Shown: piece by piece, positions 1 to 64,000 of the stretch
Layout of the letters: each line of letters begins with the position of its first letter
How positions within the stretch are numbered: position 1 is the first letter of the stretch
NCBI GenBank assembly: GCA_945860705.1
Contig: CAMART010000001.1
Location: 1-64,000, forward strand
Direction: 5' to 3'
From: Chitinophaga pinensis
GTDB taxonomy: Bacteria; Bacteroidota; Bacteroidia; Chitinophagales; CAMDFR01
Length of the DNA: 64,000 bases
Notes under the pieces: generated by a model
What the model was told of the DNA's origin: nothing
Database searches by the model: none
Seen by the model: only the letters and a program-made list of their open reading frames with translations
Made by a program: the position numbers and the translations under genes

Positions 1-242
1 TCAATATTAAATTTATTTTTATAAATAGATTTTGGATTCTTCTGGATAAACTCTATTACATTATTTTCTATTTTTAATCCTTTTAATAATCCTCTTCTAA
101 CATCACCATCTGTTAGAGAACCAATTAGTTTATTTTCTTCATCTACAATAAATAAAATAGCATCGCTTGCTAATTCATTTAATTTACTTAGTGCTTGTTT
201 TACAGTTGCTGATTTTTGAATCAAATGTTTATTAAATTCCAT
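1..242 (-). CDS. CBS-domain protein, probable PtmE-like sugar-1-phosphate nucleotidyltransferase (N-terminal part only)
   Basis: The reverse strand reads from an ATG at 242 and stays open to the window edge, about 80 residues. The visible part is a CBS domain: a hydrophobic AILFIVDEENKLIG strand is followed by SLTDGDVRRGLLKG, the form seen in CBS domains that precede the nucleotidyltransferase domain of PtmE-type enzymes of legionaminic acid synthesis. The catalytic domain would lie beyond the left edge, so the enzymatic call is inferred from the CBS motif and the neighbours. The start overlaps the end of neuC by 11 bp, so it is the next gene of the same operon. Confidence 0.6.
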   Translation of the reverse strand, partial: MEFNKHLIQKSATVKQALSKLNELASDAILFIVDEENKLIGSLTDGDVRRGLLKGLKIENNVIEFIQKNPKSIYKNKFNI

Positions 243-1338
243 GTAATTGTGTTATTTTTTCAATAATTAATTGTGCAGAATTTCCTTTTCCATAAATATT
301 TTGATTTGATAATATATTATCGTTTAGTTCTATTTTTTTTACAGCATCAATTATTTTTTTTGATGAAAAAGGAACAGAAATTATATTTTCTGTTAATAAC
401 CTACCTTTTTGTCTATTTCCTAAATTAATAACCCATTTTGGAAAAAAAGCTGCTTCAACAAATCCACTTGAAGTATTACCAATCATAAATTTACAATATT
501 TCATACAAGTTAAATACCCAATCATACCAAATGATTCAACTATAATTGTATTTTTTGTGTGTTTTGCAAATTCAACTATTTCTTTTCTAATATAATCACC
601 CATCGTATCTGCATTAGGCAATGTAATTATTACCTGATATTTGATATTTAGTTGTAATATAGCTTTTAAAAATTGATTGGCGTATTCAATATTTTTTTCT
701 AAATCAACTGTTTCAGGATGAAAAGTTGATAGAATTGTTGGTTTGTTTAAATTGATATTAAATTTTTCTAAAAATTCTTTTTTTGATAATAATTTTTGGC
801 TTTTTAAATTATCTATACTCAAAGCACCTACATTATATATTTTTGCTTCAGAGTTTATTTTTTTTGCAACAACTTTATATTCATTAGTGCTTACGAATAA
901 TACTTTTGACATTAAAGAGATTGAGTGACGATACATATTATCAATTGCACCTAATGTCGTTTCTCCTGCGTGTATATGGGCTATATTAAAATTAAATGGT
1001 GAAGCGGCAGTTACTGCTGCAAACATTTCATATCTATCTCCTAATGCAATTATATAATCATAAGAATATTTGCTCCAAAAATCTGAAAAAAGCGATATTG
1101 TTTTACCAATATTATATGAAATGTCTTTTGCGTTATTATTTTCTAATGGTGTTTTTATAGAAATAATTTTTGAAGTATATTTTTTTATTTCATCTATTGT
1201 GTTTCCATGTTTTTCTGATAAATGAGTACCGAAGGCAATAATTTCTAAATCAATATTTTTATATTGTAAAAAAGCATTTACTAATGGAATATAAATTCCA
1301 AAATCGGCTCTTGAACTTGTTAGTATAGCTATTTTCAT
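232..1338 (-). CDS. neuC: UDP-N-acetylglucosamine 2-epimerase (hydrolysing), NeuC/LegG family
   Basis: 368 residues, the normal family length. It opens with the typical MKIAILTSSRADFGIYIPLV and keeps the internal ALGDRYEMFAAVTAA and the GNTSSGFVEAAFFP segment near the C-terminus that binds the nucleotide sugar in the epimerase-2 fold. NeuC releases UDP and epimerises C2 to give ManNAc; LegG acts the same way on the 2,4-diacetamido sugar. With a LegC-type aminotransferase and a 4,6-dehydratase upstream in the operon, the LegG role is more likely than sialic acid synthesis. The start codon overlaps the neuB stop by 4 bp (ATGA), indicating translational coupling. Confidence 0.9.
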   Translation of the reverse strand: MKIAILTSSRADFGIYIPLVNAFLQYKNIDLEIIAFGTHLSEKHGNTIDEIKKYTSKIISIKTPLENNNAKDISYNIGKTISLFSDFWSKYSYDYIIALGDRYEMFAAVTAASPFNFNIAHIHAGETTLGAIDNMYRHSISLMSKVLFVSTNEYKVVAKKINSEAKIYNVGALSIDNLKSQKLLSKKEFLEKFNINLNKPTILSTFHPETVDLEKNIEYANQFLKAILQLNIKYQVIITLPNADTMGDYIRKEIVEFAKHTKNTIIVESFGMIGYLTCMKYCKFMIGNTSSGFVEAAFFPKWVINLGNRQKGRLLTENIISVPFSSKKIIDAVKKIELNDNILSNQNIYGKGNSAQLIIEKITQLHGI

Positions 1339-2345
1339 ACCTTTATAAAATCGCCCACTTTATATTCTTCATTTGCTATTTTACCTATCACTTCATTCCA
1401 TTTCATAGCACTTATACCATTTCCTGGTCGTTTTGTACTGATATTTGATTCATTAAAAACTTCACCTTTTTTTATATCTCTGCTAGCAACTATACTTTTT
1501 CTTGCAATAGTTATATTTTTTTGTTCACTCATGCTAGGTTTCTTTATTCCATCTCCACTTATGGCTAGTTCAATATTTCTTATAGCACCTACCATAGCTT
1601 TTAACTCCAATGGTTCTAAAGATGCTGCATGATCGGGACCTGGCATTGTTCTGTCTAAAGTAAAATGTTTTTCAATCACAATAGCACCCATAGCTACTGC
1701 AGCTATTGGCACTTCGATTCCTAATGTATGATCGCTATATCCTATTGACACATTACATTTTTGTTGTATAGCTAACATTGCTTTTAAATTTACATCCTTC
1801 ATAGGTGTAGGATATTCAGTATTACAATGTAATACAATTATATTTTCTTTTGAAGTGCCTGCATCCATTAAAACAGAAATAGCTTCTTCTATTTCTTGCA
1901 TGGTACACATACCTGTTGAAATAATTACTTCTTTTTTAAAACTACCTATTTTATGCAAATATGGATAATTCGTTATTTCACCTGATGGTATTTTATATAA
2001 ATTAAAATTTAATGAATTTAAAAAATCTAAACTTTCTAAATCAAAAGCTGTAGAAAAAAATTTAATATTTTTTTTGTTACAATATTCAATAAGCTCATGA
2101 TGATCTTCAATACTTAGCTCTAAGTTTTTAAGCATTTGATATTGAGTTTCATTTTGGTTTTGTGTATTTTCTATTTGATATTCAGCTTTTGGTGCAGTTG
2201 TACTTACTAAATTTTCAGCTTTAAATGTTTGAAATTTCACATAATCAACTCCCGCATCTGATGCTACATCAATTAATTTTTTTGCAGTTTCAATACTACC
2301 ATTGTGGTTTACACCAGCTTCTGCTATGATTAATACTTTATTCAT
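1335..2345 (-). CDS. neuB: Nonulosonic acid synthase (NeuB/LegI family)
   Basis: 336 residues. The N-terminal TIM-barrel part starts IIAEAGVNHNGSIETAKKLI and contains VDYVKFQTFKAENLV, IPSGEITN and GYSDHTLG; the C-terminal 60 residues are an SAF (antifreeze-like) domain with ARKSIVASRDIKKGEVF and KRPGNGI. The family condenses phosphoenolpyruvate with a 6-carbon N-acetyl sugar to give a nine-carbon acid. The substrate cannot be read from sequence; LegC and the CapD-like dehydratase in the operon argue for 2,4-diacetamido-2,4,6-trideoxymannose, giving diacetyl-legionaminate. Start and stop overlap both neighbours by 4 bp. Confidence 0.93.
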   Translation of the reverse strand: MNKVLIIAEAGVNHNGSIETAKKLIDVASDAGVDYVKFQTFKAENLVSTTAPKAEYQIENTQNQNETQYQMLKNLELSIEDHHELIEYCNKKNIKFFSTAFDLESLDFLNSLNFNLYKIPSGEITNYPYLHKIGSFKKEVIISTGMCTMQEIEEAISVLMDAGTSKENIIVLHCNTEYPTPMKDVNLKAMLAIQQKCNVSIGYSDHTLGIEVPIAAVAMGAIVIEKHFTLDRTMPGPDHAASLEPLELKAMVGAIRNIELAISGDGIKKPSMSEQKNITIARKSIVASRDIKKGEVFNESNISTKRPGNGISAMKWNEVIGKIANEEYKVGDFIKV

Positions 2346-2923
2346 ATACTTCTTTTTACAAAACTCCCTGCACTAACTATATTCCCTTTTGATATTTGAA
2401 CTCCCTGCATCAAAGTTGTATTACTTCCTATAAAAACTTCATCCATGATACTGCAATTTCCATTTAGTATTGCCCCTGTAGATATATGTGTAAAATTACC
2501 AATAGTACTATCATGTTCTACCAAAGATTTGGTATTTAGTATACAAAATTCTCCGATATTAGTATTGGCATTTACTAATGCATGATGCATAACTATTGTA
2601 CCTCTTCCTACCTTTGCATATTTAGAAACATAAGCAGTAGAAGCAATAATTGTAGGACAATTGTAAAATGAAAGCAAGTTTGCAATATCTATTCTAGGCT
2701 GTACATTTTTGATTTGACCTACTGTAATAGCAAATGCTATTTTATTTTTATCAAATGAATGTATTAAGCTATCATTCCCTAATACTTCATAATTTAAAAC
2801 TTTTTCTCCTGCTACTTTTTGCGAGTCTAAAATCCCAACTATATTAAACATTTTAGTACTTTCTATCACATCAATCACTGAAACACAATGTCCACCAGCA
2901 CCTATTAAAACTATATCTTTCAT
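2342..2923 (-). CDS. NeuD/PglD-like sugar acetyltransferase (left-handed beta-helix)
   Basis: 193 residues. An N-terminal PglD-type domain (VLIGAGGHCVSVIDVIE) precedes hexapeptide repeats of the left-handed beta-helix. The catalytic histidine region of this family is visible in SLVEHDSTIGNFTHIS. In the legionaminate pathway this enzyme would acetylate the 4-amino group made by LegC (LegH role); in sialic acid loci the same family O-acetylates. It sits between legC (3 bp gap) and neuB (4 bp overlap), and that position right after the aminotransferase favours the N-acetyltransferase role. Confidence 0.85.
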   Translation of the reverse strand: MKDIVLIGAGGHCVSVIDVIESTKMFNIVGILDSQKVAGEKVLNYEVLGNDSLIHSFDKNKIAFAITVGQIKNVQPRIDIANLLSFYNCPTIIASTAYVSKYAKVGRGTIVMHHALVNANTNIGEFCILNTKSLVEHDSTIGNFTHISTGAILNGNCSIMDEVFIGSNTTLMQGVQISKGNIVSAGSFVKRSI

Positions 2924-2926
2924 ATA

Positions 2927-4078
2927 TTAAACTATAACACTACTTGGTATATTCACTACTCTATCTTCTAACCAAATAGCATTTTCTATATTTGCTATAG
3001 GACAATATTTAAAGTGCTCTAGGCTACTCATAAGTTTCCAAATAGGACGAGTCATGATATGATTATCATTAGTATATTGAAGAAAATTTTGTTGTTCATT
3101 TTTACTATTCAAAAGAATAGTATTCAACCAATAATTTGATATTGCATCATCTATTTCAGGCACTAAGTTTGCAAAATTATTTTCCTTAAAGAAAGTATTA
3201 TACTTTTGCCATAATTCTCTCTTATTATCTACAAAATTATTTAGCTGTTCTAGTTGAGCACATAATAAGGCTGCATTTAAGTTAGGCATTCTATAATTAT
3301 ATGCTACCGCATCATGATCAAAATCCCATGCATGAGGTTTTTTAGCCTGAGTAGAAAGATGTTTGGCTTTTATTGCTAACTCTTCATCATTTGTAATAAT
3401 GACTCCACCACCTCCAGATGTAACAATTTTATTTCCATTAAAACTAATTACACCTAATAATCCAAAAGTTCCCGTATGTTTTTTATTGTAATACGACCCT
3501 AATGATTCTGCTGCGTCTTCGACAATCGGTATTTTGAATTCATCACACACTGATTTGAGTTCTATCATATTTATAGGTAGTCCAAACGTGTGCATTGGAA
3601 CACAAGCCGCTATTCTATTTCCAGTATTTTTATTATAACATTGTCCATTTTTTATTTCTGCTATTTCCTGTAAATGTATTCTGAGTTTGGTGGGTGAAAG
3701 ACCTAAAGTTTCTTTATCTACATCTACAAAATGAGGTATTGCATTTATATACGATATTGCATTTGCTGTTGCTGTAAAAGTTAGTGTTTGAGTAATGACT
3801 TCCTCATTTGATTTTACACCTGCCATCATTAAAGCTAAATGTAGTGCATTAGTTCCATTTACGATAGCTACAGCATATTTAGCACCTGTCATTTGAGCTA
3901 TTTTCAACTCAAAATCATTCACAAATTTACCAACTGAAGATACAAAAGTGCTGTCTATCGCTTCATTAACATATTTTTTTTCGTTACCTATAAACCTAGG
4001 TTCGTGCAACGATATAAAACCTTCTGGTTTATTATATATATGTCTAACATATTCAACAAATTCTTTGTACGCTTTCAT
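2927..4078 (-). CDS. legC: LegC-family PLP-dependent aminotransferase
   Basis: 383 residues, DegT/DnrJ/EryC1/StrS fold. Visible landmarks are VNGTNALHLALMMAGV (phosphate loop), VEDAAESLGSYY (PLP-binding Asp), and SFNGNKIVTSGGGG, where Lys217 should form the Schiff base. The extra N-terminal segment (KEFVEYVRHIY...FISLHEPRFIGNEKKYV) is characteristic of LegC-type enzymes, which aminate the 4-keto group of UDP-2-acetamido-4-keto-2,4,6-trideoxyglucose. It lies directly downstream of the dehydratase that would make this substrate, with a 3 bp gap. Confidence 0.9.
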   Translation of the reverse strand: MKAYKEFVEYVRHIYNKPEGFISLHEPRFIGNEKKYVNEAIDSTFVSSVGKFVNDFELKIAQMTGAKYAVAIVNGTNALHLALMMAGVKSNEEVITQTLTFTATANAISYINAIPHFVDVDKETLGLSPTKLRIHLQEIAEIKNGQCYNKNTGNRIAACVPMHTFGLPINMIELKSVCDEFKIPIVEDAAESLGSYYNKKHTGTFGLLGVISFNGNKIVTSGGGGVIITNDEELAIKAKHLSTQAKKPHAWDFDHDAVAYNYRMPNLNAALLCAQLEQLNNFVDNKRELWQKYNTFFKENNFANLVPEIDDAISNYWLNTILLNSKNEQQNFLQYTNDNHIMTRPIWKLMSSLEHFKYCPIANIENAIWLEDRVVNIPSSVIV

Positions 4079-4081
4079 TTT

Positions 4082-5269
4082 TTACATTTTTGCATCTAAA
4101 TATTTACCTGTTTCTTTATGTCCAAAATTTGGAATCATTAATTGAAAAATTTCAACTATTTCATTTTTTTGCCAAACTTTATTTTTTTTGATTTTTTGTA
4201 TGGCATTTGTAAACATATTTAGTTTTTCATTTTCTAGAATTAAATCATTTTTTATTATACCTAAATTTTGAAATTTATTTAAATCTAGTATTTCTGTTTC
4301 TGTATAAAATTCTTCAAAGTCTTTTTCGCCAGTTGTATCGCTTGTTGTAAATAAGCAAGGCCATTTTTTTTGACTAGGAAGTGTTTCTATTAGTTTTCTA
4401 GCTTCTTCTTCAGTATCGCACAATACAGCTTCATATCCTAGATTCTCTAAATATTTTATTGCAATTTCTGAAAAAGAAATTAAGTGTAATTCTTCACTTA
4501 ATTTTGGAAAAAAGATATCTCTATTTTCTCCATATACACAAGACATTAAACACAACTCACCTGCTTCTTGAGGTACTACAAAATATCTTTTTATATCATT
4601 TGGAGCTACTATAGGCTGTAATTTTTGAATTCGTTGATTAAATCCATGTAAAAGCGAACCATCAGAAAACGCTACATTTGCAAAGCGAGCTGTCGATATA
4701 GTTATTTTTTCACTGTAAAGCATTAAATACATTTCCATAATACGTTTGGACGCTCCCATCATATTTACAGGATTAGCTGCTTTATCTGTAGATACACAGA
4801 AATATTTTTTTACACCTTTATTAATTGATTGTTCTATAGTTTTAATAGTATTAAAAATATTTACATCTATCATTCGCATTAACGTATACACATCTTTCTC
4901 GCTACGCACATGTTTCAATGCTGATAAGTTTAAAACATAATCATATTTGCCATCATTTTCTATAAATGCATCATATTCTACAGAACCTATATCTAAAGCA
5001 AATGTTTGAAAATCGCCATCTATATAACCAAAAGAACTACGAATATCACGAACTAATTCTACCAAATTATTTTCACTTATATCTACAACATGAAGTTTAG
5101 TAGGATTTCTTTTGAATATTTCTTTGGTTACTGCTTGTCCAATAGAGCCTGCTCCGCCAATTACTAAAAATGAAGAGGTATTGACCTGCTTTTTGAGAGT
5201 CGATTCATTAAAGCTTATATCCTCACTGAATAATAAATCTGATCTACCTATTAAGTTTAATATGCTCAT
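4082..5269 (-). CDS. UDP-N-acetylglucosamine 4,6-dehydratase (CapD/FlaA1 family)
   Basis: 395 residues. An N-terminal Rossmann motif (LVIGGAGSIGQAV) is followed by VSTDKAANPVNMMGASKR, the active-site block of the CapD/FlaA1/PseB dehydratases, in which Met replaces the usual SDR tyrosine. The family removes water across C5-C6 while oxidising C4, giving a UDP-4-keto-6-deoxy-HexNAc. The C-terminal 100 residues (EEEARKLIETLPSQKKWPCLF onward) are an extension beyond the short soluble enzymes. As first pathway gene before legC it would fill the LegB role. Retaining or C5-inverting stereochemistry cannot be told from sequence. Confidence 0.87.
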   Translation of the reverse strand: MSILNLIGRSDLLFSEDISFNESTLKKQVNTSSFLVIGGAGSIGQAVTKEIFKRNPTKLHVVDISENNLVELVRDIRSSFGYIDGDFQTFALDIGSVEYDAFIENDGKYDYVLNLSALKHVRSEKDVYTLMRMIDVNIFNTIKTIEQSINKGVKKYFCVSTDKAANPVNMMGASKRIMEMYLMLYSEKITISTARFANVAFSDGSLLHGFNQRIQKLQPIVAPNDIKRYFVVPQEAGELCLMSCVYGENRDIFFPKLSEELHLISFSEIAIKYLENLGYEAVLCDTEEEARKLIETLPSQKKWPCLFTTSDTTGEKDFEEFYTETEILDLNKFQNLGIIKNDLILENEKLNMFTNAIQKIKKNKVWQKNEIVEIFQLMIPNFGHKETGKYLDAKM

Positions 5270-5278
5270 TAATGTTTA

Positions 5279-5824
5279 TTATAATATATCTTTATACTTT
5301 ATAAGCTTTGCTGGAACACCGCCATAAATAGCATTATCTGGTACATCTTTTGTAACTACGCTATTTGCACCTATAATAACATTGTTACCAATATTTATAT
5401 TTGGGTTTATAAAAACATTAGCACCTATCCACACTCCATCTCCAATATTTACATCCCCAGAATATTTTTTTTTATTCTCAGAGGTATCAAAATTTTGATT
5501 TGAGTAAGACGAAGTTGTGTAAATTCTAACATTATGAGATATTGAACAATTGTTTCCAATACGAACAAAATGATTTTTATCTACTTGAATTGTAGAATAG
5601 CTTCCAATATATGATTTATTACCAGTGATAATTTGACCATCGCCATAAAATAAAATATTTAATCCATTAAATTTAAAATCTGGAGATAAATTATATTTTA
5701 TTTTATATGATTCATATTTTGTGTTTGATGAACTTTTTACTCCGCTATTATTGAATTTAGCTAATGCTATTGGATCTGCATACAGTAAAATTTTAATCAA
5801 ATAATTAGCTATTATTTTTATCAT
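5279..5824 (-). CDS. Left-handed beta-helix acyltransferase (WbbJ/maltose O-acetyltransferase type)
   Basis: 181 residues. The C-terminal half carries repeated hexapeptides ([34 protein letters not shown]) and ends with the typical [11 protein letters not shown]. The N-terminal third is not obviously conserved. It lies 9 bp before the dehydratase and 1 bp after wzt, so it is cotranscribed with export and nonulosonate genes. It probably acetylates a sugar of the exported glycan; the target is unknown. Confidence 0.8.
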
Positions 5825-5825
5825 T

Positions 5826-7100
5826 TTAAAGTTTTAACATTTGCCATTCTTTAGGTAAATATAAAAAACCATCTCTAGTATTTCTAGTTGATTTTAAAAA
5901 TTCTATTTTAAATTTAATGACATCAAATTTATGAGCATTTACTCCAGTTTGGTTATCTGATAATCCAAACGATAGGTAATATTCACCTTCTTTTAATAAT
6001 GGATTTTGAATTTTTATTCTGGTTTTGTAAGAGCCGATATCTGCATTAAAAAAATCTTTATGAAAATCTGTTCTATCTATAAAGAAAACTGTTTCTGCCA
6101 TTGAATTTCTTGCAATCAATGTCAAATGGCATTTATGAATTTTTTGATTAAACAAATAACTTATATCAACATAAAAATCATCAACATCAGTAATTATTCC
6201 ATTATTAAATATATTTCCATCCTGATTTGTTAATTTTATTTCAGTAATTTGAAATGGTTTAGAATTATCTATATCATATTTTACATGAGTTATCATGTTT
6301 TCAGATTGCGTAGGAGATAAATAATACGGGATTACATCTTTTGTAATTCCTTGTTTTAAAATCGTACCTTGTTCTAATAATATTGAATTCTTACATAATT
6401 TATTTATTGTTGCCATATTATGGCTTACAAATAAAACGGTTCTTCCATCTTTAGAAGAAACATCACTCATTTTACCAAGACATTTTTTTTGAAACTCTGC
6501 ATCGCCTACAGCTAATACTTCATCTACTATTAATATCTCAGATTCTAAATGAGCTGCTACAGCAAAAGCTAGTCTTACATACATACCCGAAGAATATCTT
6601 TTTACTGGAGTATCTATATATCTCTCTACTCCAGAAAAGTCAACTATCTCATCAAATTTTTTTTTGATTTCATTTTTGCTCATCCCAAGTATAGCACCAT
6701 TAAGAAAAATATTCTCTCTTCCACTCAATTCTGGATGAAATCCAGTACCTACCTCAAGCAATGAGGCTATTCTTCCTTTTACTTTTATTTTTCCTGTAGT
6801 AGGCGCTGTTACTTTAGAAAGAATTTTCAACAAAGTACTTTTGCCAGCACCATTCTTACCTATTATACCTAAGGTATCACCTTGTTTTACTTCAAAATTT
6901 ATATCTTTAAGAGACCATACGTACTCTGACTCCCCTTTTGAAGTTCTATCATTTTTTTCTCCTATTTTTAGAGTCGGATCTTCCTTACCTCTTATTCTAC
7001 TCCACCAACTATTTATATCCTGTGTGAGAGTACCTGTTCCTACTTTACCTAATCTGTATTGCTTAGATAAATTTTCTACTTTTATAACTATATCACTCAT
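5826..7100 (-). CDS. wzt: Polysaccharide ABC exporter ATPase with C-terminal substrate-binding domain (Wzt type)
   Basis: 424 residues. Walker A is GKNGAGKST at residues 81-89, the ABC signature is RYSSGM, and Walker B is [12 protein letters not shown]. An insert with the YRLG...GTGT motif precedes the ATPase core, as in other surface-polysaccharide Wzt proteins. Residues about 270-424 form the extra beta-rich C-terminal domain that in Escherichia coli O9a Wzt reads the chain terminus. It pairs with the permease gene 5 bp upstream and is a paralogue of the protein at 26660-27931, diverging mainly in the C-terminal domain. Confidence 0.93.
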
Positions 7101-7105
7101 AGAAA

Positions 7106-7969
7106 TTATACTGTATCCATAAAGGATTTTTCAACTTGATTAAATAATATTACTCCTATTATTAAAACTACTAATGAGATAGCTAGTGAATATATCATAC
7201 CACCAATTAAAAACTCACCCTGAGAAAACAATGAATATCTAAAATTTTCAACTATAGAAGTTATAGGATTAAATAATAAATAATTCCTCAATTTTTCACT
7301 TGTAGAATTTAACGGGTAAATTACTGGTGTTGCATACATAAATAATTGAATACCAAAAACTAGTAAATAACTTAAATCTCTATATTTTGTAGTTAAAGAA
7401 GAAAAAATAATTCCTAGACCAAATCCTAAGATAGCCATTATAATTATATAAACAGGTACTAAAAGTATGGTAATATTTATTGTGAATTTTTGATATCCCA
7501 AAATAAAGAATATAACAAATACAATTGTAAGCAATAGCATTTGAATACCTAACTTAAGTAGGTTTGATATAATAATTGAAATAGGTGTTACTAATCTTGG
7601 AAAATATACTTTTCCAAAAATATTTGCATTTGATATAAATGTAGTTGAAGTTTTGTTTAAACAATCTGCAAAATATGTCCAAATAGTGATACCGGACAAA
7701 TAAAACAAAGTGGGATTTATGCCATCTGTTGATATTTTTGCAATTCTATTAAACACAAAAAGAAAAATGAATGTTGTAAATATGGGTTGAATAAAAAGCC
7801 ATATCGGACCTAAAATTGTTTGTTTGTATTGCGAAACAAAATCTCTTCTAACAAACATCATTACTAAATCTTTATACCTCCATATTTCTTTTAATTTAAG
7901 ATCTAACAATGATCTTTTTGGTTCAATTATTTCAGACCATTCATTATTATTAGTGAAAGATTTATTCAT
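7106..7969 (-). CDS. wzm: ABC-2 type polysaccharide export permease (Wzm type)
   Basis: 287 residues with about six hydrophobic segments. The family blocks FVRRDFVSQYKQTILGPIW and YLLVFGIQLFMYATPVIYP are present, typical of Wzm/TagG permeases that move undecaprenyl-linked glycan across the inner membrane. It is the first gene of the export/nonulosonate operon and its partner ATPase follows after 5 bp. It is the only Wzm-like permease in the window although there are two Wzt-like ATPases. The start codon sits at the end of an AAAT tetranucleotide repeat. Confidence 0.92.
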   Translation of the reverse strand: MNKSFTNNNEWSEIIEPKRSLLDLKLKEIWRYKDLVMMFVRRDFVSQYKQTILGPIWLFIQPIFTTFIFLFVFNRIAKISTDGINPTLFYLSGITIWTYFADCLNKTSTTFISNANIFGKVYFPRLVTPISIIISNLLKLGIQMLLLTIVFVIFFILGYQKFTINITILLVPVYIIIMAILGFGLGIIFSSLTTKYRDLSYLLVFGIQLFMYATPVIYPLNSTSEKLRNYLLFNPITSIVENFRYSLFSQGEFLIGGMIYSLAISLVVLIIGVILFNQVEKSFMDTV

Positions 7970-7984
7970 TTATTTATTTATTTA
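7968..7984 (-). repeat. (AAAT)4 tetranucleotide repeat abutting the wzm start codon
   Basis: On the mRNA strand four AAAT units run into the ATG of wzm. Gain or loss of a unit would leave the reading frame intact but move the ATG relative to the upstream GC-rich GAGCGGAGC stretch, so any effect would be on initiation rather than on frame. Confidence 0.7.
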
Positions 7985-8030
7985 TAGCTCCGCTCTGTCA
8001 ATTACATAAAATAATTAACCATTATCAATG

Positions 8031-8038
8031 CAAATATA
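8031..8038 (-). promoter_or_regulatory. Candidate Bacteroidota -7 box (TATATTTG) for the wzm operon
   Basis: A perfect TAnnTTTG match on the minus strand, 6 bp past the stop of the antiterminator gene. It would give a leader of about 55 nt before wzm. No clear -33 TTG element is visible 19-20 nt upstream. The leader is AT-rich except for a GC-rich ACAGAGCGGAGC stretch. Confidence 0.5.
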
Positions 8039-8044
8039 ACATTA

Positions 8045-8524
8045 TTATTTGATTTCTTGATATGAAACTGTTACGTAATAGTTAAGTGATGGTATATATA
8101 TAGATATCTTATCTGTCTTTGAAATATTACTTATTATACCTTCTACTTTAAAGTCTTGAAGAAAAATCACATCTCCTTCTTTTGGCTTTGTTGTTTCTAT
8201 ACTGATACTATATTTGTCAGAACATATATTTTTTAGATTTTCTATTTCTGTTTGGCTTACAAAAAGTGGTTTCCCGTTTGAATATAATACTCTAATAAAT
8301 CCTTCAATTTTACATATGAAATCTTTATATAATTCGTAATCTGAATATTTTACAAAAAGATATGATCTAAAAAGCAATTCATCAACCCATTTTTTTCTGT
8401 CTTTCCATTGTTTTCTTACCCTATGTATAGGTAAGTAATAATCTATTTTGAAATTATATAGTTTATGTGCAATTTTTTTTTCAAAATTTGCTCTAGTATA
8501 TACGACAACCCATTTTTCATCCAT
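8045..8524 (-). CDS. NusG-like transcription antiterminator (UpxY/RfaH-type) for the surface polysaccharide operon
   Basis: 159 residues: an N-terminal NGN domain (WVVVYTRANFEKKIAHKLY, then ELLFRSYLFVKY and a FIRVLYSNGKP segment) and a C-terminal KOW-like part (PKEGDVIFLQDFKVEGII). This is the size and order of the specialised NusG paralogues that Bacteroides capsule loci place first (UpxY). Such proteins bind RNA polymerase and let it read through the long downstream operon. Its place just before wzm fits that role. Its own -7 box lies immediately upstream. Confidence 0.87.
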   Translation of the reverse strand: MDEKWVVVYTRANFEKKIAHKLYNFKIDYYLPIHRVRKQWKDRKKWVDELLFRSYLFVKYSDYELYKDFICKIEGFIRVLYSNGKPLFVSQTEIENLKNICSDKYSISIETTKPKEGDVIFLQDFKVEGIISNISKTDKISIYIPSLNYYVTVSYQEIK

Positions 8525-8543
8525 AAACTCTATGATTCTAGCA

Positions 8544-8551
8544 CAAATATA
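8544..8551 (-). promoter_or_regulatory. Candidate -7 box (TATATTTG) for the antiterminator gene
   Basis: A perfect TAnnTTTG match directly after the methionine synthase stop codon and 19 nt before the antiterminator ATG. This would separate the polysaccharide locus from the riboswitch-controlled metH transcript, although read-through is not excluded since the gap is only 27 bp and no terminator is visible. Confidence 0.5.
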
Positions 8552-11236
8552 CTACTCATATCCCAAATATGGACTTAACCATTTTTCAGCACTCTCTATA
8601 GTCATTCCTTTTCTTTTTGCATAGTCTTCTACTTGATCTTTGTTTATTTTGCCTACTCCAAAATATCGAGCACTTGGATGTGCAAAATACCAGCCACTCA
8701 CACTTGCTGTTGGGTACATAGCATTACTTTCAGTTAATATTATACCCGTATTTTTAGTTACGTCCATGATACTAAATAATATAGGTTTTTCGGTATGATC
8801 TGGACATGCTGGATAGCCTGGTGCAGGTCTTATGCCTTGATATTTTTCTTCAATTAGCTCTTCATTTGAAAGTGTTTCATTTTTCATATATCCCCAAAAC
8901 TCTTTCCTCACTCGTTCATGCATTCTTTCTGCAAATGCTTCTGCAAGTCTATCTGCAAGGGCTTTTATCAATATAGAATTATAATCATCGTGATTGTCTT
9001 CAAATTCTTTTATAGTTTTTTCTATATCCAATCCTGCTGTGACGGCAAACGCACCTATATAATCTTTAATACCAGACTCTTTTGGTGCTATATAATCTGC
9101 CAAACACATATTTGGAATACCAGGAGCTTTCTTAGTTTGTTGTCTTAAATGACGAAGTGTCGTAATAACTTTTGATCTAGTTTCATCTTCGTATACTTCT
9201 ATATCATCATTATTCACTGTATTTGCAGGAAATATGCTCATTGTTGCTTTTGCTAATAGCAATTTTTCATCTACAATTCTCTTTAATAGTTTTTGAGCAT
9301 TATCATAGAGTTCTTTTGCTTCTGCTCCATATTTTTCGTTTTCAAATATTCTAGGATACTTGCCATTAAGCTCCCAAGTGCTAAAGAATGGAGTCCAATC
9401 AATATAATTCATTAACTCCTCTATAGAATAATCATCAAATATTTTTGTACCAATAAAAGTAGGCTTAATTGGTAGATAATTATTCCATTCTATCTTGATT
9501 TTATTTTTTCTAGCAACTTCTAGTGACACATATTCTACTGCCGAACGCTTGCCTTTATGAGCCTCTCTCATTACTTCGTACTCAGCTTTCAAATCTGTAT
9601 GAAATTTTTCTTTTTGTTCATCACTCAAAAGACTACTTGCTACAGTCACACTTTTACTGGCATCTAATACATGTACTACACTACCACTATACATTTGATC
9701 TATTTTTACAGCCGTATGAATTTTAGATGTAGTTGCACCACCTATTAATAATGGAATTTTCATTCCCTCACGTTCCATTTCTTTAGCTACATGTACCATC
9801 TCATCTAATGAAGGAGTAATAAGGCCACTCAACCCTATTATATCTACTTGATGTTCTTTTGCCAATTTCAAAATTTTATCTGCAGGCACCATCACTCCTA
9901 TATCTATTATTTCATAGTTGTTGCAAGCTAATACTACTCCTACTATATTTTTACCAATATCGTGTACATCGCCCTTTACAGTAGCCATAAGTATTTTGCC
10001 TTGTGCTCGAGCATTGCTAGGATTATTTTTCTTTTCTTCTTCTAAAAATGGCTCTAGATATGCTACAGCTTTTTTCATCACTCTTGCACTCTTCACTACT
10101 TGTGGTAAAAACATTTTGCCACTACCAAACAAATCTCCTACTATATTCATACCTGCCATCAATGGTCCTTCTATTACATGCAGTGGTTTATCATATTTTA
10201 TACGAGCTTCTTCTGTATCTATATCTATAAAATCTACAATTCCTTTTACTAATGCATGAGCGAGTCTATCTTCTACTCTTCCACTTCTCCACTCATCTGC
10301 TACTTCATCTTTCTTATCTTTTTTCTTTACTGTCTCTGCATATGCTAGTAATCTTTCTGTAGCATCCTCTCTTCTATCTAGCAATACATCTTCTACATGC
10401 TCGAGCAAATCTTTATTAATATCATCATATACTTCTATCATAGTAGGGTTTACAATACCCATATCCATTCCGTTTTTGATACCATGATACAAAAAAGCTG
10501 AGTGCATTGCTTCCCGCACTGCATTATTTCCTCTGAAAGAAAATGACACATTGCTCACTCCACCACTCACATGAGCATGTGGTAGGTTTTCTCTTATCCA
10601 TTTGGTAGCTCTGAAAAAATCCATAGCATTTTGTCTGTGCTCTTCCATACCTGTAGCTACAGGAAATATATTTGGATCAAAAATGATATCTTGTGGTGGA
10701 AATTTTACTTGCTCTGTCAGAATCTTATAACTTCTTTGACATATTTCTATCCTTCTTTCATAACTATCTGCTTGTCCTTCTTCATCAAATGCCATAACTA
10801 TAACCGCTGCTCCATAGTTGCGAACAAGTTTTGCTTGTCTAATAAATTCCTCTTCTCCTCCTTTAAGTGAAATTGAATTTACAATACTTTTTCCTTGAAC
10901 ACACTTAAGACCTGCTTCTATGATTTCCCATTTAGATGAATCTATCATAATAGGAATTTTAGAGATGTCTGGTTCGGATGCTATAAGGTTTAAAAATGTA
11001 GTCATAGCATAGACTCCATCGAGCATACCTTCATCCATATTTACATCTAATACTTGTGCTCCCCCTTCTACCTGTTCTCTTGCAACACTAAGAGCATCTT
11101 CATATTTTTCATCTTTGATTAATTTCAAAAATTTTGCTGAACCTGTAACATTTGTTCTTTCGCCTACATTCACAAAATTGCTCTCCGGTCTTACTATAAG
11201 AGGCTCTAGACCGCTTAGTTGTAGATATTTATTCAT
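8552..11236 (-). CDS. metH: Methionine synthase, pterin/cobalamin/activation domains (MetH C-terminal part)
   Basis: 894 residues. Order: pterin-binding domain ([16 protein letters not shown], then [20 protein letters not shown]), cap domain, cobalamin-binding domain with GDVHDIGKN (His425 is the lower axial cobalt ligand in the DxHxxG motif) and the [13 protein letters not shown] block, then the SAM-binding activation domain ([15 protein letters not shown]). It transfers the methyl of methyltetrahydrofolate to homocysteine through cobalamin. The homocysteine-binding domain is missing here and is encoded by the upstream gene. Separate genes of this kind are usual in many Bacteroidota, so this is not a frameshift. 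Confidence 0.96.
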
Positions 11237-11249
11237 ACCTTTTAATAAT

Positions 11250-11288
11250 TTTTGAATTTTGAATTTTGAATTTTGAATTAATTCAAAA
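11250..11288 (+). repeat. Tandem TTTTGAA x4 ending in an 18-bp perfect palindrome
   Basis: Four exact 7-bp units (11250-11277) overlap a perfect palindrome, TTTTGAATTAATTCAAAA (11271-11288), in the 63-bp gap between the two metH genes. The palindrome could form a short AU-only hairpin in the mRNA and might affect processing or the ratio of the two subunits. Confidence 0.8.
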
Positions 11289-11299
11289 TCATTTATTAT

Positions 11300-12307
11300 T
11301 TAACTTAATACGCTTGTATATTTTTTCCTTGGTTCATATTTGCCGGCGATATCTGCCATTACTTTTATATGGTCTGGTGTTGTACCACAACAACCTCCCA
11401 AGATATTAATAAATCCACTCGAGCAAAACTCTTCTACTTGTGCACCCATTTGTTCTGGACTTTCATCATATTGTCCAAATTCATTTGGTAGACCTGCATT
11501 TGGATATGCACTTATAAAACAAGTAGCAATATTTGATAGAGCCTCTAGGTATGGTCGCATATCTTTAGCACCTAATGCACAATTGAGACCTACAGACAAT
11601 AAATCTGCATGTGATACGGATATATAAAATGCTTCTGCGGTCTGTCCACTAAGTGTTCTACCGCTTGCATCTGTAATAGTACCAGATACCATTATTGGTA
11701 GCTCTTTCCCTATTTCATCATATACTTGTCGTATAGCAAAAAGTGCGGCTTTACAATTTAGTGTGTCAAACACCGTTTCTACTAATAAAATATCTGCTCC
11801 ACCATCTATTAGTCCTTTAGCTTGTTGTGCATAAGCTACTACTAATTCATCAAAGGTTATTGCTCTGAAACCTGGATTGTTTACATCTGGTGATATAGAT
11901 GCAGTTCTATTCGTTGGACCCATAGCCCCAGCTACAAATCGAGGCTTATTTGAATCCATAGCAGTGTATTCATCACATGCTTTACGAGCTACTTTAGCAC
12001 TTTCGTAGTTGAGTTCGTATACTATATGTTCAAGTTTGTAGTCTGCTTGTGCAATAGTAGTACCACTAAATGTATTCGTTTCTACTATATCTGAACCTGC
12101 TTCTAAATATGCTTTATGGATAGCTTCGATAATATCTGGTCTTACTATAGATAGCAAATCATTATTTCCTTGCAAGTCGTGTGGATGATCTTTAAATCTG
12201 TCTCCTCTAAAATCTTTTTCTTCAAGATGGTATCGCTGTATCATAGTGCCCATAGCGCCATCTAAAATAAGAATTCTTTTTTCTAATAATTCCTTAATGT
12301 CTATCAT
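11300..12307 (-). CDS. Homocysteine S-methyltransferase domain protein (MetH N-terminal part)
   Basis: 335 residues from the ATG at 12307, which gives the usual [20 protein letters not shown]; an in-frame codon 15 bp upstream also opens the frame but adds only VVIF-type residues. The TIM barrel ends in [12 protein letters not shown], whose two cysteines with the upstream cysteine in [11 protein letters not shown] form the zinc site that activates homocysteine. It works with the separately encoded pterin/B12 protein downstream. A SAM-I riboswitch lies in the 5' leader. Confidence 0.93.
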
Positions 12308-12380
12308 AAAAATAACGACCAACTTTTTTGTATCAAGAATTTTGACTGAAATAATAAGAATAGAATATACAAAATCGCTT

Positions 12381-12492
12381 CTTATCTTTTCCCAAAGCCT
12401 TATGGGGCTTGGGCAGGAGTTGGCACCTAAATATTTATAAAATTGGTTGCCAAGACATCAAAGGGCCTGCTCCCTCCGTCTTTCTTGATAAG
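12381..12492 (-). promoter_or_regulatory. SAM-I (S-box) riboswitch controlling metH
   Basis: The minus strand shows the S-box consensus in order: P1 5' strand CTTATC, GACGGAGGGA...GGCCC, GATGTCTTGGCAACC, AGGTGCCAACTCCTGCCC, a GGGAAAAG block, and the P1 3' strand GATAAG. The closing helix CTTATC/GATAAG is perfect. SAM binding should stabilise P1. The 3' strand (GATAAGAA) can alternatively pair with TTCTTAT at 12354-12360, and the 5' strand lies in a near palindrome with the upstream TTGATAA, giving two mutually exclusive folds. No U-run terminator is visible, so control may be translational or use another mechanism. Confidence 0.93.
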
Positions 12493-12503
12493 TTTATCAA
12501 AGA

Positions 12504-12511
12504 CAAATATA
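12504..12511 (-). promoter_or_regulatory. Candidate -7 box (TATATTTG) for the metH transcript
   Basis: A perfect TAnnTTTG match on the minus strand. A start site 4-7 nt downstream would fall just before the TTGATAA that precedes riboswitch helix P1, so the transcript would begin almost exactly at the aptamer. Confidence 0.6.
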
Positions 12512-12543
12512 AGTTAAATATACTAAATAAAGCTATACAGCTT

Positions 12544-12966
12544 TTATTTTTTCTTTGCTGAAGACTTGATATTTTTTATATCAAACCAAAGTTTTGATTG
12601 ATCTTCAGGATAAAAATTATAATTAATAGTAACTTCTTCTCCTTTTTTTACTGCTCTACGAGTAATGACTTTAAAAGTTTTATCTTCATAATCTGTCTCA
12701 TATTTGCAAGTAGGATCATAAGAATGATTGTACATAGAGCCCCAACCTAAAACGATTGCACTCAATCTGCTACTTTCTCCCCAATTGAAATAATAATTGT
12801 ATAAGAAAGTTTCTCCAATAAGTTTTGTGTCTTTCATATTCATCACTAAAACTGGTGCACACTCTATAGCTGTGCCTGATGGAATGTCTTTGGTAGCAAA
12901 TACTCCAAGCCCACATCCTGGACTTTGTTTTAAAGTAATACAGTCTTTAATAAAAAAATTGGGCAT
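12544..12966 (-). CDS. SET-domain protein (putative protein-lysine methyltransferase)
   Basis: 140 residues, nearly all SET domain: GCGLGVFATKDIPSGTAIE at the start, the SAM/lysine-channel block MYNHSYDPTC, and VKKGEEVTINYNFYPED near the end. No pre-SET or post-SET cysteine cluster is present, as in the short bacterial SET proteins. Substrate unknown. It is a single gene facing away from the ybaB-like gene. The lysine-rich tail (IKSSAKKK) may be disordered. Confidence 0.85.
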   Translation of the reverse strand: MPNFFIKDCITLKQSPGCGLGVFATKDIPSGTAIECAPVLVMNMKDTKLIGETFLYNYYFNWGESSRLSAIVLGWGSMYNHSYDPTCKYETDYEDKTFKVITRRAVKKGEEVTINYNFYPEDQSKLWFDIKNIKSSAKKK

Positions 12967-12985
12967 AATGATTTGGATTAGAGCG

Positions 12986-13012
12986 CAAAAGTATAACTAA
13001 ATTGTATTTTTG
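12986..13012. promoter_or_regulatory. Overlapping divergent -7 boxes between the SET and YbaB-like genes
   Basis: A minus-strand TACTTTTG at 12986-12993, 20 nt before the SET gene ATG, and a plus-strand TATTTTTG at 13005-13012, 20 nt before the YbaB-like ATG. The two boxes are 11 bp apart, so each -33 region would overlap the other promoter and the two could compete for polymerase. Confidence 0.5.
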
Positions 13013-13032
13013 CATTCAAAACTTTATAAAAC

Positions 13033-13335
13033 ATGTTAGATTTTTTAGGAAAAATGAAGGACATTCAGTCCAAAATGGAGGAAACCAAAAACAAACTTGA
13101 AAGCACAAAAGTGGTGGGAATAAATAGAGACGCAAGTGCTAAAGTAACTGTGAATGGGGCAAGAAGAGTATTGGATATAGAAATAAACGACCAATTTTAT
13201 TCTGAACATACCAAGGATGAAGTGCTACAGGCTATAAAAGATGCTATGCAAGATGCTACTAACAAAAGCGAAGCACTCATCAAAGAAGAAATGAAAGGAG
13301 CGATGCCTCAAATACCCGGTTTGAACTTTGACTAA
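13033..13335 (+). CDS. YbaB/EbfC family nucleoid-associated protein
   Basis: 100 residues, the normal family length. An N-terminal helix (FLGKMKDIQSKMEETKNKLE) is followed by the conserved beta-sheet part (VTVNGARRVLDIEINDQF) and a C-terminal helix ending MPQIPGLNF. The family forms tweezer-like dimers that bind DNA. In many genomes it neighbours recR/dnaX; here recR is 20 kb away. Confidence 0.87.
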   Translation: MLDFLGKMKDIQSKMEETKNKLESTKVVGINRDASAKVTVNGARRVLDIEINDQFYSEHTKDEVLQAIKDAMQDATNKSEALIKEEMKGAMPQIPGLNFD

Positions 13336-13373
13336 TAATTGACTATTTTTGAAAATCAAAAAAATTAAATAAA

Positions 13374-13565
13374 ATGAAAAAAATCATATTATCGTTTATA
13401 GTTGTAATAACTTTAGTAGTAACTATTACTTCATGTACAAAAGATTGTTATAGTTGCACTACTTCTGGAGATGAAGAAAATATTTGTAGAGAAGATTTTC
13501 CTTCTGAAAAAGAGTATACAACAGAATTAAAAAAACTTAGAGCACTAGGTTTTAATTGCAAATAA
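13374..13565 (+). CDS. Small lipoprotein of unknown function
   Basis: 63 residues. A hydrophobic signal sequence ends in the lipobox ITSC (Cys21), then TKDCYSCTTSGDEENICRED, and a single late Cys in GFNCK: four cysteines after the lipidated one, which could form two disulfides. A strong hairpin terminator follows 4 bp after the stop. Confidence 0.65.
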   Translation: MKKIILSFIVVITLVVTITSCTKDCYSCTTSGDEENICREDFPSEKEYTTELKKLRALGFNCK

Positions 13566-13568
13566 AAA

Positions 13569-13595
13569 AGGGGCTAAATAGCCCCTCCTTTTTTA
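13569..13595 (+). terminator. Intrinsic terminator after the small lipoprotein gene
   Basis: Stem AGGGGCTA / TAGCCCCT with an AA loop, preceded by an A-run and followed by CCTTTTTT. Confidence 0.85.
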
Positions 13596-13718
13596 CACCC
13601 AAAACCCAAAATATGAAGAAACTGTATGAATCAGTTTCAAAAGTATAAACGACAAATTCTTTTAATTAGTTTGCTGGTTTTTGTAGTTTAACATTATTTT
13701 ACATTTATATGACAAATG

Positions 13719-13749
13719 TAGATTTGTAGATTTTGTAAAAACAAATCTA
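13719..13749 (+). promoter_or_regulatory. Candidate promoter inside an inverted repeat upstream of the CoA-transferase gene
   Basis: TAGATTTG (13719-13726) matches TAnnTTTG. The same bases form the left arm of a 9-bp inverted repeat TAGATTTGT...ACAAATCTA with a 13-nt spacer, so a repressor bound to the repeat would cover the -7 box and start site. The rest of the gap from 13600 holds no other recognised element. Confidence 0.4.
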
Positions 13750-13781
13750 AACTGCTGTTTTTCAACTCTATACATTCATAA

Positions 13782-14861
13782 ATGACACAAAGCAATTTTT
13801 TTAAAGATTTAAAAGTAATAGAACTTTCTAGTGTGCTAGCTGGTCCTTTGGTTGGAACTTTTTTTGCCGAAATGGGTGCAAAGGTACTCAAGATAGAAAA
13901 TTCGTTGACTCATGGAGATGTGACTCGCACTTGGAAAGCTAAAAACGAATTGGAAACTTCTGAATATTCTTCTTATTACGCCAGTGCAAATTACGGTAAG
14001 AAAGTAGTGTTTGCAAACCTTATGGATGAAGAAACTTTACGTAATTTCTATGACAGTATAAAAAACACGGATGTATTGATTTTGAATTTTAAATATGGTG
14101 ATGCAGAAAAATTTAATGTAGATTATGAAACTCTTAAAAAGATAAATCCAAAATTAATTTATGGATGTATATCTGGATTTGGAGAAGAGAGTGAGCGTGT
14201 AGCATATGATGCGATACTACAAGCTGAAACTGGCTTTATGAGTATGAACGGCGCAACAGATGCTGCATCTACAAAAATGCCTGTTGCATTGATAGATGTA
14301 CTAGCATCTCATCAATTAAAAGAAGGGATATTAGTAGCTTTACTCAAAAGACAATCATCAGGAAAAGGTTCAAAAGTACATGTGAGTTTATATGATAGCG
14401 CTATCGCTTCACTTGTAAACCAAGCAAGTAATTGGTTGATGAACGGTAATATTGCTCAAAAACTAGGAAGTGCGCACCCTAATATTGCACCTTATGGAGA
14501 TGTTTTCACAACACTTGATAATAAGGAAATACTTTTTGCTATAGGAAGCGACAAACATTTTGAAATCTTGTGTGATATACTTGAAATCAGTGATATAAAT
14601 AAAAATGATAAATTTGTTACAAATCAGCATCGAGTAAGCAATAGAAAGGAACTATTAGAAATTCTACAACTTGCTATAAAATCATGGAAAAGAGATGATT
14701 TATATTTTGAACTTATTCATAAAAAAATTCCTGTAGGTATTATCAATAATATGCAAGAAGTTTTTGAACAAGAAAATGCACAAAAGCTACTTTTGCGAGA
14801 AACTGTAAATGGTGTAGAAAGTATACGTCCAAAAACAGCAGTGTTTACAATTGAAGATTGA
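13782..14861 (+). CDS. Family III CoA-transferase (CaiB/BaiF type)
   Basis: 359 residues. Starts FFKDLKVIELSSVLAGPLVG with AEMGAKVLKIEN, as in the family. The aspartate that carries the acyl intermediate is likely Asp143 in RVAYDAILQAETG, and GKGSKVHVSLYDSAIASL follows. These enzymes move CoA between carboxylic acids; the substrate cannot be read from sequence and no dedicated catabolic genes are adjacent. Confidence 0.9.
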   Translation: MTQSNFFKDLKVIELSSVLAGPLVGTFFAEMGAKVLKIENSLTHGDVTRTWKAKNELETSEYSSYYASANYGKKVVFANLMDEETLRNFYDSIKNTDVLILNFKYGDAEKFNVDYETLKKINPKLIYGCISGFGEESERVAYDAILQAETGFMSMNGATDAASTKMPVALIDVLASHQLKEGILVALLKRQSSGKGSKVHVSLYDSAIASLVNQASNWLMNGNIAQKLGSAHPNIAPYGDVFTTLDNKEILFAIGSDKHFEILCDILEISDINKNDKFVTNQHRVSNRKELLEILQLAIKSWKRDDLYFELIHKKIPVGIINNMQEVFEQENAQKLLLRETVNGVESIRPKTAVFTIED

Positions 14862-14895
14862 CATTTGTAATGAATTACATAATTTTGTTTAAGAT

Positions 14896-15498
14896 ATGAT
14901 ATATACACTCCCTTTTATTTCAGCAATTATAGGTTGGTTTACCAATTATATAGCTGTATTGATGCTATTTAGGCCAAGAAAACCATTCAATTTTTTGGGT
15001 TATAATATTCAAGGTATTTTCCCAAAAAGACAAGCGCTTATAGCAGCTAAAATAGGAAAAATGGTAGCTGATGAACTCTTAAGTGTGGAAGATATCCAAA
15101 ACAAAATTCATTCGCCAGATGCTATTGATAAGATCAATTCAAAAATTGAAGAAAAAATAGATTTTTATTTGAATAATTCTATGCCTGAGAAGTACCCCAT
15201 CATGTCATTATTTATAGGAAGTGGCACAAAAACTAAAATAAAAAATGAAGTGCTTGGACAAGTGAGCACTATGGCTCCTGACATGATAGGCGATATGGTG
15301 AGTAGTATTGGAGCAAACTTAAATATAGAAGAGTCTATCAAAGAAAAAGTGACTGCATTTCCTCCAGAAAGATTAGAAAAATTACTAAACGATATACTCA
15401 AAAATGAATTTACTTTTATAGAATGGGTAGGTGCATTTTTGGGATTTGTGATAGGACTTATACAGCTATTTATAGCATTATTATTTCCTAATAGTTAG
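14896..15498 (+). CDS. DUF445 family membrane protein
   Basis: 200 residues. N-terminal membrane segment (LPFISAIIGWFTNYIAVLMLF) with the family motif GWFTNYIAVLMLFRP, followed by IQGIFPKRQALIAAKIGKMV and a second membrane helix at the C-terminus (GAFLGFVIGLIQLFIALLF). The middle is soluble and helical. Function unknown in the family. Confidence 0.8.
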   Translation: MIYTLPFISAIIGWFTNYIAVLMLFRPRKPFNFLGYNIQGIFPKRQALIAAKIGKMVADELLSVEDIQNKIHSPDAIDKINSKIEEKIDFYLNNSMPEKYPIMSLFIGSGTKTKIKNEVLGQVSTMAPDMIGDMVSSIGANLNIEESIKEKVTAFPPERLEKLLNDILKNEFTFIEWVGAFLGFVIGLIQLFIALLFPNS

Positions 15499-15507
15499 AT
15501 ATTAATC

Positions 15508-16005
15508 ATGTATAGTATAGGCAATTATATTGTTATGAGTATATCCATTATATTCATTATTGCTTTTGGCTATTATTTTTTGAGAGTCCACTATAAAAGA
15601 TATTTTTCTTCTCATAGCAAAAATCTTCAAATCTTTTTGAAAGAAAACAATTATGAACTAGTTATAAAACGAACAATAAATGAAAAAGAATGGTCAAATG
15701 CTCCAATCAAAAAATTAAAAAATAAGAATATTGAATATGGTTTTAGATTTATAACTACAAAACCCATTTTTTTAAAAAGAAGAGATGTAGAATATTCCTT
15801 CATACTTGTAAAATCTAAAAATAATTATGTAGAGTATTGGCAAGAGATAACTTATGACTTTATTTTTGATCCACAAATAAAATATACAAAAGGAAAATCT
15901 TTTACAAAACTAGAAGCTGAAAGCACAAAAATATGTAATGGATGTAATACGGAACTAAATAATTTATTAATGAGTTGCCCAGTATGCAAAATGGAATTTG
16001 AATAA
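15508..16005 (+). CDS. Membrane-anchored protein with C-terminal zinc ribbon
   Basis: 165 residues. One N-terminal membrane helix (residues about 7-26), a basic soluble region, and a C-terminal CNGCNTELNNLLMSCPVCKMEF, i.e. two CxxC pairs 14-15 residues apart that look like a zinc ribbon. No family recognised. It follows the DUF445 gene after 9 bp. Its TAA stop directly abuts the TAA of the convergent purN, giving TAATTA. Confidence 0.6.
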   Translation: MYSIGNYIVMSISIIFIIAFGYYFLRVHYKRYFSSHSKNLQIFLKENNYELVIKRTINEKEWSNAPIKKLKNKNIEYGFRFITTKPIFLKRRDVEYSFILVKSKNNYVEYWQEITYDFIFDPQIKYTKGKSFTKLEAESTKICNGCNTELNNLLMSCPVCKMEFE

Positions 16006-16569
16006 TTACATCAACTCTTTCTCTATAACTTTTGCATAGTTTTCATGTTCTAACTTTAGTACTTCTTGTGCTATTTCTAGTGGGTTTTTACATTGTGTGA
16101 TATCGACGGATTTTTGAAATATAATTTGTCCTTCGTCATAATGTTCGTTTACAAAATGAATTGTGATGCCCGACTCTTTTTCTTTATTTTGAAAAACTGC
16201 TTCATGCACATGATGTCCATACATGCCTTTACCTCCGTATTTTGGCAAAAGTGCTGGATGTATATTCAATATTTTTTGCTCATATTTATTTGATAAATAT
16301 GCTGGAATCTGAATCATAAATCCTGCTAAAACTATTAAATCTATATTATTACGAGCTAGAATATCCAGTGTTTCTAATTCGTTTGTGATTGTTTTTTTAT
16401 TGATGATAGCTGTAGGAATATAATGTTTTTGAGCTATAGACAGCACGCCAGCACTAGGATTGTTTGAAACTATCAATGCTACATTTATTGATTTATGATT
16501 ACTAAAATAATCTATTATTTTTTGAGCATTGGAGCCAGCTCCAGAAGCAAATATGGCTATATGTTTCAT
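16006..16569 (-). CDS. purN: Phosphoribosylglycinamide formyltransferase
   Basis: 187 residues from the ATG at 16569. The frame extends 20 codons further, but the family starts MKHIAIFASGAGSNAQKII, so the shorter start is preferred. ILNIHPALLPKYGGKGMYG holds the catalytic His region (the family Asn-His-Asp triad) and GITIHFVNEHYDEGQII follows. It formylates GAR in purine synthesis using 10-formyl-THF. It diverges from gmd. Confidence 0.93.
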   Translation of the reverse strand: MKHIAIFASGAGSNAQKIIDYFSNHKSINVALIVSNNPSAGVLSIAQKHYIPTAIINKKTITNELETLDILARNNIDLIVLAGFMIQIPAYLSNKYEQKILNIHPALLPKYGGKGMYGHHVHEAVFQNKEKESGITIHFVNEHYDEGQIIFQKSVDITQCKNPLEIAQEVLKLEHENYAKVIEKELM

Positions 16570-16667
16570 AAAATATTCTAATTTACTACAAAAATGAATA
16601 AGAGTGGCAAAACTATAGTAGATAATCAATATCTTTACGTTTCATTCAATTTTATATAGAGAAAAAG

Positions 16668-17777
16668 ATGAAAAAAGCATTAATAACAGGTGTGACTGGA
16701 CAAGATGGAGCTTATCTTTCAGAGTTTTTATTGAAAAAAGGCTATGAAGTACATGGTATAAAAAGAAGAAGCTCTTTATTTAATACCGATAGAATAGACC
16801 ACTTATATCAAGACCCACATATAGACAATAGAAATTTTATACTGCACTATGGAGACTTGACAGACTCTAGCAATATAATAAGAATCATACAAGAAGTGCA
16901 GCCAGATGAAATATATAACCTAGGTGCAATGAGCCATGTGAAAGTGAGTTTTGATATGCCTGAGTATGTAGCTAATGTAGACGGATTGGGCACATTGAGG
17001 ATTTTAGAAGCGGTTCGTTTTTTAGGATTGACCAAAAAAACTAGAATCTATCAAGCATCTACTTCTGAGCTTTATGGCTTGGTACAAGAGATACCACAGA
17101 GCGAAAAAACTCCTTTTTATCCTCGTTCGCCATATGGTGTAGCGAAGATGTATGGGTTTTGGATCACAGTAAACTATAGAGAAGCATATGGAATGTATGC
17201 ATGCAATGGCATACTATTTAACCATGAGAGCCCACTAAGAGGTGAAACATTTGTAACTAGAAAAATAACTAGAGCGGTAGCTAAAATTGCTCTAGGACTA
17301 CAGGATGCTATGTATATGGGAAACTTAGATGCACAAAGAGACTGGGGACATGCAAAAGATTATATTGAGGCTATGTACTTGATGTTACAACAAGATACTC
17401 CTGAAGACTTTGTAATAGCAACTGGAATCACTACAAGAGTGCGTGATTTTATACGAATGGCTTTTGCAGAATTGAAAATAGAAGTAGCCTTTGAAGGTGA
17501 AGGTGAAAATGAAATAGGTAAAGTGGTAGCTTGCAATGGTGAACATAAAGTAGCTATAGGACAAACTGTAGTGTCTGTAGACAAAAATTACTACCGACCT
17601 ACAGAAGTAGATTTACTGATAGGTGACCCTACTAAAGCACAAACTAAACTAAACTGGAAACCAAAATATGACCTACAAGCATTGGTAACTGAAATGGTAC
17701 TAGCAGATTTGAAATTATTTCAACGAGATAAATATCTGATGGAAGGTGGCCATTATACTATGAACTATTATGAATAA
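16668..17777 (+). CDS. gmd: GDP-mannose 4,6-dehydratase
   Basis: 369 residues. NADP-binding [19 protein letters not shown], the RR-containing [15 protein letters not shown] loop, and the active-site [15 protein letters not shown] (YxxxK). It makes GDP-4-keto-6-deoxymannose, the substrate of the next gene, 18 bp downstream. Together they give GDP-L-fucose for glycan synthesis. Confidence 0.97.
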
Positions 17778-17795
17778 AAATAGATTGTACAATTA

Positions 17796-18734
17796 ATGGA
17801 ATTTTCATCTAAGATATATATAGCTGGGCACAGAGGAATGGTTGGTTCTGCTATTCATAGGCAACTTGTAGCAGAGGGCTATACGAATATATTGACCCGA
17901 ACATCTAGCGAGCTAGACTTGAGAAATCAAAAAGCTGTTTTTGATTTTTTTGAAAATGAAAAACCAGATTATGTTTTTTTAGCTGCCGCAAAAGTAGGTG
18001 GTATTGTAGCTAATAATACTTATAGAGCTGAATTTATATATGACAATATCACGCTTCAAAATAATGTGATACATGCATGTTACATGAATCAAGTAAAAAA
18101 AATGATGTTTTTAGGTTCCTCATGTATCTATCCAAAAATGGCTCCTCAACCTATGAATGAAGATTCTTTACTCACAGGAACCTTAGAGCCTACTAATGAA
18201 CCATATGCTATAGCAAAAATAAGTGGAATAAAAATGTGTGAAGCATACAGAGACCAATATGGATGCAATTATATCAGCGTAATGCCTACCAATCTATATG
18301 GCACTAATGACAACTATGACTTGCAAGCATCTCATGTATTGCCTGCATTGATTAGAAAATTTCATGAAGCAAAAATATCCAATGCTCCCACTGTAGAAAT
18401 ATGGGGAACCGGTTCTCCTCTTAGAGAGTTTTTGCATGCAGATGACCTTGCAGCAGCTTGTGTTTTTTTGATGAAAAACTATAATGAAAAGCAATTTGTA
18501 AACATAGGTACTGGTGAGGATATCAGTATCAAAGATGTAGCATTGATAATAAAAGACATAGTTGGATTTCAAGGTGAGCTTGTATTTGACACTACCAAAC
18601 CAGATGGCACACCTAGAAAACTGATGGATGTATCTAAACTACATAAACTTGGATGGACCCATAAAATAGGACTTAAAGACGGATTGAAAATGGCCTATGA
18701 TGATTTTGTAAATAATCGTATAAGAAAACAATAA
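17796..18734 (+). CDS. fcl: GDP-L-fucose synthase
   Basis: 312 residues. Starts [19 protein letters not shown] with the GxxGxxG nucleotide motif, has [18 protein letters not shown] and the catalytic [16 protein letters not shown] two-step epimerase/reductase that finishes GDP-fucose synthesis after Gmd. Confidence 0.97.
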
Positions 18735-18743
18735 TTGTATATA

Positions 18744-19310
18744 ATGAAAACAAAAAAATATTTAATATTAAATATAAGCATAGTAGCTATTTGTATTACG
18801 CTCATTAGTTCTTGCAAGGGAGACCTGTCAAAAAAAGTAGGTGGAGTATTCCAATCTAAGTATGAATCTAAAGAAGGAAAATTCAAAATAAAATTTCCAA
18901 AAGAACCAAAAGTAAGCTCAGAAAAATATCCTTCTGCAGTGGGTGAAATATCTGTTAATACATTTATGCATGAAGAAACCCCTAATAATATTTTTACTGT
19001 AGTATATGCTGACTATCCAGCTGGTATATTAAAAGGCTCGGACAACTCTGCACAGAAAGTATTGAATGGTGCAAAAGATGGTGCACTAAAATCTTTTGGA
19101 AACTGTGTTGTAGATAGCCAAAAAGATATTGAGGTAAATGGCCATCCAGGTATATTATTTAAAGCACACTCAGATAATAATGCTTTTATCATCTATCAAC
19201 TTATATTAGTAGATGATAGATTATATCAAGTAAATATCTATAATGAAAAAGAATATGCTAAACAAGATATTGCCGATAAGTTTATTAATTCATTTGAGAT
19301 AACTGAATAA
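18744..19310 (+). CDS. Lipoprotein of unknown function
   Basis: 188 residues from the ATG at 18744; a TTG nine bases earlier is in frame but unlikely. The signal sequence ends in a lipobox LISSC. The rest starts FKIKFPKEPKVSSEKYPSAVG and resembles the single-domain PsbP-like or DUF1795-like lipoproteins in outline only. It follows fcl closely and the next membrane protein starts 4 bp after it. Confidence 0.55.
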   Translation: MKTKKYLILNISIVAICITLISSCKGDLSKKVGGVFQSKYESKEGKFKIKFPKEPKVSSEKYPSAVGEISVNTFMHEETPNNIFTVVYADYPAGILKGSDNSAQKVLNGAKDGALKSFGNCVVDSQKDIEVNGHPGILFKAHSDNNAFIIYQLILVDDRLYQVNIYNEKEYAKQDIADKFINSFEITE

Positions 19311-19314
19311 TCAT

Positions 19315-19818
19315 ATGCTAAAAAATCCAGTTTTTCAAAAAATATTAAACGAAATATTATGGCTCTCTTTAATAGCTATTGTATGCATTGGCTTATTATA
19401 TCCTATCGTAAATCTAGGTGAATATAAATTCTTGTGGCAAACTATTATGTTTATAGGTATAGCAATCTTATACTCTAGATGGGTAGTGTTTTTCAAAGAG
19501 ATTGATTACCTAAAAAATAAGTGGGTAAAGGTGTTTATCTTTTTATTAAATTTTCAGGTAATTATTTTTACAGTAAATAGACTTCAAGAAATAATTCCAC
19601 TTTGGGAAACTCAGTCATTATTAGAATTTTTATATCATATCAAAAGAGAGCTTAGTCTAGATCGAACCGTTTTCTTTTTAGCATATATAAAAAATGTAGT
19701 ATTGGTATCAGGCATTTCTTCTTGTGTGGCAATAGTATTTTTAAGTGTTAGAATATTTAGTTCGTTTTTTAGCGGAAATAAAATAAGAAAACAAGAAATG
19801 CTCAACGATTTAAAATAA
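19315..19818 (+). CDS. Four-helix membrane protein of unknown function
   Basis: 167 residues with about four predicted membrane helices (around residues 15-33, 38-57, 69-87 and 122-147) and a basic C-terminus. No family recognised. It sits between the lipoprotein gene (4 bp gap) and pepF (20 bp gap) on the same strand. Confidence 0.55.
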   Translation: MLKNPVFQKILNEILWLSLIAIVCIGLLYPIVNLGEYKFLWQTIMFIGIAILYSRWVVFFKEIDYLKNKWVKVFIFLLNFQVIIFTVNRLQEIIPLWETQSLLEFLYHIKRELSLDRTVFFLAYIKNVVLVSGISSCVAIVFLSVRIFSSFFSGNKIRKQEMLNDLK

Positions 19819-19838
19819 TAAAAGTAAAAATAAATAAT

Positions 19839-21542
19839 ATGTTACAAGTAAAATTTTCAGAAATAGAATATAAAAAACAAAACTTTGAAGACTACGAGGC
19901 TCAGTTTAAAAATTTATTGGCATCATTTGAAAAAGCAGATACACTGGATGTACAAAAAGATGCAATGCGAAAAATAAATGAACTTTCTAATGAATATAGC
20001 ACAAATAGCAGTTTAGTATACATAAGACATAGCATAGATACAAGAGATGAGTTTTACGAAAAAGAACAAAACTACCTAGATGAAATAGGACCTAAAGTAC
20101 AGAATCTAGGCATGCAATATCATGAAGCACTGACTAAAAGTAAATTTAGAAAAGAGCTTATTGACACATATGGTGTTCAGCTATTTGATAAAGCTTCGCT
20201 ATCTAGTAAAGTAATCAATGATACAATCATACAAGAACTACAAGAGGAAAATAGATTAGTAACTGAGTATGATAAACTAATAGCTTCGGCTTCTATCCTA
20301 TTTGAAGGAGAGGAGAGAAACCTAAGTGGATTTTCGCCATTTATGCAAAGTACAGATAGAAACATGCGTAAAAAAGCAACTGATACCAGATGGGGTTGGT
20401 ATGCTTCTAATAAAGAAAAGCTAGATGAAATCTTTGATAAACTAGTAAAAGTAAGACATACTATAGCATTGAAACTTGGCTATAACAGCTTTACCGAAGT
20501 AGGGTATGCACGTATGGGTAGAACGGACTATGGCTCAAATGAAGTTGCAGGATTTAGAGATAGTATTCATAAAAATATCGTGCCTTTAGTATTAAGCCTT
20601 AAAGAAAGACAACGTAAAAGACTGGGACTAGACAGACTAGAATACTATGATCAATCATTTATGTATAATAGTGGCAATCCTACTCCAAAAGGAAATCCTG
20701 ATTGGATTTTGGAAAATGGAAAAAAAATGTATAATGAGCTTTCACCAGAGACAAAAGAATTTTTCTCATTTATGACAGACCATGAATTGATGGATTTGGT
20801 GAATAAGAAAGGAAAACAATCTGGTGGGTATTGTACATTTTTACCAACATATAAAGCTCCTTTTATATTTAGTAATTTCAATGGCACTTCACACGATATA
20901 GATGTACTTACTCATGAAGCGGGTCATGCTTTTCAAGTATATAATAGTAAAGATTTTGAAGTAAGCGAATATTTTTGGTCTACTAGTGAATCTGCAGAAA
21001 TACATAGTATGAGCATGGAGTTTTTTACATGGCAGTGGATGGAATTATTCTTTAAAGAAGATACCAATAAATATAAATTTGAACACCTTGCTGGCTCGTT
21101 AAATTTCTTGCCATACGGAACTGCAGTAGACGAATTTCAGCATGTGATATATTCAAATCCTGAAATGACTCCAGATGAAAGAAATAAAACTTGGAGAGAA
21201 ATAGAGAAAAAATATCTTCCATTTAGAAATTATGATGGTATTGAATATTTAGATAATGGAGGATTTTGGCAACAACAAGCTCATATATTTGCTTCGCCAT
21301 TTTATTATATAGATTATGTATTAGCTCAAGTATGTGCTTTTCAGTTTTGGGTAAGAATGCAAAGCGATTTTAACGATGCTTGGAAGGACTATGTAATACT
21401 TTGTAAAGCAGGAGGTAGCAAACCTTTTCTAGAGCTTGTAAAACTTGCTAATCTAAAATCTCCTTTTGAAGAAAGTACAATAAAAAACACAATCGATATT
21501 ATAACTGATTGGCTAAATAAACAAGACGATAGTAATTATTAA
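19839..21542 (+). CDS. pepF: Oligoendopeptidase F (M3 family zinc metallopeptidase)
   Basis: 567 residues. The zinc motif HEAGH is at residues 359-363 (VLTHEAGHAFQVYNS), with the third ligand expected in the STSESAEIHSMSMEFF helix. Helical N-terminal half as in PepF. Cytoplasmic degradation of short peptides. The gene ends convergently with the glycosyltransferase gene, sharing a TTAA in which each strand reads TAA. Confidence 0.93.
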   Translation: MLQVKFSEIEYKKQNFEDYEAQFKNLLASFEKADTLDVQKDAMRKINELSNEYSTNSSLVYIRHSIDTRDEFYEKEQNYLDEIGPKVQNLGMQYHEALTKSKFRKELIDTYGVQLFDKASLSSKVINDTIIQELQEENRLVTEYDKLIASASILFEGEERNLSGFSPFMQSTDRNMRKKATDTRWGWYASNKEKLDEIFDKLVKVRHTIALKLGYNSFTEVGYARMGRTDYGSNEVAGFRDSIHKNIVPLVLSLKERQRKRLGLDRLEYYDQSFMYNSGNPTPKGNPDWILENGKKMYNELSPETKEFFSFMTDHELMDLVNKKGKQSGGYCTFLPTYKAPFIFSNFNGTSHDIDVLTHEAGHAFQVYNSKDFEVSEYFWSTSESAEIHSMSMEFFTWQWMELFFKEDTNKYKFEHLAGSLNFLPYGTAVDEFQHVIYSNPEMTPDERNKTWREIEKKYLPFRNYDGIEYLDNGGFWQQQAHIFASPFYYIDYVLAQVCAFQFWVRMQSDFNDAWKDYVILCKAGGSKPFLELVKLANLKSPFEESTIKNTIDIITDWLNKQDDSNY

Positions 21543-22672
21543 GATATTTTTTTAACAGGCACTTCTTTATTTCCTACTTTCTCTATTTTAGCTTTATTGA
21601 GCTTTGCGCCTTTATTGTATAAAACTTGCATTATAGTAAATAATGAACTAAAATATACAAATGCAATTATTGTATGTGGCAAATACCAATCAATCTTTGT
21701 ATATAATAAAACTATAGGAATAGATATCAAAGAAAATATAAGTAGGATAATAGCAACATAATTATCTTTTAAACCTAAGTATGCTAAGTGATGAGTGATA
21801 TGGTCACGTCCACCTAAAAAAGGAGATTGTCTTCTCATAAGTCTTCTTATAGTAACTGTAGTAGTATCTATAAGTGGAATGATAAAAATAAGCATAGGTA
21901 TCACAAACTGTCTTACCTGAAAAGTACCACCATATACATCTCTTTCACTCCAAATAGACATAATACTAAGAGCAGCCAAAAAAACTCCCAAAAACATACT
22001 GCCTGTGTCACCCATATACATTTTAGATGGGTTCCAATTAAATAATAAAAAGGCCACTAAACTAGCAAATACACCTACCATTAAAAAGGCAACATCATTT
22101 GAGATTGGACCATTAGAAACTACATATAAAAACATAGATAATATAATAGAAGCAGAAATAGAAGTAGAAATTCCATCCATATTATCTAGCATATTTATTG
22201 AATTCATTAGTCCAATAACCCAAACTATAGTAAAAATAAAATTAATCGCTTCCATATTTGAAACTGGTAATACAACCCCTGTGGCAATAAGTATAAATGC
22301 ACAAGTGAACTGTCCCATTAATTTGATAAGTGGATTAGTATTGTATGCATCATCTGCAAGACCTATCAAAAAACCTAAGCTAGAAGCTCCTGCAATTCCT
22401 AATAGTTTAATATTAATCAAAGAATGAACATCTACTATATTATTTGGTATTACACCTAGCAATGAAAAAGAAATTAAAAATGCTATAAAAAATGAAATTC
22501 CTCCTAAAGCAGGTTTTTTAGTGCTCGCCCATCTTATTTCTTCTGTGCCATTATCATCTTTTCTTATACCAAAATTTCTATAAAACTTAAGCATCAACCA
22601 GTTTACAAGCACTGAAAAACTAAAAGAAGTTATAAATAAAATAATTAATACTATTAGTTGAAAGTGTTCCAT
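21539..22672 (-). CDS. Undecaprenyl-phosphate GlcNAc-1-phosphate transferase (WecA/MraY superfamily)
   Basis: 377 residues, about ten membrane helices. Landmarks are KPALGGISFFIAFL, FLIGLADDAYNTNPL (the DD of the active site), MNSINMLDNMDGIS, NWNPSKMYMGDTGSMFLG and the C-terminal GGRDHITHHLAYLG, all typical of the WecA/TagO branch rather than MraY. It starts lipid-linked glycan synthesis by moving a HexNAc-1-P to undecaprenyl phosphate. It follows wzc by 8 bp. Confidence 0.92.
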   Translation of the reverse strand: MEHFQLIVLIILFITSFSFSVLVNWLMLKFYRNFGIRKDDNGTEEIRWASTKKPALGGISFFIAFLISFSLLGVIPNNIVDVHSLINIKLLGIAGASSLGFLIGLADDAYNTNPLIKLMGQFTCAFILIATGVVLPVSNMEAINFIFTIVWVIGLMNSINMLDNMDGISTSISASIILSMFLYVVSNGPISNDVAFLMVGVFASLVAFLLFNWNPSKMYMGDTGSMFLGVFLAALSIMSIWSERDVYGGTFQVRQFVIPMLIFIIPLIDTTTVTIRRLMRRQSPFLGGRDHITHHLAYLGLKDNYVAIILLIFSLISIPIVLLYTKIDWYLPHTIIAFVYFSSLFTIMQVLYNKGAKLNKAKIEKVGNKEVPVKKIS

Positions 22673-22680
22673 TTAATTCG

Positions 22681-25104
22681 TTATTTTGATTTAGGGAAAA
22701 ATCTCTTTTTTAATTTTTGGAATCTAGTTAATTTAGTACTAGAATTTGAATCTGTATAATAGCCATAACCATAGCCGTATCCATAGCCGTAACCGTATCC
22801 ATATCCATATCCATAGTTTTTATTGTGTTTGGAAGCGTATTCGGAAGGTCCATTTCCAAAATCATTTAAGATGATAGAGAAATTGATATTATTATCCAAT
22901 TTTAATTTTTTAATATTGAATAAAAATTCTCGTTTTGAATATCCTGCTCTTAATACATAAATAGGATAATCTACTTTTTGCATGATATCTAATGCATCAG
23001 TAACAATACCAACAGGAGGAGTATCAAAAAATATAAAATCATATTTTTTCTTGAGCTCTTCTATCACTTCATCCATCCTATTAGATAGTATCAATTCTGA
23101 TGGATTTGGAGGTATTGGCCCACATGTAATAACATCTAAATTTTTAATTCCAGAGAAATGTGTACATTCGTCTATAGTTGACTGACCAGATAATATAGTA
23201 CTCATCCCTTTATTAGTTTCTATATTGAATACACGTGCTATTCTAGGTTTTCTGAGATCTATATCTACAATGACTACTTTTTGATCTAGCATGCTAAATA
23301 TTGCAGCCAAATTTAAACCAATAAATGTTTTACCTTCTCCAGGTATTGTAGATGTAGTAGCAAAAACTTTACTGCCTTTTTCTGAAGATAAAAATTGTAT
23401 ATTGGCTCTAAGTGACCTAAATGATTCTGTAATAGATGATTTTGGATCTTTAATAATAACAACTCTTGAATATTCCATAGTTTCTTTATACTTTGGAACT
23501 GCTCCTAAAATCACATTATCTACTTTATTTTTTATTTCTTCTATTGTAGTAATAGAGTCGATTTTTAGGTAATTTATGACAATTAAAACTAATCCTAATA
23601 ACAAACCAAAAACTGCACACAAAACTCTAATTAAAATCGTATTTGGACTAATACTTGCTTTAGGAGTTTTTGGAAATTCTAAAATAGTAAAATCAGATAA
23701 CACAGATATTACTGAAATTTCATATTCTGATTTTTTAGACCTAAAACTATTTAAAGTACTTTTAAGTAAGTTTTTTCTTTCTTCTATTTCTGTGAGCTCG
23801 TAACTAAATTCTGGCAAATAATCTAATTCATTTAGGCTTTTATTCTTTTTGGTAAGAATTTTTTTTCTGTCTTCATCATTTTTATTTATTAAACTTTCTA
23901 ATCTAATTAATAACTTCCTTTTCTGTAATTGAATTTGCTCATCTAATAATACTAACTGTGGGTGAGCTACAGTTACATCTAACATTTTTTTTCTTTTTTC
24001 ATCTAACAATGAACTTATACCCTCTAACTCACTTAAGTCATAACTGTATCTAGCTCTTAAATCTGTAATGAGTACGCTATTAATATCATTATTTTTCTTA
24101 AGTACATTATAAATTGATGTAAGATTTATCTTATCTTCATCCAACTTTTCTATGGAGACATCAATTTGATCTATTTTTGTAAAATTCATATCGATCTCTT
24201 TCTGAGCATCAAATACTCCATTTGCTTTCATTTTATTATCAATAGAATCACGTAAATCTTCATATTGAGAACCAATTAATAATATTTGAGAATTAATAAA
24301 GTTGATAATATTATAATAGCTTTCAGACTTCCTCTCTTTATTAGAACTAATAAAATTTAATATGATTAAATTTAAAATATCTTTTGTCTTTTCTGGAACT
24401 TCTCCTGTGTAAGTAATATTTAACATGTTTGATTTACCCTTTATTGGAAGTACTTCTAAATTTCTTTGTATATTTTTTACAAATACATCTTTATCATTCT
24501 TTATAAAGAAAAAATCTTTTACATTATTATTGTCTTTTATTTTTGAAATTATAATTGAAAAATATTTATTTGAATATTTTTCATTTATACTAACAATATC
24601 TATAAGTGTATTACCATTGATTTCATATTTTAACTCATGTCTATTTTTACTAATTGGATGCACATAAAACCTTGTGCCATATAAAATATTATCTTTAAAC
24701 TCAATATTAACTGAGTAAGGGCAGGCTTTGTATAGCTCAGTATTATATATATTTAATTTACTCTTCTCAAAATATTCAGTTTGTAAATCTGTAGTATCAA
24801 CTATTTTAGTTAAAAAAGGAATAGATTTTAAAAACTCAATTTCTCTTTCTATATTACTAATTACTAATTCAGGTTTTATATCTAATAAACTTTCCGTTTT
24901 TTGAGATTGTGTTATGATTATAGCTGAAGACGCATACTTTTTAGGTGTGTATTTTATATAAAAGTGTGCACATACTGAAAAAAAAACAATTAATAGTATT
25001 AATGGAATTATACCTCTTTTTAATACATGAACTAATAATCCTAAATTTATATCATCAAAAGAACTAGGAACTTGAAAGCTGGATTCTTTGTTTTTAACTT
25101 CCAT
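22681..25104 (-). CDS. wzc: Wzc-like polysaccharide co-polymerase with tyrosine autokinase domain
   Basis: 807 residues. Two membrane helices (about residues 30-50 and 500-520) flank a large periplasmic coiled-coil Wzz domain. The C-terminal BY-kinase has Walker A TSTIPGEGKTF (Lys592), Walker A' VVIVDIDLRKPR, and Walker B FIFFDTPPVG. The tail has (GY)9 with 11 tyrosines in a 20-residue run, more regular than the scattered Tyr cluster of E. coli Wzc. Cycling of tail phosphorylation controls chain export. The gene abuts wza (no gap), with the GlcNAc-1-P transferase gene next. Confidence 0.93.
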   Translation of the reverse strand: MEVKNKESSFQVPSSFDDINLGLLVHVLKRGIIPLILLIVFFSVCAHFYIKYTPKKYASSAIIITQSQKTESLLDIKPELVISNIEREIEFLKSIPFLTKIVDTTDLQTEYFEKSKLNIYNTELYKACPYSVNIEFKDNILYGTRFYVHPISKNRHELKYEINGNTLIDIVSINEKYSNKYFSIIISKIKDNNNVKDFFFIKNDKDVFVKNIQRNLEVLPIKGKSNMLNITYTGEVPEKTKDILNLIILNFISSNKERKSESYYNIINFINSQILLIGSQYEDLRDSIDNKMKANGVFDAQKEIDMNFTKIDQIDVSIEKLDEDKINLTSIYNVLKKNNDINSVLITDLRARYSYDLSELEGISSLLDEKRKKMLDVTVAHPQLVLLDEQIQLQKRKLLIRLESLINKNDEDRKKILTKKNKSLNELDYLPEFSYELTEIEERKNLLKSTLNSFRSKKSEYEISVISVLSDFTILEFPKTPKASISPNTILIRVLCAVFGLLLGLVLIVINYLKIDSITTIEEIKNKVDNVILGAVPKYKETMEYSRVVIIKDPKSSITESFRSLRANIQFLSSEKGSKVFATTSTIPGEGKTFIGLNLAAIFSMLDQKVVIVDIDLRKPRIARVFNIETNKGMSTILSGQSTIDECTHFSGIKNLDVITCGPIPPNPSELILSNRMDEVIEELKKKYDFIFFDTPPVGIVTDALDIMQKVDYPIYVLRAGYSKREFLFNIKKLKLDNNINFSIILNDFGNGPSEYASKHNKNYGYGYGYGYGYGYGYGYGYYTDSNSSTKLTRFQKLKKRFFPKSK
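22756..22815 (-). repeat. Gly-Tyr dipeptide microsatellite in the Wzc tail
   Basis: Sixty bases encode Tyr-(Gly-Tyr)9-Tyr. Codons vary (GGT, GGC, GGA for Gly; TAT and TAC for Tyr), so the DNA is an imperfect 6-bp repeat and the protein pattern is kept by selection as well as by any slippage. Confidence 0.85.
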
Positions 25105-25875
25105 TTATTTAACTAATCTTGTAATTAATAATATTGATGATACTAAAGATAATAAAACTGATAAATTACTTGTTACTTCTCTTATTGAATCTGTAAACAC
25201 ATTTCTCCTAGGCTCTATATATACTATATCATTTGATTGTAGAATAATATCAGAATTAATTAACCCATTAATAGTAGATATATCTACTTGAAATATCGTT
25301 GGATTTTTTAAGTCGCCTCTTATTATTTTTATATTGTATGCTTTTAAGTTTTTTTCTATGCCACCAGATTTAGCCAATACTTCAATTAAGTGTGTAGGTG
25401 TTTGATTTAATGATACTACCTCTCCTTTATATCCTTTAAATAAGAAAACTCTTCTATTTTGAACAGTAATAATAGCATAAGGATCTACATATAGTCTACC
25501 TAACTCATTTTCTAAAACTTCTTTTAATGTAATCGTAGTATAACCTTGAACGTAGAAATCTCCTAAGAAAGGAATATCTACAAACCCATCTGGTTTTACT
25601 CTGTATACTTGATTAATTTGGTTTGATTGGTTTCTATTATTATTCATTTGACCGCCGGTACCCATATATCTATCTATTAAAGCTTCTCCATCTCTAGTAA
25701 CAAAAGTTAAAGTCAAATCATCTCCAGGCTTAATTACATATTCTTCAATTAGTTTATCTTTAAGCTCAAATACTTGATAATCTTTCTGCTGAAACATCAT
25801 TCCAGGATACAATATTTTACACGAACTAAATCCTATTAAACATATTGTTATTAGTAAAAAATATACTTTTTTCAT
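25105..25875 (-). CDS. wza: Outer-membrane polysaccharide export lipoprotein (Wza-like)
   Basis: 256 residues. Lipobox GFSSC (Cys20); polysaccharide-export domain starting YVIKPGDDLTLTF, with RVKPDGFVDIPFLGDFYVQG, then a SLBB-type segment (VFLFKGYKGEVVSLNQTPTHLIEVLAKSGG). It ends in a hydrophobic helix (LSVLLSLVSSILLI) that would correspond to the outer-membrane helix. First gene of wza-wzc-GlcNAc-1-P transferase. Confidence 0.9.
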   Translation of the reverse strand: MKKVYFLLITICLIGFSSCKILYPGMMFQQKDYQVFELKDKLIEEYVIKPGDDLTLTFVTRDGEALIDRYMGTGGQMNNNRNQSNQINQVYRVKPDGFVDIPFLGDFYVQGYTTITLKEVLENELGRLYVDPYAIITVQNRRVFLFKGYKGEVVSLNQTPTHLIEVLAKSGGIEKNLKAYNIKIIRGDLKNPTIFQVDISTINGLINSDIILQSNDIVYIEPRRNVFTDSIREVTSNLSVLLSLVSSILLITRLVK

Positions 25876-25882
25876 ACAAGAA

Positions 25883-25890
25883 CAAATATA
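25883..25890 (-). promoter_or_regulatory. Candidate -7 box (TATATTTG) for the wza-wzc operon
   Basis: A perfect TAnnTTTG match on the minus strand, 7 bp upstream of the wza ATG, predicting a very short leader. A TTG lies about 22 nt upstream of it. Confidence 0.5.
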
Positions 25891-25983
25891 ATGAATTATT
25901 CAGACATTAATTCAATAGAAATATGGCTTTTTTTTCATATAATTGTGTTTATAATGAATATTTATTGAATTCAATTCATAAAC

Positions 25984-26583
25984 ATGACTAAAAGCAATCT
26001 TACATATCAAAGTTTTTTAATATCTAAAAATCATAGAAACATAAAAAACAATCATAAATCAATAGTGATATGGATGACTGGCTTATCTGGTGCAGGCAAA
26101 ACTTCTATTGCAAACGAGTTAGAAATTTTATTGTTTTCAAAAAACATACAATCATACATATTAGATGGAGACAACACACGAATGGGTATAAGTGCTGATC
26201 TTGATTTTAGTGATACATCACGTATTGAAAATATTAGAAGAATAGCTTCTGTATCAAAACTCATGAATGATGCAGGACTAGTTGTTATTACGTCTCTTAT
26301 TAGTCCTTTTGAGCAAAATAGAGAACTTGCTAAAAAAATAATTGGTGATGAGAATTTTGTTTTAGTATATGTCAAATGTGACCTTGAAACCTGTGAAAAA
26401 AGAGACGTAAAAGGCCTCTATAAAAAAGCTCGTAATGGTGAAATCAAAAATTTTACTGGAATAGATAGTGATTTTGAAGTGCCAAAGCATCCAGATATAA
26501 TCATAGACACTAAAAACAATACAATAGATGATAGTGTACGCCAAATATATAATTATATTAAAGCCAAACTAAAACTTAATTAA
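25984..26583 (+). CDS. cysC: Adenylyl-sulfate (APS) kinase
   Basis: 199 residues. P-loop GLSGAGKTS at about residues 33-41, LDGDNTRMGISADLDFS, the RRIASVSKLMNDAGLVV helix, and the DVKGLYKKARNGEIKNFTG lid: a complete CysC. It phosphorylates APS to PAPS, the universal sulfate donor. No cysD/cysN or PAPS reductase is adjacent. Its neighbours are a Wzt-like ATPase and a sulfotransferase, so PAPS is probably used here for sulfation rather than for assimilation. Confidence 0.93.
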   Translation: MTKSNLTYQSFLISKNHRNIKNNHKSIVIWMTGLSGAGKTSIANELEILLFSKNIQSYILDGDNTRMGISADLDFSDTSRIENIRRIASVSKLMNDAGLVVITSLISPFEQNRELAKKIIGDENFVLVYVKCDLETCEKRDVKGLYKKARNGEIKNFTGIDSDFEVPKHPDIIIDTKNNTIDDSVRQIYNYIKAKLKLN

Positions 26584-26659
26584 TTCTACTACTACAAAAG
26601 TTAATATCTTTAATTTTATATAAAAAACATAAAAACATCCATAAAGTCTAGATTCATTT

Positions 26660-27931
26660 ATGAGTAACATGGCAATAAGAGTAGAAAAAATATGTAAAAA
26701 ATATAGACTTGGTACCATTGGAACTGGAACTATCAGCCATGACTTAAATTTGCTTTATCATAAAATAAGAGGCAAAGAAAATCCATATAGTAAAGTAGAC
26801 TCAGCCACATCAAATAAAAACATATTAGAAATAACCGCTCTTGAAGATATTAGTTTTGATGTGAAATCAGGAGAAACTTTTGGTATTATTGGTAAAAATG
26901 GAGCTGGAAAAAGTACCTTACTAAAAATCATTTCAAAGATAACTACCCCAACCTCAGGAAAAATATTTATAAAAGGTAATATTGCCTCTTTACTAGAGAT
27001 AGGTACTGGATTTCATCCTGAAATGACTGGCAGAGAAAATATTTATATGAATGGAGCTATTTTAGGCATGAAAAAAAACGATATTAAATCAAAATTTGAT
27101 GAAATAGTTGATTTTTCAGGTATAGCACAATTTATAGATACTCCAGTTAAAAGATATTCATCAGGCATGTATTTAAAACTTGCATTTTCAGTAGCGGCTC
27201 ACTTAGAGCCCGATATTTTAATTATAGATGAAGTACTTGCTGTAGGCGATGCAGAATTTCAAAAAAAATGCTTAGGCAAAATTAAAAACATAGGTGGCGA
27301 AGGACGAACAGTGATATTTGTAAGTCATAATATGGCAGCAGTACAAAGTATTGCTACTCGAAGCATATTACTCGAAGCTGGCAAAATAATTTATAATGGA
27401 CCTACTAATGAAGCAGTAGCATTATATATGAAAAATGGCCACCTCGTTTCAAACTATAAAAACAAGCTTTCTAAAAAATTCATCTACAAAAACTTAGAAA
27501 TTAAAGCTATAGGGATTAAAGCACATAATAAAAAATATGAAGAACCAATAAGCCGAGATAATAAAATATGTTTTTGTATAGAATATATCAACAACAATAA
27601 TATAGATGAATATTATCATATCACATATAGAATAAAAGGAGAAGATGGACAATATGTTTTTACATCTTCAACTATCGACTCTATTAAATCTTCATTTGAT
27701 CAAGGAAGAAATATTTTGGAAATGTATATACCTGAATATTTTTTTAATTATGAGACTTTCTATTTAGATATTTTAATTTTAAAAAATAAAAAAGAAATTA
27801 TTTTTATGGAAAATGACATATTGAGCTTTACTGTTGTGTCTGAACAAAAAAACCTAGGTGATTGGATGGGCAAGACTCCTGGTTCTTTATATCCAAAATT
27901 TGAATGGAACAACAAACAAATTTCTGAATAA
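26660..27931 (+). CDS. Second polysaccharide ABC exporter ATPase (Wzt type)
   Basis: 423 residues. Walker [10 protein letters not shown] (78-86), signature RYSSGM, Walker [13 protein letters not shown]. The N-terminal YRLGTIGTGTISHDLN and about 250 residues of ATPase closely match the protein at 5826-7100; the C-terminal 150 residues differ, and end WMGKTPGSLYPKFEW. No permease lies beside it. It may share the Wzm at 7106-7969 and deliver a different glycan through its own C-terminal reader domain. Its last base is the first base of the sulfotransferase ATG. Confidence 0.9.
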   Translation: MSNMAIRVEKICKKYRLGTIGTGTISHDLNLLYHKIRGKENPYSKVDSATSNKNILEITALEDISFDVKSGETFGIIGKNGAGKSTLLKIISKITTPTSGKIFIKGNIASLLEIGTGFHPEMTGRENIYMNGAILGMKKNDIKSKFDEIVDFSGIAQFIDTPVKRYSSGMYLKLAFSVAAHLEPDILIIDEVLAVGDAEFQKKCLGKIKNIGGEGRTVIFVSHNMAAVQSIATRSILLEAGKIIYNGPTNEAVALYMKNGHLVSNYKNKLSKKFIYKNLEIKAIGIKAHNKKYEEPISRDNKICFCIEYINNNNIDEYYHITYRIKGEDGQYVFTSSTIDSIKSSFDQGRNILEMYIPEYFFNYETFYLDILILKNKKEIIFMENDILSFTVVSEQKNLGDWMGKTPGSLYPKFEWNNKQISE

Positions 27932-28566
27932 TGTTTGCAAAAAAAACTATTAAAATCTTTTGTATTGGCAGAAACAAAACTGGTACTTCATCACTTGAGC
28001 TAGCTCTTAAAGATTTGGGATATAAAATGGGCAATCAAGCAAAAGCAGAAATACTCATTAAAGATTATGCAAAATCAAACTGGAAACCTATTATAGATTT
28101 TTGCAAGACCGCAGACGCTTTTCAGGATGTACCTTTTAGTAGCCCTTACACATGGCTGATACTACATGAGCACTATCCAGAGAGTAAATTTATTCTTACT
28201 ACACGAGATGCTGAAAAATGGTATCAGTCAATTACAAGTTTCCATACAAAACTTTTTTCAAAAAACAGTAACCCTCCTACATCTGAGGACTTGAAAAATG
28301 CGACTTACAGATATAAAGGCTATATATGGGATGAAAATAGAGCAGTATGGAATACTCCAGAAAATGAATTGTACAATAAAAAATTGCTCATTGATCAATA
28401 CGAACTGCATAATAAAGTTGTAAGAAATTTCTTTAGAAACAAATCTAATTTTCTAGATATAGATATTTCAGAAGCTGATTCGTATAATAAACTTTGTGGC
28501 TTTTTAAATAAGAAACCATTATATTCTGAATTTCCTCATATTAATAAAACTAGCGATATAAAATAA
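27931..28566 (+). CDS. Sulfotransferase (PAPS-dependent)
   Basis: 211 residues. The N-terminal 5'-phosphosulfate loop is IFCIGRNKTGTSSLELAL; the 3'-phosphate-binding block is KFILTTRDAEKWYQSI. These two motifs in order define the sulfotransferase fold. The catalytic residue is not certain. It overlaps wzt2 by one base (TAATG), and cysC, 1.4 kb upstream, would supply PAPS. The substrate is likely the sugar chain exported through the Wzt system, but sequence alone does not show it. Confidence 0.8.
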   Translation: MFAKKTIKIFCIGRNKTGTSSLELALKDLGYKMGNQAKAEILIKDYAKSNWKPIIDFCKTADAFQDVPFSSPYTWLILHEHYPESKFILTTRDAEKWYQSITSFHTKLFSKNSNPPTSEDLKNATYRYKGYIWDENRAVWNTPENELYNKKLLIDQYELHNKVVRNFFRNKSNFLDIDISEADSYNKLCGFLNKKPLYSEFPHINKTSDIK

Positions 28567-28592
28567 GTACCTTAATGTCAATGAGAATTATG

Positions 28593-28600
28593 TAATTTTG
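28593..28600 (+). promoter_or_regulatory. Candidate -7 box (TAATTTTG) upstream of the DegT aminotransferase
   Basis: TAnnTTTG match 26 nt before the ATG at 28627; no convincing -33 element. It would separate this gene pair from the cysC-wzt-sulfotransferase transcript. Confidence 0.35.
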
Positions 28601-28626
28601 TATTTGACTATTGCAATATTAAAAGA

Positions 28627-29697
28627 ATGCTTCAAGCTACAAAAACCTTTCTTCCGCCTATAGAAGAATACAACAATATCCTTAAACGAATATGGGATAA
28701 TGGATGGATTACAAATAGAGGAGAATTAGTAGTAGAACTAGAAAACAAACTAAAAAACTTCTTACAATTAGATAATATTCTTATAACAAATAATGGCACC
28801 TTTCCACTTCAAGTTGCCATAAAATTGTTTGGCAAAAATACAGAAATAATAACTACTCCATATAGTTATGTAGCTTCTACATCTTCTATTGTATGGGAAA
28901 ACTGCACACCCGTATTTGTAGACATAGACCCAGAGCACCTAACTATAGACGAAACAAAAATTGAAAGCTGTATTACAAATAAAACGAGCGCTATTCTTGC
29001 AACACATCTATATGGTAATGCTTGCAATATAGAAGCTATAGAAAGAATAGCAAAAAAACATAGTCTAAAAGTGATTTATGATGCTGCACATTGTTTTGGT
29101 GTAAAATATAAAGGCAATAGTATTTTTAATTATGGAGATATCAGTACATGTAGCTTTCATGCAACTAAAATATTTCATACGGGAGAAGGCGGTGCTATTA
29201 TCTGCAATGACAAAGAACTAATTGACCAAGTCTACTACTCACACAACTTTGGACATAATGGTTTGTATGATTTTCATGGATTAGGTATCAATGGCAAAAT
29301 ATCTGAGCTTCAAGCTGCAATGGGTTTAGCCGTTTTTAATCATATAAATACCATTTTTACAGAAAGGAAAAAAGTAGTGGAATTTTATAATAACCACTTA
29401 GATTTTTCAAAAGTAAAAACAATAAAATATAGAGAAGGACTAGAACAAAACTACTCATATTATCCTGTGATTTTTGCTAATGAGAATGACTTATTAAAAA
29501 CTGAAAAAAAACTAAATGAAGTAGAAATATTCACTAGAAGAAATTTCTTTCCTTCACTAAACAAACTCAATTATGTCTCTCAAATAGAGATGCCTATAGC
29601 TGAAGATGTTTCTAGAAGAACAACCTGTATTCCATTATCAGTAGGTATTGAGGAAGCTCAATTAGATTTGATTTGCAAAATCATCAATTCATTATGA
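28627..29697 (+). CDS. DegT/DnrJ/EryC1/StrS family sugar aminotransferase
   Basis: 356 residues. NNGTFPLQVAIKLFG (phosphate loop), VIYDAAHCFGVKY (PLP Asp), and CSFHATKIFHTGEGGAI with Lys181 as the Schiff-base lysine. The family aminates nucleotide-linked keto sugars. It is coupled to a PglD-like acetyltransferase, so the pair probably makes an N-acetylated amino-deoxy sugar. The required 4,6-dehydratase is not adjacent. Confidence 0.88.
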   Translation: MLQATKTFLPPIEEYNNILKRIWDNGWITNRGELVVELENKLKNFLQLDNILITNNGTFPLQVAIKLFGKNTEIITTPYSYVASTSSIVWENCTPVFVDIDPEHLTIDETKIESCITNKTSAILATHLYGNACNIEAIERIAKKHSLKVIYDAAHCFGVKYKGNSIFNYGDISTCSFHATKIFHTGEGGAIICNDKELIDQVYYSHNFGHNGLYDFHGLGINGKISELQAAMGLAVFNHINTIFTERKKVVEFYNNHLDFSKVKTIKYREGLEQNYSYYPVIFANENDLLKTEKKLNEVEIFTRRNFFPSLNKLNYVSQIEMPIAEDVSRRTTCIPLSVGIEEAQLDLICKIINSL

Positions 29698-30326
29698 TAA
29701 TTATTGGAGCAAAAGGATATGCCATAGAGCTAGCTGATATCTTACTTCATAATGAGTATAAAGATTCAATATATTTTTATGATGATATAAATAATTTTGA
29801 TAATCTACTAATTGAAGAAAAATATAAAATAATAACTAGTGAAAAAGATTTATTAGCCTATACAAATCAACAAAAATTTGATTTTACTCTTGGACTGGGC
29901 AATCCTTTATTAAGAAAAAAAATGCATGATAAATTTATAGCGCTTGGTGGAGTACTTCAGAGTACAATAAGTAAGAATGCGAATATTAGTAAACTATCTG
30001 TAAATATAAGTAATGGCGCAAATATTTTTACAGGAGCCCATATTGCAAACAATGTAAAAATAGGTAAAGCATCAATAGTGTATTACAATGCTATTATCAC
30101 TCATGATTGTATTTTAGGCGATTTTGTAGAAATATCTCCAGGTGCAATACTTTTAGGAAAGTGCCAAATTGGCGACTTTACGCATATAGGTGCCGGAGCA
30201 AAAATTTTGCCCAAGATAAAAATAGGTAAAAATGTAATCATAGGTGCTGGGGCGGTAGTAACCAAAGATGTGCCAAACAACCAAATAATGGTGGGAGTTC
30301 CTGCTAAATCTATAAAATTAAAATAA
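29694..30326 (+). CDS. PglD/NeuD-like acetyltransferase
   Basis: 210 residues from the ATG at 29694, which overlaps the aminotransferase stop (ATGA) and starts the family-typical MIIIGAKGYAIELADILL. A longer in-frame start at 29673 lies inside the preceding gene and is less likely. Hexapeptide repeats from about residue 95; the catalytic His is probably in IITHDCILGDFVEISPG. Ends MVGVPAKSIKLK. Confidence 0.85.
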   Translation: MIIIGAKGYAIELADILLHNEYKDSIYFYDDINNFDNLLIEEKYKIITSEKDLLAYTNQQKFDFTLGLGNPLLRKKMHDKFIALGGVLQSTISKNANISKLSVNISNGANIFTGAHIANNVKIGKASIVYYNAIITHDCILGDFVEISPGAILLGKCQIGDFTHIGAGAKILPKIKIGKNVIIGAGAVVTKDVPNNQIMVGVPAKSIKLK

Positions 30327-30397
30327 TATAAATTTATCAATTTCTATAAATTTACTCATCTATTTAATAGATAATATCTGTAAATTTACATTTATAA

Positions 30398-31159
30398 ATG
30401 AGCAATAACGATTCATATAAAATTTCACTTTCAGTATTTGAAGGACCATTTGATTTACTTCTTTTTTTTATAGAAAGAGACGAACTAGATATTTATGATA
30501 TTCCTATTTCAAAAATAACGGACGAGTTTCTTCATTACATCAAAGAAATGGAGATCATGAATATAGAGTTGGCTAGTGAATTTATACTTGTCGCCTCTAC
30601 ACTAATGCGTATTAAAGCTAAAATGCTTATACCTAGAAAAGAAGTAAATGAATTAGGTATAGAAATAGACCCTCGTGAAGAACTTGTAAATAGACTCGTA
30701 GAATACAAACGATATAAAGAAGTACAAGAAGCGCTCAGAAAAATGGAAGAAGAGCGTTGGCTCATGCTCTCTAGAGGCAATATACCTAAAGAGCTAAAAA
30801 AAATAGGCGAAAGTTTTAGTACTGAAACAGATTTACAAAGTTTGAGTTTATTTAAGCTAATGAAAACGTTTCAAAAAGTAACAGAGAGATTTGAAAGAGA
30901 AAAAAACAAACCGGTACATCAAATTATTTCATATCCATACACAATAGCAGAATGCAAAGAGCACTTACTTGGTTTTGTAGCTTTCAATCAAGAAAAAACT
31001 GCTTTTGAAAAAGTATTTGATGTATGTGAAAATAGAGTACATGCCATTTATATGTTTTTATCTGTGCTAGAACTTGTTCAAGAAAAACTTTTACATATTA
31101 TTGTTGGGGATGGTTTCAATAACTTTTGGATAGAAGTAGGAGCTACAGAAATTGAGTAA
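30398..31159 (+). CDS. scpA: Segregation and condensation protein A
   Basis: 253 residues. Starts KISLSVFEGPFDLLLFFIERDELDIYDIPI, the ScpA N-terminal signature, with the AMLIPR-like AKMLIPRKEV, and ends in a winged-helix region. A kleisin that bridges the SMC heads with ScpB. ScpB is not adjacent. Its last 8 bases overlap the TTG start of the next gene. Confidence 0.93.
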   Translation: MSNNDSYKISLSVFEGPFDLLLFFIERDELDIYDIPISKITDEFLHYIKEMEIMNIELASEFILVASTLMRIKAKMLIPRKEVNELGIEIDPREELVNRLVEYKRYKEVQEALRKMEEERWLMLSRGNIPKELKKIGESFSTETDLQSLSLFKLMKTFQKVTERFEREKNKPVHQIISYPYTIAECKEHLLGFVAFNQEKTAFEKVFDVCENRVHAIYMFLSVLELVQEKLLHIIVGDGFNNFWIEVGATEIE

Positions 31160-32198
31160 CAAAAAACAAGAATTTTCTTTTAAAGCTTACAAAGCCATAC
31201 TTCCTATGTTGCTTAGTATTGCTATAGTTTATTTTATATTAAAAGATGTTCCTTTTTCACTTATCGCAACTATCAAATTTGATTTTGTATTTTTTATTTT
31301 CATACTCTTAGCTATGCTTATGGCTGTATTGAGAGATGCGAATTATGTGATGAGACTTCGACTTCTTACGGAGAAAAAAATTACATTTTTTAAATCTACT
31401 CAAATAATATTATTGTGGGAATTTGCCAGCTCTATTACTCCTAGTGCTTTTGGAGGACCTTTAGCTGCTTTATATTTACTTAAAAAAGAAAAAATAACGC
31501 TTGGGAAAAGTACCTCTATTGTACTCATTACTGCATTTTTAGATGAGTTAGTTTTTATTATAGTTTTGCCTGTTTTATATCTTATACTAGGTAGTAAATT
31601 ATTTATACTAAATACAGATTGTATAGAAAATGCCGAACTAGTAAAACTGGTGCCATATTTAAAAAACATTGTACTTGGGGTTTATCTATTTTTATTAATT
31701 GTGTATGTGGTATTATTTTATGGTCTTTTTATCAATGCAAAAAGTCTAAGACATGCATATCATATACTTGCCAAATTGCCAATCATAAATAGATGGAAAG
31801 ATTCGTTATATAAAGCTGGAGATGATATACTTTTAGCTTCAAATGAGGCAAAAACTAAATCAATTTCTTTTTGGATAAAAGCTTTTTCATATACTTTTCT
31901 ATCATGGAGTGCTCGGTATATTTTAGCATTTTTTGTTATTGCAGCTATGATGCACAGCATGCCAGATTTAATAGATGTATACGGCAAACTTTATTTTATT
32001 CGCACTCTGAGTATACTTCCTTTATCACCAGGAGGAATAGGCGTTGCGGAACTTTCTTTCCTAGCTTTACTCTGTAGTTATATGCCTTTTGGTTTGACTA
32101 AAATTGCTACGCTTATTTGGAGATTTTTGAGTTATCATATATATTTAATCTTAGGAGTGATACTAATTCCAATTTATATTAAAAATCAGGATAAATGA
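31152..32198 (+). CDS. Flippase-like membrane protein (UPF0104 / LPG synthase transmembrane family)
   Basis: 348 residues, about eight membrane helices. The family motifs are SITPSAFGGPLAALYLLKK and LPLSPGGIGVAELSFLALL. The start is a TTG inside the end of scpA; the next ATG would remove the first 18 residues but keep the helices. Proteins of this family are thought to move or bind lipids; the exact substrate is unknown. Coupled to the TraB gene by an ATGA overlap. Confidence 0.8.
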   Translation: MSNKKQEFSFKAYKAILPMLLSIAIVYFILKDVPFSLIATIKFDFVFFIFILLAMLMAVLRDANYVMRLRLLTEKKITFFKSTQIILLWEFASSITPSAFGGPLAALYLLKKEKITLGKSTSIVLITAFLDELVFIIVLPVLYLILGSKLFILNTDCIENAELVKLVPYLKNIVLGVYLFLLIVYVVLFYGLFINAKSLRHAYHILAKLPIINRWKDSLYKAGDDILLASNEAKTKSISFWIKAFSYTFLSWSARYILAFFVIAAMMHSMPDLIDVYGKLYFIRTLSILPLSPGGIGVAELSFLALLCSYMPFGLTKIATLIWRFLSYHIYLILGVILIPIYIKNQDK

Positions 32199-33046
32199 AA
32201 AAGCTTATAAATGTTTTACTATTCATATTTCTTTCTATTACTATAAGTTTTGGACAATCATTACTTGTAAAGTTGAGTGGAAATGGACTCAAAAAACCTA
32301 GCTACTTATTAGGCACCATTCATATTGCATATAAAGATACTATACCCGTTTTTGAAAAAGCAAAATCGATTCTACCTATTTGCAAAACCTACGCATTAGA
32401 AGTAAAAATGGACAATCCTTTAGCTATAATAGGGTTGATAGATCAAATGAAAATACCAAATAACAAAACGGTTGAAGATTATTTATCTACTGAGGAATAT
32501 AAAAAATTAAGTAATGTTTTTCAAGAAAAAACTGGATTTAAAATCGATTTATTTAAGTCACTTCAGCCAATGTTTATAGAAACATTGCTAGAGATAGATT
32601 TCAATAATGAAACAGAAAAAGACAACAAAATAATGATGGATAGTGATTTACAATCATTAGCAAAAAAACAAAAAATAAAAATAGAAGGACTAGAAACAGT
32701 AGCTGAACAACTAGGAGCAATATCTAAAATAAATATAGAAGAACAAATAAATTCTTTAAAAGTAGCAATTGAACAAAAAGAGAATAACGACTTAGAATAT
32801 TTAACATCTATTTATCTCAAAAACAATTTAGATGAATTGTATAAATGGCTTAGTGAAAATATGAGTATGGAACAAAAAACTATTTTACTAGACAATAGGA
32901 ATATCGTTATGACTGATAGGCTGATTCCATTGATTCGAAAAAATACTACATTGATAGCAGTAGGAGCTGGTCATTTGGGTGGGGGAAATGGCATCATCAA
33001 TCTGTTGAGAAAAAAAGGATATGTTGTAGAAGATGTTCAATTATAA
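32195..33046 (+). CDS. TraB/GumN family protein, exported
   Basis: 283 residues. Signal peptide (KLINVLLFIFLSITISFGQS), then SYLLGTIHIAYKDT and a C-terminal AVGAGHLGGGNGIINLLRKKGY: the two histidine-containing blocks (GTIH and GAGH) that define the family. Some members have protease-like folds but the activity here is unproven. Probably periplasmic. Confidence 0.85.
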   Translation: MKKLINVLLFIFLSITISFGQSLLVKLSGNGLKKPSYLLGTIHIAYKDTIPVFEKAKSILPICKTYALEVKMDNPLAIIGLIDQMKIPNNKTVEDYLSTEEYKKLSNVFQEKTGFKIDLFKSLQPMFIETLLEIDFNNETEKDNKIMMDSDLQSLAKKQKIKIEGLETVAEQLGAISKINIEEQINSLKVAIEQKENNDLEYLTSIYLKNNLDELYKWLSENMSMEQKTILLDNRNIVMTDRLIPLIRKNTTLIAVGAGHLGGGNGIINLLRKKGYVVEDVQL

Positions 33047-33051
33047 TTAAA

Positions 33052-33059
33052 TATTTTTG
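33052..33059 (+). promoter_or_regulatory. Candidate -7 box (TATTTTTG) for recR
   Basis: TAnnTTTG match 11 nt before the recR ATG at 33071, implying a 5' leader of only a few bases. Confidence 0.45.
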
Positions 33060-33070
33060 TATTCATAATC

Positions 33071-33691
33071 ATGATGCAATTTCCTTCAAAATTAATAGCA
33101 GATGCCGTGGCATCTTTTACAAAGCTTCCCGGTATAGGCGAAAAAACAGCTTTACGTTTGGTATTACATCTACTCAAACAACCTACAGAAAGTGTTTCTA
33201 ATTTTTCTACTGCTATAGAGCGCATGCGAAGTGAAATAAAATTTTGTAGTCAATGTCATAATGTGTCTGACGAATCTATTTGTAATATTTGTACAGATAC
33301 TAGACGAGACCAAACAAAAATATGTGTAGTAGAAAATATCCGTGATGTAATAGCTCTTGAAAACACTGGCGTATACAATGGATTGTACCATGTGCTAGGT
33401 GGGATTATTTCTCCAGTAGATGGCATAGGTCCAGACCAATTAAATATCGCTACTCTTATAAATAGACTAGAAAATAAAGAGTGCAAAGAAATCATCATGG
33501 CACTCAACCCAACAATGGAAGGAGACACTACTATTTTTTATATTACGAAACTTACAAAAGATAAAAATATAATCATCACTTCTATATCTAGAGGTATAGC
33601 ATTTGGTGGTGAACTAGAATATACAGATGATCTCACACTTGCACGTTCTTTTTCGGGTAGATTACCCTTTGAAAACTATTTGAGCAACTAA
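33071..33691 (+). CDS. recR: Recombination mediator RecR
   Basis: 206 residues; ATG at 33071 or 33074. Helix-hairpin-helix FTKLPGIGEKTALRLVLHLL, four-cysteine zinc motif CSQCHNVSDESICNIC, and a TOPRIM domain (KICVVENIRDVIALENTG...YHVLGG). It loads RecA at gaps with RecO/RecF. The TAA stop abuts the stop of the opposite-strand gene (TAATTA). Confidence 0.96.
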   Translation: MMQFPSKLIADAVASFTKLPGIGEKTALRLVLHLLKQPTESVSNFSTAIERMRSEIKFCSQCHNVSDESICNICTDTRRDQTKICVVENIRDVIALENTGVYNGLYHVLGGIISPVDGIGPDQLNIATLINRLENKECKEIIMALNPTMEGDTTIFYITKLTKDKNIIITSISRGIAFGGELEYTDDLTLARSFSGRLPFENYLSN

Positions 33692-35137
33692 TTAGATGGA
33701 TTCTATTTTTTTTCTAAGCCACTTTGATGGAGTAAATATTTTAAAATTATAGGTACAAGTTTTCTCAAACTCATCTAATTCCTTTAATATTTGTTGTGTA
33801 TATTTTTTAAAATCTACGGCTTCTCTTTTATCATATTTGTCAAAAAACTTATGAAATAGCTTTGCAACAAACAAATGCTCTTCAAATATTTTTTTATATG
33901 CAATCGTATCACTTAGGTTTCTAGATTCTCTTATAGCACTTTCGTTATCTCCTTCTAAATAAAATAGTATGCATAGACAAAACCTAAAATGAAATGCAAA
34001 TGTGTCTGGTAAATCTTGAAAACTAATAGGAATATGCTTGCGCAGTCTTTCTGTATTTTCTGTCATCACATATACATTGCACTGAAGTGCATTTACAAAT
34101 GTGGTTAAGCGTTGATTGGCATCAAGTTCTTGTTTATATTTCACTATTATATCTAGTATTTCAGAGTATTTGCCTAGCTGTAATAAACAATTTCCATAAT
34201 TGATTAAAGAGGTAAGTGTATAGTCGTGTATAGTGGGATTTGAGTTGTAATAGTTTTTAAATAATGTTTCTGCTTTATCAAAATCTTGATTGATATAGGA
34301 ATAAGAAGCCATATTTATAACACAATAATCTTTCTCTCTTATATACTCTCTATTTACTTTTGCAACTTTCTCTATGTATCCATAGCCACTTTCCATTAAA
34401 GCTATTTTCTTAGGTATATCACTTTCTATCAATGAAGCAGATATAATTTTATAATAAGATATCAAATCATTCTGATACTTTTTTATATCATATTCTATAT
34501 TACTTCTTGGACTTAAGTTTAATTGCTCTCTATCTTTAGTTGATAGAATCGCATGCATATTCGTGATTCTATTATTGATCACATAATTTTTTAGTGTATA
34601 AAATTGACCTAGTATATCTTGTTGTTTTTCGAGAGTTTCTACAGCGTTTTTTATATTCTGAAAATTTTGAATTTGCTGAGCACCAGTAGCTACAAATCCT
34701 ATGTCGCACAGCTGTGATGCCCTCATAAAATCATGATATTCGATAGATTTATCTAGCAGACTATAAAACTCTTTGTTAAATATGGTTTTATCTTTTTTCT
34801 GATAAATAGCTTTTATAAAATAGTAGTCATTAAAAAGCTCGTCATTATCTCTATCATTTTGCACTTCTTTTTCTATTAAATATTCTTTGATAAGATTATA
34901 TACCAAACGACATTCATTCCTTAATAAAAAATCATCTTCTTTTTTATATTCTTTATCATATATTTTTTTAAAAGCCTGTTCTTTTTGATATCTCTTTTTC
35001 TAAAGAATCAATCATGATTTTAAAAGCTTTTCTAGCTTTTTATTTTTATGTGCCTTGAGTTGGTTACTTATTCTTTTGATATCATCGTTTTCCAACAATA
35101 CAACTATCGAATAGAGCTTATCACTAATTTTTTCCAT
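33692..35137 (-). pseudogene. TPR-like protein with interrupted N-terminus (two in-frame stops or compensating frameshifts)
   Basis: A 404-codon frame (33692-34906) has only a TTG start and lacks a family-like beginning. In the same frame an ATG at 35137 opens 41 residues (MEKISDKLYSIVVLLENDD...) before a TGA at 35012-35014 and a TAG at 35000-35002; the frame is then open to the stop. Between the two stops another frame gives IMIDSLEKE. Adding one A at the AAAA tract near 35020 and removing one A at the AAAAA tract near 34997 joins all parts as LEKLLKIMIDSLEKRYQKEQ and restores about 481 residues. The result resembles long helical-repeat proteins common in Bacteroidota. It may be a true pseudogene, or sequence errors at homopolymers. 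Confidence 0.6.
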
Positions 35138-35217
35138 CTATTAAATTATATTAAAAACAATTAATAAACTTTATTAGTTATCTTAATGTATTTAATATTA
35201 CAAAAATATACATATTA

Positions 35218-35871
35218 ATGAAAAAATACATTTATTTACTTTTGGTCACAATTCTAATAAATGATTCGTGTGCACAAAAAAATACTAAAAAAACTATTGA
35301 AAATATGAATACAACACATATTAATACTGACTCTAGCACCAATATTAAAACCATAATTCTTGGTGGAGGATGCTTTTGGTGTACAGAAGCAGTATATCAA
35401 GACTTGAAAGGAATTATCAAAACTGAAAGTGGCTATACAGGAGGCACGATGAAAAATCCAAGTTACAAAGATATTTGTACAGGCACTACAGGGCATGCTG
35501 AGGTCATAAAAATAAGCTATGACCCAAATATCATTACTTTAAAAGATATTATTGATATTTTTTGGCATGTGCATGATCCTACTACACTCAATAGACAAGG
35601 CAATGATGCTGGAACACAGTATAGGTCTGTAATATTTTATGCAAATGAAGAAGAAAAAAAAATAGCAGAGAAATCTAAATTTGAGGCTCAAACTCAAAAA
35701 ATTTGGCCAGATCCTATTGTTACTACTTTAGAACCTCTTGGAGTTTTTTATAAAGCCGAAGACTATCATCAAAACTATTTTAATACCAATCCAAATCAAG
35801 GATATTGTGTGTATGTAATCAATCCTAAAGTAGAAAAATTTAGAAAAGAATTTAAAGATAAATTGAAGTAA
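35218..35871 (+). CDS. msrA: Peptide-methionine (S)-S-oxide reductase, exported
   Basis: 217 residues. Catalytic motif GCFWC with Cys52, then TEAVYQDLKGI and SGYTGGTMKNPSY; TGHAEVIKISYDP and AEDYHQNYF follow. About 45 extra N-terminal residues form a signal sequence (YIYLLLVTILINDSCAQ) and a polar linker, so the enzyme probably acts in the periplasm. It repairs oxidised methionine. No msrB is adjacent. Confidence 0.93.
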   Translation: MKKYIYLLLVTILINDSCAQKNTKKTIENMNTTHINTDSSTNIKTIILGGGCFWCTEAVYQDLKGIIKTESGYTGGTMKNPSYKDICTGTTGHAEVIKISYDPNIITLKDIIDIFWHVHDPTTLNRQGNDAGTQYRSVIFYANEEEKKIAEKSKFEAQTQKIWPDPIVTTLEPLGVFYKAEDYHQNYFNTNPNQGYCVYVINPKVEKFRKEFKDKLK

Positions 35872-35893
35872 ATTCAAATAGTAAGTATCTTTG
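35863..35893 (+). promoter_or_regulatory. Promoter for the small Cys-motif protein: TTG-N20-TATCTTTG
   Basis: A -33 TTG (35863-35865, inside the last msrA codons) is spaced 20 nt from a perfect TATCTTTG (35886-35893). The start codon GTG at 35898 is only 4 nt past the box, so the transcript should be leaderless or nearly so. Confidence 0.65.
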
Positions 35894-35897
35894 TACT

Positions 35898-36266
35898 GTG
35901 AAAAAGCTACTTACTATAGTTTTAATTATATTTCTTTATCTACCTTTTATTATTCAAAGTGGATATATAATTAACTATGTAATAAATATAGAATCTATTA
36001 CAAAAAACTATTGTGTAAATAAAGACAAACCTCAGCTTCATTGTAACGGAAATTGTCAACTAAGCAAAAAACTAAATACAACTAACACGAATGAAAGTAC
36101 TAGTATACCTAACATAGAAAGTCTGTTCTTATCATTCTATGAAGAAATTTTTACTATTAACTTTCAGAATGGTTTTATAATTAAGCTAAATTTGAATGTT
36201 TTCAAGAATATAAATTTTAGTAATTTTATTATTTCTATAATCACCCCACCACCCCAAATTTTATAA
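35898..36266 (+). CDS. Small exported protein with NKDKPQLHCNGNCQL motif
   Basis: 122 residues from a GTG start. One N-terminal hydrophobic segment (LLTIVLIIFLYLPFIIQSGY), then CVNKDKPQLHCNGNCQLSKKL: three cysteines and a histidine close together, a pattern seen in small Bacteroidota proteins near metal-related genes. The rest is hydrophobic and ends in PPPQIL. It could bind a metal ion; this is inference. The next two genes follow in the same direction. Confidence 0.6.
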   Translation: MKKLLTIVLIIFLYLPFIIQSGYIINYVINIESITKNYCVNKDKPQLHCNGNCQLSKKLNTTNTNESTSIPNIESLFLSFYEEIFTINFQNGFIIKLNLNVFKNINFSNFIISIITPPPQIL

Positions 36267-36307
36267 TTTAAACGTAATATTTTTTAAATTATAATTTATC
36301 ATAACAT

Positions 36308-37207
36308 ATGAACAAGACATTATTAGTTTTGATATTCATTGTTATATATTATATCCCATTACTTGCATGCAATACTTGTGGATGCTCAGGAGGAGCAATT
36401 TATACGGGTGTATTGCCTCAATATAATAATCATTTTATTGGAGTGAGATGGTATAATAGAAGTTTTAATTCAAAACATGAATTAAACGATAACAATGTAT
36501 CAAAAGAATATTTTAATACGATTGAATTAATAGGAAGATTTTTTCCATCAAAACGGGTTCAAATATTAGTTTTTGTACCTTATAATATTTTTGCACAAAA
36601 AGAACTGAATACCAGTACAAAAACTATAGGAATAGGTGATCCTAGTATTATTGCAAGCTACTCTTTAATTAGAAGAGGAGATAATCTAAATCAAAAATGG
36701 AAACATTTATGGTTTGTAGGTGCAGGATTGAAACTACCAGTTGGTACTTACTCTTTCAAAAATGGCTTAAGTGAATTTAATCCAAATATTCAAAATGGCA
36801 CAGGTAGTACTGATTTTATTTTTTACACTTCTTATACCATTAGAAAAAATAAAATTGGCTCTTCTTTTGATTTTACTTATAAATACAATTTGAGTAATAA
36901 TCTTGGTTACCAATTTGGTAATAGAACGAATGCTCAATTCAGATTGTTTTATTTGTATACTAAGAAAAAGCTATCTGTTTTACCTCAGGTTGGATTTTTA
37001 TTCGAACATGCACAAAAGGACAATAAATTCAAAGGAAACATATCAAATACAGGAGGATATGGATTATATGCTCATATCGGTTTGGATATTTACATCTCTA
37101 GATTTGCTATAGGTGCAAATGTACAACCAGCTACCTTTCAAAAAATTTCAAATGGCTATGTTACTTCATTGCCAAGAATTCAAACACATTTTTTAATCAA
37201 CTTTTAA
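36308..37207 (+). CDS. Exported beta-barrel-like protein with CNTCGCS motif
   Basis: 299 residues. Signal sequence followed at once by ACNTCGCSGGA, a dense Cys motif at the mature N-terminus. The remainder has alternating beta-strand patterns and ends with Phe (TSLPRIQTHFLINF), as expected for an outer-membrane barrel of the transporter/MetA-pathway type. The Cys motif could be a metal site or a lipid anchor. It lies 41 bp after the small Cys protein and 12 bp before a lipoprotein gene. Confidence 0.65.
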   Translation: MNKTLLVLIFIVIYYIPLLACNTCGCSGGAIYTGVLPQYNNHFIGVRWYNRSFNSKHELNDNNVSKEYFNTIELIGRFFPSKRVQILVFVPYNIFAQKELNTSTKTIGIGDPSIIASYSLIRRGDNLNQKWKHLWFVGAGLKLPVGTYSFKNGLSEFNPNIQNGTGSTDFIFYTSYTIRKNKIGSSFDFTYKYNLSNNLGYQFGNRTNAQFRLFYLYTKKKLSVLPQVGFLFEHAQKDNKFKGNISNTGGYGLYAHIGLDIYISRFAIGANVQPATFQKISNGYVTSLPRIQTHFLINF

Positions 37208-37219
37208 AAACAAAAAAAT

Positions 37220-37621
37220 ATGAAAAAAACAATTAGAATCTCAATTTATTTAAGCATTATGTTTGCAGTTATACTTATTACTAACTCTTGTAAAAAAGAA
37301 AACAAAGTACCTACTATTGCAATTGTAGAACCAATGGAAAATGATACAATTAGCTTAGCTGTAAGTCCAGAAGTACATATAGAATTTACTGCATCAGATG
37401 ATGAAGAATTACATTATTTAAGTGTAAATGTGCATGACGATATGGCTAATTCATTTTTAGCAGATACGCCTTCTGTACATGGAAATAAAACATTTGATTA
37501 TCACGAACACATTATGCCTTCAGGAATTACAAATACAAAAAGAATGACTTTAGAAATAAAAGCTGAAGATCATGAAGAACTAATGACTACAAAATCTGTA
37601 GTGTTTTATGTAAAACCATAA
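37220..37621 (+). CDS. Lipoprotein, DUF4625-like
   Basis: 133 residues. Lipobox ITNSC, then an Ig-like fold of about 110 residues starting VPTIAIVEPMENDTI. A histidine- and acid-rich patch (NVHDDMANS, YHEHIMPSG, EDHEELM) is consistent with metal binding. Last gene of the cluster, followed by a strong terminator. Confidence 0.6.
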   Translation: MKKTIRISIYLSIMFAVILITNSCKKENKVPTIAIVEPMENDTISLAVSPEVHIEFTASDDEELHYLSVNVHDDMANSFLADTPSVHGNKTFDYHEHIMPSGITNTKRMTLEIKAEDHEELMTTKSVVFYVKP

Positions 37622-37635
37622 TTATTAAATAGTAT

Positions 37636-37666
37636 AAAAAAGGGTCAGCTTTGCTGACCCTTTTTT
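37636..37666. terminator. Bidirectional intrinsic terminator between the lipoprotein gene and aspS
   Basis: A perfect 14-bp stem AAAAAAGGGTCAGC / GCTGACCCTTTTTT with a TTT loop. U-tracts exist in both directions, and the last base of the stem is also in the aspS stop codon. Confidence 0.92.
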
Positions 37667-39444
37667 TATTTCTTCAAACCAATTCCTAATTCTTCCAATT
37701 GTTTTGGGTCTACATAACTAGGCGCATCCATCATTAAGTCTCTACCAGAATTGTTTTTAGGGAAAGCTATCACATCTCGTATCACTTCGGCTCCAGTCAT
37801 CAATGCTACCCATCTATCTACACCAAATGCAAAACCTCCGTGCGGTGGTGCACCATACTGAAATGCATTGACCATAAAACCAAATCGTTCCTCTTTTTCT
37901 TCTTCTGTAAAACCTAATTTTTGAAATACTTTATCTTGTAGTTCCTTATTGTGAATACGTATACTTCCGCTCAAGCACTCTGCTCCATTGATTACTAAGT
38001 CGTATTGTTGAGCTCTACATTTTAGAGGCTCATTATCAAAATACTGAACATCATCTGGATGCACATTGCAAAATGGATGATGTACAAATATAATATTGCC
38101 CGTCTCTTCATCTTTTTCAAATAATGGAAAATCGACAATCCAAAGTATAGACCATTTATCTTTATCTATCCAGTTTTGTTTTTTACCCAATTCTAAACGT
38201 AGGTCGCCTAATGCTTTTCTTACTTTTGCTTCTTTTTCTACAGCTATCAATATCAAATCTCCTTTTGATGCACCCATTGCATTAGCAATCTCTCTCAATT
38301 GTTCTTCATTCAAAAATTTATCAATAGTAGATTTGATAGTTCCATCTTCATTGAGTTTTATTTGTATCAAACCACTCAAACCTCTATTAGGCATTTTTAC
38401 AAAATCTACCAACTCATCTGTTTGTTTTCTACTCATATTTGCACATCCTGTAGCATTGATTGCTGCTATGATATGTTCATTGCCTGTAGCGTTTTGAAAT
38501 AACGGAAACTCAGATTTTTTGATACAATCTAAATTATCTAAATCAATAATCTTACAATCAAATCTTAAGTCTGGTTTATCGCTACCATATGTTTTGATAG
38601 CTTCCGCATATGGCAATCTTATAAAATCTGCTAGCTCAATATTTTTTGTTTTTTTGAAAACATGTTTAGTGAGTCCTTCTACGGTCTGTAAAACATCTTC
38701 TTGATTTACAAAACTCATTTCACAGTCTAGTTGAGTAAACTCTGGTTGTCTATCACCTCTAAAATCTTCATCTCTATAACATTTTACTACTTGATAGTAT
38801 CTATCCATACCAGATACCATCAACAATTGCTTAAGAATTTGTGGACTTTGTGGAAGCGCGTAAAAATTTCCTGGTTGCATACGCGATGGCACCAAAAAAT
38901 CTCTAGCACCTTCTGGCGTACTTTTTATCAGCACTGGAGTTTCAACTTCGGTAAAATTCATTTCATCTAAATACTCACGCATCGCTTTTATCATCTTTGA
39001 TCTAGTCACTAAACGCTCATTGAGAATTGGTCTTCTTATATCTAGATATCTATATTTCATACGGAGCTCTTCACCACCATCAGTTTCATTTTCTATTGTA
39101 AAAGGAGGTGTGATTGATTCATTGAGTATATTCAATTCGCTTACTTCTATTTCTATTTCGCCAGTAGCTATGTTTTTATTTTTATTGCTACGTTCTATTA
39201 CTTTGCCTTTTGCTTGTATCACAAATTCTCTACCGAGTGCTCTTGCTTTTAAGCAAAGTGCTTCATTAGTTTCTATATTGAATGCCAACTGAGTAATACC
39301 ATATCTATCTCGCACATCTACAAATGTAAGACCTCCAAAATCTCGTACTTTGGCTACCCAGCCACAGATAGAAACCTCGTTATTAATATGTTGCATATTC
39401 AATTCGCCACATTGATGGGTACGTAGATTGGTAGATGTATTCAT
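37666..39444 (-). CDS. aspS: Aspartyl-tRNA synthetase
   Basis: 592 residues, the normal bacterial length. OB-fold anticodon-binding domain (VSICGWVAKVRDFGGLTFVDVRD), class II motif 2 (YQVVKCYRDEDFRGDRQPEFTQLD around residues 210-235), a GAD insertion domain, and motif 3 (GGFAFGVDRWVALMTG). Charges tRNA-Asp. Confidence 0.97.
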   Translation of the reverse strand: MNTSTNLRTHQCGELNMQHINNEVSICGWVAKVRDFGGLTFVDVRDRYGITQLAFNIETNEALCLKARALGREFVIQAKGKVIERSNKNKNIATGEIEIEVSELNILNESITPPFTIENETDGGEELRMKYRYLDIRRPILNERLVTRSKMIKAMREYLDEMNFTEVETPVLIKSTPEGARDFLVPSRMQPGNFYALPQSPQILKQLLMVSGMDRYYQVVKCYRDEDFRGDRQPEFTQLDCEMSFVNQEDVLQTVEGLTKHVFKKTKNIELADFIRLPYAEAIKTYGSDKPDLRFDCKIIDLDNLDCIKKSEFPLFQNATGNEHIIAAINATGCANMSRKQTDELVDFVKMPNRGLSGLIQIKLNEDGTIKSTIDKFLNEEQLREIANAMGASKGDLILIAVEKEAKVRKALGDLRLELGKKQNWIDKDKWSILWIVDFPLFEKDEETGNIIFVHHPFCNVHPDDVQYFDNEPLKCRAQQYDLVINGAECLSGSIRIHNKELQDKVFQKLGFTEEEKEERFGFMVNAFQYGAPPHGGFAFGVDRWVALMTGAEVIRDVIAFPKNNSGRDLMMDAPSYVDPKQLEELGIGLKK

Positions 39445-39649
39445 AATCTCTTTATATTTATAGAATTTTTGAGATGCAAATATCCAAATAATAAGTTTTT
39501 TATCTTTGGTTTTCTTGATTATAAAAAAAAATCATGTATCTTTATAAAAGATATGTATGTTTACAAACTGTTTATAACAATATATATTTATATGTTTTCG
39601 TTATAGATGAAACTAACTAAAAAAACTAGTAATTTAAGAATATAAGTAC

Positions 39650-40750
39650 ATGAAAAGATTTTTACTCTTGTTTGTTATCCTAGCTTGTGTGTCAAAGGTT
39701 TCATGGGCACAAGATCCTCAGTATAGTATGTTTTATGCATCACCACTTACTCTAAATCCTGCTATGACGGGTGCCTTTAGTGGCAACTATCGTTTCTCTG
39801 GTATCTTCAGAGGGCAATGGGGGAGCGTATTGGCTGGAAATGCTCTTGATAGAAAAGGGACTCCAACATTTAGAACCTACAGTGCCGCAGTAGATTTTAG
39901 AACTAATAAAGGATTTATCGGAAAAGATGCATTTGGCTTTGGACTTGCAGTGCAAGCAGATAAAGCGGGTGCGGTAAATTTTGGAACAATAGGTGTCCTA
40001 GGTTCGCTAGCATATCACAAAGCTTTAAATAGGAAAGGAACTAATTTTATTACACTTGGATTTCAAGGCGGATTTTGGCAACGATCACTAAGCACAGCTT
40101 TACTTTGTTTTGGTTCAAACTATGATGGTAAAGGGTGCAACTATTCGCTTCCTACAGACCCTTCATTATATCAAAATTTTGATGATAGATTTTTGATGTA
40201 TGATGTCAATTTTGGTTTGCTTTGGTATATGAAAATAATGGATAGAGGAAATGCCTACTTAGGTTTTGCTATGCACCATGTAAATAGATATAACGAATCG
40301 TTCTATAAAGGAAGTGGAGCAGAAGCAAAAGTACCCTACAAGTTTGTAGGTCATGGTGGGGTGACTATACCATTAGGTGACTTCTTTAGTACAAGTCCAA
40401 AATTTGTATTCTTGACTCAAGGAGTTCAATGGCAAAGCAATATAGGTGTCGATGCAAAAGTGAAATTCTTTGATGATGAAGCTGAAGACGGGTTTTCATT
40501 AGGTCTGATGTATAGAATCAATGGTGGAGATAAGACTGCTTTTTGGAAAGACAAAGTCATCAATTCAGAATCACTAATCTTACCTGCAAAAGTAGAATAC
40601 AAAAACCTAACTGTAGGTGTTTCATACGACATCAACGTAGGAAAAGATAGATATGCATCTCGTTCAAAAGGTGCTTGGGAAGTATTTGCAGCATATCAAG
40701 GCTTCTTTCCTGGTAGAAAACCAAAAACACTCTTCTGCCCTAGATGGTAA
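39650..40750 (+). CDS. Type IX secretion system membrane protein, PorP/SprF family
   Basis: 366 residues. Signal peptide ending SWAQ, then DPQYSMFYASPLTLNPAMTG, the family start. Beta-rich barrel with YAFAMHH-type repeats (YLGFAMHHVNRY). PorP/SprF proteins partner with individual large CHU_C or type A cargo proteins in T9SS; the T9SS cargo gene that follows 200 bp downstream may be such a partner. The last residues KPKTLFCPRW are common to this family. Confidence 0.92.
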   Translation: MKRFLLLFVILACVSKVSWAQDPQYSMFYASPLTLNPAMTGAFSGNYRFSGIFRGQWGSVLAGNALDRKGTPTFRTYSAAVDFRTNKGFIGKDAFGFGLAVQADKAGAVNFGTIGVLGSLAYHKALNRKGTNFITLGFQGGFWQRSLSTALLCFGSNYDGKGCNYSLPTDPSLYQNFDDRFLMYDVNFGLLWYMKIMDRGNAYLGFAMHHVNRYNESFYKGSGAEAKVPYKFVGHGGVTIPLGDFFSTSPKFVFLTQGVQWQSNIGVDAKVKFFDDEAEDGFSLGLMYRINGGDKTAFWKDKVINSESLILPAKVEYKNLTVGVSYDINVGKDRYASRSKGAWEVFAAYQGFFPGRKPKTLFCPRW

Positions 40751-40947
40751 TTAATTTTGAATGTGAGTTTATATTTATACAATAAACAAATGCAATTATT
40801 CTGTTCATTTATTATTTTAGACTTCATAAGTTTTCTATAAAAATTCTTTAATAAAACTTTTTATTATCCTTTTTTCACTATAAAATTTATCTGAATTCTC
40901 CTATATTTCATGCATCTTTGCGTAAAGAAATATCGTCTGATATAGAC

Positions 40948-43068
40948 ATGAAAAAAATATACGTTTATTTACTTTTTCATTTTATGTTTTTGAGCATAAG
41001 TTTTGCTCAAACATTTACTTCTGCAGGTGCTAATATACCAGATCATGGTGCACCGCTTCAAGTACTGATAAGTGTGAGTGCATTAGACTCTAGCTCACTT
41101 ACTAGCAATTATGGATTAGAAACAGTTTGTATCAATATAAATCATACAGCAGACAGAGATTTGGCAGTATACTTAATGAGTCCTACAGGTATGACAGTAG
41201 AGCTCACAAGTGGCAATGGTGGATTTAATGATAATTATACCAATACATGTTTTAACATGTCGGCTACACAACTCATCACAGCTGGCACTCCACCATATAC
41301 AGGCTCTTTTGTACCAGAACATAGCATTGGCTCATTTAATAACGGACAGGCAGGTAATGGTGTATGGCGACTAATAGTAACCGATTATGTAGTAGGTGAT
41401 ACTGGTTCAGTTCTAAATGTTTCTCTTGCATTTGGATATACTCCTTCACCTCCACTGAGTGTATCTGTAGGGCCTTGTGATGACTATAGTCCTAGCGGAT
41501 GTGCTTGTCCTGGTGGTGATAGCTCTTGTTGGCTAGTACCTGATATCCTCACGGCTACAAGCATGCTTCAAGATACATTTTGGCAGAGAGAAAGTTTTAA
41601 TATACTAAAAGTAACTAACTCATGCGCCAATATTGGTTTTGGACCTATGGAAATAATTGGTACTGGAATCTGGATGTGTAATGATAGCATAGTAGGTGGT
41701 CCAGGTCTTTGTCCTGATGGGCAGTATGCCAAACAACAAGTGAAACAACGAATATATATCAAAGAAGCTGGTGTGGGATTTTTTGATTTTAAAGATACCT
41801 TGGTTGGCACCATGCAGTTTCACTCAGACTTAGGACACAACCACTTGCATGTAGATGATTGGGCAGTGAATACCCTCAGACTTAGAGGCCCCGAATCTGA
41901 TGCTAGTAAATGGCCAATAATAGGTACAGGAAATAAAGTAAGTTTTTGTATTTATGATCATTTAATCTGTGGAAGTACATTTGAAAACTGCGAATACGAA
42001 GGCGATATGAATGTATATTCAAGTCTAGTAAATAATGGATTAGGAACAGGTTTCTCATCATGTGGCAATACCGTACAAGGCTTGTCAGTAGGCTACTCCG
42101 ATGTTTATGACTGGTCACTAGATGGTCAAGAAATCACTTTTGATTCTATATGCAATGGGAATTATTATTTAGTAAGTGAGTTTGACCCAAGTCATCGTTT
42201 TGTAGATTTAGATAGAAGTAATAATGTAAGTGTAGTGCCAGTAAAACTAAAAAATCAATTAGCAAATTGTTGTAAATCTGCTTTTAGAATTGACACCCTC
42301 AACTATGATGAAAATATTTATCAATTTGTAGATATGACTATGCCTATACCTGATAGATGGAACTGGGATTTTGGAGATGGACGTACAGATACTAACCAAT
42401 TTCCTATTATCGATTTTAATGATTCTATTTCTCTCAATATTTCCCTTATCACCAATAATAATAGTGGCTGTGGCGACAGTACCTCTAAAAATATTTTAGT
42501 ACATAGAGATTTTAGCGATACCTGTAGAAATACATTTACTTTTTCTATGATAGAATATGGTTTTACAACTCATTTACTTATTCTGGGTGATACTAGCATC
42601 ATTGATAGCATATATATAGTTATGGATGATACCTGTGGCAGATATTACGTTTGGAATAGCGGCTTAGTCTCTTTAAACAGTGATGGATGTGCAATGGGAC
42701 ATGGTTGGATAACTAATGACTCTATTCATATAACTCTCTTTTATAAAAACTCATGTATATATACTTTTGATACAGTTTACAATGTTTTACAGAGCATAAA
42801 TAACATAGAAAAAAATAATTATAATTTCAGCATCGCACCTAACCCTGCAAAAAACGAAACCGTATTTTCATATGAACTGTCAAATACAAGCACAGTAAGC
42901 ATTTCGCTGATAGATGCTACAGGCAAATTGATAGAAAATATCATAGAAAATAATAAGCAACTAGCTGGAAAACATCAGTATAAAATAAATATTCCAACTG
43001 CTGGATTTTATATTTTAAAAACTAAAATAGACCAGACGGAACATATTGATAAAATTTTCAGTTATTAA
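40948..43068 (+). CDS. T9SS-secreted protein with P-domain and lysyl-oxidase-like domain
   Basis: 706 residues from the ATG at 40948 (signal MKKIYVYLLFHFMFLSISFAQ). Residues about 25-150: proprotein-convertase P-domain (GNGVWRLIVTDYVVGDTG). Residues about 190-430: lysyl-oxidase-like domain with GHNHLH (His297, His299, His301, the copper HxHxH), GNKVSFC (Lys330) and QGLSVGYSDVYDW (Tyr387), aligning with the human LOX Lys320/Tyr355 cofactor pair. A PKD-like part follows (WNWDFGDG), and the last 80 residues are a type A T9SS sorting domain (SIAPNPAKNETVFS). It would be secreted and possibly oxidise protein lysines; activity not shown. Confidence 0.85.
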   Translation: MKKIYVYLLFHFMFLSISFAQTFTSAGANIPDHGAPLQVLISVSALDSSSLTSNYGLETVCININHTADRDLAVYLMSPTGMTVELTSGNGGFNDNYTNTCFNMSATQLITAGTPPYTGSFVPEHSIGSFNNGQAGNGVWRLIVTDYVVGDTGSVLNVSLAFGYTPSPPLSVSVGPCDDYSPSGCACPGGDSSCWLVPDILTATSMLQDTFWQRESFNILKVTNSCANIGFGPMEIIGTGIWMCNDSIVGGPGLCPDGQYAKQQVKQRIYIKEAGVGFFDFKDTLVGTMQFHSDLGHNHLHVDDWAVNTLRLRGPESDASKWPIIGTGNKVSFCIYDHLICGSTFENCEYEGDMNVYSSLVNNGLGTGFSSCGNTVQGLSVGYSDVYDWSLDGQEITFDSICNGNYYLVSEFDPSHRFVDLDRSNNVSVVPVKLKNQLANCCKSAFRIDTLNYDENIYQFVDMTMPIPDRWNWDFGDGRTDTNQFPIIDFNDSISLNISLITNNNSGCGDSTSKNILVHRDFSDTCRNTFTFSMIEYGFTTHLLILGDTSIIDSIYIVMDDTCGRYYVWNSGLVSLNSDGCAMGHGWITNDSIHITLFYKNSCIYTFDTVYNVLQSINNIEKNNYNFSIAPNPAKNETVFSYELSNTSTVSISLIDATGKLIENIIENNKQLAGKHQYKINIPTAGFYILKTKIDQTEHIDKIFSY

Positions 43069-43094
43069 TAATAGATTTACTTATTAAAAAAATT

Positions 43095-43679
43095 ATGGAT
43101 CAAACAATATTAGAAATATATACTGAGTCTACTCCCAATCCAGAGACTTTAAAATTTGTTACTTCTCGTTTTTTGTTGAAGAATTCTTCGGTAGAATATA
43201 AAACAATAGAAAGTGCTACCGATAGTCCTTTAGCTCAATTTATTTTCGGAATTCCTTTCGTACAGCAGGTATTTATATCTAGTCATTTTATTACCATCAC
43301 AAAAAAAGCAGAATACGAATGGTATGAAATCACTCCTGAAATAAAAGAATGTATCAAAACTTATCTTACTAGTGGACAAGAAGTTTTTACAAAAGAGTTT
43401 TATGCAAAACTCAATCAAGTGCCCGAAGTAATAAATAATGAGGAAGCTTCTATTGATGATAAAATCACTGCATTGCTCATAAAATATGTTAAACCAGCCG
43501 TAGAAATGGATGGTGGCAATATTGAATTTAAAAAATTTGAAAATGGTGTAGTAACTTTGAGTATGCAGGGTGCGTGTAGTGGCTGTCCTTCATCAAGTGC
43601 TACACTCAAAAACGGAGTTGAAGGTTTATTAAAAAGAATGATACCTGAAGTGACTGAAGTTGTGGCAGAAGCAGGATAA
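43095..43679 (+). CDS. nfu: Iron-sulfur cluster scaffold, Nfu type
   Basis: 194 residues. N-terminal Nfu domain (ILEIYTESTPNPETLKFVTSR...FVQQVFISSHFITITK) and C-terminal NifU-like domain with the cluster-binding CSGC in MQGACSGCPSSSATLKNGVE. Transfers Fe-S clusters to apoproteins. Confidence 0.92.
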   Translation: MDQTILEIYTESTPNPETLKFVTSRFLLKNSSVEYKTIESATDSPLAQFIFGIPFVQQVFISSHFITITKKAEYEWYEITPEIKECIKTYLTSGQEVFTKEFYAKLNQVPEVINNEEASIDDKITALLIKYVKPAVEMDGGNIEFKKFENGVVTLSMQGACSGCPSSSATLKNGVEGLLKRMIPEVTEVVAEAG

Positions 43680-43711
43680 AATATTCATATAATTACATAA
43701 AAATAAAAAAA

Positions 43712-44464
43712 ATGAAAACTAAATCTATATATCTTTTATTAGCAGTAGTTATTTTTATTGCTAGTTCTTGTGGCAAAAATAGTGGCAAGGGAACCGTAAA
43801 TTTAAAAATGGTACCTGAAGCTTCTGGAAATCCAGTACAATTCAAAACGGCTGTTTATACAGATAACGATGAAGATGTAAGATATAGAGTAGATAATTTT
43901 CAGTTTTACATTTCAAATATAAAATTTATCAAAGATGATAATTCTGAAGTCGTTTTTTCAAAAGCTGATGATGTAAAACTTTTTCTATGGAAAGAATATA
44001 TAAATGACCAAGAAGAGTTTAAAATTCCCTCTGGAGATTACTCAAAAATTGTTTTTACGCTAGGTTTAACTCCAGATATCAACGCTACAGAACCTGGAGA
44101 CTACAATACCGATAAGCCATTGGGAGCTAATAGTGGTAATTATTGGTTGATGAGTAATAGTTATATTTATTCTAAATTTGAAGGCTTTATAGATACAAGT
44201 AATACTATGGGTGCTACATTAGATAACTCATTTTTATTTCATATAGGTGGTGATGGCTTTAGTAAAGAAGTTACTATAATCAAGGATTTTACAATTTCAA
44301 GAGATGAAAGTACCGAGTTACCTATATCTATTGAATTTAATAAGTTTTGGAATGGCCCTAGTACATTAGATTTAAAAACTGAATTACAAACTCATACCCT
44401 CAACAAACCAGATCTTGCAACAAGATTTTTAAATAATTTTGCATCAAGTTTTAGTGCTGAATAA
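43712..44464 (+). CDS. MbnP-family lipoprotein
   Basis: 250 residues. Lipobox IASSC. The core has RVDNFQFYISNIKFIKDD, LGLTPDINATEPGDY and NYWLMSNSYIYSKFEG, the blocks of MbnP proteins. In Methylosinus, MbnP binds copper through a kynurenine made from Trp by its diheme partner MbnH. The next gene, overlapping by one base, encodes the MbnH-like enzyme, so the pair is probably functional. It occurs without methanobactin genes here. Confidence 0.85.
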   Translation: MKTKSIYLLLAVVIFIASSCGKNSGKGTVNLKMVPEASGNPVQFKTAVYTDNDEDVRYRVDNFQFYISNIKFIKDDNSEVVFSKADDVKLFLWKEYINDQEEFKIPSGDYSKIVFTLGLTPDINATEPGDYNTDKPLGANSGNYWLMSNSYIYSKFEGFIDTSNTMGATLDNSFLFHIGGDGFSKEVTIIKDFTISRDESTELPISIEFNKFWNGPSTLDLKTELQTHTLNKPDLATRFLNNFASSFSAE

Positions 44465-45561
44465 TGTTTAGTAAAAAAGAAATATATATCTTCTTAATTA
44501 CAGCAAGCATAATTGGTGTCGGACTAGTATTGCCCTCTTGCAAACCTGAACCAAAACCATGCGAAAGTATAGGAGCTACGCCATATGTTTGGGAAAAACC
44601 ATTTCGTTTTCCGGACATGAATATACCTGCAGATAATCCTATGACTATAGAAGGAATAGAGCTAGGGAGATTTTTATTTTATGATTCTACTTTATCTAAA
44701 AATAGTGTTCAATCTTGTGGTACTTGCCATAAGCCTGAATTTGGATTTAGCGATATAGGCAATGTAAAAAGTTTTAATGCAAATGGTATACTTACTAAAA
44801 GAAATACGCCCGCATTATTAAATGCAGGATATCAAAATAAATATTTTTTTGATGGCAGAAGTGCTACATTGGAAGAATCAATAATAGATGCAACCGATCA
44901 TGAGCTATTTACAGACTGGACCAATAACGTAAACTATCTTAAAAATGATACTTTTTATGCCAATATGTTTGAAAAAGCATTTGGATGCGATGCTGTGACT
45001 AAAGAAAATATTGTGAAAGCTATGGCTCAGTTTATACGTACTATCGTTTCTAGTGGCAATTCAGAAATTGATACTAAATTTTTTAGAACCAATAATTACA
45101 CCTTACTAAATCCTGCGGCAGCTAGAGGTTTTCAAATTTTTACATCAGAAAGATCCGATTGTTTTCACTGTCATTTTACTAATATTCTCACTACTGATAA
45201 TTTATTTCATAATAATGGAGTTCAAAATTCAGGAGGCACTTTCAATTTTTCTGATAATGGACGAGGCACTATTACTGCTGTACAAACAGACAACGCCAAA
45301 ATGAAAACTCCTACGCTTAGAAATATAGCACTCACACCTCCATATATGCATAATGGGCAATTTAATACACTGAGAGAAGTAGTAGATTTTTATGCGGATA
45401 GTGTGCACTTGTCACCTACTCTAGATGCAAACATGTTGCATTCAGGAAATATTAGGTTAAACCTCACTAATAGCGAGCGAGATGATTTAATTGCTTTTTT
45501 GGAGACTATGACAGACACATTTGTTATAAATAATCCAAAATATAGAAGTCCTTTTAAATAA
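44464..45561 (+). CDS. Diheme cytochrome c peroxidase-like protein (MauG/MbnH family)
   Basis: 365 residues. Hydrophobic anchor with lipobox-like LPSC, and two heme c motifs, CGTCH (Cys85-His89) and CFHCH (Cys233-His237). TPALLNAGYQNKYFFDGR and MKTPTLRNIALTPPYMHNGQF are typical of the family. MbnH oxidises a Trp of MbnP to kynurenine through a bis-Fe(IV) state. The gene starts within the MbnP stop (TAATG). Confidence 0.9.
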   Translation: MFSKKEIYIFLITASIIGVGLVLPSCKPEPKPCESIGATPYVWEKPFRFPDMNIPADNPMTIEGIELGRFLFYDSTLSKNSVQSCGTCHKPEFGFSDIGNVKSFNANGILTKRNTPALLNAGYQNKYFFDGRSATLEESIIDATDHELFTDWTNNVNYLKNDTFYANMFEKAFGCDAVTKENIVKAMAQFIRTIVSSGNSEIDTKFFRTNNYTLLNPAAARGFQIFTSERSDCFHCHFTNILTTDNLFHNNGVQNSGGTFNFSDNGRGTITAVQTDNAKMKTPTLRNIALTPPYMHNGQFNTLREVVDFYADSVHLSPTLDANMLHSGNIRLNLTNSERDDLIAFLETMTDTFVINNPKYRSPFK

Positions 45562-45563
45562 AA

Positions 45564-46598
45564 CTACACCAAAGGATTCCAGCCTTGTGCTGAAAAGTTG
45601 TGCTTCATACCCGCTTTACTTTCTAAAATATATCCGTAGTCTGCTTTTTTTATTTCACCTATACATTTGATACCATGTCTACCATATATTTTTTGTGCAT
45701 CCGTTTTATTCATAGTGAATAATAATTCGTAATCTTCGCCACCGTTCATAGCACAAGTGATTGGGTCCATATGTAGCTTGAGTGCTGCATCATAGGTTTC
45801 AGTAAAAATAGGAATTTGCTCTTCAAAAATATGACAACCTACATTGGATTGTGTACATATATGCATCAGCTCTGATGAGAGCCCATCAGATATATCTATC
45901 ATTGAAGTAGGCACTATATCAAGTTCTTCAAAAAGTGCAATAGTATCTCTTTGTGCTTCTGGTTTCAGTTGTCGTTCTACCAGATATTGATCTTCCTCTA
46001 GTTGCACTTGAACTCCAGGATTTTCTAAGAAAATTTGTTTTTCTCTTTCTAGAATTTGTAAGCCCAAAAATGCCGCGCCTAAGTCGCCCGTAACAAAAAG
46101 CAAATCTCCTTCTTTAGCAGTATTTCTATAAGCGAGTTTGTTTTCGTCTACTTCGCCTATAGCTGTAATACTGATGATAAATCCTTTTTGAGAAGTAGTA
46201 GTGTCTCCACCAATAAGGTCTACATTATAGTTTTTGCAAGCTAGTTTCACTCCTTCATAAAACTCCTCCAAACCCTCTACAGAAAAACGATTAGATATTC
46301 CAATCGATACAGTTATTTGTCTTGGTGTAGCATTCATGGCATATATATCCGAAACATTTACTACTACTGATTTGTAGCCTAGATGCTTTAGTGGACAATA
46401 CATCAAATCGAAATGAATTCCTTCTAATAATAAATCTGTAGTTACAACTGTAGATTTGCTGTTACCATATTTAATTATCGCGGCATCATCTCCTACACCT
46501 TTGATAGAAGAACTATGATTAAGTGGGAATTTTTCAGTCAAATGTTTTATCAATCCAAACTCTCCTAGAGAAGCTATTTCTGTACGTTTTTCATTCAT
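45564..46598 (-). CDS. thiL: Thiamine-monophosphate kinase
   Basis: 344 residues, PurM-like fold. GVGDDAAIIKYG, VVTTDLLLEGIHFD, DLIGGDTTTSQKGFIIS and MNGGEDYELLFTM are the ThiL motifs for Mg-ATP and substrate. Makes thiamine diphosphate from TMP. Its stop is 2 bp from the convergent MbnH gene. Confidence 0.95.
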   Translation of the reverse strand: MNEKRTEIASLGEFGLIKHLTEKFPLNHSSSIKGVGDDAAIIKYGNSKSTVVTTDLLLEGIHFDLMYCPLKHLGYKSVVVNVSDIYAMNATPRQITVSIGISNRFSVEGLEEFYEGVKLACKNYNVDLIGGDTTTSQKGFIISITAIGEVDENKLAYRNTAKEGDLLFVTGDLGAAFLGLQILEREKQIFLENPGVQVQLEEDQYLVERQLKPEAQRDTIALFEELDIVPTSMIDISDGLSSELMHICTQSNVGCHIFEEQIPIFTETYDAALKLHMDPITCAMNGGEDYELLFTMNKTDAQKIYGRHGIKCIGEIKKADYGYILESKAGMKHNFSAQGWNPLV

Positions 46599-46640
46599 AG
46601 TGCAAAGGTAGGCTAATTGTATATAAAAATTTCAATTGAA

Positions 46641-49169
46641 CTATCTAATCAAAGTAATATTACCTTTTAACAAATTTATTTTATTATTCGAATCTTCAGA
46701 TGAATATAATAAAAAATAAGCATAAACACCCATTGGTTGATTTTGAAGCTTATAAGTACCATCCCATAGATCTGTAATGTTATTAGATGTAAACACTTGT
46801 TCACCCCATCTATTAAATATTTTCAAATTAAAATTATTAATATTATTACAGTTTGTATATGCCCTTATATAATCATTATTATTATCATTGTTTGGGCTAA
46901 AAGCAGAAGGTATAATTACTTTGCAATTATTGATTGTGTCTTTATTACAATTACGTAAATTTACAGTTAATGTGTCATAATTTGTAAAACACCCATCATT
47001 TAGTTTAACGATGTATTCACCTTGATTTTTTATAATATAATAATTGAAATTAGAGCCATCTTGCCATTCAATAGAATATTTATTATTATCTATATAGATT
47101 ATGATTGAATCTCCATTGCAAATTGAAGTATCATTTGGTAGGATTTTTATAAAATTATTTGATAATGAATCTATAGAAACTGTATCGAAAAATATACCAC
47201 ATTGATTTATTATTGAACAATAATATAAACCAGAACTGCTAATTATTAAAGGATTAACTGTACTATTATTTTGCCATATAATAGAATCAAATAGACCATT
47301 TACAAACAATTCTAAAGTATCTCCATTACATATTTGTGTATCTTGACTTGATAAATCAATATCATTAATATTAAACTCAATAAATATACTATCAATGTAT
47401 ATATTACATAAGTCAGTGGTAGTTAAATAATATAACCCCGAATTATTAACTTTTATTGTATCTGTTAATTCACCTGTATTCCAAATAATTGAATTATAAG
47501 TATCATTTACAAAAATCTTAAAAGTATCAGAGCTACATAGAAAAGTATCATTTCCGATATCTAAGAGTCTAGGTTTATAAAAATTAATTTTAAAAGTATC
47601 AATATAAATATTACAATCTATATATGAAGTAAGATAATAATAACCAGAATCTGCTATTATTATATTTGAATCAACTATTACATTTTCAGAACAAAAAAAT
47701 GAATCTACAATACTAATTTTAAATTTAAATGTATCATTTTTACATATAGTTGTATCAATAAATAATCTATAATTAGTATCAAAATTAGAAACTGAATTTG
47801 TACTATCTGAACCAATTTCAACTAAGAAATTAGATGTGTCAACAATACCTATTTCACCATCAGTAGAACCCCAATTGTTATTAGGAAAAGGAGTAATTGG
47901 CAAGTTAATTATACCATGATTACCTCCTTGATTATTTATAATCAATAAAGAACTGATTGCATTTAATTGAAGATAACCGCCTGAACCGCCTCCACCAGGA
48001 CCATGTCTAAATCCTGTCCAAACACTTGTAGAAGTATTTCCTCCGTTTCCACCATTTATATTTAAAGAAAGATTGTTTATATTATTTGATTTTATTATAA
48101 TGCTACCACCGCCACCACCGCCACCGGCTCCATCATCAATAGAATTTAAAGCATTAGAACCATTTGCATTTATTTTATTATTATTACCAATTATTACAGG
48201 TGAGTTAATTATTATACCCCCACCTCCATTAGCGCCATTAGTTCCATTATTATCATTTTGGTCACCAGCTCCTCCACCTCCACCTAAAAACAATCTTTTA
48301 TTAACAGTAGAAGGAATATTAACTCCCCCTTTACCTCCAATTAAAGAAAAGGCAACACTACAAACACCAGTACTACATGCTTGTGCTCCTCCATTACCAC
48401 CTTTGTTTTTGTTAGAACCTCCTCCTCCTCCAGAGTTATGACTATTTCCTCCTCCTCCTCCATTAGTATAATTTCCTCTTCCTTCAATAATTGATAAATC
48501 AATTCCATATATCCCTTCTCCTTTTTTAGCTCCATTTAAACTTCCATTTGGTAGGCTAAAGCCTAAATGTCCATAAGTGCTTAATCCAGTGCTTGAACCA
48601 TTTTTTATTCCTCCTTTAAACCCTTTACCAGTAACATCTATACTATCATTTAAAAATAGTGTGTCTTGTACAAAAAAAGCTAATATCCCACCTATTTTGG
48701 TGCTTTCATCCCAATTTAAACATGTAAGTGGGGATCCTGAAACTAAGGCGTTTTTATAAGATGGTATTTTTATAATTTGAATATAACTAAAAGCAGTTCC
48801 AAACGCATAGTTGTTTTTAAGTTTATCTTCGAGGATGATAGAATTATTATTAATTTTTTTTATTATTCCAAATTCATAATTTCCTGTATAGTTAATATTA
48901 GAAATGTTTCCAAAAGTAGAATCATTAATTCGAACCATATCTACTCCTTTCATTTGAATAATAAGTATTGTATCGCCTTTATTAAATATTGTATCTCTTC
49001 CAATGTATTGATATGTGCTATCAATAACAATATTTTGAAAACAATCATTACTTATATTAATTACAGGTGCATATTTATTAATAACGCCATTAATTATTGT
49101 TAATTGACAATAATTAAAATGGTAGCAAAACAATACTATAAATAATAAAATAACTTTATTTAACTTCAC
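46641..49169 (-). CDS. Large Gly-rich secreted protein with CHU_C (T9SS type B) C-terminus
   Basis: 842 residues. Signal peptide (VILLFIVLFCYHFNYCQL), an N-terminal beta domain (GDTILIIQMKGVDM), a glycine/asparagine-rich stretch of about 200 residues (e.g. GGGGGSNKNKGGNGGAQ), then three Ig-like repeats of about 70 residues, each with CNGD/CSSD followed by SIIWQ/SIIWN and SGLYY, and a final CHU_C domain (IPSAFSPNNDNNNDYIRA...FNRWGEQVF). Type B T9SS cargo often needs a PorP/SprF partner. Probably a surface adhesin or gliding protein; the Gly-rich part may form a stiff, matrix-like layer. Confidence 0.85.
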   Translation of the reverse strand: MKLNKVILLFIVLFCYHFNYCQLTIINGVINKYAPVINISNDCFQNIVIDSTYQYIGRDTIFNKGDTILIIQMKGVDMVRINDSTFGNISNINYTGNYEFGIIKKINNNSIILEDKLKNNYAFGTAFSYIQIIKIPSYKNALVSGSPLTCLNWDESTKIGGILAFFVQDTLFLNDSIDVTGKGFKGGIKNGSSTGLSTYGHLGFSLPNGSLNGAKKGEGIYGIDLSIIEGRGNYTNGGGGGNSHNSGGGGGSNKNKGGNGGAQACSTGVCSVAFSLIGGKGGVNIPSTVNKRLFLGGGGGAGDQNDNNGTNGANGGGGIIINSPVIIGNNNKINANGSNALNSIDDGAGGGGGGGSIIIKSNNINNLSLNINGGNGGNTSTSVWTGFRHGPGGGGSGGYLQLNAISSLLIINNQGGNHGIINLPITPFPNNNWGSTDGEIGIVDTSNFLVEIGSDSTNSVSNFDTNYRLFIDTTICKNDTFKFKISIVDSFFCSENVIVDSNIIIADSGYYYLTSYIDCNIYIDTFKINFYKPRLLDIGNDTFLCSSDTFKIFVNDTYNSIIWNTGELTDTIKVNNSGLYYLTTTDLCNIYIDSIFIEFNINDIDLSSQDTQICNGDTLELFVNGLFDSIIWQNNSTVNPLIISSSGLYYCSIINQCGIFFDTVSIDSLSNNFIKILPNDTSICNGDSIIIYIDNNKYSIEWQDGSNFNYYIIKNQGEYIVKLNDGCFTNYDTLTVNLRNCNKDTINNCKVIIPSAFSPNNDNNNDYIRAYTNCNNINNFNLKIFNRWGEQVFTSNNITDLWDGTYKLQNQPMGVYAYFLLYSSEDSNNKINLLKGNITLIR

Positions 49170-49510
49170 TATAAATTACATACTTTTAAAAATATAATTA
49201 ATTATAAATAACATTTAAAAGTACAAAAAAGGAAATATAGTTTTATAGATTTAATTAATATTAAATATAAAAATTAAACAGATTAGTTTATACATGAATT
49301 TATTTGTAAATAAGAAAATTTATAAAGCATAAATTATAGAATTTTTAGAGTAAATTAGAAATATTATTGACATATTTTAGTTCTTATCAGGTATTTACTA
49401 CATTCAATATATTAAAAAGTGAAGTGAAAAATGAAAGAAAATCAAAATATTAAAAATTAGTTGTAAATCTATATCATAAAAGTATACTAAAATAACTACT
49501 TTTGTTAATT
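49170..49510. other. AT-rich intergenic region, 340 bp
   Basis: Divergent gap between the CHU_C protein gene and the glycosyltransferase gene. It is almost all A/T. I see no ORF, hairpin terminator or RNA gene; only a -7 box at its right end. Confidence 0.6.
49497..49504 (+). promoter_or_regulatory. Candidate -7 box (TACTTTTG) for the GT2 gene
   Basis: TAnnTTTG match 6 nt before the ATG at 49511. The transcription start should fall on or next to the start codon, implying a leaderless mRNA. Confidence 0.5.
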
Positions 49511-50440
49511 ATGGAATTAACTAAAAAAATATCTATACTAGTTCCAGTATATAAATCTGAAGAAACGCTTGAATCATTGATGCAAAGAATCAATGATACA
49601 TTATTTCCTGTTTATAAGAATGAGTATGAAGTTATTTTTATTGAAGACTGTGGAGGCGGAAAAAGCTGGAATATTATTGAACATTTAAAATCTACTTATC
49701 CAAACAATATAATAGGTATAAAACTTTCTAGAAATTTTGGACAACACAATGCGCTCATGTGTGGACTTAATTATGCATCTGGAGACATCATCATTACAAT
49801 CGATGATGACTTACAAATACCTCCTGAAGAAATCATAAATCTTATAAAGAAACATAATGAAACAAACGCAGATTTAGTATATGGTACTTTTGGAGATAAA
49901 AAGCATAACCAAGTACGAAATTTAGGAAGTTGGGTAATTAAAAGAGTTTTTAAAATTGTTTTTAATGCAAAACCAGATGCGACTGCATTTAGATTGATTA
50001 CAAAAAGTTTAGCAAAAAAGCTTATAGAACATAAACAAAACCATGTTTTTTTAGATGGTTTTATCCACTGGCATACACAAAATATTCAATATCAAAATGT
50101 AGAGCATAAGACTAGGCAATTTGGCTCCTCTACCTATACGGTTAAAAAACTACTTTCTCTTACTTTTAATTTATTTTTTAATTTCACTGTAATACCATTG
50201 AGAGTCATTACATTTTTAGGAATTGTTTTTTCGATTATATCTTTCCTTATAGGATTATATATGATCTATGTAAAAATATATTATGGAGTACCAGTTCAAG
50301 GTTATACTTCATTAGCTACTATCATACTTTTTACTAGTAGTATGATGATGATGAGTATGGGTATAGTAGGTGAATATATAAGCAGAATTTTTATGAGCCT
50401 AAATAATAAACCTCAATATTCAATAGAAAAAAAAATATAG
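49511..50440 (+). CDS. GT2 family membrane glycosyltransferase (polyprenyl-phosphate hexose synthase type)
   Basis: 309 residues from the ATG at 49511; a TTG 9 bases earlier is in frame but lies inside the -7 box. GT-A domain starting ISILVPVYKSEETLESLM, with the DxD block TIDDDLQIPPEEI, then two C-terminal membrane helices (VITFLGIVFSIISFLIGLYM, LATIILFTSSMMMMSMGIVGEYI). This is the DPM1/GtrB/ArnC architecture, making a polyprenyl-phosphate sugar donor. It precedes the GNAT-MaoC gene by 20 bp and probably works with it. Confidence 0.87.
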   Translation: MELTKKISILVPVYKSEETLESLMQRINDTLFPVYKNEYEVIFIEDCGGGKSWNIIEHLKSTYPNNIIGIKLSRNFGQHNALMCGLNYASGDIIITIDDDLQIPPEEIINLIKKHNETNADLVYGTFGDKKHNQVRNLGSWVIKRVFKIVFNAKPDATAFRLITKSLAKKLIEHKQNHVFLDGFIHWHTQNIQYQNVEHKTRQFGSSTYTVKKLLSLTFNLFFNFTVIPLRVITFLGIVFSIISFLIGLYMIYVKIYYGVPVQGYTSLATIILFTSSMMMMSMGIVGEYISRIFMSLNNKPQYSIEKKI

Positions 50441-50460
50441 ACAACAATTAGTAAAACACA

Positions 50461-51603
50461 ATGAGTATAATCAATAACAATATAACATATTCTAAAGTAG
50501 AATCAGATAGATTTAAACTAAAAGTATATCGTGGAAACACTTCTAACATTGATAAAAAAGAATTACTAACTACTATATTAGAAAACAAAATTGATGTTTC
50601 CATTATACGAATGCCTTCTCATAAAATAGAACAACAATTCGAATTAGATAAAATCGGATTTCCGTATATCTGCGCAGACACATTAGTTTATTACAAATCA
50701 AATTTGGAAAAAAGTTCTATAAATCCTATTAAAAACGATTTAGAATTTATTATTGCCACAGACGAGCATACAGATATTTTAGATTCATTGATAAATTCAA
50801 TCTTTATTGGATATACCAATCATTATAATTCTAACCCTTTACTACCTAAAGGTGACATTCTAAATGGCTATAAAGAATGGGCAAGAGGTTATATAAATAA
50901 TTCAACGAATAATAAAACTACTTGGATTGTAAAACAAGGTAAAGAAAATATTGGATTTGCCACTTGTAGTTTTAATAATGAAACTAGTGAATGTGAAGGT
51001 GTATTGTACGGCGTATCTGAATCTCATTCTGGCATGGGCATATATGGAGACATTATAAGATTTACTCAAAATCATTTTAAAGAAAACGGGTTTAAAACAA
51101 TGTCTGTATCTACTCAAATCCAAAATATAGCTGTTCAAAAAGTATGGACTAGAGAAAGTTTTTTTATATCTGAAGCGTATAATACTTACCATATTAATTC
51201 TTTATTAAGTGCCTCTATTAATGAAATACATACTGAAGACATTACCATTAATGAAAAGTTGATTAATGATTATGCTCAGTTTACAGAAGATTATAATCCT
51301 ATACATACAAATGAAGAATTTGCAAAATCAATAGGACTTGAAGATAAAATTGCTCATGGTATAATTTCAAATGCTATACTTACTAAATACTACGGAACTA
51401 TTTTTCCAGGCAATGGTACATTATTTAAAAAATATTCATATTTATTTTTTTTACCACTATATATAAATAAAACATATACCATTGAAATATTATTTCCTAT
51501 TGCTAATAAAGAAAAAGGACTTTATAAATCTGTAGCAATAATAAAAGATAAACTTACTAAAGAAATTTGTTTAGTAGCTTATAATGATTTAATAAAAAAA
51601 TAA
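50461..51603 (+). CDS. GNAT acetyltransferase - MaoC hydratase fusion protein
   Basis: 380 residues. Residues 1-245 resemble WecD/RffC-type amino-sugar acyltransferases: an N-terminal part (VSIIRMPSHKIEQQFELDKIGFPYICADTLVYY) and a GNAT core with SHSGMGIYGDIIRFTQNHF and IQNIAVQKVWTRESFF. Residues about 262-380 form a MaoC hot-dog fold with TEDYNPIH (Asp277 and His282, the (R)-enoyl-CoA hydratase pair) and KIAHGIISNAIL. The fusion suggests that a hydroxyacyl-CoA is made by hydration and then transferred to an amino sugar. No stop separates the domains. rsgA starts directly after. Confidence 0.82.
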   Translation: MSIINNNITYSKVESDRFKLKVYRGNTSNIDKKELLTTILENKIDVSIIRMPSHKIEQQFELDKIGFPYICADTLVYYKSNLEKSSINPIKNDLEFIIATDEHTDILDSLINSIFIGYTNHYNSNPLLPKGDILNGYKEWARGYINNSTNNKTTWIVKQGKENIGFATCSFNNETSECEGVLYGVSESHSGMGIYGDIIRFTQNHFKENGFKTMSVSTQIQNIAVQKVWTRESFFISEAYNTYHINSLLSASINEIHTEDITINEKLINDYAQFTEDYNPIHTNEEFAKSIGLEDKIAHGIISNAILTKYYGTIFPGNGTLFKKYSYLFFLPLYINKTYTIEILFPIANKEKGLYKSVAIIKDKLTKEICLVAYNDLIKK

Positions 51604-52542
51604 TTGAAAGGAACAGTATACAAAAGCACCGGAAGCTGGTATGAAGTAAAAAATGAGCTGGGCGAAATGCTTTCGTGCAGACTTAAAGGAAAGATACGAC
51701 TCGACGAAACTAACTCTACTAATCCAATAGCTGTAGGTGATATTGTAGAACTAGAAACTGACCAAGATGACACACAAATAGTAAGCGTACACAAAAGAAA
51801 AAATTATATAGTACGCGAATCTCCAAAACACAAACACGCTAAACATATCGTTGCGTCAAATCTAGATCAAGCATTTTTGATTGTGACAATAGCTTCACCT
51901 CGAACCTCATCCGGATTTATCGATCGTTTTTTGGTGGTAGCTGCAGCATATGATGTTCCTGTTGTTATTGTATTTAATAAGTTAGATTTATTGAATGAAA
52001 AAGAACTCGCAAAACAAAAAGAGTTAATCAATATTTATAAAAAAATAGGCTACGAAACACTAAGTATTTCTTGCTTAGACGAAAAAGATATTAAAAAAGT
52101 AAAAACTAAACTAAAAGGAAAGACTACATTGTTATCAGGTCATTCGGGTGTAGGAAAAAGCACACTACTCAATGCGCTGAATCCAAATTTAGACTTACGT
52201 GTAGGAGATATATCTGCAAAACATGATAAAGGCACACACACTACTACATTTGCAGAAATGATAGAAGTAGATGATGCAAAAACGTTAATAATAGACACGC
52301 CTGGAATCAAAGAATTTGGTATTATGGGTTTTGAGTTGGAAGAAATCAGTGCTCATTTTTTAGAGATGAGGGCTTTAGTCAACGAATGTCAATTTAATAA
52401 TTGTATGCATATAGACGAACCAAAATGTGCAGTAAAACTGGCTGTAGCTAAAGGTGAAATAGATGCTGGAAGATATGATAACTATGTAAAAATAGTTGAA
52501 GACTATAAAGAGAATTATAATTACTGGGAGAGGAAAAAATAA
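51604..52542 (+). CDS. rsgA: Ribosome small-subunit-dependent GTPase A
   Basis: 312 residues. Starts with TTG at 51604 immediately after the previous stop; the sequence MKGTVYKSTGSWYEV matches the family start and no ATG is close. OB domain, circularly permuted GTPase (G4 VFNKLD, G1 GHSGVGKST, G3 IIDTPGI) and a C-terminal zinc site (CQFNNCMHIDEPKC). 30S maturation factor. Confidence 0.95.
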   Translation: MKGTVYKSTGSWYEVKNELGEMLSCRLKGKIRLDETNSTNPIAVGDIVELETDQDDTQIVSVHKRKNYIVRESPKHKHAKHIVASNLDQAFLIVTIASPRTSSGFIDRFLVVAAAYDVPVVIVFNKLDLLNEKELAKQKELINIYKKIGYETLSISCLDEKDIKKVKTKLKGKTTLLSGHSGVGKSTLLNALNPNLDLRVGDISAKHDKGTHTTTFAEMIEVDDAKTLIIDTPGIKEFGIMGFELEEISAHFLEMRALVNECQFNNCMHIDEPKCAVKLAVAKGEIDAGRYDNYVKIVEDYKENYNYWERKK

Positions 52543-52549
52543 ATTTACT

Positions 52550-52595
52550 AGTTTAAAGTTGCAAGTTTAAAGTTTGAAAATTGAAAATTGAAAAA
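52550..52595 (+). repeat. Short direct repeats in the rsgA downstream gap
   Basis: AGTTTAAAGTT occurs twice (52550-52560 and 52564-52574), then GAAAATT twice (576-589) and GAAAAA. Similar in style to the TTTTGAA array at 11250 but not identical to it. Confidence 0.6.
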
Positions 52596-52604
52596 TAAAT
52601 ATAT

Positions 52605-52949
52605 ATGAAAAAATCAGTTGAAGAATTTAATGAGTATCGTCAGAAAATGAACGATAGAATACTAAGCGAAGATAATTTAGTATTGAAAAGATTTTGGAGC
52701 CTAGATAATCAAGCCTATGCAGATGGAGCATTGCCTACAAAAACAAAAGAGCTCATGGGTCTGGTAGCCTCTATGGTGCTGAGATGTGACGACTGCATCA
52801 AATATCATCTAGGCAAATGTGCAGAGATAGGATGTACTACTGCAGAAATTTATGAAGTGTTTTCTATAGCAAATCTTGTAGGGGGCAGTATCGTGATACC
52901 TCATACACGAAGAGCAGCAGAGTTTTGGGATGAAGTAAACAGTAAATAA
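52605..52949 (+). CDS. AhpD/carboxymuconolactone decarboxylase family protein
   Basis: 114 residues, all-helical. Core LMGLVASMVLRCDDCIKYHLGKCAEIG has the family CxxC and the downstream His (CDDCIKYH). Such proteins act as thiol peroxidase-type reductants; the substrate is unknown. Confidence 0.85.
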   Translation: MKKSVEEFNEYRQKMNDRILSEDNLVLKRFWSLDNQAYADGALPTKTKELMGLVASMVLRCDDCIKYHLGKCAEIGCTTAEIYEVFSIANLVGGSIVIPHTRRAAEFWDEVNSK

Positions 52950-52955
52950 AATATT

Positions 52956-53429
52956 ATGTTAGAATTTAATACCGATACTTTCTTTATGAGAGAAGCTATC
53001 AAACAAGCAAAAAGAGCCTACGATGAAAACGAAGTTCCGGTGGGTGCTATTTTAGTTTGCAATAATCAAATAATAGCTAAATCTTATAATCAAGTAGAAA
53101 AGCTTACCGATACAACTGCTCATGCAGAGATGATAGGCATCACGAGCGCGTCTGAATATCTAGGTTCGAAATTTTTGAATGAATGTACTTTATATGTAAC
53201 TCTTGAGCCTTGTATGATGTGTGCGGGGGCTATCAAATGGAGTAGAATATCAAAACTGGTAATAGCTGCAAGTGATGAAAAAGAAGGATTTATTTCTAAA
53301 TACAATGCGAATAATTTACTTACTGCTAAAACAGAAATCATATGGGGAGTAGAAGAACTCGAAGCTAGTAAATTGCTCAAAGATTTTTTTCATAAACTAA
53401 GAAACGACAATCAACGAAATTGGAATTAA
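52956..53429 (+). CDS. tadA: tRNA adenosine(34) deaminase
   Basis: 157 residues. Zinc deaminase motifs HAEMIGI (HAE) and TLEPCMMCAGAI (PCxxC), with FMREAIKQAKRAYDENEVPVGA at the start. It converts A34 to inosine in tRNA-Arg. Its last 10 bases overlap the next gene. Confidence 0.9.
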   Translation: MLEFNTDTFFMREAIKQAKRAYDENEVPVGAILVCNNQIIAKSYNQVEKLTDTTAHAEMIGITSASEYLGSKFLNECTLYVTLEPCMMCAGAIKWSRISKLVIAASDEKEGFISKYNANNLLTAKTEIIWGVEELEASKLLKDFFHKLRNDNQRNWN

Positions 53430-53683
53430 CAAAAAACAATTCAGAATGGAAAGAAATAGACGATCAACTTTGCAAATCATTTGTGTTTAAAGATTTCGTA
53501 GAGGCTTTTTACTTTATGACTAAAGTAGCAACGATAGCCGAACAAGAAAATCATCATCCATGGTGGAGCAACGAATATAATAAAGTAGAAATAAAATTAT
53601 CTACGCATGATGCAGGAAATATTATTACTGAAAAAGATAGGCTACTAGCGAGTTTAATTGATAATTTAATAAGTGATAAATAA
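53420..53683 (+). CDS. Pterin-4a-carbinolamine dehydratase
   Basis: 87 residues. Start is TTG at 53420, within tadA. WKEIDDQLCKSFVFKDFVEAFYFMTKVA and the catalytic EQENHHPWWSNEYNKVEIKLSTHDAG contain the HHPxW motif. It regenerates the pterin cofactor of aromatic hydroxylases; no such hydroxylase is in the window. Confidence 0.9.
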   Translation: MELTKNNSEWKEIDDQLCKSFVFKDFVEAFYFMTKVATIAEQENHHPWWSNEYNKVEIKLSTHDAGNIITEKDRLLASLIDNLISDK

Positions 53684-53699
53684 TAAGTAATTTTATTAC

Positions 53700-56117
53700 G
53701 TGAAATATTTATCCCTATTATTATTTTTTGTACTAATAACTACGAACGATTATGCTCAAATAAAAGTTTCTTTAATCATAAAGGACGAATCAAATCATGC
53801 TATTTCTTTTGCGAATATAAAAATAAAGGCTACTAAAAACACATATACAATTGCTGATTCTATAGGTCATGCATCATATCTAATATCTCCAAATTTATTT
53901 CATGAAATAGAAATCACCAGTTTAGGATTTAGCAAAAAAAACATAACTGTATTTGCTAGTAGTGATACGCTTTTATTAATAACGCTCGAAAATAATGAAA
54001 CTTTAAAAGAGGTAACTATAAGTGAAAATAAATTTTTGAAAAGCTCTTCTTCAAACAATAATGGAGTAATTGAAATCAGCAAAAACACACTTGATGCACT
54101 TCCTAACATAGGCGGAGAAAAGGATATAATAAAAGCTATACAATTATTGCCAGGTGTTCAAAGTGGCAATGAAGGAACACGAGGTATATTTATAAGAGGT
54201 GGAAGTCCAGATCAAACACTCATACTTTTAGACAAAACACCTATATATAATGCTACACATTTGTATGGATTTATGTCCGTCTTTAATGGTGAAAGTATAG
54301 ATAAAGTAGAAGTATATAAAAATCATTACCCAGCAAGATTTGGAAGTAGACTTGGTGCTGTAGTAGATATACAAAGTAATTTTGGTAATGATAAAAAAAT
54401 AAAAGGAAGTGCAACTATTGGATTTATTTCATCTAGATTAAATGTAGAAGGTCCTTTGGGCAAAAACAAAAACACTACTTTCAACATTTCTCTGAGAGGC
54501 TCTTATGTAGGACTTTATTCAAAACCTATATCGAAACGTCAATTTGAAAAAGCTGGATATGATGGCAGTATATCTTACAATTTCTATGATGTCAATTTTG
54601 CTGTGGCTCATCGTTTTTCTGAAAAAGATATTATAAAAATTAGTTCTTTTTACAGTCAAGATTTATTTGAGTTTAAAAGAGGCAATCATAACAGTGGAGA
54701 TAATGGTTTTGAAAAATGGAAAGCTGATTATGAATATAGCAATCTTGTAAACTGGCGAAATAATACATTCACTGCTCAGTGGATACACAAAAAATCTGAG
54801 CGACTAATCAGTGAAACCACTTTTTACATAAGCAATTATAACCTCAATAGTCGTTTTAATGAAACAGAAACTTATTCGATTGATGATAGCTTATTAACTA
54901 ATGATTTAAGAAAATACAATAATAAAAACTATATAAGAGACTACGCATTGAATAATCAATGGACGTATTTGTTTGAAAAAAATAAATTAATGTTCGGGGC
55001 AAAAGTCACCTACAGACCATACCAAATTGGCAATGGAAGATTTCAAAAAGAACGAATAGGAAAAAATCCAATAGATACTACATACGGCAATACGCTAAAT
55101 AAAACTTTGGAAAATACGTTGTTCATAGAAAACGAATATCAGATAAATGATCAATTAAGTTTTAATTGTGGGTTTCATGTTGTGCATTATCTTCATAAGA
55201 GTAATAATTTCTTTTCCTTCCAACCTAGAATTAGTTTGCTAGCATCTCCTACAAAAAATATTCATATTAGAGCTTCATTTCTCACGAGCACACAAAATAT
55301 TCACCTACTCACGAGTGGCTCTGCTATAGTACTTACAGACCTTTGGGTGCCAGCTACACTCAATCTAAAACCAGAAAATGCTTGGCAAGTAAGTGGTGGT
55401 ATACAGATAGATTTTTTTAAACAGTTTATCGGAAGTATAGACGCCTACTACAAAAAACTAAATAATGTAATAGAATATAAAAACGGCGTAAACAAAATAC
55501 TCATCGGTGATAATTGGGAAAAACAAATACTTGGAGGTGGAAAGGGTGAAGCATATGGAGTAGAATTTTATGTGAGCAAAACAAAAGGTAAATTTACTGT
55601 TTGGGCTAAGTATAATCTAGGCTGGAGTACTAGACAATTTGATCAACTCAATAATGGTAAAAAATATTTTTATAAATATGATAGAAGACACGATGTGAGT
55701 ATAGCGCTTGCATACAAACTAAATAAACATTTTGATTTTTCTATCGCTTGGGTTTATGCATCTGGCAACTGGATGAGCCTCTGGAAAACAAAATACGCCA
55801 GTCAGTATACTATTGATATATACGATTCGCAAAATGGTATTTCTGATAATTATTTTATTATTAATAACAATGAAAGAAATAACTATCGACTCCCAGCATA
55901 CCATCATATGGATATAGGATTTAATTATACAAAGACTGCAAAAAAACTCACTCATGTATTAAATGTGAGTATTTATAATTTATATAATAATTTCAATATT
56001 TTTGATGTATTTAATGATAGAAGATATAGAAAAGATACAGGTGAAGAATATTATGTGACAAAATCACTGACTTTATTCCCTATCATTCCATCTATTTCAT
56101 ATACTATTCAATTTTAG
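53700..56117 (+). CDS. TonB-dependent receptor
   Basis: 805 residues, GTG start. Signal peptide, an N-terminal carboxypeptidase-like domain (VSLIIKDESNHAISFANIKI), plug domain (LPNIGGEKDIIKAIQLLPGVQSG, GIFIRGGSPDQTLILLDKTP), and a 22-strand barrel. A DUF4249 lipoprotein gene follows by 3 bp, a frequent receptor partner in Bacteroidota. Substrate unknown. Confidence 0.9.
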   Translation: MKYLSLLLFFVLITTNDYAQIKVSLIIKDESNHAISFANIKIKATKNTYTIADSIGHASYLISPNLFHEIEITSLGFSKKNITVFASSDTLLLITLENNETLKEVTISENKFLKSSSSNNNGVIEISKNTLDALPNIGGEKDIIKAIQLLPGVQSGNEGTRGIFIRGGSPDQTLILLDKTPIYNATHLYGFMSVFNGESIDKVEVYKNHYPARFGSRLGAVVDIQSNFGNDKKIKGSATIGFISSRLNVEGPLGKNKNTTFNISLRGSYVGLYSKPISKRQFEKAGYDGSISYNFYDVNFAVAHRFSEKDIIKISSFYSQDLFEFKRGNHNSGDNGFEKWKADYEYSNLVNWRNNTFTAQWIHKKSERLISETTFYISNYNLNSRFNETETYSIDDSLLTNDLRKYNNKNYIRDYALNNQWTYLFEKNKLMFGAKVTYRPYQIGNGRFQKERIGKNPIDTTYGNTLNKTLENTLFIENEYQINDQLSFNCGFHVVHYLHKSNNFFSFQPRISLLASPTKNIHIRASFLTSTQNIHLLTSGSAIVLTDLWVPATLNLKPENAWQVSGGIQIDFFKQFIGSIDAYYKKLNNVIEYKNGVNKILIGDNWEKQILGGGKGEAYGVEFYVSKTKGKFTVWAKYNLGWSTRQFDQLNNGKKYFYKYDRRHDVSIALAYKLNKHFDFSIAWVYASGNWMSLWKTKYASQYTIDIYDSQNGISDNYFIINNNERNNYRLPAYHHMDIGFNYTKTAKKLTHVLNVSIYNLYNNFNIFDVFNDRRYRKDTGEEYYVTKSLTLFPIIPSISYTIQF

Positions 56118-56120
56118 AAC

Positions 56121-57032
56121 ATGAAAAAAAACAACCGAATATATATTTTAATTTGTCTTGTATTAATGCTCTGCTTTGCCTCATGCGAAAAAGATTTTGT
56201 ATTTAAAAATGATTATCAATCGTCTGTACCTGTTTTAAATTGTAGATTTACGAGTAATCAAGTTTTTAAAGTATCGTTAACTACTGACTTAAATATAGAT
56301 AGCAACAAACTAAAATCTATACCTGATGCAAGCATCTCTATCTATGAAGACAATGTTTTTTTTGAAAAATTGGTGTATATACCACATGCGTTCATTCCAG
56401 ATTTTGGATATTACTATAGTACAAAACTAGCTAGTGCCAATCATGTATATAATATAAAAGTAAGTCATCCAACCTTTGGAAATTTTGAAGCGACGGATAC
56501 GATACCTTCTATAGTAGATGCTGATAGTATAAGCTATATAGCCACATATAATAAAGATTCTAACCTTACACAAAAACTTTCGTTCTCGATACATGACAAT
56601 ATTTCAGAAGAAAATAATTATGCGTTATTTTTATTTGATTCTGTTTCTTATGATTATTACGATATGTTAGATACTATTGAATATAAATATCTTTCCTATA
56701 TAAATATAACAAAAGTACAAGGTGTAAGCAGTATCAGATATTTTGACATTCCTTATTTCAATGACAAAAATTTTAATGGCCAATTAAAAAGATTAAATGT
56801 TTTAAATATAGCTGATGATTATTATTTAAAAATAAGTAAGCGATATAGCTTATTTCTTTTTATCAGAAACATTAGTAAAAATTATTTAGCCTACGAAAAA
56901 TCTATATATGATTATTACAATGCTGACTTGAATGCCTTTGAAGAAACGCCAGAGTTATATTCAAATGTAAAAGGTGCTAGAGGCATATTCTGTAGTTATA
57001 CAGATAAAGTATTGTTTTACAGGGTGAAATAA
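56121..57032 (+). CDS. DUF4249 family lipoprotein
   Basis: 303 residues. Lipobox CFASC, then VLNCRFTSNQVFKVSLT and PDASISIYEDNVFFEKL, typical of DUF4249. Probably a surface-exposed partner of the receptor encoded just upstream. Function unknown. Confidence 0.85.
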   Translation: MKKNNRIYILICLVLMLCFASCEKDFVFKNDYQSSVPVLNCRFTSNQVFKVSLTTDLNIDSNKLKSIPDASISIYEDNVFFEKLVYIPHAFIPDFGYYYSTKLASANHVYNIKVSHPTFGNFEATDTIPSIVDADSISYIATYNKDSNLTQKLSFSIHDNISEENNYALFLFDSVSYDYYDMLDTIEYKYLSYINITKVQGVSSIRYFDIPYFNDKNFNGQLKRLNVLNIADDYYLKISKRYSLFLFIRNISKNYLAYEKSIYDYYNADLNAFEETPELYSNVKGARGIFCSYTDKVLFYRVK

Positions 57033-57075
57033 TCAACTTATTACCATTAGTCAAGAATTTTTAGCAATAAATCAA

Positions 57076-57083
57076 TAACTTTG
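57076..57083 (+). promoter_or_regulatory. Candidate -7 box (TAACTTTG) for the acyl-CoA dehydrogenase gene
   Basis: TAnnTTTG match 29 nt before the ATG at 57113; no clear -33 TTG. Confidence 0.4.
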
Positions 57084-57112
57084 TACCATATTTTCATACT
57101 AAAAATAAATTT

Positions 57113-58258
57113 ATGCATTTCCAATTATCTGAAGAACATTTAATGATCAAACAAGCCGCTCGTGATTTTGCTCAAAATGACTGTAAGCCTGGTGTAATAC
57201 AAAGAGATACTGACCAAAGCTACCCTACTGAGCAAGTAAAAAAAATGGCTGAACTTGGTTTTTTGGGAATGATGGTAGACGAAAAATATAGTGGAGGAGG
57301 CATGGACACTTTAAGCTACGTGCTAGCTCTCGAAGAAATATCTAAGATAGATAACTCGTGCTCTGTAATCATGTCTGTAAATAATTCTCTAGTGCTTTGG
57401 GGACTGCAAGAATATGGTACTGAAGCACAAAAACAAAAATATATTCCAGCTCTTGCTAAAGGAGAAGTATTGGGTGCATTTTGTCTTTCGGAGCCAGAAG
57501 CAGGAAGTGATGCTACTAGCCAAACCACTACTGCAGAAGATATGGGCGACCACTATTTGCTCAATGGCACCAAAAACTGGATTACCAATGGTGGTATGGC
57601 CAATACGTATTTAGTCATAGCACAAACCAATCGTGAACTTGGGCACCGAGGCATCAATGTATTGATAGTAGAAAAAGGTATGCCCGGATTTGATATAGCT
57701 AAAAAAGAAGACAAACTAGGCATTCGTTCATCCGATACACATACTTTATTATTTAGCAATGTGAAAGTACCCAAAGAAAATAGAATTGGAGAAGATGGTT
57801 TTGGATTTAAGTTTGCAATGAAAACACTTGCTGGTGGTCGTATAGGTATAGCGGCTCAAGCCCTAGGAATAGCCGCTGGTGCATATGAGTTGGCACTTGC
57901 ATATTCAAAACAAAGAAAAGCATTTGGTACAGAAATATCCAATCATCAAATCATACAATTTAAATTGGCTGATATGGCTATGCAAATAGAAGCTGCAAGA
58001 TTGCTTGTATATAAAGCGGCTGTGCTCAAAGATCAAGGAAAAGATTATAATACTGCTAGTGCTATGGCAAAGCTTCATGCGAGTGAAGTAGCCATGAAAC
58101 ATACCGTAGAAGCAGTGCAAATACATGGTGGCTATGGTTTTGTGAAGGAGTATCATGTAGAGCGACTGATGCGTGATGCAAAAATCACACAAATATATGA
58201 AGGCACTAGTGAAGTGCAACGTATCGTAATCAGTAGAGATGCATTAAGTAAATTTTAA
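57113..58258 (+). CDS. Acyl-CoA dehydrogenase
   Basis: 381 residues. AFCLSEPEAGSDATS and NGTKNWITNGG (FAD and substrate region), and RDAKITQIYEGTSEVQRIVI with the catalytic Glu in YEGTSE. First step of fatty-acid or branched-chain acyl oxidation. Chain length preference cannot be read here. No other beta-oxidation gene is nearby. Confidence 0.95.
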   Translation: MHFQLSEEHLMIKQAARDFAQNDCKPGVIQRDTDQSYPTEQVKKMAELGFLGMMVDEKYSGGGMDTLSYVLALEEISKIDNSCSVIMSVNNSLVLWGLQEYGTEAQKQKYIPALAKGEVLGAFCLSEPEAGSDATSQTTTAEDMGDHYLLNGTKNWITNGGMANTYLVIAQTNRELGHRGINVLIVEKGMPGFDIAKKEDKLGIRSSDTHTLLFSNVKVPKENRIGEDGFGFKFAMKTLAGGRIGIAAQALGIAAGAYELALAYSKQRKAFGTEISNHQIIQFKLADMAMQIEAARLLVYKAAVLKDQGKDYNTASAMAKLHASEVAMKHTVEAVQIHGGYGFVKEYHVERLMRDAKITQIYEGTSEVQRIVISRDALSKF

Positions 58259-58280
58259 TCAACCAAATATATTTCCATAA

Positions 58281-59156
58281 ATGAAAACCACGCTTTTATT
58301 TGTTAGCTTTTTATTTATTGGTTTTTTATCGAATGCCGAGTTTTATTCTCATTGTAGTATTTATTCAGAAGCAGGTGAAAAGTTTACAGTCTATTTAAAT
58401 GGAGAGAAAAAAAATGAAGAGCCTAGCGAAAGAGTGCGTATCATCAATCTTACACAATCTTTTTATTCTTTAAAAATTATATTTGAGGGAGGAAAGTATC
58501 CAGATATAGAAAGAAAAATATTTAACCTTCAAGATGCTAATAGAGCACCTGTTGATGCAACTTTTATAATACGAGAAAATAAAAAAGGCGAAATGGGCAT
58601 CCACTGGAAATCTCAAACAGTATATCCTGGGTATATAGAAACGAATAAACCAACGGTAGTTATTGTAAATGGAGGCAATCAAGTAGTACATCAGACTACT
58701 ACTACCACTTCAGAACCAGAATCAAGTGGTGTAAAAATGAATTTTGGAGTACCGGGAGGAAATATCAGTATAAATACAGGTGGTGGAAATACGGCTGCAA
58801 CGACTCAACAAACTACCACTACTGTAGTTTCTACACCCGTAGGTACTTCTACAAATTTGCCATGTACAGGCACTTTGCTGAATGAAACCGATTTTGCAGG
58901 AGCATTAAAAAGCATTCAAGCAAGAAGCACTACAGATGGAAAAATTCTATCTGCGAAACAAATAGTAAGCAATAATTGTTTGAATGTGATGCAAGTTAAA
59001 TCCATATTAAAAATATTGGATACAGAAGAAGCAAAACTAGATGTAGCCAAATATGCTTATAATAATACAATTGATAAAGGAAATTATTATAAAATAAATG
59101 ATATTTTTACAAATGAATCGAGTATTGACGAATTGAACAAAGCTATCATAAAATAA
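58281..59156 (+). CDS. DUF4476 exported protein (first of a pair)
   Basis: 291 residues. Signal peptide (LLFVSFLFIGFLSNAEF), an N-terminal beta domain (FTVYLNGEKKNEEPSERVRI), a Thr/Ser/Gly-rich linker, and a C-terminal helical DUF4476 domain (DFAGALKSIQARSTTDGKILSAKQIV, VAKYAYNNTIDKGNYYKIND). The next gene has the same architecture. Function unknown. Confidence 0.8.
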   Translation: MKTTLLFVSFLFIGFLSNAEFYSHCSIYSEAGEKFTVYLNGEKKNEEPSERVRIINLTQSFYSLKIIFEGGKYPDIERKIFNLQDANRAPVDATFIIRENKKGEMGIHWKSQTVYPGYIETNKPTVVIVNGGNQVVHQTTTTTSEPESSGVKMNFGVPGGNISINTGGGNTAATTQQTTTTVVSTPVGTSTNLPCTGTLLNETDFAGALKSIQARSTTDGKILSAKQIVSNNCLNVMQVKSILKILDTEEAKLDVAKYAYNNTIDKGNYYKINDIFTNESSIDELNKAIIK

Positions 59157-59205
59157 CAATTGGCATATTATTTGAATTATTCATATTAACTAAATTTTTA
59201 ATACA

Positions 59206-60198
59206 ATGAAAAACAAATTTTTACTTTTTATTACCCTTTGTTTTATTACAATCAATGCAATAGCTCAAGGTGGTCCAAACGCAGGATTGAGTAGCAATCT
59301 TATCGTATTTTCAGAAGATGGTCAAAAATTTTATTTGATACTCAATGGTATTAGACAAAATGATTTGCCTGAGACGAATATCAAAGTAACTAATCTTACC
59401 AATCAATATTATTCAGCAAAAATCATTTTTGAGGATAAAACTATTCCTATGATTGAAAAGAAAATGCTTTTTGTACAAGATGATAGATTTCAACCTTTGG
59501 AAGTAAACTATCATATAGTAAACACTAAAAGTGGTGAAAGAGCTCTTAGAATGTATGTACAAATGCCTATGACACTGGCTCCAGCTTCAGAACCTGGTGT
59601 AAGAGTGTTGAGTTATAATACAATAGCAAAACCACAAATATCTTCAACTACAACAACTACAACAACTACAATCAATGAAGGCAATGTATTCTCAAACAAT
59701 AATACTGGAGCTAATGTAAATGTAAATGTAGGAGGTATAGGAATAGGTATGGATGTAAACATCAATGACCCATATATGAATGGTTCGTCTACATCTACTA
59801 CATATAGCACCACCACTACTACCACTACTACTGGGGGTATGACCACTACTGGCAATACTACTACTACAGATTATTTTATGAGTGGGTATAATGGCCCAGA
59901 AGGATGTAATGGATGGCCTATGAAAGATGTAGATTTTGCTAGTGCAAAAACGAGCATTTCATCAAAGTCATTTGAAGATAGTAAACTTACTACAGCGAAA
60001 CAAGTTGCAAATTCAAATTGCCTTACAGCTGATCAAGTAAAACAAATCATGAAATTATTTTCATTTGAAGATTCTAAATTAGATTTTGCTAAATATGCAT
60101 ATACACATACATTTGATGTAGGCAATTATTTTAAAGTAAATGATGCATTTGAATTTGAAAGTAGCATAGATGAACTAAATAATGCAATAGGAAGATAG
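59206..60198 (+). CDS. DUF4476 exported protein (second of a pair)
   Basis: 330 residues. Same plan as the previous gene: signal peptide, beta domain (KFYLILNGIRQNDLPETNIKV), linker with runs of Thr encoded by ACT/ACC repeats (TTTTTTT at about residues 149-155 and 202-212), and DUF4476 (DFASAKTSISSKSFEDSKLT, LDFAKYAYTHTFDVGNYFKV). The pair arose by tandem duplication. The Thr runs would be good O-glycosylation or flexible-spacer regions. Confidence 0.8.
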   Translation: MKNKFLLFITLCFITINAIAQGGPNAGLSSNLIVFSEDGQKFYLILNGIRQNDLPETNIKVTNLTNQYYSAKIIFEDKTIPMIEKKMLFVQDDRFQPLEVNYHIVNTKSGERALRMYVQMPMTLAPASEPGVRVLSYNTIAKPQISSTTTTTTTTINEGNVFSNNNTGANVNVNVGGIGIGMDVNINDPYMNGSSTSTTYSTTTTTTTTGGMTTTGNTTTTDYFMSGYNGPEGCNGWPMKDVDFASAKTSISSKSFEDSKLTTAKQVANSNCLTADQVKQIMKLFSFEDSKLDFAKYAYTHTFDVGNYFKVNDAFEFESSIDELNNAIGR

Positions 60199-60229
60199 AA
60201 TACATAATTATCCTAACTAAAATAATAAT

Positions 60230-60718
60230 ATGGAATTTGATTCGTCACAATTAGAAATATATTTATATTCTATTGCAAATGTTTTGGTGCTTTTTACAAA
60301 AATAGTAATTCTAGCATTTCTTTTTTACATGGCAAAAGTTATGGCAAAAGATAATAAACCTAAACAAGTGTATACTATATCTATACTCTTTTTGTGTGTT
60401 ATTTTTGTTTTATGTAGCAATAGTTCCGGTATACAATCTGAGTTTTTCGCTATTTCAATTTTTCAAAATGATTCCCCAGAAAACAATTTTAATAGTATTT
60501 CAACAAATGAGCGAATAGCTTCAGGTTTAGCAATGGTCTTTCTATTTGCAACTCCCATATTTTGGGGCATAAATAGTGGTAAAAAAGAAAAAAGAAATGA
60601 AGATTATAAAAAAGAAGAATTAAAAAGCTCACTAAAAATTATAAATGATTTATATTATTCAAAAAAAATTACTATTGAAGAATATGAGGAAATTAAGGAA
60701 ACTTTGTCTAAAAGATAA
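60230..60718 (+). CDS. Membrane protein with SHOCT-like C-terminus
   Basis: 162 residues. Three membrane helices (around residues 13-33, 45-62 and 100-112) and a charged C-terminal tail LKIINDLYYSKKITIEEYEEIKETL, which resembles the short SHOCT oligomerisation motif. Follows the DUF4476 pair. Function unknown. Confidence 0.55.
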   Translation: MEFDSSQLEIYLYSIANVLVLFTKIVILAFLFYMAKVMAKDNKPKQVYTISILFLCVIFVLCSNSSGIQSEFFAISIFQNDSPENNFNSISTNERIASGLAMVFLFATPIFWGINSGKKEKRNEDYKKEELKSSLKIINDLYYSKKITIEEYEEIKETLSKR

Positions 60719-60834
60719 TTTACTTGTAAAGTTTATTTTATTCTGAGCTTTTATTAATTTATATTGAAGAACTTTTTTGAAGATATAACTATTTTATATT
60801 CTTGTGATGTTTGAAAAAAATGTAAACACATCAT

Positions 60835-60873
60835 AAAATAATAAGGCTCGCCTACGGCGAGCCTTATTATTTT
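60835..60873. terminator. Bidirectional terminator between the membrane protein gene and fumC
   Basis: A perfect 18-bp stem, AAAATAATAAGGCTCGCC with its complement, and a TAC loop. T-rich on both sides. The GC core stands out in an AT-rich gap that otherwise (60719-60928) holds nothing recognised. Confidence 0.9.
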
Positions 60874-60928
60874 ATATTGAATAAATAAATTTATTCATAA
60901 TTCTGAATTGTTCAATTCAAAATTCATT

Positions 60929-62326
60929 TTAAATGTTCCCCACCATCTCTTCTGGTTTTACCCATTCATCAAATTCTGAATCGGTCACATAACCCAAATC
61001 TATTGCAGTTTGTTTTAAGGTCTTTCCTTCTTTGTGAGCCGTTTGAGCTATCTCAGCAGCTTTATAGTATCCAATTTTTGTATTCAACGAAGTCACCAAC
61101 ATCAATGAGTTATTCAAATTCGTTTTTATATTTTCGTGAAGTGGCTCTATACCTATAGCGCACTTATCATTGAACGATACACAACCCTCCCCAATCAATC
61201 GAGCACTATGAAGGAAATTATAAATCATCATTGGTTTAAATACATTCAATTCAAAATGCCCCATAGAACCTCCGATATTGATAGCTACATCATTGCCCAT
61301 TACTTGTGCCGCAATCATTGTCAATGCTTCACATTGTGTAGGATTTACTTTACCTGGCATGATAGAAGAACCCGGTTCATTATCGGGTATAAATATTTCA
61401 CCAATACCGCATCTAGGTCCACTAGAGAGCATACGTATATCATTCGCTATTTTCATCAACGATACGGCAACAGTTTTCAAAGCTCCATGTGCCTCTACTA
61501 TGGCATCATGTGCAGCCAATGCTTCAAATTTATTTTCTGCAGTGATAAATGGATAACCAGTCAACTCAGAAATATTTTTTGCAACATTCACATCATATCC
61601 TTTAGGAGTATTAATACCTGTACCTACGGCAGTACCACCAAGAGCTAGTTCACTCATATGAGCTAAAGTATTTTCTATTGCCTTGATACCATGATTGAGT
61701 TGTGATACATATCCGCTTATTTCTTGACCTAGCGTAAGTGGTGTCGCATCCATAAAATGAGTTCTACCTATCTTCACTACTTTCATATATTCTTTAGCTT
61801 TATAAGCCAATGTATCTCTAAGTCTATGTATACCTGGAAGAGTTACTTCTCTCAAAATTTTATATCCTGCTATATGCATTGCCGTAGGAAATGTATCATT
61901 GCTACTTTGAGATTTGTTTACGTCATCATTTGGATGTACTGCTTTTTTTTCATCCATCAAACTACCGCCTTGTATCACATGAGCTCTGTAGGCTATCACT
62001 TCATTTACATTCATATTGCTCTGCGTACCACTACCTGTCTGCCATACCACAAGTGGAAACTGGTCATCTAATTTTCCTTCTAATATTTCATCACATACTT
62101 GTGCTATAAGATTTTTAGTATTTTCTGGCAAAACACCTGCTTCAAAATTCGTAATCGCTGCTGCTTTTTTTAAATACGCAAATGCCTGAATAATTTCCTT
62201 AGGCATTTTATTAGTGTCTTGAGCTATTTTAAAATTTTCGATAGAGCGTTGTGTTTGAGCTCCCCAGTATACATGTGCTGGCACTTCTACGATACCCATA
62301 GTATCTTTTTCTTTTCTAAATTCCAT
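60929..62326 (-). CDS. fumC: Fumarate hydratase, class II
   Basis: 465 residues. Signature [15 protein letters not shown] at the active-site loop, with [19 protein letters not shown]-like [16 protein letters not shown] and SGSGTQSN-type [14 protein letters not shown] blocks. Citric acid cycle enzyme, iron independent. Confidence 0.96.
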
Positions 62327-62440
62327 ATTGATTTTTATTAAAAATAGATGAATTAATGAATTGCAAAATTAATGCATTCATGAGGTTTTAATAAGTAAAA
62401 TTTAGATATAATCTATAATTTAATACAAATACTTCATGAA

Positions 62441-62737
62441 TTATTTCTTATGTATCTTATGAATATCTATCAAATAAAAATTACTCCAACAAGCAGCATA
62501 TTTACTATCTAATACTGTGTATTTTATATTTACTTTTAATCCATCTGTTTTATATGTGTCAGGAAGATTTTCTGATTTATATTGTGCATTATCTATATTA
62601 ATTAACCATCCACAACCATCTGTTGGCTCATATCCACCATATGTTATTGTTGCATCTGATGTGATCGTGTTTTCTTTTTTACATGCAAAAAAAGTTAGCA
62701 AAAAAAGAATCAATACTATTGGAGTTGTTTTATTCAT
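62441..62737 (-). CDS. Small lipoprotein of unknown function
   Basis: 98 residues from the ATG at 62737. Lipobox LTFFAC, then a short beta domain with two Cys (DGCGWLINIDN and AACWSNFYLIDIH) that may form a disulfide. The GGYEPTDGCGWLI part is seen in other small Bacteroidota lipoproteins. Confidence 0.6.
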   Translation of the reverse strand: MNKTTPIVLILFLLTFFACKKENTITSDATITYGGYEPTDGCGWLINIDNAQYKSENLPDTYKTDGLKVNIKYTVLDSKYAACWSNFYLIDIHKIHKK

Positions 62738-62752
62738 TACCAATTATTTTAT

Positions 62753-64000
62753 CTAAAACCTTGTTCCTAACACCACTTTGTTTTTGTAGTGTTTGGTTTT
62801 GCCACTTGCATCAAATACATCGGTGTATATCACATAAATTCCTACACGAGCTTTTTCTTTGTTATCATTGATACCATCCCAGGTATATCTACCTTTGTCT
62901 GCTACAAGTTCATTGTTTATGAGCGTTCTTACTAGTCTTCCATTGGCATCATATATACGTATACCTAACATATAACCTGGTTTATCAAGAGTGAAATTGA
63001 TAGTAGCTACATCTTTATCTCCATCTTCGTCTGGAGTAAATATTTCTGGTTCTATAGTGATGATATCTTCGCTATTTACATTTCCAATAAATTGTGAGTT
63101 TTTATATGAGGGTGTAGCAAATCCCACTGTAGTGGCAGCACTATGCCAATTGCTTTGTTTTTGAGTACTATCTTCATAGTTGATACGCTCTAGCGATACA
63201 CCATCTTCTATATCGAGCAGTGCATAGTGCCAAGCATTATCGTAGTGTAGTTTATCTATTGTCACTAGATTGAAATATATTTCTACGATTCCTTCATTGT
63301 CTTCATAGTTGGGCATGCCAGCTACAGCAAGCAATGCACCTGGATTTTGCACATAATACGTTTGTATAATATTTTGTGTGTTTTCTGTCAAAACAACAAA
63401 GCTCGATGGCATCAATAAAAATGAACTGGTAGTAATCACAGTATTATCAGTATAGCTTAAATCAGTGGGATCTTGTTCTAATATTTTTACATTTTTTAAA
63501 TCAATTATTTTATTACTTCTATTATACAGTTCTACAAAATCATATCCTCCTGTGGCAGGATTAAAAAGTACTTCGTTGATGACGATATCATTTGCTGTTA
63601 AAGTTTGTGGTATACCAAATTGTGTTGCATTTGACAATCCTATTATATTGCTACTACAGTCTTTTAAATTATTTAAACTAATAGTATAAACAGTACCTAC
63701 ATTCATATCTGTAGTAAAAGTGACTAATACCGTTTGTGATGTATATGAACTTGCATTTAATGACGCTATAGTAAGTCCATTGTCAACTGTATAATTACTT
63801 ATAAGTAATGCTGAGCTTTCGTCTATACTTTCATTAAATAAAAGTTCGATGGTCTTATTATCAATAAATTTTGCTCTTAGAAGCATTGGCAATGTAGTAT
63901 CTGAAACAATACTATCTACAGAGTTAATAGTGGCAGGAGTTCCTCCTATTGAAGCTACTGATGCTTTCCAGTTTTCTTCTCCTACACAAGCCTTACTTGG
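62753..64000 (-). CDS. Surface protein with lamin-tail domain and FlgD-like C-terminus (C-terminal part only)
   Basis: The frame runs open through the right edge (about 415 residues seen; an internal TTG is not the start). From the N-terminal side: an Ig-like segment (LLRAKFIDNKTIELLFNES), a lamin-tail domain (DIVINEVLFNPATGGYDFVELYN), and a FlgD-Ig-like C-terminus (TPDEDGDKDVATINFTLDKP...RIYDANGRLVRTLI) that in these organisms often stands at the end of T9SS-exported proteins. Likely a large exported protein. Confidence 0.8.
   Translation of the reverse strand, partial: PSKACVGEENWKASVASIGGTPATINSVDSIVSDTTLPMLLRAKFIDNKTIELLFNESIDESSALLISNYTVDNGLTIASLNASSYTSQTVLVTFTTDMNVGTVYTISLNNLKDCSSNIIGLSNATQFGIPQTLTANDIVINEVLFNPATGGYDFVELYNRSNKIIDLKNVKILEQDPTDLSYTDNTVITTSSFLLMPSSFVVLTENTQNIIQTYYVQNPGALLAVAGMPNYEDNEGIVEIYFNLVTIDKLHYDNAWHYALLDIEDGVSLERINYEDSTQKQSNWHSAATTVGFATPSYKNSQFIGNVNSEDIITIEPEIFTPDEDGDKDVATINFTLDKPGYMLGIRIYDANGRLVRTLINNELVADKGRYTWDGINDNKEKARVGIYVIYTDVFDASGKTKHYKNKVVLGTRF

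Follow-up and report, generated by a model that had tools for sequence, protein, structure and literature searches.

The window analysed in this study, a 64,000-nucleotide stretch of DNA from a Bacteroidota genome, carries on its forward strand a CDS (positions 40948–43068; start codon ATG at 40948, stop codon ending at 43068) for a 706-aa protein composed of a P-domain, a lysyl-oxidase (LOX) domain, a PKD-like segment, and a T9SS tail. It begins with a probable signal peptide (residues 1–21, MKKIYVYLLFHFMFLSISFAQ; 41010 being the last nucleotide of the segment 40948–41010), which was recognized by eye as a hydrophobic stretch followed by AQ and has counterparts in the homologues. The P-domain (residues ~22–165; 41011–41442) matches PF01483 over residues 59–161 (1e-8), and in a fold search its AlphaFold model resembled the P-domain of furin/Kex2 (Z ~13). 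The LOX domain spans ~260 residues (177–437; 41476–42258) and is supported by profile, fold, and conservation, and the PKD-like segment is weak. A T9SS type A sorting domain occupies residues 631–703 (42838–43056), scoring 34.3 bits against TIGR04183 (cut-off, 23) and 31.9 bits against PF18962 (cut-off, 27; 1.6e-7). The preliminary description of this DNA was accurate in its gene boundaries, and both the P-domain and the sorting domain that it had proposed were recovered.

The gene order in the window is a PorP/SprF-family gene, the LOX gene, a NifU-like gene, and genes for an MbnP-family putative copper-binding protein (43712–44464, forward strand; PF20243, 2e-23) and an MbnH/MauG-like di-haem enzyme paired with it (44464–45561, forward strand; PF03150, 7e-40), and this order is conserved in the sister species. 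The more specific models TIGR04052 (MbnP) and TIGR04039 (MbnH) remained below their cut-offs at these two genes. A scan for promoters and terminators returned a number of sites not above that in shuffled sequences.

The lysyl-oxidase assignment extends over the whole of residues 177–437, beyond the segment recognized by Pfam. PF01186 scores 25.3 bits against the protein, above its cut-off of 20.4, so that the HMM check proposed earlier was positive in score; the match is partial, covering only residues 371–438, and therefore cannot by itself verify the histidines and the lysine, for which homologue alignment, profile–profile comparison, and fold were needed. A profile built from four relatives (A2) aligned with a classical LOX profile over 163 columns (probability, 98.3; E-value, 1.4e-14), the latter consisting of four rows, namely a human LOXL2 fragment, Streptomyces, Gemmatirosa, and a Bacteroidota protein (L002), and the HxHxH motif, the Lys, and the Asp-x-Tyr were paired between the two. 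The only match of A2 among PDB sequences was human LOXL2 (3.3e-5); the same search with the single window protein found no LOX. The AlphaFold model of the LOX domain alone (pLDDT 83.9) matched LOXL2 (5ze3) with a Z score of 14.2 (rmsd 2.7, 168 aligned residues), far above the next unrelated fold (Z 7.3), and that of the P-domain plus LOX region (pLDDT 81.7) gave a LOXL2 match of Z 14.0. The LOX domain noted in the preliminary description is thus borne out, and the comparison with LOXL2 suggested there agrees in global fold; in both models the loop directly preceding HxHxH has a pLDDT below 50, and these models do not confirm the geometry of the predicted active site.

The residues expected to form the active site were found at exactly the positions proposed earlier and fall in LOX-equivalent columns of the alignment and of the profile–profile comparison. 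They comprise a predicted copper-ligand motif, HNHLH (H297, H299, and H301; 41836–41850), the predicted LTQ lysine K330 (41935–41937; equivalent to LOXL2 K653), and the predicted LTQ tyrosine Y387 (42106–42108; equivalent to LOXL2 Y689). Together with D385 (42100–42102), these residues are invariant in 42 sequences, i.e. the window protein and 41 Bacteroidota homologues, which excludes a chance occurrence. The claim that the putative copper and quinone residues are intact is therefore well founded at the level of alignment. In the window protein the motif occurs as FHSDLGHNHLH, with a His five residues before HxHxH and not three as in animal LOX. Because the first His of the animal type (H289 in LOX) is absent at that spacing, the protein was not filed as an animal LOX/LOXL; this His (H289/H623) is missing from other bacterial LOX as well (PMC4448552).

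The same genome encodes a second LOX-like protein, L009 (L095:8792-10678 = G000:C6:52791-54680, forward strand), with the same arrangement of a P-domain, a LOX-like region, PKD, and a T9SS tail. When columns at least 97% conserved over the 42 sequences were taken as near-invariant (n = 25, L009 left out), L009 was found to retain 19 of them, and the six lost are exactly H297, H299, H301, K330, D385, and Y387, indicating that these six residues form one catalytic unit. A random loss of 6 of 25 positions would include all five residues nominated beforehand in 20 of 177,100 cases (~1e-4), a figure that overstates independence in that the three histidines are neighbours. Most of the divergent long relatives still retain HxHxH and D-x-Y, and the best relatives of L009 in 41 genomes (its own genome counted) included no dead form. 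We read this pattern as suggesting that selection maintains copper/quinone chemistry in the window protein and that L009 has lost it, which would make L009 a secreted pseudo-lysyl-oxidase. The window LOX itself is very probably catalytic.

The prediction that the protein is a secreted T9SS cargo with a P-domain also fared well: in addition to the sorting domain scores, the genome encodes SprA (TIGR04189, 2434.7 bits), and the PorP/SprF-family gene adjoins the LOX gene. Export to the cell surface is thus probable on the basis of these signals. The same N-terminal P-domain was seen by eye fused to CotH-kinase-like proteins at five loci of the window's genus (L007, L008, L010, L011, and L013), and it looks like a module common to exported proteins in this genus.

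A search with a subfamily profile across 398 genomes of the order to which the window belongs gave matches, mostly full length, in 66 of them, and PF01186 alone detected 4 of 395 genomes of the phylum, a comparison that is only rough given the different genome samples. PF01186, which covers only the C-terminal half here, was rejected as a survey tool because it is too insensitive. Homologues are also present in genomes of Cytophagales type and of Flavobacteriia; when species genomes were scanned, 17 loci were recovered (Runella, Dyadobacter, Spirosoma, Arcicella, Lewinella, Kaistella, Lutibacter, Limnovirga, and MAGs). Among 44 scanned proteins (including the window protein and the dead paralogue), PF01186 was detected in 39, the P-domain in 29, and the T9SS tail in 21; CARDB profiles matched 13. 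In a phylogenetic tree, the Bacteroidota LOX grouped together and were separated by a 98/93 branch from the classical LOX, which were represented by four long-branched rows with HTU-LOX absent. The window protein is a member of a Bacteroidota LOX subfamily that stands apart from classical LOX. The earlier statement that secreted bacterial LOX are known from only a few cases proved too narrow, given the 66 genomes of one order and the Bacteroidetes LOX already published (PMC4448552).

Several individual loci deserve mention. L002 (genome G045) is a Bacteroidota protein of more than 1100 aa with a classical, animal-like LOX domain (PF01186, 114.5 bits) and, by eye, PKD-like and dockerin-like stretches. 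Genome G398 contains a tandem pair of LOX-like genes (L081:6414-10500, reverse strand) and further copies elsewhere. In Limnovirga soli (L041/L096, genome G126), the LOX-like matches are split between two different open frames, and the matched stretch contains two TGA codons, possibly reflecting a disrupted gene or a frameshift.

The genes surrounding LOX differ between groups. The window genome has only two MbnP genes. Each is separated from one of the LOX paralogues by less than 4 kb, and the sister species has one MbnP gene so placed; L009 likewise lies downstream of an MbnP gene and a MauG-like gene (together L095:5546-7260), and the gene for a T9SS YHYH protein. MbnP is a possible functional neighbour of the window LOX. 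A MauG-family gene also adjoins LOX in another genome (G748; L087:6565-7650). No LOX–MbnP linkage was found within 38 kb in the LOX-bearing genomes searched outside the genus, a range shortened in places by contig ends, and an LOX–MbnP/MbnH operon as a general feature was rejected, the linkage being confined to the window's genus. In Cytophagales-type relatives with a tail-less P-domain LOX, the next gene downstream encodes a secreted protein belonging to one similarity cluster at 12 loci (L027, L028, L029, L030, L031, L032, L033, L034–L037, and L038). These proteins are often 571 to 3214 aa long, some having SdrD_B or T9SS-type features, and by position they are candidates for a LOX substrate or scaffold. 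Another secreted product of the window genome contains a collagen-like GPAGATG stretch (L074; G000:C30:33779-33955). Collagen was rejected as a substrate: this sole collagen-like protein of the genome is unlinked to LOX, and no evidence supports such a role.

From the domains, the fold, the conservation, the co-loss in L009, the T9SS signal, and the presence of SprA, we infer that the window protein is, with good probability, a competent copper- and LTQ-dependent amine oxidase of the LOX family that is exported by T9SS to the surface or the medium. It would be made with a signal peptide and then exported to the cell surface or released, would bind copper through H297, H299, and H301, and would form its quinone cofactor from K330 and Y387; primary amines, either peptidyl lysine or small amines, would then be converted to aldehydes with release of hydrogen peroxide, and the P-domain and PKD-like region may serve as non-catalytic binding or folding modules. 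This reading is supported by the archaeal HTU-LOX, another LOX homologue, for which activity was shown after refolding in the presence of Cu2+ (PMC6452851), and by the same-genus orthologue, which has the same gene order and in which the LOX domain, the most conserved part, is 79% identical, against 52% in the tail. Secretion ahead of copper loading would require copper from outside, and this counts against the explanation. The opposite reading, a LOX-fold pseudoenzyme or structural module in which a CARDB-related beta-sandwich serves for binding and has no oxidase activity, draws on the existence of L009 with the same architecture in the same genome, on the CARDB matches among the homologues, and on CARDB structures that match the fold at Z 6–7; it is nevertheless very improbable, as the LOXL2 match is far above these and the six residues that do not vary across the window protein and 41 homologues are exactly those that L009 lost.

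If the enzyme is active, cross-linking of surface or matrix proteins is its likeliest role, which is only a guess. Oxidation of small amines or polycations for nutrition, detoxification, or H2O2 production, with no surface cross-linking, is a serious contender, if somewhat short of an even prospect: HTU-LOX has relaxed specificity, oxidizing taurine, glycine, aminoglycosides, and polymyxin (PMC6452851), and the genes next to the window LOX suggest no particular protein substrate, but the surface-type multidomain build with P-domain and PKD and the large secreted neighbour in Cytophagales-type relatives suit a protein substrate somewhat better. A role in copper handling, in which LOX works with MbnP/MbnH, for instance as a surface oxidase that carries copper and is served by MbnP, would account for the proximity of the MbnP genes in the window genome and the sister species and for the MauG-family neighbour in G748; we consider it unlikely, since linkage within 38 kb is lacking in the other LOX-bearing genomes searched, the NifU gene intervenes, the linkage may be inherited or due to chance, and the TIGR scores are below cut-off. 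The most elaborate proposal, that the T9SS-exported subfamily cross-links the surface proteins of its own cells and is tuned here by the pseudo-LOX and by MbnP/MbnH-supplied copper, appears decidedly unlikely.

Surface cross-linking by a T9SS-exported LOX, if true, would represent an extracellular-matrix chemistry parallel to collagen cross-linking in animals. The physiological role of bacterial LOX is still open in the literature (PMC4448552, PMC6452851), and the subfamily, which combines invariant catalytic residues, export signals, and a natural dead sister, offers a testable case for lysine-aldehyde surface chemistry and bears on the origin of the animal enzyme. It could also yield new protein-cross-linking enzymes.

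A 2015 paper reported LOX from Bacteroidetes and other bacteria; most of these proteins consist of a single domain, their catalytic residues are conserved, and they had no assigned function (PMC4448552). In the open-licence literature we found no paper on a T9SS-exported LOX or a functional account of such genes. The window protein resembles human LOX/LOXL2 (PF01186, 5ze3) in fold, in the order of HxHxH, Lys, and Tyr, in D-x-Y, and in a downstream NN region, but identity is only ~20%; its domain has an extra N-terminal part and its own set of cysteines, and the protein has no SRCR domain, propeptide, or animal first His and is predicted to be exported to a bacterial surface. The LOX of Haloterrigena turkmenica (HTU-LOX) and Streptomyces are homologues with HxHxH and Lys/Tyr, and HTU-LOX also has a hydrophobic signal peptide (PMC6452851); Streptomyces and Gemmatirosa LOX, however, lie on the opposite side of the 98/93 branch, and prokaryotic LOX mostly consist of the LOX domain alone (PMC4448552), in contrast to the multidomain window protein. 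The LOX of Arcicella, Spirosoma, Lewinella, Runella, and Dyadobacter (L027–L037) share the P-domain plus LOX arrangement and the six catalytic residues at 31–35% identity, but lack the T9SS tail and are adjoined by the secreted-protein gene, whose product in some carries SdrD_B and T9SS domains. LOX itself is already known from Bacteroidetes, and the window protein is a variant with a T9SS surface-protein architecture, which is common in one bacterial order.
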